DNA from: Staphylococcus sp. Marseille-Q5304
GTDB taxonomy: Bacteria; Bacillota; Bacilli; Staphylococcales; Staphylococcaceae
Assembly: GCF_943737015.1 (NCBI RefSeq)
Contig: NZ_CALSFP010000001.1
Location: 496,001-560,000, forward strand
Direction of reading: 5' to 3'
DNA: 64,000 nucleotides
The first letter of the stretch is position 1; each line of letters opens with the position of its first letter. Under the pieces are notes generated by a model, which worked only from the letters and a program-made list of their open reading frames with translations, did no database searches and was not told the DNA's origin. This document shows, in pieces, positions 1 through 64,000 of this stretch. A program made the translations under genes and the position numbers.

Positions 1-10
1 AATTTAGAAA

Positions 11-52
11 AACCACCTTACAAGTTTCATTAATCTTGTGAGGTGGCTTTTT
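11..52. terminator. Bidirectional Rho-independent terminator
   Basis: A 12-bp stem (13-24 with 35-46, one G-U pair) has T-rich flanks on both strands. It lies just beyond the stop of the minus-strand coaW gene and would also close whatever gene enters from the left on the plus strand. Confidence 0.8.
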
Positions 53-59
53 ATATTAA

Positions 60-863
60 TTATTTAGATAGATGTATAGAGCCTAGTGCACCTGAGAATG
101 CGCCATGTTCGATATAGTATGGTGTAAAACCGCGTAACACTGTATAATTTTCAACGACTTCACGTAATAATTGGTTGTTGCTAAAAGATGAACCGATATA
201 GGCTACATTTTTCGTTTGATACTCTCTTGCTAATGTAATTGCCATCGTCGTAACAACTTCACCGACGACACCGATAACTGAGGCTAATTTATCTGCATCA
301 GTGAAAGTTTTATCTAAATGATGTAATACATGTCCAAAGTTTGCGGCAGTTAAATCCCCAGAGATAGGTGGCTCACTACCTTGATATACATGTTTAACCT
401 TTAAATCTATAATTTCACGATCGCCTTGTTGTGCGAGGTTCGTCAATTGTGTGTAATCATCAATTCCAGTTAATAAATAACCTAACCCTTGAATCATACC
501 TCCACCAGTACCAACGCCGCCTACACGTTGCTGAGATTTACCATCTGTATAATGTAGTGATGTCCCTGTTCCTACATTTGCAAATATGTAATCAGTTAAA
601 TGATGACCTTGTTCGTTTAACAACATTTCTAACCCTTTTGATGATGCGTCAAACTCGACGTGAACATTGGATGCACAATCAAGTTTGCTACTAATTGAAG
701 CGGCTTGCCCACCTGTTAAGTTAATATCTTCACATTGTTGTTGGTTCAACCAGTTGATAACTTTATCTATTTCAGTCGTAAGCATAGTTTCATACTGGCG
801 TTCACCATTATGTTCTTTAACAATTTTAATAAGCGTTCCACCAGCATCGACACCAATTTTCAT
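60..863 (-). CDS. coaW: Type II pantothenate kinase CoaW
   Basis: The 267-aa protein phosphorylates pantothenate, the first step of coenzyme A synthesis, in the cytosol. It has the ASKHA-type N-terminus with the DAGGT phosphate-binding motif at residues 6-10 and further glycine-rich ATP-binding stretches ([15 protein letters not shown]) in the middle. Its length matches staphylococcal CoaW. This type is typical of staphylococci, which lack the usual bacterial type I CoaA; family knowledge says it is not feedback-inhibited by CoA. A strong AGGAGG site precedes the ATG on the minus strand. The gene is transcribed divergently from the VOC gene at 957 and ends at the terminator at the left edge. 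Confidence 0.95.
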
Positions 864-956
864 TTGATAGCCTCCTAGAATGATTTTACATTACATCTAA
901 TAATATAATAAAATAGAGAAAAATCAACACGAAATTGTAAAGGGAGCGATAGGTAA

Positions 957-1325
957 ATGATTCAATTAAGTCCATTTATTAAAGTGAACGATGTAGAGGA
1001 AGCTGTTAATTTTTATAAAAATGCGTTTGGCGGGGAAATAAAGAAATTAAACGAAACGAATGGTCATTTATTACATGCTGAATTACATGTAAATGAAACA
1101 ATCGTTATTCACATTTCAAGTACATATGGACGTGAATGGAGTAATGACAATACGAATGTGATTTTAACATTTGATAACTTAGATGAACAAAAGCAAACGT
1201 ATGAAGCATTAAGTGAAGCGGGCGATCCACACATGCCACTTGAAAAAACTTTCTTTAATGCGATGCATGGACAAGTTAAAGATAAGTATGAAGTGAACTG
1301 GTTAATGAATTGCTTTTTAAATTAA
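957..1325 (+). CDS. VOC-superfamily (glyoxalase/bleomycin-resistance fold) protein
   Basis: This 122-aa protein has the βαβββ pattern of the vicinal oxygen chelate fold: a PFIKVNDVEEAVNFYKNAFGGE start, then a LLHAELHVNETIVIH strand pair, and a second repeat ending in YEVNWL. It most resembles the PhnB-like/DUF899-type small VOC proteins. The substrate cannot be told from sequence. AGGGAG at 941-946 supports the ATG. The next gene follows after a 75-base gap, so the two could be co-transcribed. Confidence 0.8.
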   Translation: MIQLSPFIKVNDVEEAVNFYKNAFGGEIKKLNETNGHLLHAELHVNETIVIHISSTYGREWSNDNTNVILTFDNLDEQKQTYEALSEAGDPHMPLEKTFFNAMHGQVKDKYEVNWLMNCFLN

Positions 1326-1400
1326 TGATGCTTAATAAATGGAATATTTATGATAACTTGGGGTATTGATAGATTATTAAATTAAACTAGGGGATTGACG

Positions 1401-2261
1401 ATGTTGATAAAAAAACAATTCGAAGATATAACAGTTCAACCATATGAGGAAAATTTTAAAGAAGCGTTATTGGGATTTAAACTTAATGAACGTCAACAGA
1501 TTTACTCTTCGTTGCCAAAAGATGTACTAGATGATGCATTAAATGATGAAAATAGAATTCCAAATGTTGCCTTAAACGACCAAGGGGAAGTTGTAGGTTT
1601 CTTTGTACTACATAAACATTATCAACATGAAGGTTATGAAACGCCTAATCATGTCGTGTATGTGCGTTCTTTATCTGTAAATGAAAAATACCAAGGTCAT
1701 GGGTATGGAACAAAGATGATGATGTATTTACCTCAATATGTTCAAGCTTTGTTCCCAGATTTTAACCACCTTTATCTTGTCGTAGACGCTGAAAATACTG
1801 GTGCATGGAACGTTTATGAACGCGCAGGTTTTATGCATACGGCAACCAAGGAAGAGGGGCCATTAGGTAAAGAAAGACTTTACTACTTAGATTTAGATTC
1901 TAAATATGTATCGTCATTAAAGCTTATGCCCAATGAGGAAGCAACACCTTATGATATTTATATTATAGATTTGATTAAAGATAATGAAAAAGTTGGTTTT
2001 ATCGCTGTAGAACAACATGAACAACGCATGAATATTTCAAAAGTAGAAGTAAATAAAGACCAGCGAAACAAAGGGATTGCTGAGAGCGCTTTAAGACAAC
2101 TTTCGACTTATGTTAGAAAGCACTTTAAAGACGTTAATAAACTTTCAATTACATTATACGGTGAAAATAATGAATTAAAACCGTTATGTATGAATAGTAA
2201 CTTCGTAGAAATCGATGCTGCCGATGACTTTGTCGTTTTTGAAAAATATATAAATTATTAA
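1401..2261 (+). CDS. Tandem GNAT-fold N-acetyltransferase
   Basis: Two GNAT modules appear in one 286-aa chain. The N-terminal one carries a clear acetyl-CoA motif A (QGHGYGTKM) followed by the typical NxxxxxxYERAGF motif B. The C-terminal one carries a weaker motif A (QRNKGIAESAL) and no convincing motif B, so it may be structural or substrate-binding. The acceptor is unknown. I place the start at ATG 1401, not the in-frame TTG six bases upstream, because AGGGG at 1389-1393 is then 7 bases away. No terminator separates it from rpoE, but a promoter candidate lies between them. Confidence 0.8.
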   Translation: MLIKKQFEDITVQPYEENFKEALLGFKLNERQQIYSSLPKDVLDDALNDENRIPNVALNDQGEVVGFFVLHKHYQHEGYETPNHVVYVRSLSVNEKYQGHGYGTKMMMYLPQYVQALFPDFNHLYLVVDAENTGAWNVYERAGFMHTATKEEGPLGKERLYYLDLDSKYVSSLKLMPNEEATPYDIYIIDLIKDNEKVGFIAVEQHEQRMNISKVEVNKDQRNKGIAESALRQLSTYVRKHFKDVNKLSITLYGENNELKPLCMNSNFVEIDAADDFVVFEKYINY

Positions 2262-2282
2262 TTGACATTGATAAATTGCACA

Positions 2283-2312
2283 TTGTCATTTATAATTTAG
2301 ATTTGTTATGAT
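2283..2312 (+). promoter_or_regulatory. Candidate sigma-A promoter for rpoE
   Basis: TTGTCA (2283-2288), an 18-base spacer and TATGAT (2307-2312) lie about 58 bases ahead of the rpoE start. Assigned from the pattern alone. Confidence 0.5.
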
Positions 2313-2369
2313 GACTTAAGATAAAAGATCTGAATGGGATAAATGCCATTGAAAGGAAGAATAGTTGAT

Positions 2370-2930
2370 ATGAAAATTCAAGATTATACAAAAGAAATGG
2401 TTGATGAAAAATCTTTTATTGATATGGCCTATACTTTGTTGCATGAAAAAGGCGATACAATGAATTTATATGATATTATTGATGAGTTTAAAGCTATTGG
2501 ACATTATAATGATGATGAAATTGAAGATCGTATCGTACAGTTCTATACGGACTTAAATACAGATGGTCGTTTCTTAAACGTTGGTGAGAATATTTGGGGA
2601 TTACGCGACTGGTATTCAGTTGACGATATTGAAGAGAAGATTGCACCAACAATTCAGAAGTTTGATATTCTTGATGACGAAGACGAGGAAGATAAGAACT
2701 TAAAGTTACTTGGTGAAGATGATAATGATGAAGATGATGATATACCTAAAGTTACAGAAGACCAAGAAACTTTAAATGACCCGGAAGATCCAGAAGAAAA
2801 CAAAGTGGATCAAGTCGAAGAGGAAATTGATGAATCAGATATCGTTATCGATGAAGATGACGAAGAGGACGAAGACGATCTTGAAGAAGATGATTATGAA
2901 GAGGAAGAAGAAGATTCTAAGCAAGAATAA
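2370..2930 (+). CDS. rpoE: RNA polymerase delta subunit RpoE
   Basis: This 186-aa Gram-positive delta factor helps RNA polymerase recycle and tunes promoter selectivity. The N-terminal ~95 residues form the folded HARE-HTH domain ([20 protein letters not shown]-like helix, [26 protein letters not shown]). The rest is a nearly pure Asp/Glu tail, the hallmark of the family. I place the start at ATG 2370 behind GAAAGGAAG; an upstream in-frame ATG at 2343 would add nine residues and put that ribosome site inside the gene. The position just before pyrG is conserved in Bacillus and Staphylococcus. Confidence 0.96.
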
Positions 2931-2956
2931 ATCATAAAATAAATATAATCATTTAA

Positions 2957-2984
2957 TTGACTTTTCTTGTGAAAGTGATAGAAT
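2957..2984 (+). promoter_or_regulatory. pyrG promoter
   Basis: TTGACT (2957-2962), a 16-base spacer and TAGAAT (2979-2984). Seven bases later the sequence reads GGGCTCC starting at 2992, the initiation sequence used by Bacillus-type pyrG promoters. Confidence 0.85.
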
Positions 2985-2991
2985 TTTATTC

Positions 2992-3070
2992 GGGCTCCTT
3001 TAATTAGGACGACGTGTATAAAACATATACGCTCCCCCTTACTATGATGTGAGAGGGAGCGATTTTTTTA
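2992..3070 (+). promoter_or_regulatory. pyrG leader attenuator (CTP-sensed reiterative initiation)
   Basis: The transcript should start GGGCUC. A terminator hairpin follows: 3030-3036 (C-GCTCCC) pairs with 3055-3061 (GGGAGC-G), then a run of T. In Bacillus subtilis, low CTP makes polymerase stutter and add extra G residues at the start; the poly-G tail pairs with the C/U-rich terminator arm and prevents termination. All three elements (GGGC start, C-rich arm, terminator) are present. The 215 bases from 3071 to the pyrG start hold no gene and no further clear signal, apart from the ribosome site AGGAGGC near 3273. Confidence 0.85.
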
Positions 3071-3255
3071 TTTTATAACAAAAAACATTGGTAAATATGT
3101 ATGTATTTTATAAATTATTGAAAAGCACCTAGCGTCAATTTTTTCGATATGCATTTCATTATTCAAAATGCGTTTGTAAAAGCGTTTGGGTTTTAGAGTA
3201 AATGTTAATTTTCAGTTTAAAAGAAATTCCAATCATGATTATAGTAATAGTTTAA

Positions 3256-4890
<1,635 letters not shown>

Positions 4891-4930
4891 TTATTTTGAA
4901 TTAATTAGATTTGAAATACTAGCTTATAAT

Positions 4931-4976
4931 AAAAACGATGATTTCTACTGAGAAATGTAGAAATCATCGTTTTTTG
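4931..4976 (+). terminator. pyrG terminator
   Basis: A long stem (4932-4949 with 4957-4974) with a short loop ends in a T run. The A-rich left arm could also terminate the minus-strand gene at 5019. Confidence 0.9.
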
Positions 4977-5018
4977 TTTTTCAAAATAAATAAGAGGTTA
5001 GTTCAATATACACGTGTA

Positions 5019-5540
5019 TTACAAATCTAAATCTCGAATCATCTCTACCATTTGTGTGTAGATTTCGTAATAAATATAATGAAAAGCGATAGGGTGTGGT
5101 TCCACTACTTTATCGTAATCTTCTGTAAATACGATAGGTCTTGGTGAACTTAAGTTGACGAAGTGGAATAAGTGATCCGGAAATTCAATATTTTTAGGTT
5201 TATTACATATGAGAACAAAATCAGTGTCTTCTTTAATTAAAGCATTAACATCTTCTTCTACCTGCTCAGTGTAAAATGGTGCAAATAATAATACACGATC
5301 AGTCGTGTCTAATTGGTGGAAATCAGATAATGTTTCAAGTGCTTTACTAGATTTTAGTTGTTCTTTGCTGTTGAGTATATAAGATTCATAAAACTTTAAA
5401 TCGTCATAACCTTTAATATAAACATGACCTTCACCGCCGATAGCCTGAATCAGACATTGACTCGCCATTTGAACATCTATACTTTGATCTTCTATACGGT
5501 TAAAAATACCGGTTAATTGAGTAGTTAATATTTTCGACAT
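5019..5540 (-). CDS. DUF2529 family protein (YwjG-like)
   Basis: The 173-aa protein matches the family found between pyrG and fba in Bacillus (ywjG) and Staphylococcus. The pattern is of alternating helices and Rossmann-like strands (IGGEGHVYIKGYDDL, DRVLLFAPF, DFVLICN), recalling SIS/sugar-isomerase folds, but no catalytic motif is evident and function is unknown. The ATG at 5540 follows GGAGG on the minus strand. It is transcribed against both neighbours, so it is not part of the pyrG or fba units. Confidence 0.8.
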   Translation of the reverse strand: MSKILTTQLTGIFNRIEDQSIDVQMASQCLIQAIGGEGHVYIKGYDDLKFYESYILNSKEQLKSSKALETLSDFHQLDTTDRVLLFAPFYTEQVEEDVNALIKEDTDFVLICNKPKNIEFPDHLFHFVNLSSPRPIVFTEDYDKVVEPHPIAFHYIYYEIYTQMVEMIRDLDL

Positions 5541-5640
5541 CGTTTACCTCCATTCCTACATTTATCTATTGTAAAAAACGTACGTGTCGATTGCAATATT
5601 ATGCATGTTTCTGAAATAAAGATAAAGACAACAGTAAAAT

Positions 5641-5696
5641 TAAAAACGCTTTCAAAGATACTGAATAATGCAAAAAGTTTATTAATTTGGTATAAT
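5641..5696 (+). promoter_or_regulatory. fba promoter with cre-like site
   Basis: An extended -10 (TGG then TATAAT at 5691-5696) lies 45 bases ahead of fba. At 5641-5654 a 14-mer matches the catabolite-responsive element consensus TGWAANCGNTNWCA at every fixed base but one, suggesting CcpA input. No good -35 is visible, as expected for an extended -10. CcpA binding is an inference. Confidence 0.55.
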
Positions 5697-5740
5697 GATT
5701 TTGTAAAATTATGTGCATAATGCACCAAGGAGGAACTTTC

Positions 5741-6601
5741 ATGCCTTTAGTTTCAATGAAAGAAATGTTAATAGATGCAAAAGAAAACGGTTATGCAGTT
5801 GGTCAATATAACTTAAATAACCTAGAATTTACACAAGCAATTTTAGAAGCTTCACAAGAAGAAAATGCGCCAGTTATCTTAGGTGTATCAGAAGGTGCTG
5901 CTCGTTACATGGGTGGTTTCTACACAGTTGTTAAAATGGTTGAAGGATTAATGCATGATAAAGAAATCACTATTCCAGTTGCAATCCACTTAGACCATGG
6001 TTCTAGTTTCGAAAAATGTAAAGAAGCAATCGACGCTGGATTCACTTCAGTTATGATTGATGCTTCTCATGAACCATTTGAAGACAATATTGAAATCACT
6101 TCAAAAGTGGTAGAATATGCACATGCAAACGGTGTTTCAGTTGAGGCTGAATTAGGTACAGTTGGTGGACAAGAAGATGACGTCGTTGCAGATGGTGTAA
6201 TTTACGCTGATCCAAAAGAATGTCAAGAACTTGTTGAAAGAACAGGAATCGATACATTAGCACCTGCATTAGGTTCAGTACATGGACCATATAAAGGCGA
6301 ACCTAAATTAGGATTTAAAGAAATGGAAGAAATTGGTGCATCAACTGGTTTACCACTTGTATTACATGGTGGAACTGGTATCCCAACGAAAGATATTCAA
6401 AGAGCTATTCCATACGGTACAGCTAAAATTAACGTAAACACTGAAAATCAAATTGCTTCAGCAAAAGCAGTACGTGAAACATTAAATAAAGATCAAGATA
6501 TGTACGATCCTCGTAAATATTTAGGTCCTGCACGTGAAGCGATTAAAGCAACAGTTATTGGAAAAATTAAAGAATTTGGTACTTCAAACCAAGCAAAATA
6601 A
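5741..6601 (+). CDS. fba: Class II fructose-1,6-bisphosphate aldolase
   Basis: The 286-aa zinc-dependent aldolase splits fructose-1,6-bisphosphate to DHAP and glyceraldehyde-3-phosphate in glycolysis and runs in reverse in gluconeogenesis. HLDHG at residues 83-87 supplies the catalytic Asp and a zinc His; the later HGP and LHGGTG motifs carry further metal and phosphate ligands. The length equals staphylococcal FbaA exactly when started at ATG 5741 behind AAGGAGGAA; the in-frame ATG at 5711 would place this site inside the gene. It stands alone between a terminator downstream and the divergent DUF2529 gene. Confidence 0.97.
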
Positions 6602-6617
6602 ATTTCAAACTTTAAAT

Positions 6618-6662
6618 CAAACCGATGTTATCTATTATATAAAGATGACATCGGTTTTTTAT
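6618..6662 (+). terminator. fba terminator
   Basis: AAACCGATGT pairs with ACATCGGTTT across an AT-rich loop and is followed by T's. The 335 bases from here to murZ hold no gene; apart from one promoter candidate I see only AT-rich sequence. Confidence 0.85.
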
Positions 6663-6913
6663 TTTATAGGTAGTCTTTATTCAAAATTATACTTACAAAA
6701 TTTATACATTAGTGGATGGTTTATTTTATAAATTTCAATATTTTATACTAATCACTATTTAAATTTTTAAACTCTGATGTATTACATAAATGTTGTATGG
6801 AAAAAACATAAATTTATGATTTAATTTATGCTCCATTGGGAAAAGTAAGTAGATAAATATATCAATTTACATAAAGCTTTATATTGATCGTTACAAAACA
6901 AAATACCATATGT

Positions 6914-6943
6914 TTTACAAAGCGAATCGATATAATTTATAAT
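6914..6943 (+). promoter_or_regulatory. Candidate murZ promoter
   Basis: TTTACA (6914-6919), 18-base spacer, TATAAT (6938-6943), 54 bases ahead of the murZ ATG. Pattern match only. Confidence 0.5.
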
Positions 6944-6997
6944 TCATACGTATTATAAAATAGAAAATCGAATGATAGGTAAAGGAGAACAAAACGA

Positions 6998-8257
6998 ATG
7001 GTTCAAGAAGTGATTAAAATTAGAGGTGGTCAAACACTTAACGGTAATGTGGATATCCATGGGGCAAAGAATAGTGCAGTAGCAATTATTCCAGCAACAA
7101 TTTTAGCAGAAGAACAAGTGACTATTGATGGGTTACCACAAATTTCAGATGTAGAAACTTTAGTAAGTCTATTAGGTGATTTGAATATTAAAACTGATTT
7201 AGATGGAACAACGCTTAATGTGGATCCAACTCAAATTGAAAATACTTCATTGCCTAATAATAAAGTAGAATCATTGCGTGCATCTTATTATATGATGGGC
7301 GCATTGTTAGGTCGATTTAAGAAATGTGTGATTGGCCTTCCAGGTGGCTGTCAATTAGGACCAAGACCAATTGATCAACATATCAAAGGTTTCAAAGCAT
7401 TGGGTGCCACAATTGATGAATCAAGTGACTCTTCAATGAAAATTGAAGCAGAAAAGTTAACAGGCGCTAACATTTATTTAGATATTGTAAGTGTTGGTGC
7501 AACGATTAACATCATGTTAGCTGCAGTTCGCGCTGAAGGACAAACTAAATTAGAAAATGCAGCAAAAGAACCTGAAGTGGTAGACGTTGCTAACTTCTTA
7601 TCTAGTTTAGGTGCCGATATTAAAGGTGCAGGAACATCAACAATTAAGATTAATGGCGTTGATCGTTTACATGGTTCTAGACACCAAGTTATTCCTGATC
7701 GTATAGAAGTAGGAACTTATATGTGTATTGCTGCAGCAAGTGGCGAACAAATGCGAATCAATAATATTATACCTACGCACGTAGAATCACTAATCGTTAA
7801 ACTAAAAGAACTCGGTGTAGATTTAGAAGTCGGAGAAGACTATGCTGTAATAAATAAAAGTGATGCGTTCAACAGTGTTGACATCAAAACGCTAGTTTAT
7901 CCTGGCTTTGCTACAGACTTACAACAACCGATTACACCATTATTATTCAAAGCAGATGGTGTTTCATTTGTAACAGATACAATCTATCCTGCACGTTTCA
8001 AACACGTGGATGAATTAAAAAATATGGGTGCAAATATTGAGGCTGATCAAGGCACTGCAACAGTTAAACCTTCTACACTAACAGGTACTGATGTGTATGC
8101 AAGTGACTTACGTGCTGGTGCATGCTTAATTGTCGCTGGATTACTAGCTGAAGGCGTAACGACGATTCATAACGTTAAATATATCCATAGAGGCTATGCA
8201 AATATTGTTGACACATTAAATGGATTAGGCGCAGATATTTGGACAGAAGAAATTTAA
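6998..8257 (+). CDS. murZ: UDP-N-acetylglucosamine 1-carboxyvinyltransferase, MurZ paralogue
   Basis: The 419-aa enzyme transfers enolpyruvate from PEP to UDP-GlcNAc, the first committed step of peptidoglycan synthesis. The fosfomycin-target Cys118 sits in [10 protein letters not shown]. The inverted alpha/beta repeats of the EPSP-synthase fold are visible in the recurring GA-I-DVETL and LGAxI segments. Low-GC Gram-positives keep two paralogues; the position after fba marks this one as MurZ (MurA2), the other being murA at 29690. A strong AAAGGAGAA site precedes the ATG. The qsrR promoter begins right after its stop. Confidence 0.95.
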
Positions 8258-8265
8258 AATCTATG

Positions 8266-8304
8266 GTATAATAAGTATACTCTAGTTAAGATACATGTAT
8301 CTTA
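8266..8304 (+). promoter_or_regulatory. qsrR promoter/operator: GTATA-N5-TATAC plus second palindrome
   Basis: GTATA (8266-8270), five bases, TATAC (8276-8280) form a perfect inverted repeat. The -10 TATAAT (8267-8272), extended by an upstream TG, lies inside it. As I recall, GTATA-N5-TATAC is the operator of the S. aureus repressor QsrR. A separate 18-bp perfect palindrome, TAAGATACATGTATCTTA (8287-8304), follows. The layout predicts that the product of the next gene represses its own promoter. Confidence 0.7.
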
Positions 8305-8332
8305 AAAATTATAGTGATATGAGGTGATTACC

Positions 8333-8656
8333 ATGGAGGTTTGCCCTTATCTAGAAAAGACCTTTAAAATTTTAGGGAGAAGTTGGAACGGTCTTATCAT
8401 AAATTATTTATCTAGATGTACAGAAAGATCTGCGCATTTTTCAGATATGAAACGTGATTTAAAAACAATAACGCCACGTGCACTTAGTCTCAAGTTGACT
8501 GAACTTAGTGAATGGGGACTCGTTGAAAAGAAGATTATTTCTAAAAGTCCATTGAACATTTCGTATCAATTAACTGACAAAGGTTATGCATTAGCTGAGG
8601 CGCTCGTTCCAATTGAAGACTGGGCACACGATCATTTGGATTTGGAAGAAAACTAA
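8333..8656 (+). CDS. qsrR: HxlR/YodB-family quinone- and electrophile-sensing repressor (QsrR-like)
   Basis: A 107-aa winged-helix HxlR regulator. The N-terminal MEVCPYLEKTFKILG carries the family's sensing Cys (Cys4); the recognition region is FSDMKRDLKTITPRALSLKL. In S. aureus QsrR the sensing Cys is modified by quinones, releasing DNA. A second Cys (Cys29) is present, but the third cysteine I expect from the S. aureus protein (position 32) is Arg here. The start is ATG 8333 behind AGGTGA; an in-frame GTG at 8324 overlaps that site. The operator just upstream supports the assignment. Targets elsewhere are expected but not in view. Confidence 0.78.
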   Translation: MEVCPYLEKTFKILGRSWNGLIINYLSRCTERSAHFSDMKRDLKTITPRALSLKLTELSEWGLVEKKIISKSPLNISYQLTDKGYALAEALVPIEDWAHDHLDLEEN

Positions 8657-8674
8657 ATATATTGTTTTATTGTA

Positions 8675-8715
8675 AGGTAGGCCATATTAGTACTTTGTTA
8701 TGGTCTGCCTCTTTT
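8675..8715 (+). terminator. qsrR terminator
   Basis: AGGTAGGCCATA (8675-8686) pairs with 8699-8710 through two G-U pairs, followed by CTTTTG. It separates qsrR from the dehydrogenase gene. Confidence 0.75.
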
Positions 8716-8897
8716 GTATTGGAACTTAATATTCAGCTCATAGATGAGATGGATTTTTTTCATTAACTATATGTTGAAACACTGCAAATACAGTCATGTA
8801 AAGGGATTCACAATGTTTGCATGAGCAGAAAAGTTTAAATATAAAATTGATAGGTTAGAATAAAAGTAACGATATAGACAAAAGGAGTGAATGTACG

Positions 8898-10325
8898 ATG
8901 AGAAATTTCACTAAACAATATATTGATGGTGAATGGGTAGAAAGCGCTAGTGGAGAAACTTTAGATGTTATCAACCCAGCTACCGAAGAAGTGGCAGGCA
9001 CAATTGCTAAAGGTAACGAAGACGATGTAAATAAAGCTGTAGAAGCTGCAGATAGAGTTTATGTAGAGTTTAGAAATACAAGTGTCAAAGAAAGACAAGA
9101 TTTACTAGATAAGATTGTTAAAGAATATGAGAATAGAAAGCAAGATATTATAGAAGCAATTACAGATGAGTTAGGTGCACCATTGTCAGTTTCTGAAAAT
9201 GTCCACTATCAAATGGGCTTAAATCATTTCACAGCTGCAAGAGATGCTTTAAATGACATGGAATTTGAAGAAAGACGTGGAGACGATTTAGTAGTTAAAG
9301 AAGCAATCGGTGTAGCAGGACTTGTTACGCCTTGGAACTTCCCTACGAACCAAACTTCATTAAAACTAGCAGCTGCATTTGCAGCAGGTAGTCCAGTAGT
9401 ATTAAAACCTTCAGAAGAAACACCATTTGCAGCTATTATTTTAGCTGAAATCTTTGACAAAGTAGGCGTACCTAAAGGTGTGTTTAACCTAGTAAATGGT
9501 GACGGCGCTGGAGTAGGAAATCCATTAAGTGAACATCCTAAAGTTAGAATGATGTCATTCACTGGTTCAGGCCCTACAGGATCAAAAATCATGCAAAAAG
9601 CTGCTGAAGATTTCAAAAAAGTATCACTTGAATTAGGTGGTAAATCACCTTATGTTATTTTAGATGATGCAGATGTTGAAGAAGCAGCAAAAGCAGCTAC
9701 AAGTAAAGTTGTAAACAATACGGGGCAAGTTTGTACAGCAGGTACGAGAACATTAGTACCTGAAAGCATGAAACAAGATTTCTTAACAGCAGTTAAAGAA
9801 CAATTTAGTAAAGTTAAAGTTGGAGACCCTCGTGAAGAAGGCACAGAAGTTGGTCCTATTATTAGTAAAAAACAATATGACCAAGTTCAATCATATATTG
9901 ATAAAGGTGTAGAAGAAGGTGCCGAATTATTCTTCGGTGGCCCTGGTAAACCTGAAGGATTAGATAAAGGTTATTTCGCTCGCCCAACAATCTTTAATAA
10001 CGTTGAAAATAGCATGACTATTGCTCAAGAAGAAATATTTGGTCCAGTAATGTCTATCATCACATACAATGATGTGGATGAAGCTATTAAGATTGCTAAC
10101 GATACTAAATATGGACTAGCAGGTTATGTATTCGGTAAAGATAAAGAAACATTGCATAAAGTTGCACGTTCTATCGAAGCTGGAACAGTAGAAATTAACG
10201 AAGCAGGACGTAAACCAGACTTACCATTCGGTGGTTATAAACAATCTGGTCTAGGTCGTGAATGGGGCGATTACGGAATCGAGGGATTCTTAGAAATCAA
10301 ATCAATCGCTGGTTATTACAAATAA
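8898..10325 (+). CDS. NAD(P)-dependent aldehyde dehydrogenase
   Basis: The 475-aa protein oxidises an aldehyde to the acid. Standard ALDH landmarks are present: TPWNFP near residue 150, the [11 protein letters not shown] coenzyme loop, general base Glu245 in LELGGK, nucleophile Cys279 in [11 protein letters not shown], and EEIFGPV later. Length and sequence match the staphylococcal gene found at this position after murZ and the HxlR gene. The substrate is not known from sequence; proximity to an electrophile sensor makes a detoxification role plausible, but no GTATA-N5-TATAC site precedes it. GGAGTG supports the ATG. Confidence 0.9.
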
Positions 10326-10330
10326 TAAAA

Positions 10331-10356
10331 GAGAAGGGGTAGCACCCTTCTTTTTT
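10331..10356 (+). terminator. Aldehyde dehydrogenase terminator
   Basis: GAAGGG (10333-10338), a 6-base loop, CCCTTC, then a T run. Confidence 0.85.
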
Positions 10357-10478
10357 ATGCATTAATTTATCTAGTCAAAAAAATTAATTTATGGTATATT
10401 TTTAATGCAAATATTTTAATATTATATTTGTATTAATAGAAATAAGATATTTATTTCTGTTGAATTTTTTTAATAAAT

Positions 10479-10508
10479 ACATCGCTATAATATAGCGGTG
10501 TTTTTTTA
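10479..10508 (+). terminator. Orphan terminator-like hairpin ahead of the ThrE pair
   Basis: ACATCGCTATA (10479-10489) pairs with TATAGCGGTGT (10491-10501) and is followed by seven T's. It lies 120 bases after the dehydrogenase terminator with no gene between, so it either ends a short RNA or attenuates the next operon. An SD-like GGAGGTGG follows at once but opens no reading frame. Confidence 0.6.
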
Positions 10509-10657
10509 TCGGAGGTGGACTAGACAAAAACGGATTATAGAGCAATATTTATTTAACCATCAATAAATAAATGTGGAAAAACAATAAATTCATACATGCA
10601 ATGAAAGTATTATATTGCATTATTTATAAACTGAATCTTTATAAGAGGAGTGTCTCA

Positions 10658-11416
10658 ATGGAACATATAGATGAGGAAGAATATAGGCAGATTACTGAAA
10701 CAATATTACTCGCAGGACGAATTTTGCTAGAATCTGGCGCTGAAACGAGTCGTGTTGAAGAGACGATCTTTTCGATGGCTAGAAATTTTGGTTATTATCA
10801 TTGCGAAGCTTATGTTATAAGTAACATTATTAATGTTTCATTAGAAGAAGGTAGAGCACCTAAGATTGTACGTATTCAAGCGAACACAACAGATTTAAGA
10901 AAAATATATGAAGTTAATCTCGTAGTAAAAAGAATCATCCACCAAGAAATTGATACGTTCGAAGCGGAGAAAATATTGAAAAAAATTGACGAAAAGACCC
11001 CAATGTATAGTTTCATATATAAAGTCTTATTAGCCGGGTTGATTTCATTTTGTTTCCTTTATTTACAAGGTGGAGAATGGATAAACACGCCAAGTGCAGT
11101 AATCGCTGGAATGGCAGGTTTCGCTATTGCAGAAGGAATAAAAACGAAAACTTTAGTACTCTTCATCCCTGACTTTATAGGCGCCATTGCTATCGGTGTA
11201 TTGGTTACATTAGGACATGCGCTTACCCCAGATTCGAAATTTACTCCAGTACTAGTTGCAGGTATTATGCCAATCGTACCCGGTGTGTTAATTACTTCAG
11301 CGATACAAGATTTATTCAGTCGTCACATGTTAACTTTTACAGCAAAATTATTACAAGCAATCGTGATCAGTTTCGCTATCGGGTCAGGACTTGCTGTATC
11401 ATTACTATTTAAATAG
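10658..11416 (+). CDS. Threonine/serine exporter family protein, N-terminal half (YjjP/ThrE type)
   Basis: This 252-aa protein is one half of a split ThrE-type transporter. The first ~120 residues are cytosolic and contain the family signature around GAETSRVEETI. The rest forms about five membrane helices. Split pairs of this kind (YjjP/YjjB in E. coli, linked there to organic-acid export) work together. I start at ATG 10658 behind AGAGGAG; an in-frame ATG 29 codons upstream has no ribosome site and crosses AT-rich non-coding-like sequence. The partner follows after 15 bases. Substrate is uncertain. Confidence 0.85.
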   Translation: MEHIDEEEYRQITETILLAGRILLESGAETSRVEETIFSMARNFGYYHCEAYVISNIINVSLEEGRAPKIVRIQANTTDLRKIYEVNLVVKRIIHQEIDTFEAEKILKKIDEKTPMYSFIYKVLLAGLISFCFLYLQGGEWINTPSAVIAGMAGFAIAEGIKTKTLVLFIPDFIGAIAIGVLVTLGHALTPDSKFTPVLVAGIMPIVPGVLITSAIQDLFSRHMLTFTAKLLQAIVISFAIGSGLAVSLLFK

Positions 11417-11431
11417 AGGAGGCTAGTTGCA

Positions 11432-11890
11432 ATGACATTACTTTTACATATTGTATTAAGTTTTTTAACGTCATTTGCTTTCAGCTTTATATACAACAGC
11501 CCTAAACGTACATTCGTTTACTCAGGTCTTGCTGGTTGTTGTGGTTATATGGCTTCGTACTTAGTAGAAACGTATTTTGGTATAGACAGTATTTATTCAA
11601 AATTCATTGGAAGTTTAGCACTTGGTTGTGTGAGTCAAATCTTGGCGCGTAAGTTCAAGGTGCCTGTTATATCATTCTTAGTAACAGGTTTAATACCATT
11701 AGTGCCAGGTAGTATTATTTCACGCGCAACACAAAAGTTAATCCAACTCAATTTTGGAACTGCTACTCCAATTTTTATTGAAGGTATGTTAATTGCAAGT
11801 TCAATCGCTTTAGGTTTATTAATTTCAAACCAAATTGCGAAAATGCTAGGTTTCAACCAAGTTACTAAGGAAGATTATTACCCAAACTAA
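11432..11890 (+). CDS. Threonine/serine exporter family protein, C-terminal half (YjjB type)
   Basis: The 152-aa, almost wholly hydrophobic partner of the preceding gene has four to five membrane helices. It carries the LIPLVPGSIISRATQKL motif, which mirrors the IMPIVPGVLITSAIQDL motif in the partner and reflects the internal duplication of ThrE proteins. AGAGGAGGC just after the upstream stop supports tight co-translation. The operon ends at the repeat-derived hairpin near 11963. Confidence 0.85.
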   Translation: MTLLLHIVLSFLTSFAFSFIYNSPKRTFVYSGLAGCCGYMASYLVETYFGIDSIYSKFIGSLALGCVSQILARKFKVPVISFLVTGLIPLVPGSIISRATQKLIQLNFGTATPIFIEGMLIASSIALGLLISNQIAKMLGFNQVTKEDYYPN

Positions 11891-11962
11891 TATACTTTTA
11901 CGATATTATGACACAATGACTTTTTAGAAAAAGTATTCATAAATATTTATAAAAAGAAGCGA

Positions 11963-12067
11963 TGAGGCTGGGACAAGAATAGTTGTCTCAGCTTCTTTGT
12001 TAACTAGTAGGACTATGAAATCTCAATTAGAAAATTCGATTTCTGTCTCACTTCCATCGTTTTTTTA
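11963..12067. repeat. Dispersed intergenic repeat, copy A (minus orientation), with terminator hairpin
   Basis: The left part forms a strong hairpin (GAGGCTGGGACAA with TTGTCTCAGCTTC, then CTTTGTT) that would terminate the ThrE operon. The right part (about 12008-12055), read on the minus strand, matches 50074-50119 with about six differences in 47 bases; the shared core includes GACAGAAATCGAATTTT. GGGACAGAAAT-type intergenic repeats are common in staphylococci. The remaining 280 bases to rho hold no gene; a TATAAT at 12233-12238 and a leader hairpin at 12294-12318 are the only other signals. Confidence 0.75.
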
Positions 12068-12293
12068 ATTCTAAAACATTACCTTTTTAAACTGGTATTA
12101 CGTGAAGAATCGATAGGGTACATTAAAAATTAAATAAAAGTAAAATTTTGATATATTCCTCATTTAAAATTAAAGAACGATATAAATATGTAATTATTAG
12201 CATGTGTATCTATTTTACTCGAATCTGAAAAGTATAATGCTTACAGAAATACATTTTGTATTTAAATAGAAAATTTGCTATAGTTAGAAAAGT

Positions 12294-12318
12294 AAATAAC
12301 GGACATAGCTCGTTATTT
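12294..12318 (+). promoter_or_regulatory. Hairpin in the rho leader
   Basis: AAATAACG (12294-12301) pairs perfectly with CGTTATTT (12311-12318) around a nine-base loop, about 16 bases before the weak rho ribosome site. It may influence translation or serve autoregulation; this is an inference. Confidence 0.4.
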
Positions 12319-12349
12319 AAATACTTATTTATGAAATGGGTGCAATTTA

Positions 12350-13666
12350 ATGCCTGAAAAAGAACGAACATCACCTCAATACGAATCGTTCCACGAGTTA
12401 TATAAAAATTACACTACAAAAGAGCTCACTCAAAAAGCTAAATCTCTTAAACTTTCAAATTACAGTAAACTTAATAAAAAAGAACTTGTATTAGCTATCA
12501 TGGAAGCACAAATGGAAAAAGATGGTAACTATTACATGGAAGGTATTTTAGATGATATCCAACAAGATGGATATGGCTTTTTAAGAACTGTAAATTATTC
12601 TAAAGGTGAAAAAGATATTTACATTTCGGCTAGCCAAATTCGTCGTTTTGAAATTAAACGCGGTGACAAAGTAACTGGTAAAGTAAGAAAGCCGAAAGAT
12701 AATGAAAAGTATTATGGTTTACTACAAGTTGACTTTGTAAATGATGAAAATGCAGAAGAAGTAAAAAAACGCCCGCATTTCCAAGCGTTAACACCGTTAT
12801 ATCCTGAAGAACGTATTATGTTAGAAACATCTTCAAACAGTTACTCTACACGTATCATGGATTTAATTACGCCTATTGGTCTGGGGCAAAGAGGTTTGAT
12901 TGTCGCACCGCCTAAAGCAGGTAAAACATCGTTATTAAAAGAAATTGCCAATGCAATTGCGACAAATAAACCCGATGCGGAGTTATTTATTCTATTGGTA
13001 GGAGAACGACCAGAAGAAGTAACTGACATAGAACGCTCCGTAGAATCAGCAGAAGTTGTACATTCAACATTTGATGAACCGCCACAACACCATGTTAAAG
13101 TGGCTGAGTTATTACTAGAACGTGCCAAACGATTAGTTGAAATTGGTAAAGATGTCATTATTTTAATGGATTCTATTACACGTTTAGCACGTGCATACAA
13201 TCTCGTCATCCCACCAAGTGGTCGTACACTATCAGGTGGTTTGGATCCAGCGTCATTACATAAGCCTAAAGCATTTTTCGGTGCTGCCCGAAATATCGAA
13301 GCAGGTGGAAGTATGACTATCCTTGCTACGGCATTAGTAGATACAGGATCACGTATGGATGATATGATTTACGAAGAATTTAAAGGAACAGGAAATATGG
13401 AGTTACATCTCGATCGAAAACTTGCAGAGCGTCGCATATTCCCTGCCATCGACATAGGTCGCAGTTCTACAAGAAAAGAAGAACTATTAATATCTAAGAA
13501 AGAACTTGAATCGTTATGGCAGTTACGTAACATTTTCACTGATTCTATTGATTTCACTGAGCGTTTTGTACGTAAATTGAAACGTACTGACAATAACAAA
13601 CAATTCTTTGAACAATTACAGAAGTCTGCAGAAGAAAGCACGAAGACAGGAAAGCCTATAATTTAA
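12350..13666 (+). CDS. rho: Transcription termination factor Rho
   Basis: The 438-aa hexameric RNA helicase ends untranslated transcripts and suppresses antisense transcription. Domain order: N-terminal SAP-like helical segment (about 12-60), cold-shock RNA-binding domain (about 62-130, DGYGFLRTVNY), then the RecA-like ATPase with Walker A PPKAGKTS near 188 and ILMDSITRLARAYN as Walker B. Length equals S. aureus Rho. The ribosome site is only GGGTG, weaker than its neighbours, in line with low or controlled translation. Confidence 0.96.
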   Translation: MPEKERTSPQYESFHELYKNYTTKELTQKAKSLKLSNYSKLNKKELVLAIMEAQMEKDGNYYMEGILDDIQQDGYGFLRTVNYSKGEKDIYISASQIRRFEIKRGDKVTGKVRKPKDNEKYYGLLQVDFVNDENAEEVKKRPHFQALTPLYPEERIMLETSSNSYSTRIMDLITPIGLGQRGLIVAPPKAGKTSLLKEIANAIATNKPDAELFILLVGERPEEVTDIERSVESAEVVHSTFDEPPQHHVKVAELLLERAKRLVEIGKDVIILMDSITRLARAYNLVIPPSGRTLSGGLDPASLHKPKAFFGAARNIEAGGSMTILATALVDTGSRMDDMIYEEFKGTGNMELHLDRKLAERRIFPAIDIGRSSTRKEELLISKKELESLWQLRNIFTDSIDFTERFVRKLKRTDNNKQFFEQLQKSAEESTKTGKPII

Positions 13667-13809
13667 ATTCATACCTATTGACATGTGACTAAGAAGTTTG
13701 AAATAGGGTTGCTTTTTAAAATTATAGCCTTTATAATTGGTTAGTATTGAGTAAAGCACTCACAAAATAACTCTGTTCCAGATGGTTCAGGGCAAAGGAG
13801 CTGAAAATA

Positions 13810-14067
13810 ATGAAACAAAATATTCATCCCGAATACCACACAGTAATCTTTTTAGATACAACTACAGATTACAAATTCTTAAGTGGTTCAACTAAAACAT
13901 CATCAGAAACTATGGAATGGGAAGATGGCAACGAATACCCAGTAATTCGTTTAGACGTATCTTCAGATTCACACCCATTCTACACAGGTCGTCAAAAATT
14001 CGCTGCTGCGGATGGTCGAGTGGAACGTTTCAACAAGAAATTCGGTTACAAATCAAAAAACAACTAA
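13810..14067 (+). CDS. rpmE2: Ribosomal protein bL31, type B
   Basis: An 85-aa large-subunit protein. It begins with the type B signature [25 protein letters not shown] and lacks the CxxC zinc motif of type A L31, so it is the zinc-independent form. It ends in the basic [12 protein letters not shown] tail. AAAGGAG precedes the ATG. Position between rho and tdk is conserved. No Zur-like operator is evident upstream. Confidence 0.95.
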
Positions 14068-14079
14068 TTTGTTGTATTC

Positions 14080-14115
14080 AAAAAGCATTCTCAATCAATG
14101 GGAATGCTTTTTTTA
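14080..14115 (+). terminator. rpmE2 terminator
   Basis: AAAAAGCATTC pairs with GAATGCTTTTT around a short loop and continues into T's. Confidence 0.9.
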
Positions 14116-14258
14116 TGATGCATATAACGTAAAATGTAAATGATTGCTACATTTTAAATTTATACATAAAACATCAAGATATCTGTGAAAATCTCGTATT
14201 TCGATTTTAAAATATGATATAATGAATCGATTATGTTTTGAAAAAGGTGGAACGTATC

Positions 14259-14858
14259 ATGTATGAGACACATCATTCCGGGTGGATTGAATGTATTACG
14301 GGTAGTATGTTTAGTGGGAAATCTGAAGAACTGATTCGTCGATTGAGACGTGGATTATACGCTAAGCAAAAAGTGGTCGTATTTAAACCAGCAATCGATG
14401 ACCGCTATCATAAAGATAAGATTGTTTCTCATGATGGCAATGAAATAGAAGCAATCAATATTTCATCAGCGGCCGAAATTATGAAACACGATTTATCAGA
14501 TGTTGATGTTATCGGTATAGATGAAGTACAATTTTTTGAAAAAAATGTAGTACATATCATAGAACAATTAGCTAAAAAAGGACATCGTGTGATTACAGCA
14601 GGATTGGACATGGATTTTCGTGGTGAGCCTTTTGAACCTATTCCAGAGTTATTGGCAGTTAGTGAAGAAGTCATTAAATTACGTGCTGTCTGTGCAGTTT
14701 GTGGTGCTTCCGCAAGTCGTACGCAAAGGTTGATAGACGGTCATCCCGCCAAAGTTGATGACCCGGTAATCTTAGTAGGTGCAAATGAAAAGTATGAACC
14801 AAGGTGTCGCGCGCACCATATCGTTACACCAAGTGATAATGATAAGGAGGAAATGTAG
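14259..14858 (+). CDS. tdk: Thymidine kinase
   Basis: The 199-aa type II thymidine kinase salvages deoxythymidine to dTMP. The P-loop [10 protein letters not shown] is near residues 16-25, the DEVQFF Walker B-like motif is in the middle, and a zinc-ribbon CAVCGASA lies in the C-terminal part with a later CRAHH. Started at ATG 14259 behind AAAGGTGG; the TTG at 14238 would include that site. Its stop overlaps the prfA start by one base, so the two are translationally linked. Confidence 0.96.
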
Positions 14859-15934
14859 TGTTTGATCAATTAGATATAGTAGAAGAAAGATATGAACAAT
14901 TAAATGAGATGTTAAGTGACCCTGAAGTTGTCAATGATCCAGATAATTTACGTAAATATTCTAAAGAACAAGCTGATTTACAAAAAACAGTAGAGGTTTA
15001 TAGAGAGTATAAACAAGTTAAGGAAGATTTATCAGACATTGACGAAATGATAAGAGAAACTAAAGACAAAGACGAGTTAGATATGCTCAAAGAAGAAAGT
15101 CAATCTTTAAATAGTCGTGTGCCTGGTTTAGAAGAGGAATTAAAAATGTTATTAATTCCTAAAGATCCTAACGATGATAAAAACGTTATCGTAGAAATTC
15201 GTGCAGCAGCTGGTGGTGACGAAGCGGCTATTTTTGCTGGTGATTTATTTAGAATGTATTCACGTTACGCAGAATCTCAAAATTATAAAACAGATATCGT
15301 AGAAGTTGCTGAAAGTGACCATGGAGGTTACAAAGAAATCAGTTTCTCTGTTTCAGGTGAAGATGCATTTAGTAAATTAAAATATGAAAATGGGGCGCAC
15401 CGTGTACAACGTGTACCGGAAACGGAATCAGGTGGTCGTATCCATACTTCTACAGCTACTGTTGCCGTTTTACCTGAAGTTGAAGATGTTGAAATCGAAA
15501 TACGTAACGAAGATATTAAAATCGATACGTACCGTTCAAGTGGTGCAGGTGGTCAGCACGTCAATACAACAGACTCAGCAGTACGTATTACCCATTTACC
15601 AACAGGTATTATTGCAACATCTTCTGAAAAATCACAAATTCAAAACCGTGAAAAAGCAATGAAAGTTTTAAAAGCCCGTTTGTATGACATGAAATTGCAA
15701 GAAGAACAACAAAAATATGCTGCTCAACGTAAGTCTGCAGTAGGTTCTGGTGACAGATCAGAACGTATTAGAACATACAATTACCCACAAAGTCGTGTAA
15801 CAGATCATCGTATCGGTTTAACTTTACAGAAATTAGACCAAATCATCGAAGGTAAATTAGACGAAATCATTGATGCATTAACGGTTTCCGAACAAACTGA
15901 GAAATTGAAAGAATTAAACAATGCTGAACTATAA
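14858..15934 (+). CDS. prfA: Peptide chain release factor 1
   Basis: The 358-aa protein reads UAA/UAG stop codons and releases the peptide. The catalytic GGQ is at residues 231-233. The anticodon-like tripeptide region (near [13 protein letters not shown]) precedes it. It starts with GTG at 14858, seven bases after AAGGAGG and sharing a base with the tdk stop. The next gene, prmC, overlaps its 3' end and encodes the methyltransferase that modifies this GGQ glutamine. Confidence 0.97.
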
Positions 15935-16760
15935 ATCATTGTTAGGTCAGGCTCAACAGCAGTGCCTTCATAAAGGATTTGAAAAAAGTCGAGCAGAGTG
16001 GTTAATGCTCGACTTATTTCATTGGAATAAAACCGATTTGCTTTTGCATTTAAATGATGAAGTGACGGCTGAACATTTGAAACTTTATGAAAAAGCAACT
16101 GAAAGAATGCTAACTGGGGAACCGATACAATATATCGTCGGACACCAAACTTTCTATGGAGAAACATTTAAAGTTAATCAACATTGCCTCATTCCAAGGC
16201 CTGAAACTGAAGAAGTTATGTTACATTTCTTTCATCAACTTAAACATGAAGATCAAGTGGTAGATATAGGTACGGGTAGTGGTAACATTCCTATTATGCT
16301 TAAAAAATTAGACCCCACTTTGAAAGTATATGCGACTGATTTATATTCAGAACCATTAGAGATTGCAAAAGATAATGCCAAAAAACATAATACTGAAATC
16401 AACTTTCTACAAGGAGATACATTAACACCGTTATTCGAGCAAGGGCTCAAATTTAATGGTTTAATTTCAAATCCACCATATATTGATAATGAAGAAGCAA
16501 AAATGATGGAAGAAACTGTGCTTAAATACGAACCGCACCATGCATTATTTGCTGAATCACATGGTTACCAAATTTATGATCAAATATTAAGCCAACTACC
16601 AAAGGTATTATTGCCCCATGCAAAAGTTGTGTTTGAAATTGGATTCAAACAAGGAGAACAGTTAAAACAGATGATTTATGAGCGATATCCTCATTTGGAA
16701 GTGAATTTAATAAAGGATATCAATGGTAATAATCGAATTATTTCATTTGAATGGATATAA
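15921..16760 (+). CDS. prmC: Release factor glutamine methyltransferase PrmC
   Basis: The 279-aa SAM-dependent enzyme N5-methylates Gln in the GGQ motif of release factors. An N-terminal helical substrate-binding domain (about 1-80) is followed by a Rossmann methyltransferase domain with VDIGTGSGN as the SAM loop and the catalytic NPPY at residues 184-187. The ATG lies 14 bases inside prfA, so enzyme and substrate are co-translated. Confidence 0.96.
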
Positions 16761-16761
16761 G

Positions 16762-16803
16762 AGTTATGCAACTTTAGTTAATTTAGAGTGCATAACTTTT
16801 TAT
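16762..16803 (+). terminator. prmC terminator
   Basis: A perfect 9-bp stem (16762-16770 with 16789-16797) followed by TTTTTATTTT. It may be partly read through, since the next gene follows 40 bases later. Confidence 0.75.
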
Positions 16804-16844
16804 TTTATTTTAAAATAATTATTAAATTGAAAGGATGTGAGTAA

Positions 16845-17888
16845 ATGGATACTAAAGTTTGGGACGTTCGTGATTATCAGCAGAACTTAAATCAATATGA
16901 AAATTTAGATGAAATCAAATTAACGTTTGAACGTGGTGGTCTCGTTGCTTTGCCCACAGAAACGGTTTATGGCTTAGGTGCTGACGCTAGAAATTCATTA
17001 GCTGTTGAAAAAATATATAAAGCAAAAGGACGCCCATCGGATAATCCGCTTATTGTACATATTCATCATCGCAGACAGTTGGAAGACTTTACTGAACCAA
17101 TAAACGATAAAGTTGAACTGTTAATGGAACAATTATGGCCAGGGCCAATTTCGTTTATTGTGCCATTGAAACGTGGGTTTTTATGTGAGCGAGTAAGTGG
17201 AGGATTATCTTCTATTGCAGTAAGAATGCCAAGTCATTCGATAGGAAGACAATTACTTCAATATGTCGATATGCCCATCGCAGCTCCAAGTGCTAATTTA
17301 AGTGGAAAACCCTCCCCAACCACATTTCAACATGTATATAAAGATTTAAATGGCAGGGTAGAAGGTATAGTGAATGGTGATCAAAGTGAAGAAGGGCTTG
17401 AGAGTACAGTGTTAGATTGTACGCAGTATCCTTTTAGAATTGCACGACCAGGTGCAATTACGAAATCTATGATTGAAAAGATAATTCCTGATTGCGTAGA
17501 TGACCAAGAAATATTAGATAGTGAAAAACCGATCGCACCAGGAATGAAGTATAAGCATTATGCACCTGAAACGCCATTGACAATTATCAATTCATTTGAA
17601 GGTTTGGAAAATGCAAAAGATACATGGAACAATAGTGCCTTTATTGTCCCTGATGACAAACAAAGTCTTGTACCTAAGCAAGCTCAACTTATTTCTTTAT
17701 GCCAAAATGAAGAAGATATAAAAACTGCTAATCACAATCTATATCACATTCTACACGACTTAGATACAAATGAGGCCATCCAAGATGCTTACATTTATGG
17801 CTTTGAAAAAAGAGACGATACGATGGCAATTATGAATCGAATGGAAAAAGCAGCAGATCATCATATAGGTAAAGGAGACAATGTATGA
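16845..17888 (+). CDS. sua5: L-threonylcarbamoyladenylate synthase (Sua5 type)
   Basis: The 347-aa enzyme makes threonylcarbamoyl-AMP for the t6A37 tRNA modification from threonine, bicarbonate and ATP. The N-terminal ~200 residues are the YrdC/TsaC domain (PTETVYGLGADA, KGRPSDNPLIVHI, RMPSH). The C-terminal ~140 residues form the extra Sua5 domain, making this the long form. AAGGATGTGAG supports the ATG. It overlaps ptpB by four bases (ATGA). Confidence 0.95.
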   Translation: MDTKVWDVRDYQQNLNQYENLDEIKLTFERGGLVALPTETVYGLGADARNSLAVEKIYKAKGRPSDNPLIVHIHHRRQLEDFTEPINDKVELLMEQLWPGPISFIVPLKRGFLCERVSGGLSSIAVRMPSHSIGRQLLQYVDMPIAAPSANLSGKPSPTTFQHVYKDLNGRVEGIVNGDQSEEGLESTVLDCTQYPFRIARPGAITKSMIEKIIPDCVDDQEILDSEKPIAPGMKYKHYAPETPLTIINSFEGLENAKDTWNNSAFIVPDDKQSLVPKQAQLISLCQNEEDIKTANHNLYHILHDLDTNEAIQDAYIYGFEKRDDTMAIMNRMEKAADHHIGKGDNV

Positions 17889-18310
17889 AAGTAATTTTTG
17901 TTTGTACAGGAAATACTTGTCGCAGTCCAATGGCAGAAAGTATGGCACGTGAGAAAATGCCGCAACATAAATTTGAATCACGAGGCATATATGCAATGGA
18001 AGGCCAACCAACCTCTTCACATACAATAGAAGTGTTAAACGCTTATCAATTACCTAAACCTACAAATAGTCAACCGTTTAAACAAGAAGACTTATCAGCG
18101 GATCTTATACTGACAATGTCAACCGCTCATAAAGAAATGTTGCTCAGTATGTCTCAAAGTGCACACAATATTTATACTTTAAATGAATATGTCGAAGAAC
18201 CTTATGAAGTTGCTGATCCATTTGGTGGCACAAAAGAGGCATATGAAACAATATATAAGCAATTAGATGACTTACTGAATAAATTGAAAATTAAATTAGC
18301 ACAGCGTTAA
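17885..18310 (+). CDS. ptpB: Low-molecular-weight protein phosphatase (PtpB/YwlE-like)
   Basis: A 141-aa LMW-PTP with the CTGNTCRS phosphate loop: nucleophile Cys7, backup Cys12, Arg13, and general acid Asp111 in ADPFGG. Thr at residue 11 in the loop, where tyrosine phosphatases usually have Ile or Leu, is the feature linked in YwlE/PtpB to phosphoarginine specificity, so arginine phosphatase activity is likely. The start overlaps the sua5 stop. AAAGGAG lies upstream. Confidence 0.92.
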   Translation: MKVIFVCTGNTCRSPMAESMAREKMPQHKFESRGIYAMEGQPTSSHTIEVLNAYQLPKPTNSQPFKQEDLSADLILTMSTAHKEMLLSMSQSAHNIYTLNEYVEEPYEVADPFGGTKEAYETIYKQLDDLLNKLKIKLAQR

Positions 18311-18448
18311 TTTTGTGAAATCAGTATAAGTGTATCTTTAAATGCGTTATAATGAATGCGTGTAGCAAATTTGTTATTACATGAATTGTGTCGCATAAAG
18401 CCAATGACAGATGTCATAAAGTGATGTCAAAAAGTGGAGGTGGGAAAT

Positions 18449-18973
18449 ATGAAAGAGTTAAAGTTATTGCTTGAATCCTTAAAAGCGCAGTCATTTTTTA
18501 AACCACAAGAATTATGTGTAATAGGTTGTTCAACTTCTGAAATTATAGGTGAGAAAATAGGTACGGTAGGTTCAATGGATGTAGCCCAAGAGATTTTCAC
18601 TGAACTTAAAGAAATCGAACAACAAACCGGCGTATCATTTGTATTTCAAGGTTGTGAGCACATCAATAGAGCGATAACAATTGAAAAATCTCATTTCAAC
18701 CCTCTTACTATGGAACAAGTTGATGTCGTACCAGATGTGCATGCGGGCGGTAGTTTAGCCACATATGCATATCAACATATGGAAGACCCTATTGTTGTAG
18801 AACATATCAAAGTACATAAAGGTATCGATATCGGACAGACACTTATCGGCATGCATCTGCATCATGTAGCTGTCCCTGTGCGCACAGATGTAAAGCAAAT
18901 TGGCCAAGCAGTTGTTACTATTGCTACTTCCAGACCTAAGAAAATAGGTGGCGAAAGAGCAAAATATAATTAA
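18449..18973 (+). CDS. UPF0340/TIGR01440 family protein (YwlG-like)
   Basis: A 174-aa protein of unknown function, conserved between the phosphatase and glyA in Bacillus and Staphylococcus. Visible conserved stretches are [29 protein letters not shown] and [21 protein letters not shown]; the repeated His/Cys residues suggest a ligand or metal site. I start at ATG 18449 behind GGAGGTGG; GTG 18434 would overlap that site. It is likely co-transcribed with glyA, 20 bases downstream. Confidence 0.85.
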
Positions 18974-18993
18974 TACAGAAACGAGGAATTCCA

Positions 18994-20232
18994 ATGTCAT
19001 TTATTGAAAAGCAAGATAAAGAAATTTATGAAGTGATTCAAAATGAATTCAACCGTCAAAATAATAATATCGAACTGATTGCTTCTGAAAACTTTGTATC
19101 AGAAGCGGTAATGGAAGCACAAGGTTCAGTATTAACAAACAAATATGCGGAAGGTTATCCAGGTAGAAGATATTATGGAGGCTGTGAATACGTAGACGTT
19201 TCTGAAACATTAGCAATTGAAAGAGCTAAGAAATTGTTCGGTGCTGATCATGCTAACGTACAACCACATTCAGGTTCTCAAGCAAATATGGCTGTTTATT
19301 TAGTCGCTTTAGAACATGGAGATACAGTGTTAGGTATGAACTTAAGTCATGGTGGACATTTAACACATGGTGCCCCAGTTAACTTTAGTGGTAAATCATA
19401 TAATTTCGTTGAATATGGTGTAGATAAAGAAACTGAAAAAATCGACTACGATGAAGTATTAAAAGTAGCAAAAGAACATAAACCTAAACTAATTGTTGCC
19501 GGTGCTTCAGCTTATTCACGTACAATTGATTTTAAACGTTTCAAAGAAATCGCAGACGAAGTAGGGGCTAAATTAATGGTCGACATGGCACACATTGCAG
19601 GATTAGTAGCAGCTGGCTTACATCCAAACCCAGTGCCTCATGCAGACTTTGTTACAACAACTACGCATAAAACTTTACGCGGCCCACGTGGTGGAATGAT
19701 TTTATGTAAAGAAGAATATAAAAAAGAAATCAATAAAACGATTTTCCCAGGTATCCAAGGTGGACCTTTAGAACATGTTATTGCAGGTAAAGCTGTTGCA
19801 TTTGGTGAAGCTTTACAAGACGACTTTAAGACATATCAACAACAAGTTATTAAAAATGCTAAAACATTAGCTGATACTTTAACTAAAGAAGGTTTCAAAG
19901 TTGTATCTGGCGGTACAGACAACCATTTAGTCTCATTAAATGTAAAGGGTTCAGTTGGTATCACAGGAAAAGTTGCTGAAGAAACATTAGATTCTGTAGG
20001 AATTACATGTAATAAAAACACAATTCCATTCGATCAAGAAAAACCATTTGTAACAAGTGGTGTACGTTTAGGAACACCTGCAGCAACAACTCGTGGTTTT
20101 GACGAAGCTGCATTTGAAGAAGTTGCTAAAATCATCAGCTTAGTTCTTAAAAACCCAGAAGACGAAAAAGCTTTAAATGAAGGTAAAGAACGCGTTAAAG
20201 CCCTAACGACGAAGCATCCTTTATATAAGTAA
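18994..20232 (+). CDS. glyA: Serine hydroxymethyltransferase
   Basis: The 412-aa PLP enzyme interconverts serine and glycine while charging tetrahydrofolate with a one-carbon unit. The PLP Schiff-base Lys226 sits in [14 protein letters not shown]. The substrate-binding LIASENFVS region near the N-terminus and the C-terminal [13 protein letters not shown] are as expected. Length equals S. aureus GlyA. GAGGAAT precedes the ATG. The upp gene follows after 16 bases. Confidence 0.97.
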
Positions 20233-20248
20233 ATAGGAGGAAAGAACA

Positions 20249-20878
20249 ATGGGAAAAGTACATGTTTTTGATCATCCACTTATTCAACACAAATTGAGTT
20301 ACATTCGTGATGTCCATACAGGTACGAAAGAATTTAGAGAATTAGTAGATGAAGTCGGAATGTTGATGGCGTACGAAGTGACACGTGATTTGGAGTTACA
20401 AGATGTGGAGATTGAGACACCTGTTACTAAAATGACTGCTAAGAGATTAACAGGTAAGAAACTCGCTTTTGTTCCTATTTTGAGAGCAGGTTTAGGCATG
20501 ACACAAGGAATTTTGACATTAGTACCTGCTGCAAGAATTGGTCATGTAGGGCTTTACAGAGACCCTGAAACATTAGAGGCAGTGGAGTACTTTGTAAAGT
20601 TACCTCAGGACATTGGAGAACGTGAAATTATTGTTGTAGACCCAATGTTAGCAACTGGTGCATCTGCTATTGAAGCAATTCATTCATTGAAAAAGCGTGG
20701 AGCAAAAAATATTCGTTTCATGTGTTTAATAGCTGCACCAGAAGGTGTTGAAAAACTTCAAAACGCACATGAAGATGTTGATATCTTTATAGCGGCGTTA
20801 GATGAGAAGTTAGACGATCATGCATATATTACACCTGGATTAGGTGATGCAGGAGATCGCTTATTCGGTACGAAATAG
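20249..20878 (+). CDS. upp: Uracil phosphoribosyltransferase
   Basis: A 209-aa salvage enzyme that makes UMP from uracil and PRPP. The PRPP loop is [15 protein letters not shown], and the uracil-binding C-terminal [17 protein letters not shown] is intact. TAGGAGGAA precedes the ATG. It sits in the glyA-upp-mnaA run; mnaA follows after 21 bases. Confidence 0.97.
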
Positions 20879-20899
20879 TATTTCTTGGAGTGGAGTAGT

Positions 20900-22036
20900 A
20901 TGAAAAAAATAATGACCATTTTCGGAACGCGACCTGAAGCAATAAAGATGGCACCGCTTGTCTTAGCATTACAGCAAGATTCAGAGTTGCAACCTGTCGT
21001 GGTAGTCACCGCACAACATAGAGAGATGTTAGACGCTGTATTGTCTCATTTTAATATCAGTCCAGATTATGATTTGGATATAATGAAAGCAAAACAATCT
21101 CTAACAGATATTACTTCTCGCATATTAACGCGCATAGATGAAGTCATTAAAGAAGAACAGCCAGATATGATTTTAGTTCATGGAGATACTACAACTACGT
21201 TTGCGGGAAGTTTAGCTGCATTTTATAACCAAACTCCGATAGGTCATGTTGAAGCTGGCTTGAGAACTGGAAATAAAAACGCTCCATTTCCTGAAGAAAT
21301 GAACAGGCAATTAGTAGGAGTAATGGCTGATTTGCACTTTGCTCCTACTTATATTGCTTATCGTAATTTAATAGCTGAGCAAAAAAATGACAACTCGGTT
21401 GTAGTGACAGGAAATACTGCGATTGATGCTATGAAATCAACAGTGAATCTTAACTATGATCCAGAAATCATTAAGAAAAATAACGATAAGCGAATCATTT
21501 TATTAACAGCACATAGACGTGAAAATATAGGTGAACCTATGTCACGTGTCTTTTTAGCAATCCGTGACATTGTTGATGAGTTCGAAGATGTAGTGGTCGT
21601 ATATCCCGTCCACAAAAATCCAAAAGTTAGAGCTTTAGCAGAAGAATATTTATCTCAGCACCCACAGATTGAACTTATTGAACCTTTAGATGTTGTTGAT
21701 TTTCACAACTTTGCTCAACATGCGTACTTTATTTTAACTGATTCTGGCGGGGTCCAAGAAGAAGCACCCTCACTCGGCAAACCTGTTCTAGTCCTACGTG
21801 ATACGACAGAGAGACCTGAAGGTGTAGAAGCTGGCACTTTAAAGCTCATTGGTACCCAGAAAAATGATGTGTATCAATCTATCAAACAATTGTTGGTTGA
21901 CAAAGAGATGTATCAAGAAATGAGTACAGCAAAGAATCCATATGGAGATGGCTATGCTTCTCAACGTATTTGTGAACACATCAAATATTTTTTCAATTTG
22001 ACAGCAGATAAACCAAATCAATTTAAATTATATTGA
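20900..22036 (+). CDS. mnaA: UDP-N-acetylglucosamine 2-epimerase (non-hydrolysing)
   Basis: The 378-aa GT-B-fold enzyme converts UDP-GlcNAc to UDP-ManNAc, needed for the wall teichoic acid linkage unit and often for capsule. Landmarks are FGTRPEAIKMAPL at the start, VHGDTTTTFAG, GHVEAGLRTGN, TAHRREN and LTDSGGVQEEAPSLGKPVLVLRDTTERPE. I start at ATG 20900 behind GGAGTGGAG rather than TTG 20885. The atp promoter lies immediately downstream. Confidence 0.95.
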   Translation: MKKIMTIFGTRPEAIKMAPLVLALQQDSELQPVVVVTAQHREMLDAVLSHFNISPDYDLDIMKAKQSLTDITSRILTRIDEVIKEEQPDMILVHGDTTTTFAGSLAAFYNQTPIGHVEAGLRTGNKNAPFPEEMNRQLVGVMADLHFAPTYIAYRNLIAEQKNDNSVVVTGNTAIDAMKSTVNLNYDPEIIKKNNDKRIILLTAHRRENIGEPMSRVFLAIRDIVDEFEDVVVVYPVHKNPKVRALAEEYLSQHPQIELIEPLDVVDFHNFAQHAYFILTDSGGVQEEAPSLGKPVLVLRDTTERPEGVEAGTLKLIGTQKNDVYQSIKQLLVDKEMYQEMSTAKNPYGDGYASQRICEHIKYFFNLTADKPNQFKLY

Positions 22037-22094
22037 TAAAATGTGGCTATTTTGTGACAAATCTAAAAAGAATTTTACTAAAATTTGAATAGAA

Positions 22095-22123
22095 TTGACA
22101 CGATTTACGCCCTATATTATTAT
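22095..22123 (+). promoter_or_regulatory. ATP synthase operon promoter
   Basis: TTGACA (22095-22100), a 17-base spacer and TATTAT (22118-22123): the -35 is perfect and the -10 differs at one position. It lies 63 bases before atpI. Confidence 0.85.
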
Positions 22124-22185
22124 TAAAAATGTATGATTGAAATGGTTTACATTTAAGAACTGCAAAGTCGGAAAGAGGCACAAAA

Positions 22186-22536
22186 ATGAAACGTTTCAAC
22201 ATCATTTTCAATCAATATATACAGTATTACATATACGGTATTATTTTACTTGTTATTGTGTATTTTTTCACATATTCACCATTTGTATTAGGTCTTTTAA
22301 TTGGAACAGTTGGTTCAATGATTATCACTTTTACTTTCGAGTATTTTTTAGCAAAAGCTAAAGAGAAAGATAATATACATATTTCAACAGGCAACATTTG
22401 GAGATATCTTACAGTGATACTAGCTTGTTGCATCTGGGTCATGTTCAGAGACGTAATCAATATATTTGGTGTTATGGTGGGACTATCTCTTTCTTATATC
22501 TTGTTGATTGTCAAACCATTTATAAGAAAGTATTAA
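22186..22536 (+). CDS. atpI: ATP synthase subunit I
   Basis: The 116-aa protein has four predicted membrane helices and the small basic loops of AtpI. It helps assemble the c-ring and is not part of the final enzyme. Identification rests on position and topology, as AtpI sequences diverge quickly. AAAGAGG lies upstream. Confidence 0.85.
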   Translation: MKRFNIIFNQYIQYYIYGIILLVIVYFFTYSPFVLGLLIGTVGSMIITFTFEYFLAKAKEKDNIHISTGNIWRYLTVILACCIWVMFRDVINIFGVMVGLSLSYILLIVKPFIRKY

Positions 22537-22559
22537 AAAATTTTATATGAAAGAGGTGA

Positions 22560-23288
<729 letters not shown>

Positions 23289-23316
23289 AATAAAGAAAAA
23301 AAACTAGGAGGATTTA

Positions 23317-23535
<219 letters not shown>

Positions 23536-23550
23536 TTCTGTTCCAAAGAC

Positions 23551-23600
23551 GAATGACGAGAAAGGCGAAGCCATTACAGGCTTTCGCCATTCATTTTTAT
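23551..23600 (+). promoter_or_regulatory. Intra-operon hairpin between atpE and atpF
   Basis: GGCGAAGCC (23564-23572) pairs with GGCTTTCGCC (23579-23588, one bulge), with an outer GAATG/CATTC pair and a following TCATTTTTATT. It occupies the 106-base gap after atpE and could stabilise the atpE message or partly stop transcription, raising subunit c over the others. Confidence 0.6.
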
Positions 23601-23641
23601 TAGAGTTACGATTATATTGGATGAAAGGAGTGTCAATTTAA

Positions 23642-24171
23642 GTGACTGCTACGACAAATATGTTTGTACTTGGGGCTTCTGGTTCTCACCACGGTGTAGA
23701 ATGGGGAACTACCATAGTTACATTAGCGACGTTTATCATTTTACTTTTATTATTAAAGAAATTTGCTTGGGCACCATTAAAAGAAGTCATGGATAAGCGT
23801 GAACGTGACATCAATAAAGATATTGATGACGCGGAACAAGCTAAAATCAATGCACAAAAACTAGAAGAACAAAACAAACAAACACTAAAAGAAACACAAG
23901 AAGAGGTTCACAGAATTATAGAGGAATCTAAAATTCAAGCACGTCAACAACACGAAGAAATCATTCACGAAGCGAACATCAGAGCGAATGGTATGATTGA
24001 AACAGCACAAAATGAAATCAACAGTCAAAAAGAACGTGCAATTTCTGACATTAACAACCAAGTATCAGAACTTTCTGTGTTAATTGCATCTAAAGTATTA
24101 CGCAAAGAAATTTCTGAAAAAGATCAAAAAGCATTAGTTGAAAAGTACATTAAAGAGGCAGGCGATAAATA

Positions 24172-24172
<1 letters not shown>
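23642..24172 (+). CDS. atpF: ATP synthase Fo subunit b
   Basis: The 176-aa stator subunit has one N-terminal membrane helix (about 21-40) followed by a long charged coiled coil ([17 protein letters not shown] and onward) that reaches F1. It starts with GTG 23642, matching the N-terminus of staphylococcal AtpF (MT.T.N.FVLGA). The ribosome site GGAGTG is somewhat distant. The stop shares one base with the atpH ATG. Confidence 0.95.
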
Positions 24173-26246
<2,074 letters not shown>

Positions 26247-26265
26247 GGATGTTAACAGTAAATAA

Positions 26266-28579
<2,314 letters not shown>

Positions 28580-28599
28580 TAAATTAGGAGGTATGGATA

Positions 28600-29004
28600 A
28601 TGAGTACATTAAGCCTGGATATTGTCACTCCTAATGGTTCTGTTTACGACCGAGATGATGTTGAACTAGCAGTATTACAAACGACTGCCGGTGACATCGG
28701 TGTTATGTATGGACACATTCCTACAGTTGCAGCGCTAGAAATTGGCTTTGCGAAAATAAATTTTGACGGCGGTTCAGAATATATTGCAGTGAGTGAAGGT
28801 TTTGTTGAAGTCAGACAAGAAAAGTTATCAATTATTGTACAAACTGCTGAGCCTGCTAACGAAATAGACGTAGCTAGAGCAGAATTAGCTAAGTCTAGAG
28901 CAGAGTCTCACCTAAATAATGAGTCTGATGACACTGACGTTAATAGAGCCAAACGTGCATTAGAACGCGCGAATAACCGTATTCGTGTTGCAAATCTACA
29001 ATAG
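28600..29004 (+). CDS. atpC: ATP synthase F1 subunit epsilon
   Basis: A 134-aa regulator of rotation. The N-terminal β-sandwich (LDIVTPNGSVYDRDDVELAVLQT, GDIGVMYGHIPTVAAL) is followed by a two-helix C-terminal hairpin (ARAELAKSRAESHL and VNRAKRALERANNRIRVA) that can inhibit ATP hydrolysis. AGGAGGT precedes the start. The operon terminator lies about 100 bases on. Confidence 0.96.
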   Translation: MSTLSLDIVTPNGSVYDRDDVELAVLQTTAGDIGVMYGHIPTVAALEIGFAKINFDGGSEYIAVSEGFVEVRQEKLSIIVQTAEPANEIDVARAELAKSRAESHLNNESDDTDVNRAKRALERANNRIRVANLQ

Positions 29005-29098
29005 TTAGTGGGAAAATATAAAAAACGCATATATTATACAACTTAGAGTTGTGATAATTAGACGTTTATAATTATAATGAAGTTCCCCACAAATTAAT

Positions 29099-29134
29099 AA
29101 AAAGCGTGGTTTCCATAGAAACCACGCTTTTTTT
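29099..29134 (+). terminator. atp operon terminator
   Basis: AAAGCGTGGTTTC pairs perfectly with GAAACCACGCTTT around a four-base loop and runs into T's. The following 230 bases to the DUF1146 gene are AT-rich; I see nothing further in them. Confidence 0.92.
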
Positions 29135-29366
29135 AAATGTGTTTATTTATAAGTTGAAAAATAAAATTATAACTATTAAAATGATAGTTTAATACTCAGT
29201 TAAACAATATAAGTTAAACACGACATATTTAAACATTACACGTAGAGATATAGAAATGATAAATAGCAAAATACACTGAAACGCATTTACAATATCAATA
29301 ACCGAGTATCAATTAAATGCAAATTGTTGTAAAATATATAAATGTGAATAGTGAGGTGTATGTTAA

Positions 29367-29600
29367 ATGGAATACATGGGACAATTTTCAATTGTTCATC
29401 TCATATTACATGTGGTTTGTATTTGTATTGCTTATTGGGCATTAAATGCGATTAGATTAGACAAAATATTTAAAAATGGTTTCGCATTGCAAGTACAAGT
29501 GTGTATGATATTTTTAGCGATTTTATTGGGAACTGGAGTCAGTAATTTTATTGTTGACTTATTAGAGTTTTCAACTCAAATTAAGTTTTTAACAAACTAA
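29367..29600 (+). CDS. DUF1146 membrane protein (YwzB-like)
   Basis: A 77-aa protein with two membrane helices (about 8-27 and 48-65) around a short loop containing AIRLDKIFKNG, the conserved part of DUF1146. Its position between atpC and murA matches Bacillus ywzB. Function is unknown. GTGAGGTG lies upstream. Confidence 0.82.
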   Translation: MEYMGQFSIVHLILHVVCICIAYWALNAIRLDKIFKNGFALQVQVCMIFLAILLGTGVSNFIVDLLEFSTQIKFLTN

Positions 29601-29609
29601 TTCATATTA

Positions 29610-29639
29610 TTGTATATTTTTTATAGTTATAGATATAAT
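29610..29639 (+). promoter_or_regulatory. Candidate murA promoter
   Basis: TTGTAT (29610-29615), 18-base spacer, TATAAT (29634-29639), 50 bases ahead of murA. Pattern match only. Confidence 0.45.
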
Positions 29640-29689
29640 GATTTTGAAGTGAAATGAAATATTTAAAGTAGTAAAGTGGAGGATTTAAG

Positions 29690-30955
29690 ATGGATAAGAT
29701 TGAAATTAATGGTGGAAATAGATTGACGGGCGAAGTTAAAGTTTCTGGTGCGAAAAATGCAGTATTACCAGTATTAACTGCATCTTTATTAGCTTCTGAA
29801 GGTGTAAGTACTTTAAAGAATGTACCAGCTTTAAGTGATGTTGAAACAATTAATAATGTTATTTCAACTCTAAATGCAGAAGTTTCTTATAATAAAGAAG
29901 AAGAAACTGTAACTGTTGATGCTACGAAAGATTTAAATGAAGAAGCACCATATGAATATGTGAGTAAGATGAGAGCTAGTATTCTTGTGATGGGGCCACT
30001 ATTAGCACGTTTAGGTCACGCAAAAGTTGCGCTCCCAGGTGGTTGTGCAATAGGTTCACGTCCAATTGAACAACATATTAAAGGTTTTGAAGAATTAGGT
30101 GCAGAACTCCATATGGAAAATGGATTTATTTATGCAAGTACGAAAGATGGTCTTAAAGGTACTACAATCCATTTAGATTTTCCAAGCGTAGGTGCAACTC
30201 AAAACATTATAATGGCTGCTTCATTGGCTGAAGGTAAATCAGTCATTGAAAATGTTGCACGCGAACCTGAAATTGTTGATTTAGCTAACTATATCAATGA
30301 AATGGGCGGTAATATTTCTGGTGCAGGTACTGATACGATAACAATTCAAGGTGTAGAAACATTACACGGTGTAGAACATTCAATTATCCCTGATAGAATC
30401 GAAGCAGGGACTTTACTCATTGCTGGTGCTATAACACGTGGTGACATTCTTGTTAATGGTGCAATTAAAGAACACATGACAAGTTTAATTTATAAATTAG
30501 AAGAAATGGGCGTACAATTGGACTATGAAGACGATGCCATTCGTGTAAGTGCAGAAGGTGCCTTAAAGCCAGTAGACGTTAAAACACTACCTCATCCAGG
30601 TTTCCCAACAGATATGCAATCACAGATGATGGCACTATTATTAACTGCAGAAGGACATAAAGTTGTAACTGAAACAGTGTTTGAAAATAGATTTATGCAC
30701 GTGGAAGAATTTAAAAGAATGAATGCACAAATTACTGTAGAAGGCAGAAGTGCAAAGATTGAAGGAAAAAGCGAACTACAAGGTGCACAAGTAAAAGCAA
30801 CAGATTTACGTGCTGCCGCAGCATTAATTTTAGCTGGACTAGTAGCTGAAGGAACGACTCAAGTTACTGAATTGAAACATTTAGATAGAGGGTATGTTGA
30901 TTTACACGGAAAATTAAAGGCATTAGGTGCAGATATTAAACGAATTAACGACTAA
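29690..30955 (+). CDS. murA: UDP-N-acetylglucosamine 1-carboxyvinyltransferase, MurA
   Basis: The 421-aa principal MurA of the pair, catalysing the same PEP transfer as MurZ at 6998. The PEP-binding, fosfomycin-target Cys119 is in [10 protein letters not shown]. It has the standard [25 protein letters not shown]-type start. The two paralogues differ widely, so this is an old duplication. GTGGAGG precedes the ATG. It may share a transcript with fabZ, 64 bases on. Confidence 0.96.
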
Positions 30956-31019
30956 ATGATATGATAGTAACGTAAGTGGTAAAACAATTACTATATTATA
31001 TTTTCGGAGGTTTATATCA

Positions 31020-31460
31020 ATGGAGACGATTTTTGACTATAACCAAATAAAAGAAATTATTCCTCATAGACAGCCTTTTTTATTAATTGATCGTGTCGTT
31101 GAGTATGAAGAAGGGCAACGTTGTGCTGCAATTAAACAAGTTTCTGGTAATGAACCATTTTTCCAAGGTCATTTTCCTGAATACGCTGTAATGCCTGGTG
31201 TATTAATTACAGAAGCATTGGCACAAACAGGTGCTGTTGCAATGCTTAATAACGAAGCAAATAAAGGTAAAATTGCTTTATTTGCTGGTATTGATAAATG
31301 CCGATTTAAAAAACAAGTAACACCTGGTGATACGTTATACTTAGAAGTAGAAATTACTAAAATGAAAGGACCAATCGGTAAAGGTAGCGCTAAAGCAACT
31401 GTCGATGGTCAACTTGCATGTAGTTGTGAATTAACATTTGCAATACAAGACAATAAGTAA
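31020..31460 (+). CDS. fabZ: 3-hydroxyacyl-ACP dehydratase FabZ
   Basis: The 146-aa hotdog-fold enzyme dehydrates β-hydroxyacyl-ACP in fatty acid elongation. The catalytic pair is His51 ([12 protein letters not shown]) and Glu65 (ITEALAQ). CGGAGG precedes the ATG at a spacing of about ten bases. Position after murA is conserved in staphylococci. Confidence 0.97.
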
Positions 31461-31500
31461 GAATAAACTCATACTTAATTTAAATATGCATTGTATATTA

Positions 31501-31541
31501 GGGTGAACCGGAAATTTTTAATTTCGGTTCATCTTTTATTT
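31501..31541 (+). terminator. fabZ terminator
   Basis: A hairpin built on GGTGAACC and GGTTCATC with an AATTT-rich inner stem, followed by a T-rich tract. Confidence 0.8.
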
Positions 31542-31560
31542 TTTTATTAATAATTGACTA

Positions 31561-31604
31561 TAAAAAAACAGCGATTGTTGGACGAAATTTTCCTACAATC
31601 GCTG
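31561..31604 (-). terminator. ywpF terminator
   Basis: CAGCGATTGT (31569-31578) pairs perfectly with ACAATCGCTG (31595-31604). The A run at 31562-31568 is a T run on the minus strand, so it ends the minus-strand gene at 31679. Confidence 0.8.
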
Positions 31605-31678
31605 ATATTTTGGGTAGAGTATAGTTTAATATAAAATACATTATCTTTGTAATTTGTGAATATTATCAAGAAAACGAA

Positions 31679-32125
31679 TCATTCATTCTTTTCTAGTTTT
31701 TCATCTTTCAATCTTGGTTTAGATTGCATCATTCGGTTGAATGTCTTCTTCAACTCATCTCCAGTTAAACCATCGTCTATAAGTTGTTCAAGTAAGCTTT
31801 CTGCATAAACTTGTCTTAATGTATAGATATGACATTCAAAAACGACAGAAATGGCACGCTCTAATTGAGTAATATGTTTAATCGTTGCATCGAATAAAGC
31901 TGGGTCATTGGCTGGTCGTGTAATGACAACACGGATATCTAATAAAGTTTCATCATCCATATATTGTTGCATTGTTTCTAAATGGAAGTCAGAAATAACG
32001 ATTTCTAATAGCCAACCTGTGCCGCTACTTTCTTTATTTATAATTACACCATCATCGATTTCATATTCTGTTACGCCACCATTTTCTGAAACAATTTGAA
32101 ATCGAACTGCTTTAAATGTTTTCAT
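31679..32125 (-). CDS. YwpF-family protein
   Basis: A 148-aa soluble protein of the YwpF family, found near fabZ and ssb in Bacillus and Staphylococcus. It starts MKTFKAVRFQIV and reads as mixed β-strands followed by a charged helical C-terminus (SKPRLKDEKLEKNE). No catalytic motif is visible and function is unknown. I use ATG 32125; the in-frame TTG at 32140 lies in the likely ribosome site. Confidence 0.8.
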   Translation of the reverse strand: MKTFKAVRFQIVSENGGVTEYEIDDGVIINKESSGTGWLLEIVISDFHLETMQQYMDDETLLDIRVVITRPANDPALFDATIKHITQLERAISVVFECHIYTLRQVYAESLLEQLIDDGLTGDELKKTFNRMMQSKPRLKDEKLEKNE

Positions 32126-32302
32126 CGTTTTCACATCCAAATAAAAATTTTAAATTTTACTATATCTTCAATTATAGACTTATTATAACGCAATTATTAC
32201 CTTAGAAGAAATTAAATGTAAAATATTGTTAGAATATTACTAATAAAAAGTTGTTTATTGTATTTTGACCATAACTATGATGTATTTACAAGGAGGTGAC
32301 AC

Positions 32303-32707
32303 ATGATTAATAATATCGTTATCGTCGGACGATTGACGAAAGACCCAAAGTTGTTCGAAAAAGAGGAAACCTATTTAACAACATTTTGTGTAGCTGTCGA
32401 AAGGAATTATAAGGATAGAAATCAAAATAACATAGTTGCTTTTATTTATTGTAAATCTTTTGGCAAGGTAGCTCAGAACATTGTTAAGTATGTCAATCAA
32501 GGATCGCTTGTCGCAATAACTGGTCAAATGCAATCAAGAAAATACGTTAAAGACGATCAAACACATTTTATTTCCGAGTTATACGTTGAAACAATTAAGT
32601 TTTTAACTTCAAAGCACAAGGATGAAATCGAACCCCACACTACAAAAGATAATCAAGAAATCCTCGAAGACACGATACAAGACAGTGACTTGTACGAAAT
32701 CATTTAA
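32303..32707 (+). CDS. Accessory single-stranded DNA-binding protein (SsbB/YwpH-like)
   Basis: A 134-aa OB-fold protein. The first ~105 residues are the SSB core (MINNIVIVGRLTKDP, GSLVAITGQMQSRKY). The tail is short and ends DSDLYEII rather than the DDDLPF-type tip used to recruit repair proteins, so it is not the main SSB. In Bacillus the gene at this site (ywpH/ssbB) is a competence protein that protects incoming DNA; a similar role is an inference. CAAGGAGGTGA is a strong ribosome site. Confidence 0.9.
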   Translation: MINNIVIVGRLTKDPKLFEKEETYLTTFCVAVERNYKDRNQNNIVAFIYCKSFGKVAQNIVKYVNQGSLVAITGQMQSRKYVKDDQTHFISELYVETIKFLTSKHKDEIEPHTTKDNQEILEDTIQDSDLYEII

Positions 32708-32798
32708 AACTCCCCCTAATTTTAATACTTATCTATGTTGTTCATTATTAAATTAATACACATTTATTTCCTACTATCAATTATACTTCTTAAACATA

Positions 32799-32837
32799 CT
32801 ATCCTTCTTTAGACCTCCCCCAGCTATCGAAGGATAG
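32799..32837 (+). other. Hairpin downstream of ssb
   Basis: A perfect 9-bp inverted repeat CTATCCTTC / GAAGGATAG with a 21-base loop. The T tail is weak (ATTTGTT), so it could be a poor terminator or a structured 3' end. The rest of 32708-33196 holds the WalR site, a possible tiny ORF and AT-rich sequence. Confidence 0.5.
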
Positions 32838-32937
32838 ATTTGTTATCAAAATGTCATACATAAAATGATGGAAATTACTAGAGATTTAAAACTTTTAAAC
32901 TTATAAAATACTGTCATTGCAAATTAAAGGTAAATTT

Positions 32938-33018
32938 ATGGTTAATAAAAACAGAATAATCAGATATTTTGCAAAGGTATTACATGCACCAATTGATAGA
33001 ATTGTCAGTAAAATTTGA
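32938..33018 (+). CDS. Possible 26-aa basic peptide ORF
   Basis: ATG at 32938 follows AAAGG at 7 bases and opens 26 codons ending TGA at 33016. The product is basic and hydrophobic (start MVNKNRIIRYFAKVLH, then a Pro, end IVSKI). I recognise no family, and in AT-rich sequence such ORFs arise by chance. It lies between ssb and the WalR box of sceD. Listed because the ribosome site and composition are compatible with a small peptide gene. Confidence 0.25.
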   Translation: MVNKNRIIRYFAKVLHAPIDRIVSKI

Positions 33019-33056
33019 ACATAGCAAACGATAAAGAAATTATTAGCACTAATTAT

Positions 33057-33085
33057 TGTAAAAGTACATGTAATCTATATGTAAA
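33057..33085 (+). promoter_or_regulatory. WalR binding box upstream of sceD
   Basis: TGTAAT (33069-33074), five bases, TGTAAA (33080-33085) match the WalR consensus TGTWAH-N5-TGTWAH exactly. A third half-site TGTAAA lies at 33057-33062, six bases upstream. The site is 112 bases before the sceD start. In S. aureus sceD is a known WalKR target. Confidence 0.7.
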
Positions 33086-33196
33086 AATAAAGCTGTTATT
33101 TTCATTTGGCTGTAACCTACAAGGTGATTTAAGATGTTATATTGTATTTAGCAAATTAATCAAACAATTAATTATCTTATAGGAGGATTTATTGAA

Positions 33197-33889
33197 ATGA
33201 AAAAAACAGTTATCACTTCAACTTTAGCATTAGGCTTAGGCGTAACTGGCGCAGTAGCAGGACATTCAGCAGATGCTGCAGAACAAAATATCAATAAAGC
33301 AGACTTAGCTAACAAAGCTCAACATAATCCAGAGTATTTAAATGAACACCCAGTACATTCAGGTGCTTATAACTATAACTTCAAATATGACAAATTACAC
33401 TATGATTTCGAATCAAATGGTACTTACTGGTCATGGAAATACGGCCCTAACTGGTACGTAAATGGTGATCAAGGTTCAAACAACCAAACTCAAACTAAAC
33501 AAGTTTCTCATAAATCAGTTGCTAAACCAGCTGTAAAACAAGAAGCTGCTCCACAAACAAAAGCAACTCAACAACCAAAACAAACAACAACTAAACAAGC
33601 TCAACCAGCTCAAAAAACAACAAACGAATCAGCTTCAACTGGTTCTTCAGTACATGTAAACAGTCATTTACAACAAATCGCTCAACGCGAATCACGTGGT
33701 AACATCCACGCAATCAACCCTTCATCAGGTGCAGCAGGTAAATATCAATTCTTACAAAGCACTTGGGATTCAGTAGCACCAGCTCAATACAAAGGTGTAT
33801 CACCAGCAAACGCTCCTGAATCAGTACAAGACGCTGCAGCTATGAAATTATACAACACTGTTGGTCCTTCACAATGGGTAACTGCATAA
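33197..33889 (+). CDS. sceD: SceD-type secreted lytic transglycosylase
   Basis: A 230-aa secreted cell-wall hydrolase. A Sec signal peptide ends at about residue 27 (HSADA then AEQN). The middle is a Gln/Thr/Lys-rich linker (about 95-150). The C-terminal ~75 residues form the resuscitation-factor-like transglycosylase domain, with the putative catalytic Glu165 in QRESRGN and the [21 protein letters not shown] motif. Length is within one residue of S. aureus SceD. ATAGGAGG precedes the ATG, and a WalR box lies upstream, fitting control by cell-wall status. Confidence 0.93.
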
Positions 33890-33917
33890 TATAAATTTTC
33901 ATATAAATGAATATATA

Positions 33918-33957
33918 AGAAGAGTGGATACCGAATTCGGTATTCACTCTTTTTTAT
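33918..33957 (+). terminator. sceD terminator
   Basis: AAGAGTG and ATACCGA pair with TCGGTAT and CACTCTT in one long stem, followed by TTTTTATT. Confidence 0.88.
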
Positions 33958-34043
33958 TATGTAATACTTTTAGATAGCTCAACAAACCGTTCTTTTGCAA
34001 ATGAATAGTGGTTTTGTTATGGTTAATTTAACAAAATATTATA

Positions 34044-34200
34044 GAAAATCTACTAGGGGTGCCTATAGGCTGAGATGAATTATAGTGTTCAAACCCTTAA
34101 ACCTGATTTGGTTAAAACCAACGTAGGGAAGTAGTTTCATTATAGTCGATTGATATTAACTATTATTAACTACATTCTTACGTTGAATGTAGTTTTTTTA
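34044..34200 (+). promoter_or_regulatory. TPP (thi-box) riboswitch with terminator switch
   Basis: The thi-box blocks are all present: AGGGGTGCC then GGCTGAGA (34055-34075), ACCCTTAAACCTGATTTGGTT (34093-34112) and ACCAACGTAGGGAA (34117-34130). P1 can form from CTACT (34050-34054) with AGTAG (34130-34134). The terminator pairs AACTACATTC (34168-34177) with GAATGTAGTT (34185-34194), then T's. GTAGTT (34131-34136) can pair with AACTAC (34168-34173), so P1 and the antiterminator exclude each other: TPP binding should free the terminator and shut off tenA-thiDME. Confidence 0.95.
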
Positions 34201-34216
34201 TTGAGGAGGATTCAAC

Positions 34217-34906
34217 TTGTTATTTTCTGAAGAATTAAAAAAAGATTCGCAACCAATTATCAACGATATTTATAATGACCCTTTTATTCAAGATATGTTA
34301 CACGGCGAATTACCTAAAGCAGCTACAAAATTTTATTTAAGAGCAGACGCTTCTTATTTAAAAGAGTTTGCGAATATCTACGCATTAATTATTCCAAAGT
34401 TATCATCATTAGACGATGTGAAATTTTTAGTGGAACAAATCCAATTCATAGTGGGTGGAGAAGTAGAAGCGCATGAAATATTAGCAGATTACGTCGGTGA
34501 ACCATATGAAGAAATAGTACAAGAAAAAGTTTGGCCACCAAGCGGCGATCATTATATTAAACATATGTATTTCAATGCCTTTGCTAAAGAAAACGCAGCA
34601 TTTACGATTGCAGCAATGGCACCTTGCCCATATGTTTACCAAGTTATTGCTAAACAAGCAGTAAAAGATGATGCTTTAAATCAACAATCTGGTCTGAAAA
34701 AATGGTTTGAATTTTACAGTACTGAAATGGACGAATTAGTTGAAGTATTTGATGAATTAATGAATAAATTAACTGAACATTGTACAGAAGATGAAAAACA
34801 AGAAATTAAAGAATGTTTCTTACAAAGTACTGTGCATGAACGCAATTTCTTTGCAATGTCATATAATGAAGAAGCGTGGTCATTTGGAGGAGATGCACAT
34901 GAATAA
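34217..34906 (+). CDS. tenA: Aminopyrimidine aminohydrolase TenA (thiaminase II)
   Basis: The 229-aa helical-bundle enzyme hydrolyses aminopyrimidines from degraded thiamine so that the HMP moiety can be reused. The active-site Cys137 is in APCPYVYQ, and the late HERNFF motif carries the conserved Glu. It begins with TTG 34217, seven bases after GAGGAGGA; length then equals staphylococcal TenA. It is the first gene under the TPP riboswitch and overlaps thiD. Confidence 0.94.
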
Positions 34907-35720
34907 ACCTAAAATAGCACTGACTATTGCAGGCACTGATCCTACAGGCGGTGCTGGTGTTATGGCAGATTTAAAATCATTCCATGCATGTGGTGTCTAT
35001 GGAATGGCTGCTATTACAAGTATTGTTGCTCAAAACACGAAAGGTGTACAACACATTCACAACTTTGATCAAAGTTGGTTGGCAGAACAAATGGAGAGTA
35101 TATTTGATGATGAATTACCTCAAGCGATTAAAACAGGGATGATTGCATCCAAACCCATGATGGAATTAATTCGTGATTATTTAAAGAAATATCCTGATTT
35201 ACCTTACGTGATTGATCCAGTTATGCTTGCAAAAAGTGGAGATTCATTAATGGAAGATGACGCTAAAGCAGATTTACAAAATATATTACTTCCTTATGCA
35301 ATGGTAGCAACGCCAAATTTACCTGAAGCAGAAGAAATTACTGGTTTAACTATTAATGATGAACAGTCTATTTATCAAGCAGGAAAAGTTTTTATCAATG
35401 AAATAGGCAGCAAAGGGGTCGTTATCAAAGGCGGCCATTCAGAAGATAAACAGAATGCAAAAGATTATCTTTTTACGCAAAATGATGTGTATACATTCGA
35501 AGAGCCACGTTATGATACAAAACATACACACGGTACAGGGTGTACTTTCTCAGCTGTCATAACTGCTGAACTTGCTAAAGGTAAATCTATTTATGAAGCG
35601 GTTCAAAAAGCGAAAAAATTCATTTCTTTAAGTATTAAACATACACCAGAAATAGGCCAAGGAAGAGGGCCAGTGAATCACTTTGCGTACATGAAAGAGG
35701 TCGGCTTAGATGACGAATAA
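34899..35720 (+). CDS. thiD: Hydroxymethylpyrimidine/phosphomethylpyrimidine kinase
   Basis: A 273-aa ribokinase-fold kinase that phosphorylates HMP and HMP-P. The N-terminal [18 protein letters not shown] and the C-terminal [10 protein letters not shown] (anion hole and catalytic Asp region equivalent) are clear. ATG 34899 overlaps tenA by eight bases with GGAGGA six bases upstream; a longer in-frame ORF upstream merely reads through tenA in another frame. Confidence 0.95.
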
Positions 35721-36507
35721 TTTAGAACAGTTAAGAACTCAAAATCCATTAGTGATTTGTTATACCAATGATGTAGTAAAAAACTTCACTGCAAATGGTT
35801 TGTTAAGTCTAGGAGCAAGCCCTGCAATGAGTGAAGCGCCTGAAGAAGCAGAAGATATGTTACAAGTTGCGCAAACTTTGCTTATTAACATTGGTACATT
35901 AACGAAAGATCAAGAAATGGATATCATTAAAATTGGTCAAACAGCGAATAAAGTTGGAACACCTATCGTATTTGACCCGGTTGCAGTTGGCGCATCTCAA
36001 TATCGAAAAGACTTCTGTAAGCGTTTTTTAGAGGAAGTTGAAGTTAGCGTCGTTAAAGGAAATAGTTCCGAGGTATTAACTTTAATTGATAGTGAAACAA
36101 AGATGAAAGGTACTGAAGGTGATCACTCATTAGATGTTGTTAATATTGCAAAATCAGCACATGAGCAGTTAAAGTGTGCCATTATTATTACTGGAAAAAC
36201 AGATGTTATTGCTCATAATGGTCAAATTGTTAAACTAAATAACGGTTCTCCTCTATTAGCAAAGGTTACAGGCGCTGGTTGTTTATTAGGCGCTGTAGTA
36301 GCGAGCTTTGTAGATCAAACTCAACTTTCTCAGTTATCGATAAATGCACTTATCGAAGCAGTATCAATATATAATATTGCAGCGGAACAAGCAGACAATA
36401 TTTCACAAAATAAAGGCCCAGGTACATTTGCAGTAGAATTAATCAACTATTTATCATTAATCACTTATGATGACTATTTAACACATCATCAAGTCCAAGA
36501 GGTGTAA
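35710..36507 (+). CDS. thiM: Hydroxyethylthiazole kinase
   Basis: The 265-aa kinase phosphorylates the thiazole half of thiamine. Landmarks: [25 protein letters not shown] near the N-terminus, VDP-type substrate region [13 protein letters not shown], and the late [14 protein letters not shown] with the catalytic Cys. Overlaps thiD by 11 bases. In staphylococci this route salvages thiazole. Confidence 0.96.
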
Positions 36508-36509
36508 AT

Positions 36510-37151
36510 ATGTTTCACAAATCTGATTTAAAGGTTTACTTTATTTGTGGAAGTCAAGACATCCCTGATGGTGTTACAATACATGAGGTTGTAAGAGAAG
36601 CTTTAGAAGCCGGGATTACGATGTTTCAATTTAGAGAAAAAGGTCCTGGTGCTCGTGTAGGTGACGAAAAAGCATTACTTGCTACAGAGTTATTTAAACT
36701 TTGCAAAGAGTATCATGTGCCATTCATCGTAAATGATGATGTAACTTTATCTAAACAAATTAATGCTGACGGTATTCATCTTGGACAAGATGACGTAGCC
36801 ATAAGTGATGTAGCATCTCAATTTAAAGATAAAATCATAGGCTTAAGCGTAGGTAACGTGGAAGAATATCATAATTCGGATTTAACGAATGTTGATTATA
36901 TTGGCGTAGGACCGATGTATGCGACGCGTTCCAAAGATGATGCGAACCATCCAGTAGGGCCAGAAATGATTCCAACCCTAAGACAATATGTGGATGATTT
37001 GCCAATCGTTGCAATCGGTGGCATTGATGTAAATAATGCTAATGAAATTGTTGAAGCTGGGGCAGATGGTTTATCGGTTATATCTGTTATAGCTAAAAGT
37101 GAAAACATCAGTGAAACTGTGCAACATTTATTACAATCTGTTGAACAATAG
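36510..37151 (+). CDS. thiE: Thiamine phosphate synthase
   Basis: The 213-aa TIM-barrel enzyme joins HMP-PP and thiazole-P to give thiamine phosphate. Conserved segments are [46 protein letters not shown] and [15 protein letters not shown]. It starts two bases after the thiM stop with AGAGGTG upstream and is the last gene of the operon. No thiC or thiG lies nearby, so this locus does salvage and joining only. Confidence 0.96.
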
Positions 37152-37234
37152 TAGAAATTGCTTTTTTTAATTTTCACTCTAAGCCTTATATGATAGAATG
37201 TTATTTATGTGAATAAAAGGTTAGAGGTGGAAAA

Positions 37235-38095
37235 ATGAAAAAGAAAACGTTATTACCTTTATTGTTAGGTGTAATGGTTTTATTATCTGGTTGTGATTAT
37301 TCTAAACCAGAAAATAGAGACGGATTTTTCTTTAATACTTTCGTCGATCCAATGAGTAAGTTGATTCATTGGTTAGGCTCAAGTTTTAATAATGATTACG
37401 GTCTTGCAATAATTGTCTTAGTTTTAGCGATTCGTTTAGTTTTATTACCATTCATGTTATCAAACTATAAAAATAGTCATATGATGCGTGAAAAAATGAA
37501 AGTTGCCAAACCTGAGGTAAATGAAGTACAAGAAAAAGTTAAACGTGCGCGTACTCAGGAAGATAAAATGGCAGCGAACCAAGAACTCATGGAAGTTTAC
37601 AAAAAATATGATATGAATCCTATGAAGAGTATGTTAGGTTGTTTACCAGTACTTATTCAAATGCCTATTATCATGGGATTATACTTTGCATTGAAATCAA
37701 ATCTTGCAGGTTTTTCTCATCACCCACACTTCTTATGGTTTAACTTAGCTAAACCAGACATCTTGATTACAATAATCGCGGGTGTGCTATACTTTTTACA
37801 GGCTTACGTATCATCAAGATCTATGCCTGAAGAACAAAAACAAATGGGTTACATGATGATGGTTATTTCCCCAATTATGATTATCTTCGTATCCCTAAGT
37901 TCAGTTTCTGCATTAGGTTTATATTGGTCAGTCAGTGCGGCGTTCTTAGTTGTACAAACTGAAGTTGCTAATATGTATTATTCTAAATTAGCTAAAAAAG
38001 AAGTTGAACCTATGCTTGCAAAAATGAACAAAGAAAAAACTAATAAAAAAGGCAGCAACACACAAGTCGTTTCTAATAAGAAGAAAAAGAAATAA
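37235..38095 (+). CDS. yidC: Membrane protein insertase YidC (lipoprotein form)
   Basis: A 286-aa insertase for membrane proteins. A lipoprotein signal (LLSGC) puts the lipid-modified Cys at residue 20. Five membrane helices follow; the conserved hydrophilic-groove Arg67 is in [10 protein letters not shown] charged cytoplasmic loop (about 82-120) and a basic C-terminal tail rich in Lys complete the family pattern. AGAGGTGG precedes the ATG. Confidence 0.95.
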
Positions 38096-38103
38096 TGTAT
38101 AAA

Positions 38104-38143
38104 TAAAGAGCGAGGCTTTGAAATTCAAAGCCTCGCTCTTTTA
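38104..38143. terminator. Bidirectional terminator between yidC and the HD gene
   Basis: A 17-bp near-perfect hairpin on AAGAGCGAGGCTTTGAA and its complement, with T's to the right and A's to the left, serves both convergent genes. Confidence 0.92.
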
Positions 38144-38157
38144 AATTATCGATACAG

Positions 38158-38805
38158 TTAAAAGTACCATTCATTAAAAAATTGAGTAACAAATCTTTTC
38201 ATATAATCATGACGTTCCTCAGCCATTTTTTTACCTGTTTTTGTATGCATTAATGATTTGAGTTTAAACAATTTTTCATAAAAATGTTTGATTGCTGAGG
38301 GAGGTGTGTCTTGCTTATCAATTTCTACATCTAATAGAGGATGATTTGCCTCTGATTCGACCCACATAGGCTCATTAAAATGACCTGCAAATTGAAACGT
38401 ACGTGCAATACCAATTGCGCCCAAAGCATCTAGTCTATCAGCATCTCTCACGATTTGTCCTTCAATAGGTAATTCAACATGATTATTTGCGCCGTTGTTA
38501 TAACTCATGTTATTAATGATAAACATAATCTCTGATTGCTGACTTTGGCTAAGCTTTTGTTGCTTTAAAAATTGTTGTAGTTTCACAGTTGCATCTGTGA
38601 CATCAGTTAACTTGCTATCGACAGTATCGTGAAGTAAGGCAGCTAATTGAATTACCAATCGGTCACCTTGTTGTTCTTGTTCAGCAATATGTAGTGCAAT
38701 TTTCACTACACGCTGCACATGTGCAACATCATGTCCGCTTGTATCATGTTTATGACATTGTTTCATATAATGTGTTGCGTTAAAGATAATGTTTTGTGAG
38801 TTCAT
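38158..38805 (-). CDS. HD-domain phosphohydrolase
   Basis: A 215-aa protein of the YedJ/YpgQ-like HD family. Metal-binding motifs are H-DVAHV near the N-terminus, the doublet LLHDTVDSK in the middle, and a late DRLDALGAIG. Relatives act as nucleotide pyrophosphatases or phosphodiesterases; the substrate here is unknown. Start is ATG 38805 behind AAAGGAG; an upstream in-frame ATG at 38844 lacks a ribosome site. Confidence 0.82.
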   Translation of the reverse strand: MNSQNIIFNATHYMKQCHKHDTSGHDVAHVQRVVKIALHIAEQEQQGDRLVIQLAALLHDTVDSKLTDVTDATVKLQQFLKQQKLSQSQQSEIMFIINNMSYNNGANNHVELPIEGQIVRDADRLDALGAIGIARTFQFAGHFNEPMWVESEANHPLLDVEIDKQDTPPSAIKHFYEKLFKLKSLMHTKTGKKMAEERHDYMKRFVTQFFNEWYF

Positions 38806-38852
38806 TAATGTAACTCCTTTGCATTTAACAAATGTTCTATACATCTATTTAC

Positions 38853-40337
38853 TTATAATATAGGGGATAATAATTGAGAAATACCTTCTTTAAATTTAAT
38901 CCAGTTACTGCGTTTTTCATAAAGTTCTTTCGTTAAACGATGTGACACTTTTAAATCATCTTGGAAAGCGCGCTTAAGTTGTTGTGCAATTTCCGTATCA
39001 TATATAAAGGCATTTACTTCAAAGTTTAAAGTGAAACTACGGTGATCCATATTTGCAGTTCCGACGCTCGCCAATTCATCATCTATAACGACTGTTTTTG
39101 AATGTAAGAATCCATTATCATAATGAAATATATTTACTCCCGCATCTAACAATGAAGCGACGTTTTTATAAGTAGCCCAGAAGACAAATGGGTGATCTGG
39201 TTTATTAGGAATCATAATGTTGACTTCTACGCCACCGAGTGCAGCTATTTTCACTGCATCTAAGAATGCTTGGTCAGGAATAAAATATGGCGTTTGAATA
39301 TAGATGGATTGCTTAGCTGAAGCAATCATTTTTAAATAACCGTATTTAATTTGTTCCCAAGTTTCATCTGGTCCACTAGAGGCAATCTGAACACCCTTCG
39401 TACCGCCAGACTTAACATCAGGGAAGTAACGATCTTCATATTTAATATCTTCACGAGAAGATTGAGAGTTCCAATCCAACATAAAACGTAATTGTAATGC
39501 GTTAACAGCATCACCAACTATACGTAAATGTGTATCCCGCCAATAACCAAACTTTTTCTTTAATCCGAGATATTCTTCACCTACATTAAAGCCACCCACG
39601 TAACCAATATGTCCATCAATAATAACAACCTTTCTATGGTTTCTATTATTCATTCTTAAGTTGATAAGCGGTAATTTAGATGGGAAAAACGATTCAAAAT
39701 GACCATTTTTCTTTCGGAAGTTCTTAAAATCCTTAAACTTTAACGTTCTAGATCCCATATCATCATAAAGCATTCTCACTTCTAAACCTTCGTCAAGCTT
39801 GTGTTCTAAAGCGGTTAAGATACGGTTGCTGAGTTGGTCATTTCTGAAAATATAATATTGAATGTGTATGTAATCTTTAGCTGCATAAATATCGTCTATT
39901 AAAGATTCAAATTTGTCAGCACCGTCTGTAAACACTTTAATTTCATTATCGGTTGTTAAGAACGCTGCATTGTTATATAACAACATTTGTACCATATCTT
40001 TATACTTAACAATTTGATGGTTTCCTTTTGAAAAATCATCATTTTTTAAGGATTCCATTTGTTCATTGACGATCATTTCTATACCGATTTGATCTTCTCT
40101 GTCTATCTTAAAGATTTGTTGACGTTGAATTTGTCTACCAAATAACAAGTAGATTACAAATCCTAGTATGGGTAACAGAAATAGTACTAATATCCATGCC
40201 CAAATCGAACTGGCAGATCGCCTTTCCATAAATATAATTGTAAAAGCAAAGATAACATTTAATAAAAAGGCACCAATTAAAATAACGTTGATGATGATGT
40301 TGGTGTGACTATACAACATTGCGAAAATATCTACCAT
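38853..40337 (-). CDS. cls: Cardiolipin synthase
   Basis: A 494-aa membrane phospholipase-D-family enzyme that condenses two phosphatidylglycerols to cardiolipin. Two N-terminal membrane helices (about 12-35 and 44-67) precede two HKD motifs: His234/Lys236/Asp241 and His412/Lys414/Asp419. Length equals S. aureus Cls2. I start at ATG 40337 behind GGAGGT; the longer in-frame start would contain this site. It is divergent from csoR. Confidence 0.94.
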
Positions 40338-40418
40338 ATGTACCTCCATACACTTAAATCAAGTGTTAAAAAATATAAAAGTCCCAATTATTGTAACATG
40401 TAGAACACTTTTTATCAC

Positions 40419-40447
40419 TTGACTGATAGGGGGGATAGGTATATTAT
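40419..40447 (+). promoter_or_regulatory. csoR promoter with CsoR operator in the spacer
   Basis: TTGACT (40419-40424) and TATTAT (40442-40447) are 17 bases apart. The spacer GATAGGGGGGATAGGTA is a G-tract sequence of the kind CsoR repressors bind and stands out in this AT-rich context. Binding there would block polymerase directly. Confidence 0.75.
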
Positions 40448-40478
40448 GTTGATGAATTCTAAAGGGAGGCAACCTTAA

Positions 40479-40772
40479 ATGACTGAAATTCATAAAACGC
40501 ATCATTCAGAACAAACTAAAGCGAATTTAACTTCACGATTAAACCGCATAGAAGGGCAAGTTCGTGCGATTAATAGAATGATATCTGAAGATGTATATTG
40601 TGATGATGTACTTACTCAAATTAGAGCAACACGTTCTGCATTAAACAGCGTTGCAACAAGATTATTGGAACATCATATGAAAGGCTGTATTATGGATAAA
40701 GTGAACCATGGCGAAGAGGAAGAAGCGATGGAAGAGTTATTAGTAACATTTCAAAAATTAATGAAAGACTAG
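40479..40772 (+). CDS. csoR: Copper-sensing repressor CsoR
   Basis: A 97-aa all-helical DUF156 repressor. The copper ligands are in place: Cys41 (DVYCDDVL), His66 and Cys70 (EHHMKGC), giving the Cys-His-Cys set of true CsoR rather than the Cys-Cys set of persulfide sensors. Cu(I) binding releases DNA and allows copper-efflux expression. GGGAGGC precedes the ATG. The copper ATPase and chaperone it should also control are outside the window. Confidence 0.94.
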   Translation: MTEIHKTHHSEQTKANLTSRLNRIEGQVRAINRMISEDVYCDDVLTQIRATRSALNSVATRLLEHHMKGCIMDKVNHGEEEEAMEELLVTFQKLMKD

Positions 40773-40784
40773 GAGCGAGCAATA

Positions 40785-40991
40785 GTGGAATTTGAGACGA
40801 TTTATGTTTCTAACTTAACTAATGAAGAACAACAACATAAACTTGAGCAACGATTATTTACAATAGATGGAGTGCAAAAGGTCTGTATTAATCAAAGGAG
40901 TGGACAGATCGACATCGAATTTGAAACACCTGCAAGTTTAAATAATTTAGAAAAAGAAGTATATGATTTAGGATTTGAAATTATTAATTGA
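40785..40991 (+). CDS. csoZ: CsoZ-like heavy-metal-associated-fold small protein
   Basis: A 68-aa protein in an operon with csoR (12 bases apart, GTG start, AGGAGCG upstream). It shows the βαββαβ pattern of copper chaperones, but there is no CxxC in the metal loop; its only cysteine is in KVCINQ. S. aureus has the same csoR-csoZ pair. Copper binding therefore cannot follow the standard CopZ mode. Confidence 0.82.
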   Translation: MEFETIYVSNLTNEEQQHKLEQRLFTIDGVQKVCINQRSGQIDIEFETPASLNNLEKEVYDLGFEIIN

Positions 40992-41159
40992 TGTAATTGT
41001 ACACATTTGAAATTAATAATGTGCAAATATTGTATGTAAAGTATGTTTTAAGATAATATTTTGACATTATGACAATATATTTAAAATTTTAAATATTGTA
41101 TGGTAATTGGCTACTAAATAAGGTAATATGGTAGTAAGAAAGAAGTTAGGGGTGATAAT

Positions 41160-41300
41160 ATGACTAAAGAAAATGAAAAGATTCAAAATGTAGTTCAACT
41201 ATTATCATCATTAGGGGTTAACATAAAGAAAACTAAATCAAGATTAGATGTTATGCATTCTTTATCAACTAATGTGAAAGCCGCTAACCAGTTGAAATAG
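41160..41300 (+). CDS. Small predicted protein, 46 aa
   Basis: ATG 41160 follows TTAGGGGTGAT. The product starts MTKENEKIQNVVQLLSSLG and continues as a charged, likely helical chain ending in VKAANQLK. A terminator begins 11 bases after its stop, so the ORF forms a neat single-gene unit between csoZ and the convergent rodA. I recognise no family. Confidence 0.6.
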   Translation: MTKENEKIQNVVQLLSSLGVNIKKTKSRLDVMHSLSTNVKAANQLK

Positions 41301-41310
41301 TCTTATTACC

Positions 41311-41348
41311 AAGAAAGCGATGAGGACACGTGTTCACATCGTTTTTTT
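41311..41348 (+). terminator. Terminator after the 46-aa ORF
   Basis: GCGATG...CATCGT enclose a GACAC/GTGTT inner stem and run into TTTTTTT. Confidence 0.75.
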
Positions 41349-41426
41349 CTGCCAAAAATACATAAGTTATGTCGTTTGAAGTTATTTGAATATGTTCAAA
41401 ATAAAACAGTATAGTTCTATTTTATA

Positions 41427-41464
41427 AAAAGAGAGCCATTCCAAAATCTGGAATAGCTCTCTTT
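41427..41464 (-). terminator. rodA terminator
   Basis: GAGAGCCATTCCA pairs with TGGAATAGCTCTC (one mismatch); the A run on its left is a T run on the minus strand. The T's on its right could also stop plus-strand transcription. Confidence 0.85.
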
Positions 41465-41474
41465 TGTTTAAAGA

Positions 41475-42674
41475 TTATGCATTTTCTTCTTCTTGTTGGT
41501 GATATTTCTTTTTAGGTTGGTGATAGTAAATAGATAACAATATACCGACACCAAACATTAAGCTCCATAAAGCACTACCACCATAACTAATAAATGGTAA
41601 TGGTATACCCGTAATCGGTAACAATTGAATCGTCATACCTATATTTTGTAAAACATGGAATAGTATCAATGAAATAAATCCAATTATAAATAGTTTCGCA
41701 TATAGGCTTTCTAATTTAGTTGCTAATCTTATTAAATGTATGATTAGTATTAAATAAATAAGTAGTAAAACGACTGCACCGATAAAACCAAATTCTTCTC
41801 CAATTACTGAGAAAATGAAGTCGGTATGATTTTCAGGTATATAAACTTCACCATGATTAAATCCTTTACCGAATAACTGACCTGAACCGATTGCTTTAAG
41901 TGATTCTGTTAGATGATAACCATCGCCACTACTAAATGTATATGGATCAAGCCATGAGTTAATACGACCTAGTTGATATGTTTGAATACCTAATAGCTTT
42001 TCGAAAATCGTTGATTTAAAAATAATCGATAAAATAATACTAGCGCCTGCTACTATTACAAAGATAAATAACGGAGCTAATATTCTCCACGTAATACCAC
42101 TTACAATTAACATCCCAGCAATGATTGCACAAATTACTAAAGTTGTACCTAAGTCATTTTGTAATAGAATGAGTATCATTGGAATTATAGATAGACCACA
42201 AATTTTAAAGAATAATTTGAAGTCCGTTCTAATTGATGGTTTAAAGGTAAATCGATTATGATTAGAAATTAATTTTGCTAATGCCAATATGAGTATAATC
42301 TTCATAAATTCTGAAGGTTGTATACTAATTGGACCTGCTTTAAACCAACTTTGTGCACCGTTGATGACAGGCATCAATGGGTTTGGTGGTATGATAACTA
42401 AAATTAATAACGCTACACATAAAATAATGTAAAGTGTATATGTATGTCGGAATAACTTTTTCGGTGAAATAAGCATGATTAATCCAGCAATTATACCACC
42501 GAAAATATAATAAAGTATTTGTCTAATACTGAAGTTAGCGCTATATTGTCCGCCGCCCATTGCCGAACTTATTATAGTGATACTGATAATTGCTAAAAGT
42601 GCAAGGATAGCGACTAATTTCCAGTCTATCCGTCTAAACCAGGGGTTATTCTTTAATTGACGTAAACTGTTCAT
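41475..42674 (-). CDS. rodA: SEDS-family peptidoglycan glycosyltransferase RodA
   Basis: A 399-aa polytopic protein with about ten membrane helices that polymerises lipid II with a partner class B PBP. SEDS signatures present: SWFKAGPISIQPSEFMKI, LQNDLGT, NHTDFIFSVIGEEFG and GMTIQLLPITGIPLPFISYGGS. Position next to ddl marks it as the RodA paralogue rather than FtsW. AAAGGAG lies upstream on the minus strand. The C-terminal tail is His/Gln/Glu-rich. Confidence 0.9.
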   Translation of the reverse strand: MNSLRQLKNNPWFRRIDWKLVAILALLAIISITIISSAMGGGQYSANFSIRQILYYIFGGIIAGLIMLISPKKLFRHTYTLYIILCVALLILVIIPPNPLMPVINGAQSWFKAGPISIQPSEFMKIILILALAKLISNHNRFTFKPSIRTDFKLFFKICGLSIIPMILILLQNDLGTTLVICAIIAGMLIVSGITWRILAPLFIFVIVAGASIILSIIFKSTIFEKLLGIQTYQLGRINSWLDPYTFSSGDGYHLTESLKAIGSGQLFGKGFNHGEVYIPENHTDFIFSVIGEEFGFIGAVVLLLIYLILIIHLIRLATKLESLYAKLFIIGFISLILFHVLQNIGMTIQLLPITGIPLPFISYGGSALWSLMFGVGILLSIYYHQPKKKYHQQEEENA

Positions 42675-44124
<1,450 letters not shown>

Positions 44125-44136
44125 GGCGAATAAATA

Positions 44137-45504
44137 ATGATTGAAGTAACTTTAGGAAAAATCAAGGAATGGATCTCTTGTGAAATCGATGAGCAACATT
44201 TGAACACTACGGTTAAAGGTGTTTCTATAGATTCTCGAGTTATTGAAAGTCAAAATTTATTTATTCCTTTTAAAGGTGAAAATGTCGATGGACATAAGTT
44301 CGTGGCGCAAGCACTTAAAGATGGTGCAGGCGCTGCATTTTATCAAAAAGATGTTCAACTTGATGGAAATGTAGAAGGTCCAATTATTTGGGTTGACGAT
44401 ACGTTAGAAGCTTTACAACAATTAGCAAAGGCCTACTTAAAATTCGTTGGTCCCAAGGTCATTGCAGTTACTGGTTCAAATGGTAAAACAACGACAAAAG
44501 ATATGATTGAAAGCGTGTTAAAATCACATTATAAAGTGAAGAAGACACAAGGTAATTACAACAACGAAATTGGTTTACCATTAACGATATTGGAATTAGA
44601 TCAAGATACCGAAATTTCCATTTTAGAAATGGGTATGTCAGGGTTTGGTGAAATTGAATTATTATCAAATATAGCGCACCCGGATATAGCTGTCATCACT
44701 AATATTGGTGAATCACATATGCAAGATTTAGGATCTAGAGAAGGGATTGCGCAAGCTAAATCAGAAATTACTAAAGGACTGATAGATGGTGGCTTGTTCA
44801 TTTACGATGGAGATGAACCACTATTAAAGCCACATGTCGAACAACTTAATCATGTCGATTGTATAAGTATTGGTTTAGAGAGTTCGAATGTGAAAACTTG
44901 TCATTTTGAACAAGTTACAGATAAAGGCATTCAATTTAATATTAACGGTACTGACCAGTACAAATTACCAGTACTTGGAGCTCATAACATGAAAAATGCG
45001 ACAATTGCAATTACAATTGGTGAGCAATTAAACTTAGATTATGAAACAATCTATCATAATATTTCACATGTGCAACTCACAGGTATGCGCATGGAACAAC
45101 ACCATTTAGACGATAATACGGTCATTATCAACGACGCCTATAATGCAAGTCCTACTAGTATGAAAGCAGCAATCGATACATTATCTAATATGGGAGGACG
45201 TAAATCCATAATATTAGCTGATGTATTAGAGCTTGGTGGTATTAGTGAAGAAATGCATAAATCAGTTGGTGATTATTTAGAGGATAAGGCGATTGCGAAT
45301 TTATATACGTTTGGCAATGAATCAAAGTTTATCAATGAAACAGGCCAACCTCACGTTGATAAAGCTGTACATTTTGAAGATAAACAACTTCTAATTGACC
45401 ATATTTTAGATAATATGACGCAAGGTGATAAAATATTAGTTAAAGGTTCTAGAGGTATGAAGTTAGAAGAAGTTGTCGAAGCGATTATCGAAGCAAATAA
45501 GTAG
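44137..45504 (+). CDS. murF: UDP-MurNAc-tripeptide--D-Ala-D-Ala ligase
   Basis: The 455-aa Mur ligase adds D-Ala-D-Ala to complete the muropeptide. The ATP loop [10 protein letters not shown] starts at residue 113. The C-terminal domain has [14 protein letters not shown]. The N-terminal domain with [12 protein letters not shown] is the UDP-sugar part. Operon with ddl; GAGGCG is the likely ribosome site. Confidence 0.96.
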
Positions 45505-45540
45505 TACCATCAATATGTCGCAGGCAAATATTGGTTACAT

Positions 45541-45575
45541 CTCCTAATAAGGATTACCTTATTAGGAGATTTTTT
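45541..45575 (+). terminator. ddl-murF terminator
   Basis: CTCCTAATAAGG pairs perfectly with CCTTATTAGGAG around a four-base loop, followed by TTTTTT. The 317 bases from here to cshA hold a TATAAT at 45679-45684 (weak -35 TTCTGC at N17) and a partial cre-like sequence near 45703; no gene. Confidence 0.92.
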
Positions 45576-45880
45576 GAATTTAGTTGATATTAAGTATTTT
45601 TGAACAGATCACTGGTTACAATTAAAAATTAAGTCATTTGTTAAATTAAAACAACTTCTGCACAATTTTTTTGAGTATTATAATGAGTGCTCATTTAATA
45701 AAAAACAAACGCTTTCAATGTCTTTGTAATAGGCTTTATATTTCTATTAAATTAAATTAGAAAGTAGATATTACATCTCATTTAGAAATTGGTTTATTGC
45801 GATTATATACTTGAGGTGGTACTATTAAGAAGTTGAAGAAACTTAAACGAATAAATATGTATAGTAATACAGATAAATAA

Positions 45881-47395
<1,515 letters not shown>

Positions 47396-47445
47396 TTAAA
47401 TACTTTAATATGCTCATTTAATTTGAGCTGTTACGAAAAAATTCT

Positions 47446-47476
47446 AACCCTTCACAGATGCATGTGAAGGGTTTTT
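47446..47476 (+). terminator. cshA terminator
   Basis: AACCCTTCACA pairs with TGTGAAGGGTT, followed by TTTT. Confidence 0.9.
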
Positions 47477-47596
47477 GGTGTTTTTATATCACGATATTTG
47501 TTTTATATTAAGTTTATAATTAGCTATAAAAAAGGATAGACAAATTAAATATAAATGTTATGTTATAATTAATCAAAACTATAGAGGAGTGGCCTA

Positions 47597-48076
47597 ATGC
47601 TAAGTGATTCAACAATGTATAAAAGCCCGAAACAAGCACTTTATTATCATTACATAACACGTTTGTTTAATAGTGCTTTTGGCATTATTGTACTCGTATT
47701 TTTTATATATTTATGGCAATTATTTAACTGGTGGCATGGACTGATTTATCTATTTAGTGGTCTAATCTTGTTGGAAATTCTCTTATTGATATTTCGGCCA
47801 TGGATCAAATATCGATATGCTTATTACAAAGTGTCAAACCCGATCATTGAAGTGAAAAATGGCTTGTTCTTTAAAAGGAAAGAAATTATGAAATTTGAAC
47901 GTATCCAATACATAGAAAGGAAGAGTAATCCTATTTTAAGTAAGATGCAACTGTCTCAAGTTACTATGTTAACAGCAGGACATGTGATAGTACTACCATT
48001 AATGAAAAATGATGAGGTAGACCGGTTAGAAACCGAAATTTTACAATACCTGAGAGGAGCTGATTATGATGTCTAG
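47597..48076 (+). CDS. PH-domain (bPH2) membrane protein, YdbS-like
   Basis: A 159-aa protein with two N-terminal membrane helices (about 22-60) and one bacterial PH domain (IEVKNGLFFKRKEIMKFERIQYIE). The motif RIQYIERKSNP is characteristic of YdbS/YdbT-type DUF304 proteins. AGAGGAG lies upstream. It overlaps the next gene by 11 bases. Function is not established; in Bacillus the homologous pair is linked to resistance to a class of bacteriocins. Confidence 0.85.
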   Translation: MLSDSTMYKSPKQALYYHYITRLFNSAFGIIVLVFFIYLWQLFNWWHGLIYLFSGLILLEILLLIFRPWIKYRYAYYKVSNPIIEVKNGLFFKRKEIMKFERIQYIERKSNPILSKMQLSQVTMLTAGHVIVLPLMKNDEVDRLETEILQYLRGADYDV

Positions 48077-49559
48077 ACCTCAAAAGCTACATCCTATTTC
48101 ATACCTTTCGGGTTTAATTAACGTGATTAAACAAAATATTGTCTTCATTATCATTTTTAGTTTATTTAATTTAAGAAGCTTTGATTTTACAAATTTACAA
48201 AATTATATTTTCCCAGGTATTTATCTTGGGTTTCTATTGATTGTATCGATATATCAGGGCGTAAAGATATATAACACACGTTATTGGATTGAAGATGATC
48301 ATTTTATATTACAAACAGGTGTATTTTCAAAATCGAAAAAAGAGTTAAATATTCGACGTATACAATCTATGGAAACTTCACAAGGTTTATTAAGTCAGAT
48401 TGTTAACGGGGTAGAATTACATATAAAAACCCCAAGTGATGGCATCAATTTAGAAACGGTTACTAAGCAACAAAGCCAGTTGATTAGAGAGTCAATTATC
48501 GATAGACAGAAAGCTTTAGAAGATAAAGGGGAAGTAAAAGCGCAACGTGTTGAAAATCTAGAACACCAATCACAACAAACACATATGTATCAACTTAACT
48601 TCAAAGAATTGTTAACCATGGCGATGACGAGTGGCGCAATTGGTGTGACTTTTGTAACTTTATCTCCGATTGTAGGGGCATTTTCAGATCATTTTCCTTG
48701 GCATTGGTTGGGAACTGTTTTAGGGAGCTTATCTTCTTCAATTTTACTGAAAGTAATTTTGTTTTTAATTGGACTGTTAATTTTAAGTTATATATGTGGC
48801 GTCATTTTAGTTGTCATTCGATACTATAATTATACGCTCACGCGACAAGGTAACCAACTTCATATAAAGTACGGTTTACTTAATATTAAAAATATTACTG
48901 TTCCAACAGACCGCGTGCAAGCAGTTATAGAAAAACAATCATTTATCAGAGCATTATTAGGTTATACATCTATCCAATTTCTAATTACTAGTGATGATAA
49001 TGATCTTTCGTCAGATAATGAAGCGACCGCAGAAGGAAATGTTATGATATTACCATTCATTCATAAACGCCAGGCATATGACATTCTTGCCAAATTAATA
49101 CCACAAATGGCGTTTAAGGATACAAGAAAAGGTAAGCCATGGCGTAGTTACCATAAACATTTTTGGGTTCAATCAGTTGTTATTTTAGTTATTGCTGAAA
49201 TCATAAATTACTTTTGGCAACCATGGATATTTATTTTAGCAGCAATTTTAATTATTTACTTAATCTTGCAGAGTATTATTGTAGTTAAACAATCAGGACT
49301 TGAACTATTTAAAAATGAGTTGGCTGTGCGAAAAGTGACTTTATTTGGTTATAAAAACAGTTATTTGAAGCATGATAAATTATTAGGGTTGGAAATAAAT
49401 ACGACACCAATTTCAGAAAAAAGTGACTTGGCGAACTTCAACTTCATTATTGCCAAAGGAATGGGAAGTGAATATATTGGTTTGGATTATATTAATGAAA
49501 GTGAAGTTGAAATGTTACGAGAGTGGTATTTGAAAGGAGTAGATTATGACTCAATATAA
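48066..49559 (+). CDS. Multi-PH-domain membrane protein, YdbT-like
   Basis: A 497-aa protein in which membrane helix pairs alternate with bPH2 domains. The domain signature recurs: FSKSKKELNIRRIQSMETSQGLLSQ near 90-115, NIKNITVPTDRVQAVIEKQSFIRALLG near 280-305, and a more diverged copy in the C-terminal third (TLFGYKNSYLKHDKLLGLE). Overlaps both neighbours, so the three genes form one translational unit. GAGAGGAG lies upstream. Confidence 0.85.
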   Translation: MMSRPQKLHPISYLSGLINVIKQNIVFIIIFSLFNLRSFDFTNLQNYIFPGIYLGFLLIVSIYQGVKIYNTRYWIEDDHFILQTGVFSKSKKELNIRRIQSMETSQGLLSQIVNGVELHIKTPSDGINLETVTKQQSQLIRESIIDRQKALEDKGEVKAQRVENLEHQSQQTHMYQLNFKELLTMAMTSGAIGVTFVTLSPIVGAFSDHFPWHWLGTVLGSLSSSILLKVILFLIGLLILSYICGVILVVIRYYNYTLTRQGNQLHIKYGLLNIKNITVPTDRVQAVIEKQSFIRALLGYTSIQFLITSDDNDLSSDNEATAEGNVMILPFIHKRQAYDILAKLIPQMAFKDTRKGKPWRSYHKHFWVQSVVILVIAEIINYFWQPWIFILAAILIIYLILQSIIVVKQSGLELFKNELAVRKVTLFGYKNSYLKHDKLLGLEINTTPISEKSDLANFNFIIAKGMGSEYIGLDYINESEVEMLREWYLKGVDYDSI

Positions 49560-50031
49560 TTATATGGAACCTTCTGGTGTGAAAGTGATGCGTATTTCAG
49601 CCTTAATAACGATTGTCATTTTATTGTTGGTAGCAGCTATATTATTTATCGTGGATAGCCTTTGGTTAAATCTACTTTCAAAGTCTGCCCATACATGGTA
49701 TCTCGTCATAGGTGGTTGTGCAGCATTAGTCAGTATAATCGTTTGGGTTATCATCGTACCTAAAGTAAAATATAAAATATTCCGATATAAAATTAATGAT
49801 CACGAAGTCATCGTTAAAAGAGGCGTTTGGTTTGTAGAGGAAGTAAAGGTACCTATCTTCAGAATTCAAAATATTGATAGTTTTGAAGGTTTATTGATGA
49901 GAAAGCATAAGTTAACTAATTTAACGTTATCCACGGCTGGTGGTACTATCGAAATTAAGTTAATCAATAAAAAGCAAGCTTCAAACATTAAACGAACAAT
50001 AAAACAAATGAATAGGGATAGAGAAAGATAA
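49546..50031 (+). CDS. PH-domain (bPH2) membrane protein
   Basis: A 161-aa protein with two membrane helices (about 15-38 and 47-69) and one bPH2 domain (VIVKRGVWFVEEVKVPIFRIQNIDSFEGLLMRKH region). It resembles the first gene of the cluster but is not a recent copy. It overlaps the preceding gene by 14 bases. Confidence 0.82.
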   Translation: MTQYNYMEPSGVKVMRISALITIVILLLVAAILFIVDSLWLNLLSKSAHTWYLVIGGCAALVSIIVWVIIVPKVKYKIFRYKINDHEVIVKRGVWFVEEVKVPIFRIQNIDSFEGLLMRKHKLTNLTLSTAGGTIEIKLINKKQASNIKRTIKQMNRDRER

Positions 50032-50073
50032 ATTGAATTATATTTTCGCACGAGTGATAGATAATTAATTTAG

Positions 50074-50128
50074 GGAGTGGGACAGAAATCGAATTTTTTA
50101 ATAGAGATTTCGTAGTCCCAACCCGGCA
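50074..50128. repeat. Dispersed intergenic repeat, copy B (plus orientation)
   Basis: GGGAGTGGGACAGAAATC and GATTTCGTAGTCCCAACCC bracket an AT-rich centre and can fold into an imperfect hairpin (GAAATC with GATTTC, GGGAC with GTCCC). It matches copy A at 12008-12055 in inverted orientation. No T run follows, so it is not an obvious terminator. The remaining 150 bases to acpS show no gene. Confidence 0.75.
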
Positions 50129-50278
50129 AGGATGACTAGGATTGAAAAAACTCGATATAAGTGTATTTTCAAGTTTGCTATTTACTGCCTAGTTAATAAA
50201 AAGTCTGTGACTTCTACTTTAGTTGCACACACACTAAATAAATCACTCGTGTGTTTATTTATAAGTGAGGAGTTTGTA

Positions 50279-50632
50279 ATGATTTACGGAATTGGAATTG
50301 ATTTAGTAGAAATTGAAAGAATTCAGCAATTGTATCAACGACAACATAAATTAGTAAAACGTATACTTACAGAACAGGAAGAACTGAAATTCAATGAAAT
50401 TAATAATAAGCAACGAAAAATTGAATTTTTAGCAGGTCGTTTTGCGACGAAAGAAGCATTTAGTAAAGCGGTTGGCACAGGGTTAGGTCAGTCCATTGCT
50501 ATGAATGAAATCAATTGTTATAACAATGAACTTGGTAAACCTAACATTGATTATGAAGGTTATAAAGTTCATGTCAGTATTACACACACTGAACATTATG
50601 CAATGAGCCAGGTAATCATAGAAGAAACATGA
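50279..50632 (+). CDS. acpS: Holo-ACP synthase
   Basis: The 117-aa enzyme transfers phosphopantetheine from CoA to acyl carrier protein. It has [12 protein letters not shown] with metal ligand Asp8 and [14 protein letters not shown] with Glu59. Start ATG 50279 follows AGTGAGGAG; an in-frame extension upstream has no homology-like content. It ends with the [15 protein letters not shown] strand typical of AcpS. Confidence 0.96.
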
Positions 50633-50743
50633 TAAATAAGATACTATAATCTTTTTATTTTGTTCATTTCGCGGTTTGATTTAGAATAGAATATAATAAA
50701 TCGTGATGGAAGCGTCTTTGACAGTTATAGGAGGTATGTCAAT

Positions 50744-51892
50744 ATGTCTGATAAATATTATAGAGCATCGTACGTCAACGTGGATCTCAATGCAATTGCA
50801 TCGAACTTTCAATTATTCCAGAAGTTACATCCTAATAAGACTGTAATGCCTGTTGTTAAAGCGAACGGCTATGGGCTAGGAAGCTTAGCGATTGCAAGGC
50901 ATCTAATGGATGTTGGGGCGAATTTCTTTGCTGTTGCTACCTTAGATGAAGCGATTGAATTACGTATGCATGGGGTGAATGCTCAATTATTAATATTGGG
51001 AGTTGTGCCTACATATGATATTAGAAAAGCGTTACAACACCGTATCGCAGTAACGGTACCTTCGTTAACTTGGTTAGAGCAAGCTATCAATGAAATGCCT
51101 GAAAATAATGAAAAGGACTTATGGTTACATATTAAGTTAGATACAGGTATGGGTAGATTAGGTGTGAAAGATGTAGATGAGTATCAACAGGTGATTGATT
51201 TAATTCATGAACATGAGCATCTTATATTTGAAGGCGTCTTTACGCATTTTGCGAGTGCAGATGAACCGGGTGAATCAATGAATAATCAACAAGATAAGTT
51301 CGAATCCATTGTTGAGCAAGCTGAAAAGCCTCTTTATATTCATACACAAAACTCTGCTGGTGCCTTGATGAAAGATTTACAATATTGTAATGCCATTAGA
51401 TTAGGCATATCTCTATATGGTTATTATCCTTCAAACTATGTTCGAGACAACGTAAAGGTTCATTTGAAACCGAGTGCCCAATGGGTAAGTGAAGTAGTTC
51501 AAACTAAATATTTAAAAGTAGGTGAGTCCGTTAGTTATGGCGGGGTTTACACTGCAGATGAACCTACAAAGATAGGTATTGTACCGGTAGGATATGCTGA
51601 CGGGTATCCTAGACTCATGTCAGGATTTAAAGTAAATGTAGATGGACATCAATGCGAAGTTATAGGAAAAGTATGTATGGATCAAATTATTATTAAAATT
51701 CCTGAAGCAGTAGAAGCTAATGATCCAGTAATAATTATGGACCATCACCGAAACAGTGAACAATCTGCTGAAGCGCTTGCACATCAACAACAGACGATTA
51801 ATTATGAAGTGCTATGCCGTTTAAGTAGAAGGCTTCCACGTGTCTATCATGGGACTGAGGAAACTGAAATTCGTAATGAATTGTTAAAATAG
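50744..51892 (+). CDS. alr: Alanine racemase
   Basis: The 382-aa PLP enzyme supplies D-alanine for peptidoglycan and teichoic acids. PLP Lys39 is in VVKANGYG and the catalytic Tyr265 in SVSYGGVY. Length equals S. aureus Alr. ATAGGAGG precedes the ATG. Its position ahead of mazEF is conserved in staphylococci. Confidence 0.97.
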
Positions 51893-51977
51893 TATAGTCA
51901 CTGTATGAAAATTTTGTTATTATTAACTTAACAATTAACTATTCCTATTCTATTTTAGTCTCATGGAGGTCTTATTC

Positions 51978-52148
51978 ATGGTAAGTATCACGCAGAACAG
52001 AAATCATAGTATGGAACAATTACTTAAAGAAGGCTATTCTCAAATGGCTGATTTAAATCTCTCCCTTGCAGCAGAAGCTTTCCCATTCGAATGTGAAGCT
52101 TGTGATTGCAATGAACTTTATCTCAGTTCAAAGAATAACAATGAATGA
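51978..52148 (+). CDS. mazE: Antitoxin MazE
   Basis: A 56-aa staphylococcal MazE: a short DNA-binding N-terminal part, then an acidic toxin-binding tail with the conserved [15 protein letters not shown]. Start is ATG 51978 behind TGGAGGT; an in-frame ATG at 51963 overlaps that site. The stop overlaps the mazF start by four bases (ATGA), keeping antitoxin and toxin production coupled. Confidence 0.95.
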
Positions 52149-52507
52149 TGAGAAGAGGAGACGTTTATTTAGCGGATTTATCGCCAGTCCAAGGGTCTGA
52201 ACAAGGAGGGATTAGGCCTGTCGTCATTATTCAGAATGATACTGGTAATAAATATAGTCCTACCGTAATTGTGGCGGCAATTACAGGTAGGATCAATAAA
52301 GCTAAGATACCTACACATGTTGAAATAGAAAAAAGTAAATATAAGCTTGATAAAGATTCCGTTATTTTACTGGAACAAATCAGAACTTTAGATAAGAATA
52401 GATTGAAAGAAAAATTAACATATCTTTCCGATGCTAAGATGGTAGAAGTCAATAATGCTATTGACATTAGTTTAGGATTACATAATGTTAGAAATTCACG
52501 CACATAG
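52145..52507 (+). CDS. mazF: Toxin MazF, sequence-specific mRNA interferase
   Basis: The 120-aa CcdB/PemK-fold endoribonuclease has the [21 protein letters not shown] start and the PVVIIQND strand. In S. aureus MazF cuts single-stranded UACAU. Two overlapping ATG codons exist (52145, 52148); the first gives the ATGA overlap and the usual length. In staphylococci mazEF is transcribed with the sigB genes from an upstream promoter and also by its own transcript ending downstream. Confidence 0.96.
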
Positions 52508-52668
52508 TTTTTATTAATTGAGTAATAACATTAATAAAATAATGGTTATAGACATCGATTTGCAATAGTATGCAACACGCAAGTAATTACACATAATAAT
52601 GTGATTATATTAAAATCACAACCTTTCAATTTTTGTGATAATAAGCCTTTTAATAGGATGTCTAAGTT

Positions 52669-52697
52669 GAAAAGCTTTAGGGGATCCTAAAGCTTTT
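52669..52697 (+). terminator. mazEF terminator
   Basis: A 12-bp self-complementary hairpin, AAAAGCTTTAGG with its complement around GGAT, ending in T's. A TGTGATT/AATCACA inverted repeat (52600-52620) lies just upstream. Confidence 0.85.
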
Positions 52698-52719
52698 TTA
52701 ATTTAATTTACTTTTGAAT

Positions 52720-52739
52720 AACTAAATTATAATTTAGTT
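52720..52739 (+). promoter_or_regulatory. Palindromic -10 region of the putative rsbU promoter
   Basis: A perfect 20-bp palindrome with arms AACTAAATTA and TAATTTAGTT has TATAAT (52728-52733) across its centre. It lies 70 bases before rsbU. The -35 is poor (AATTTA at N17). It could be a promoter whose -10 is also an operator; this is an inference. Confidence 0.5.
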
Positions 52740-52808
52740 TAAGAATTTGCATTATATATCAAATCGATGTATGCGATTTATATTTGCATTTTGAGGAGGA
52801 AAAACCAC

Positions 52809-53810
52809 GTGAAAGAGTTCGAAAATCAATATAAAGCGCTAATTGATGAAAGTTTACATTCGAAAGACAGTTCAGATCTATTGAAAAAAGTTGAACATTT
52901 TACTAATGAAGTTATTAAAAAAGACCTTCTACCAGAAGATATTGTAGAAATCCATAAAAGCTATGTTCAAAAGTTAGATTTAGATAGAGCTTCAATTTTA
53001 AAGACTTTCGATGTGCTTAAAGAAATCACAAGTGGCTTTGGTTATAACTACAGAGATTATCAACAACTTGTCGATCGAATGCAATATCATGATAAAGAAA
53101 TCGATTTAGCGTCAAGACTTCAACAAACAATGTTAAAAACAGAAATTCCTCAATTTGATAGCATACAGATCGGTGTTATTTCAGTCGCAGCTCAAAAGGT
53201 TAGTGGCGATTATTTCAACTTAATAGATCATAAAGATGGGACGATGAGTTTCGCTGTTGCAGATGTCATTGGTAAAGGAATTCCCGCTGCCCTCGCGATG
53301 AGTATGATTAAATTCGGCATGGATTCTTATGGTCACTCACAATTGCCTAGTGATGGGTTAAAGCGATTAAACCGTGTTGTTGAGAAAAATGTTAACCAAA
53401 ATATGTTCGTGACAATGTTTTACGGATTATATGAAGAACTCAACCATTTACTCTATTGTAGTTCAGCAGGACACGAGCCTGGTTATATCTATAGAGCAGA
53501 TACTCAGGAGTTCGAAGAAATTAGTGTTAGAGGTAGAGTATTAGGTGTAAGCCAACAAACACGTTATAAGCAACAAGAGATACCAATTTATATAGATGAT
53601 TTTGTTATCATTTTTACTGACGGTGTTACGGAAGTTAGAAATGAGGCTGGAGAATTTTTAGATAAATCCTATCTTTTAGATATGATTCATAAGTATAAAC
53701 ATATGCATCCACAGGACATTGTTCAATTGCTATATGAGGAAATATTAAAAATACAAAATCCCGAAAAAAGAGATGATTTAACAATATTAATCATTAAGAG
53801 AGTGAATTAA
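52809..53810 (+). CDS. rsbU: Serine phosphatase RsbU, positive regulator of sigma-B
   Basis: A 333-aa protein whose N-terminal ~100 residues are the helical switch domain. The rest is a PP2C phosphatase that dephosphorylates RsbV (SVAAQKVSGDYFN, VADVIGKGIPAALAM, IIFTDGVTEVRNE, DDLTILIIKR). It starts with GTG 52809 behind GAGGAGGAAA; length equals S. aureus RsbU. The gene is intact, unlike in some S. aureus laboratory strains. Its product activates sigma-B signalling. Confidence 0.95.
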   Translation: MKEFENQYKALIDESLHSKDSSDLLKKVEHFTNEVIKKDLLPEDIVEIHKSYVQKLDLDRASILKTFDVLKEITSGFGYNYRDYQQLVDRMQYHDKEIDLASRLQQTMLKTEIPQFDSIQIGVISVAAQKVSGDYFNLIDHKDGTMSFAVADVIGKGIPAALAMSMIKFGMDSYGHSQLPSDGLKRLNRVVEKNVNQNMFVTMFYGLYEELNHLLYCSSAGHEPGYIYRADTQEFEEISVRGRVLGVSQQTRYKQQEIPIYIDDFVIIFTDGVTEVRNEAGEFLDKSYLLDMIHKYKHMHPQDIVQLLYEEILKIQNPEKRDDLTILIIKRVN

Positions 53811-53871
53811 TCGTTAAACTTATAACATAATTTAGCTATTTTAAAACAAATTATTTTTGTTTATAGCTCAA

Positions 53872-53896
53872 GGTTAGTTTTAAATTTTACGGGTAT
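53872..53896 (+). promoter_or_regulatory. Sigma-B promoter for rsbVW-sigB
   Basis: GGGTAT (53891-53896) matches the sigma-B -10 exactly; 13 bases upstream GGTTAG (53872-53877) matches four of six in GTTTAA. A sigma-B-dependent promoter at this position is known in S. aureus and gives autoregulation. Confidence 0.75.
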
Positions 53897-53935
53897 AGAA
53901 GATGTGAATGAGACTAAAATTAGGAGTGTATTTGT

Positions 53936-54262
53936 ATGAAACTTAATATTGAAACAGAGCGTCATGATACACATTACAATGTCAAAGTTGCAGGTGAACT
54001 TGACGTTTACACTGTTCCAGAGTTAGAGGAAGTCTTAGTTCCGATGCGACAAGAAGGTACACATGACATCTATGTAAATTTAGAAAATGTAAGTTATTTA
54101 GATTCAACGGGTCTTGGATTATTTGTCGGTACTTTAAAAGCATTGAACCAACACGATAAAGAGTTATATATACTTGGCGTTTCTGATCGTATTAGCCGAT
54201 TATTTGATATAACAGGCTTAAAAGACTTGATGCATGTTAATGAAGGAACGGAGGTTGAATAA
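53936..54262 (+). CDS. rsbV: Anti-anti-sigma factor RsbV
   Basis: A 108-aa STAS-domain protein that, when unphosphorylated, binds RsbW and frees sigma-B. The regulatory Ser57 is in [17 protein letters not shown] precedes the ATG. One base separates it from rsbW. Confidence 0.96.
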
Positions 54263-54263
54263 C

Positions 54264-54746
54264 ATGCAACAAAAACAAGATTATATTGAAATGCGTTTGC
54301 CAGCAACTGCGGAATACGTAAGTTTAATCAGACTTACTTTATCTGGTGTGTTTACACGAGCGGGTGCTACATACGACGATATAGAAGATGCTAAAATTGC
54401 AGTGAGTGAAGCGGTAACGAATGCTGTTAAACATGCATACAAAGAAGATTCTGAACGTCAAGGTATGATTAACCTTTGCTTTGAAATTTTCGATGACAAA
54501 ATAAAAATTATAATTTCTGATCAAGGTGAAAGCTTTGATTATGAAGAAACGAAAGCACAATTAGGACCCTACCAAGAAGATGAAAATATCGATTTCTTAA
54601 GAGAAGGTGGCCTCGGTTTATTCTTAATTGAATCTCTCATGGACGAAGTTACAGTAGATAAACGATCTGGGGTAACAATAAGCATGATAAAGTATATTAA
54701 AAAAGAGCAGGTGCGAAATGATGGCGAAAGAGTCGAAATCAGTTAA
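54264..54746 (+). CDS. rsbW: Anti-sigma-B factor / serine kinase RsbW
   Basis: A 160-aa GHKL-fold protein that either holds sigma-B or phosphorylates RsbV. The N box is [16 protein letters not shown] and the G boxes are ISDQGESF and [15 protein letters not shown]. Start is ATG 54264 behind CGGAGG; a longer in-frame start reads into rsbV. Its end overlaps sigB. Confidence 0.96.
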
Positions 54747-55491
54747 TGATGTATCACCTGAACAAATTAATCAATGGATTAAAGAACAACAAAATAATGA
54801 GAATACTGATGCTCAAGAGAAGCTAGTGAAACATTATAGAAAACTTATTGAATCATTAGCTTATAAATATTCAAAGGGTCAGTCACATCATGAGGATTTA
54901 GTTCAGGTTGGTATGGTAGGCTTAATAGGTGCTATTAACCGTTTTGACTTATCCTTCGATAGAAAGTTTGAAGCCTTTTTAGTTCCTACTGTCATTGGAG
55001 AAATCAAAAGATATTTACGCGATAAAACTTGGAGTGTACATGTACCTAGAAGAATTAAAGAAATTGGTCCACGTATAAAGAAGGTAAGTGATGAACTCAC
55101 GAACGAGTTGGAACGATCACCTTCAATTGAAGAAATTGCGGATAGATTAGAAGTTAACGATGAGGATGTTCTTGAAGCAATGGAAATGGGTCAAAGTTAC
55201 AATGCTTTAAGCGTTGATCATTCAATCGAAGCTGATAAAGATGGTTCAACGGTTACATTGTTAGACATCATGGGTCAACAAGATCACAATTATGACTTAA
55301 CAGAGAAACGAATGATTCTAGAGAAAATATTACCAATTTTAACAGAGCGAGAGAGACAAATTATTCAATGTACATTTATTGAGGGCTTAAGTCAAAAAGA
55401 AACAGGTGAACGCATAGGTTTAAGTCAAATGCATGTTTCAAGACTTCAAAGAACAGCGATAAAAAAATTACAAGAAGCAGCAAATAAATAA
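54721..55491 (+). CDS. sigB: RNA polymerase sigma factor SigB
   Basis: The 256-aa general stress sigma factor. Region 2 is [24 protein letters not shown] through LRDKTW; region 3 follows; region 4 is the [25 protein letters not shown]. Of two adjacent ATGs, 54721 sits seven bases from AGGTG and gives the S. aureus length; 54718 would add one Met. It overlaps rsbW by 26 bases. A terminator follows. Confidence 0.97.
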
Positions 55492-55540
55492 TCAATACAA
55501 ATTTATATAACAAATGCTTCGTTATTAAATGAGATGTTAA

Positions 55541-55575
55541 AGGCGACTTCTAATAAATAGAAGTCGCCTGTTTTT
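55541..55575 (+). terminator. sigB operon terminator
   Basis: AGGCGACTTCTA pairs with TAGAAGTCGCCT, followed by GTTTTT. Confidence 0.9.
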
Positions 55576-55585
55576 CATCTAAAGT

Positions 55586-55600
55586 CACAAAGCGTTTGTG
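55586..55600 (+). promoter_or_regulatory. Palindrome upstream of tex
   Basis: CACAAA-GCG-TTTGTG ends five bases before a TATAAT (55606-55611), where a -35 or activator/repressor site would lie. No known consensus comes to mind. Confidence 0.4.
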
Positions 55601-55682
55601 GTTATTATAATCAATTCTATGTAATATATATGTTAAAATATTTTAGTATCATTAATTTTGAAAGAAACGAGCGGAGGAGACT

Positions 55683-57833
55683 ATGGATAGTAATTTAATA
55701 CAATCTATAAATAATCAATACAACTTTTCGACGCAACAAATTAAAGCAGTATTATCACTGCTAGAAGAGAAGAACACAGTGCCATTTATAGCACGTTATA
55801 GAAAAGAACAAACTGGTGGCCTCGATGAAGTTGAAATTAAAAAAATAAATGATGAATATCAATATATGGTGAATCTTCAAAAACGTAAAGACGAAGTGAT
55901 TAACAGTATTGATGAACAAGGTTTGTTAACGGATGACCTAAAAGCAGATATTTTAAAACAAACTAAACTGCAACGTGTAGAAGATTTATATCGTCCATAC
56001 AAACAAAAGAAAAAAACACGTGCTACTGAAGCGAAGCGTAAGGGTCTAGAACCACTTGCTAAATGGTTAACACAACCGAAATTAGAACAATCAATCGAGC
56101 ACAAAGCACAACAATTCTTAAATGAGGAAGTAGAAACAATTAGCGATGCAATCCAAGGCGCACAAGACATCATTGCGGAAAACGTTTCAGATGAACCGAA
56201 ATACCGTGAAAAGATTTTGAAGGATACGTATCAACACGGACAAATCGTTACGCAAAAGAAAAAGAAAGCCGAAGACGAGTTAGAAACCTATGCTATGTAT
56301 TACGATTATGCAGAGCCTATTAAGAAAATTGCTAACCATCGAGTGTTAGCCGTTAACCGTGGGGAAAAAGAAAAAGTTTTAACAGTGAAAATTGATATGG
56401 ATACTCAAGGCATCGAGAACTTTATCCGCAAAAATGAAATTACCACGCAACATGAAGGTACAGAAGTGATTTCGAATGCAATTAAAGATAGTTTAAAACG
56501 ATTAATCATGCCATCAATCGAGAGAGAAATCAGAGCAGATTTAACGAAAAAAGCTGAAGATCATGCAATTGATGTCTTTAGTGAAAACTTAAGAAATTTA
56601 TTATTGCAACCACCAATGCAAGGTAAACAAATATTAGGCGTAGATCCAGCATTTCGAACAGGATGCAAATTAGCTGTAATTAATCCCTTTGGTACATTTG
56701 TTGCTAAAGGCGTGATGTATCCACATCCGCCAGTAAACAAAAAGGCAGAAGCAGAACAGACTTTCTTACAATTTGTTAAAGACTACGATGTTGAACTTGT
56801 AGCTATTGGTAATGGAACAGCAAGTCGAGAGTCTGAACAATTCGTAGCTTCTATGATACAGAAACATAATCTTGATATACAATTTATTATTGTCAATGAA
56901 GCGGGTGCATCAGTTTATTCAGCTTCAGAAATTGCGCGTAATGAATTTCCTGATTTTCAAGTAGAAGAGCGAAGTGCTGTATCAATTGGTAGAAGGGTAC
57001 AAGACCCATTAAGTGAATTGGTTAAGATCGACCCTAAATCAATTGGTGTCGGTCAATATCAACACGATGTAAACCAGAAATCGTTAGAAGGTGCACTTAC
57101 ATTCGTAGTAGAAACAGCCGTAAACCAAGTAGGTGTTGATGTAAATACTGCTTCGAAATCATTATTACAATATGTATCAGGTCTATCAAACAGCATTGCC
57201 CAAAATATTATCGACTATCGAGAAGAAAATGGAGCAATTAAGCATAATAAAGAGATCGCAAAAGTAAAACGTCTAGGCGCTAAAACATTTGAACAAAGTA
57301 TAGGGTTCTTGAGAATTGTAGAAGGTAGTGAACCTTTAGATAATACATCTATACACCCTGAAAGTTATGAAGCGACTTATACATTATTGAATGCAATTAA
57401 TATGAATGGCGATGATTTAGGTACAGACAATTTGAAAAAAGCATTAAATCAATTAGATATTAAAGAAACAGCTGAAAAGCTCAATATCGGTGAACCTACG
57501 TTAGAAGATATTATTAAGTCATTGATTGCACCGAATCGCGATCCACGTGATGCATTTGAAACACCAATTTTAAAGTCAGATGTACTTTCTATAGAAGATT
57601 TATCTAAAAATATGAAATTAAGTGGAACCGTTCGAAATGTCGTGGACTTTGGTGCTTTTGTTGATATTGGTGTGAAACAAGATGGTTTAGTACACGTTTC
57701 GAAATTATCAAAGAAATTTGTTAAAAACCCAATGGATGTTGTTAGTGTTGGTGATATCGTGGACGTTTGGATACTTGATATTGATGAAAAGAAAGGCAAA
57801 GTTTCACTCACAATGATTGATCCAAATGAATAA
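55683..57833 (+). CDS. tex: Tex-family RNA-binding transcriptional accessory protein
   Basis: A 716-aa protein with the Tex domain order: N-terminal helical/HTH part, YqgF-like domain (LGVDPAFRTGCKLAVINPFG near 320), helix-hairpin-helix segments (ETAVNQVGVDVNTASKSLLQYVSGLS near 480) and a C-terminal S1 domain (about 645-712, SGTVRNVVDFGAFVDIGVKQDGLVHVS). It binds RNA and affects transcription; exact action is unclear. CGGAGGAG precedes the ATG. Confidence 0.94.
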   Translation: MDSNLIQSINNQYNFSTQQIKAVLSLLEEKNTVPFIARYRKEQTGGLDEVEIKKINDEYQYMVNLQKRKDEVINSIDEQGLLTDDLKADILKQTKLQRVEDLYRPYKQKKKTRATEAKRKGLEPLAKWLTQPKLEQSIEHKAQQFLNEEVETISDAIQGAQDIIAENVSDEPKYREKILKDTYQHGQIVTQKKKKAEDELETYAMYYDYAEPIKKIANHRVLAVNRGEKEKVLTVKIDMDTQGIENFIRKNEITTQHEGTEVISNAIKDSLKRLIMPSIEREIRADLTKKAEDHAIDVFSENLRNLLLQPPMQGKQILGVDPAFRTGCKLAVINPFGTFVAKGVMYPHPPVNKKAEAEQTFLQFVKDYDVELVAIGNGTASRESEQFVASMIQKHNLDIQFIIVNEAGASVYSASEIARNEFPDFQVEERSAVSIGRRVQDPLSELVKIDPKSIGVGQYQHDVNQKSLEGALTFVVETAVNQVGVDVNTASKSLLQYVSGLSNSIAQNIIDYREENGAIKHNKEIAKVKRLGAKTFEQSIGFLRIVEGSEPLDNTSIHPESYEATYTLLNAINMNGDDLGTDNLKKALNQLDIKETAEKLNIGEPTLEDIIKSLIAPNRDPRDAFETPILKSDVLSIEDLSKNMKLSGTVRNVVDFGAFVDIGVKQDGLVHVSKLSKKFVKNPMDVVSVGDIVDVWILDIDEKKGKVSLTMIDPNE

Positions 57834-58278
57834 TGAAGACTTGCAACAGATGACTGAAACATTGTCGAAAGATTACTTTAGCCTGCCTTTTAAACATCAA
57901 GCATATTTTAATAAACGCTTGCGAACTACTGGGGGACGCTATCTTTTAAAAAGTCATAACATTGAGATTAATTATAAGCAGTATGAACATTTTGGAAAAG
58001 ATGCCATTGTTCAAGTTGTATTACATGAGCTATGCCATTATCATCTTCATTTACAAAACAAAGGGTACCAACATCGAGATCAAGACTTTAAAAAATTAAG
58101 TAAACAAGTGGGTGCACCTAGGTATTGTACACCTACTGAAAAATACGAAGATCGTGTAAATTATATGTATCAATGTCTTCAATGTGGTACGAAAGCATAT
58201 AGAATACGCAAAGTGAATGTTAAAAAAATGGTATGTGGTAAATGTGGAGGAAGACTCAAAGAATTCAATATAAAATAG
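57826..58278 (+). CDS. SprT-like zinc metallopeptidase-fold protein
   Basis: A 150-aa protein with HELCHYH at residues 67-73 as the metal-binding HExxH and a C-terminal zinc-ribbon (CLQCG and CGKCGG). The usual length and start (MNNEDLQQM) are met by ATG 57826, eight bases inside tex; the frame also extends to a TTG at 57817. Relatives are DNA-protein crosslink proteases in eukaryotes (SPRTN); the bacterial role is unproven. Confidence 0.88.
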   Translation: MNNEDLQQMTETLSKDYFSLPFKHQAYFNKRLRTTGGRYLLKSHNIEINYKQYEHFGKDAIVQVVLHELCHYHLHLQNKGYQHRDQDFKKLSKQVGAPRYCTPTEKYEDRVNYMYQCLQCGTKAYRIRKVNVKKMVCGKCGGRLKEFNIK

Positions 58279-58302
58279 TTCATTAATTAATATTATTAGG
58301 TA

Positions 58303-58347
58303 ACCGTAATTTGTTCTTTAAATCGCAGAACAAATTGCGGTATTTTT
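58303..58347 (+). terminator. tex-sprT terminator
   Basis: ACCGTAATTTGTTC (58303-58316) pairs with GAACAAATTGCGGT (58328-58341), then TATTTTT. Confidence 0.85.
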
Positions 58348-58484
58348 ATGTGTAGAATTTCTTGGGATTTTAGATATATTAATAATGGATAGTCGAAAAT
58401 GTTAATAATATTAAAGTTAAAAAGTTAAAATTGCTGCTAAATACAGGAAATTTAAAGAAAATCAAATTTTTTAGTGAATTTCTA

Positions 58485-58513
58485 TTGACGTTGGATTGAA
58501 TATATTATAGTAT
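58485..58513 (+). promoter_or_regulatory. rRNA operon promoter P1
   Basis: TTGACG (58485-58490), 17 bases, TAGTAT (58508-58513); a TATAGT two bases earlier is an alternative -10. The AT-rich upstream stretch could act as an UP element. Confidence 0.6.
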
Positions 58514-58587
58514 ATAAAACGTTGCGAAAATAATATGAACTTCGATTAACGCAGTATTAAATTTATTAATTAAATCTTAATTTATTA

Positions 58588-58616
58588 TTGACATTGCATT
58601 ACAAATAATTTACAAT
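58588..58616 (+). promoter_or_regulatory. rRNA operon promoter P2
   Basis: Perfect TTGACA (58588-58593), 17-base spacer, TACAAT (58611-58616), 38 bases before tRNA-Leu. Confidence 0.85.
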
Positions 58617-58653
58617 GTTAAATACAGTAATCGGAAATAAAGCGTTTTGCCAA

Positions 58654-58736
<83 letters not shown>

Positions 58737-58761
58737 TCAAATAGCAATTCAAATTTATAAT

Positions 58762-58835
58762 GCGGGTGTAGTTTAATGGCAAAACCTCAGCCTTCCAAGC
58801 TGATGTTGTGGGTTCGATTCCCATCACCCGCTCCA
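58762..58835 (+). tRNA. tRNA-Gly (TCC)
   Basis: A 74-base tRNA with acceptor GCGGGTG/CACCCGC, anticodon loop CTTCCAA (TCC), T-loop GGTTCGATTCC and encoded CCA. Confidence 0.95.
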
Positions 58836-58858
58836 TTTTAAATAATATTTAATGAACA

Positions 58859-58886
58859 TTGAAAACTGAATGACAATATGTCAACG
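58859..58886 (+). other. 5' strand of the pre-16S processing stalk
   Basis: TTGAAAACTGAATGACAATA and its continuation are complementary to 60569-60595 beyond the 16S end, giving a ~26-bp duplex that brackets 16S and should be the RNase III substrate. Confidence 0.75.
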
Positions 58887-58971
58887 TTAATTCCAAACAC
58901 TACAACTTAAAGTTGTTAACAAGTGTTGAAGAAACACATTTAGTATTATGAGCTAATCAAACATCATAAAT

Positions 58972-60532
<1,561 letters not shown>

Positions 60533-60568
60533 ATTCGGAACATCTTCTACGAAGATGAAACGGAATAA

Positions 60569-60595
60569 CATTGACATATTGTATTCAGTTTTGAA
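60569..60595 (+). other. 3' strand of the pre-16S processing stalk
   Basis: Complementary to 58859-58886 (one missing base), closing the stem around 16S. Confidence 0.75.
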
Positions 60596-60628
60596 TGCTC
60601 ATCAGAGTATTTAAAATATTATAGAAAT

Positions 60629-60705
<77 letters not shown>

Positions 60706-60714
60706 TTTTGTACA

Positions 60715-60744
60715 TTGAAAACTAGATAAATAAGTAAAATAATG
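60715..60744 (+). other. 5' strand of the pre-23S processing stalk
   Basis: TTGAAAACTAGATAAATAAG and its continuation are complementary, with small bulges, to 63818-63843 after the 23S end. Confidence 0.75.
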
Positions 60745-60868
60745 ATTTTACCAAGCAAAACCGAGTGAATAGCGTGTATACGCTTGAATTCAAAAATAAT
60801 CGCTAGTGTTCGAAAGAACACTCACAGATTAATAACGTTTGCTTTTTAGTCTTTTGACTAAAAACATA

Positions 60869-63790
<2,922 letters not shown>

Positions 63791-63817
63791 TTTTTAAACG
63801 TTTTGTTTGGTTTCATT

Positions 63818-63843
63818 CATTTTACTTATTATCTAGTTTTGAA
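63818..63843 (+). other. 3' strand of the pre-23S processing stalk
   Basis: Complementary to 60715-60744; closes the stem around 23S and lies 25 bases before 5S. Confidence 0.75.
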
Positions 63844-63867
63844 TGTATAATTTCATACATTGCATTG

Positions 63868-63982
63868 TCTGGTGACAATGGCAAGGAGGTCACACCTGTT
63901 CCCATGCCGAACACAGAAGTTAAGCTCCTTAGCGCCGATGGTAGTCGGACTTACGTTCCGCAAGAGTAGGACGTTGCCAGGC
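63868..63982 (+). rRNA. 5S ribosomal RNA
   Basis: A 115-base gene beginning TCTGGTGACAATGGCAAGGA and ending in GTTGCCAGGC, with the conserved CCCATGCCGAACACAGAAG loop. The last 18 bases of the window show nothing recognisable. Confidence 0.95.
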
Positions 63983-64000
63983 AATAACCCAAAGAGACCA

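Follow-up and report, generated by a model that had tools for sequence, protein, structure and literature searches.

A QsrR-type operator over the extended -10 of qsrR in a Staphylococcus species: a probable and well-supported autoregulatory arrangement beside a species-specific palindrome

Upstream of the qsrR gene of Staphylococcus sp. Marseille-Q5304, positions 8264-8280 of the window (i.e., the whole stretch of 64,000 nucleotides that was analysed) very probably form an autoregulatory promoter-operator, where QsrR and RNA polymerase would exclude each other and from which quinones or oxidants would release the repressor. We conclude that QsrR represses its own gene through this putative binding site, and we regard the whole as an ordinary yet well-supported autoregulatory operator. 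The switch does not include the 20-bp palindrome at 8286-8305. The features of the locus are as follows.

6998 to 8257, forward strand: murZ/murA-type gene of the EPSP synthase family, 419 aa, upstream neighbour of qsrR.
8264 to 8272, forward strand: extended -10, TGG-TATAAT, from the sequence.
8266 to 8280, no strand: QsrR-type operator GTATA-N5-TATAC, GTATAATAAGTATAC, from sequence, matrix and conservation.
8286 to 8305, no strand: perfect palindrome of 20 bp, TTAAGATACATGTATCTTAA, at about +8 to +27 of the predicted 5' leader, in one species only.
8321 to 8327, forward strand: ribosome-binding site GAGGTGA, 5 bases 5' of ATG 8333, from the sequence.
8333 to 8656, forward strand: qsrR ortholog of the HxlR (MarR/DUF24) family, 107 aa, start ATG 8333.
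8675 to 8715, forward strand: probable terminator 3' of qsrR, recognised by eye (a stem of 12 pairs, two of them G-U, closing a 12-base loop, with CTTTT behind it); the terminator scan, which allows loops of 3-8, does not list it.
8898 to 10325, forward strand: aldehyde dehydrogenase gene, downstream neighbour of qsrR.

Judged by its sequence, the protein encoded at 8333-8656 is a clear QsrR ortholog. Pfam places an HxlR winged-helix domain in it (PF01638, 59.9 bits against a cut-off of 20.8), and the nearest solved chains are those of QsrR (4hqe, E-value 6.3e-51, and 4hqm, 8.8e-50), with YodB next at 2.6e-14. The segment ITPRALSLKL, presumably the DNA-reading helix of QsrR, is identical between the window protein and the solved QsrR. 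The redox switch of QsrR is described as Cys4 with Cys29' or Cys32' (PMC12893000, in the part of the text available to us); compared with S. aureus QsrR, the window protein keeps Cys4 and Cys29, whereas Cys32 is replaced, so that a pair of redox cysteines is present. According to the accessible part of a structural paper (PMC5314169), S. aureus QsrR was solved on a 17-bp duplex with the recognition helices in successive major grooves, a length that suits a 15-bp dyad. The gene order is shared as well, since murZ, qsrR and the aldehyde dehydrogenase gene follow each other at a locus of the S. aureus complex (L182) as they do in the window.

An exact GTATA-N5-TATAC, which we take to be the operator of S. 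aureus QsrR, lies at 8266-8280, and TGG-TATAAT spans 8264-8272, so that the left half-site and the extended -10 have bases in common; the coincidence of the two that a sequence-only reading had pointed out was thus confirmed. Transcription is predicted from spacing to start near A8279. The exact motif occurs twice in the window (0.09 expected from shuffles), and a weight matrix derived from 18 distinct qsrR operators of other species, the operators of the window species being left out, places 8266 at the top of the window with 20.7 bits, the runner-up scoring 13.2. Terminator scans detected no terminator in the murZ-qsrR gap. There is also an alternative promoter-like pair, TTTAAA-17-TATACT, which ends at 8281; we preferred the extended -10 to it as the qsrR promoter, since its hexamer varies across species (the C of TATAC is found in 36/58 genomes with the operator and the following T in 50/58).

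The arrangement was then considered across the genus, where qsrR was found in 82 of 84 Staphylococcus genomes and the upstream regions of all 82 were read. A TG-preceded dyad with at most two mismatches is present in the murZ-qsrR gap of 58 of these genomes (28 exact, 24 with one mismatch and 6 with two), in a single register throughout, TG-N-TATA(A/C)T-N3-TATA, and starts 8 or 9 bases past the murZ stop in 48 of them. All 58 share the TG, the TATA(A/C)T and the TATA of the right half, the TATA counts being inflated by the choice of operators for low mismatch, whereas the outermost positions vary (G in 44/58, C in 36/58). That choice ignored the TG, except at two TG-less places with two mismatches (L054, taken as S. 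hominis, and L071), which were set aside and scored as lacking the operator, hence 58 instead of 60. The TG does not belong to the dyad and nothing mirrors it beyond the right half, which marks it as a promoter element, while the right-half TATA lies outside the -10 and is therefore an operator element; the left TATA(A/C)T is part of both the operator half and the promoter. Judged by these bases, promoter and operator functions seem to be conserved separately. The named records, which overlap with the genome set, carry the operator in 32 of 41 Staphylococcus loci, and on a tree of 78 distinct rows the operator trait requires 3 changes, compared with a mean of 20.7 for shuffled labels.

The remaining 24 of the 82 genomes keep qsrR without the operator, which implies that self-repression is not essential to QsrR. 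Nearly all of them (21/24, L076-L096) fall on one side of a tree branch with support 100/99, and their murZ-to-qsrR gap measures just 34-48 bases; in these genomes qsrR presumably rides on the murZ transcript. Within the last 45 bases 5' of qsrR, 11 operator-less genomes (L081, L083, L087, L089-L096) carry GTTATCAC, which could pair with GTGATAAC, GTGATAGC or GTGATGAC, and the partner overlaps part of the ribosome-binding site. Translational control may possibly replace self-repression in these 11 genomes, where the fold z-scores go no lower than -2.3 (the highest being -0.1) and L087 has a minimum-energy fold other than this pairing. In a further genome (L075, taken as S. auricularis), a 15-pair hairpin with z = -3.6 occupies the operator region.

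A search of the whole 2.28-Mb genome for GTATA-N5-TATAC, as proposed by the sequence-only reading, had a divided outcome: exact copies were found at qsrR, before an LLM-class FMN monooxygenase gene (L002, 17.8 bits) and before ribD (L006, RibD_C in Pfam, 11.4 bits), but the total of 10 places equals that of the reversed-pattern control (also 10), and the bare motif alone thus carries little weight. Sites with one mismatch score 16.0 bits before the gene of a glyoxalase-fold protein (L166) and 15.3 bits before a nitroreductase gene (L176). Quinone reductases, a nitroreductase, an FMN-linked monooxygenase and dioxygenases are among the QsrR targets in the available part of one paper (PMC6798810), and riboflavin genes are listed alongside QsrR targets in that of another (PMC7845598). 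Among the ten exact places in the genome, those before the FMN monooxygenase and ribD look functional. The target classes are not marked by sites as a whole, since the genome's 18 matches to glyoxalase, nitroreductase and flavodoxin-2 include only 2 for which a strong upstream site was found; by the matrix the other 16 have none, three of them scoring 8.6-11.1 bits and not being counted as sites. In gene direction, TGn precedes a TATA-type hexamer at three of the four targets (TATAAA in L002, TATAAT in L166 and TATATT in L176) and is absent at the ribD site.

Over the genus, the pattern TGGTATAMTNNNTATAC gave 45 matches against 15 for its reversed control, and 28 of the 45 are qsrR itself. The remaining 17 are no excess over the control's 15, and the proposal that an operator on an extended -10 is a regulon-wide design across the genus was dropped on that comparison; as a predicted genus-wide design, it is shown for qsrR only. 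Eleven of the 17 were inspected at the locus level, and some of these are followed by plausible genes. Five, all from a simulans-type group, precede a gene of the YceI family (assigned by Pfam in L207), one precedes a glyoxalase-fold gene in the S. aureus complex (L210), two precede a small unnamed gene (L187, L203) and three apparently lie inside coding sequence.

Taken together, the identity of the protein, the 58/82 genomes and the same-genome sites at expected targets bear out the earlier proposal of a QsrR-type operator on an extended -10. From the arrangement, its conservation and register, and these matching sites, we infer the following course of events. RNA polymerase would use the extended -10 TGG-TATAAT, a good -35 being absent, and a QsrR dimer on GTATA-N5-TATAC would cover that -10; because the dyad includes the -10, the two would compete to the exclusion of each other. 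Quinones or oxidants would act at Cys4, jointly with Cys29 from the partner subunit, and so free QsrR from the DNA, upon which its own synthesis would be induced together with the detoxification genes, and read-through from murZ would probably maintain a basal level of qsrR. The system resembles that of S. aureus QsrR in its orthologous protein, the same dyad and the same target classes, whereas the extra palindrome in the window leader sets it apart. In the portions available of the QsrR literature that we searched (PMC6798810, PMC7845598, PMC10715087, PMC12893000, PMC6212828, PMC5314169), we found neither an account of a QsrR operator placed on an extended -10 nor one of a ladder in 9-bp steps (see below), a result that applies to these texts only.

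The second palindrome had been given as 18 bp at 8287-8304; it is indeed an exact palindrome, but its full extent is 20 bp (8286-8305). By composition it is unusual, yet it is not the sole such element in the window, which holds three perfect palindromes of 20 bp or longer, where base composition predicts 0.13 and mirror-image controls yield none. The other two, at 41077-41096 and 52720-52739, lie outside ORFs of at least 70 aa, and the latter precedes an rsbU-like gene (named by eye). An exact copy is present once in its own genome and in only two of the 84 genomes, both of them assemblies of the window species. As a conserved element the palindrome did not hold up: it is absent from relatives that keep the gene, an outcome that the sequence-only reading had itself named as refuting, although the nearest of those examined have a QsrR only up to 83% identical. 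Our best guess is that it is a recent, species-specific dyad of the leader that forms at most a weak 8-pair RNA hairpin. A private operator or a minor leader hairpin are possible roles.

We put at a little under an even chance the reading that the dyad is neutral or a product of chance, the leader being AT-rich and free to vary from one species to the next. Leader length (39 to 125 bases from operator to ATG) and leader sequence vary widely across the genus while the operator and the ribosome-binding site stay, and the dyad is confined to one species; such palindromes are nevertheless expected at a rate of just 0.13 per 64 kb, and in 4,252 leader bases from 58 genomes this is the only perfect palindrome of at least 14 bp, present in both assemblies of the window species.

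It is conceivable but somewhat doubtful that the dyad acts as RNA, in a stem-loop close to the start of the qsrR transcript that would protect this transcript or tune its translation. The predicted transcript starts 7 bases before the dyad, the 8-pair stem belongs to the minimum-energy structure as well as to the centroid, which has -4.8 kcal/mol, and several other leaders carry different small hairpins. The stem is, however, no more stable than in shuffles (z = 0.21), which speaks against an RNA element, and over 55 distinct leaders, a set that includes the operator-less L087 and L093 with a chance TG, the mean z is -0.63 and p 0.05 is reached by 8/55, seven of these in the group with long leaders. 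An intrinsic terminator or attenuator was rejected as well, since no T run follows the stem on its 3' side and the scans were negative. Rfam searches of nine loci (L004 and eight relatives) returned only two sub-threshold microRNA matches, both in L050 and taken as chance. The long leaders form a subject of their own: nine genomes (L040, L042-L048 and L050, taken to include S. petrasii, S. pragensis, S. devriesei and S. caledonicus) have qsrR leaders of 106-127 bases, seven of which fold with z from -1.9 to -3.5. By eye, some of them show a closing stem with subgroup-specific sequence and a hairpin that leads into a run of T; in L048 this hairpin was not among the terminators that the scan returned, and Rfam gave no real match among the long leaders searched.

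It is unlikely that a further regulator, specific to the lineage, uses the palindrome as its operator and forms a roadblock there, shortly past the start. The precedent is B. subtilis catDE, which in the accessible part of its description combines two CatR boxes and one YodB box with a Fur box that lies past the start (PMC6212828), and which shares with the window MarR/DUF24 repressors on what would be a multi-box promoter; the downstream box there belongs to Fur, whereas the palindrome has no assigned factor, and the likeness drawn here is one of arrangement. A perfect 20-bp dyad is rare by composition, and this one is kept in both assemblies of the species despite a base difference two positions beyond it. 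With up to three mismatches it matches four places in its own genome, itself included, against one for the reversed control, and one of these (L012, 1501-1518) lies 58 bases before a SarA-family gene, which sits behind the L002 operon with its QsrR-type site. This is the sole hint in favour of the earlier suggestion that another regulator binds here, which otherwise found neither recurrence at other promoters nor conservation in relatives: the own genome has no match at one or two mismatches, the 84 genomes have 11 places at up to two mismatches against 13 for the reversed control, and the palindrome occurs neither in the 57 named loci nor in 80 upstream stretches, each 110 bases long, from other Staphylococcus genomes. 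The 9-9 bp MhqR operator of S. aureus mhqRED (TATCTCGAA-aTCGAaATA, -6 to +12, in the available part of PMC6798810) is likewise an even-centred dyad near the start of a quinone-response gene, but by eye its sequence is unlike that of the palindrome.

That the palindrome is a second QsrR site, as had also been suggested, is highly improbable, for although relatives outside Staphylococcus have two QsrR-type dyads 18 bp apart and 19/58 Staphylococcus operators have a further two-mismatch dyad at a multiple of 9 bp, it differs from the motif by at least four mismatches, nothing downstream of the operator scores above -4.0 bits, and its centre is even instead of odd and lies 22.5 bp from that of the operator, which is no multiple of 9.

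The idea of a second QsrR-family site beside the first does fit those relatives, while it fails for 8286-8305. All 16 non-Staphylococcus loci among the 57 named were examined for dyads with at most two mismatches in the 95 bases before the gene (L154, 98-192; the 95 bases before 2501 in L123, L124, L126-L131, L139, L142, L156 and L158-L161). Dyad pairs were found 9 bp apart in 15/16, 18 bp apart in 14/16 and 27 bp apart in 7/16, whereas each of the other offsets between 10 and 30 was seen in at most 2 loci. Pairs at 9 bp share a TATA and so follow partly from the motif itself, and the shuffle test covers the 18-bp pairs, which arise in 0 to 0.7% of shuffles per locus. Ladders of this kind occur at Macrococcus, Mammaliicoccus, Sporosarcina and Paenibacillus loci. 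A ladder dyad follows TG in 6/7 Macrococcus/Macrococcoides loci (leaving out the distal dyad in L142), 3/3 Sporosarcina loci and the single Paenibacillus locus; this TG is absent in all four Mammaliicoccus loci and in an Arthrobacter-named record. None of the 58 Staphylococcus operators has a dyad 18 bp to either side, and 39 of them are single dyads. The extra two-mismatch dyads of the other 19 lie at -9 (8 genomes), +9 (8), +27 (3) and +36 (3), and at no other offset tested; the window species has none.

These patterns leave room for a speculative reading, which we consider less likely than not: QsrR operators would be ladders of TATA half-sites spaced by 9 bp in which the number of rungs sets the strength of repression, and an ancestral form of at least three rungs (dyads 9 and 18 bp apart) would have been reduced at Staphylococcus qsrR, in most cases to a single dyad that has merged with the extended -10, the weak dyads at multiples of 9 being its relics. 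In the window genome, the glyoxalase-fold and nitroreductase sites (L166, L176) have one-mismatch dyads at 0 and +9 and a three-mismatch dyad at +18, ribD has a two-mismatch dyad at +9, and the FMN monooxygenase site is a single dyad. Since two of the four targets keep more rungs, the ladder reading would have QsrR leave its own gene at a different dose from these two.

On present evidence, the second palindrome is no conserved control element. The operator is missing mainly from one group, which probably relies on the murZ transcript, and the ladder, if true, offers a simple dose-response prediction. The analysis establishes the likely regulatory anatomy of a redox switch across the genus, in one register and with operator and promoter sharing bases in 58 of 82 genomes.
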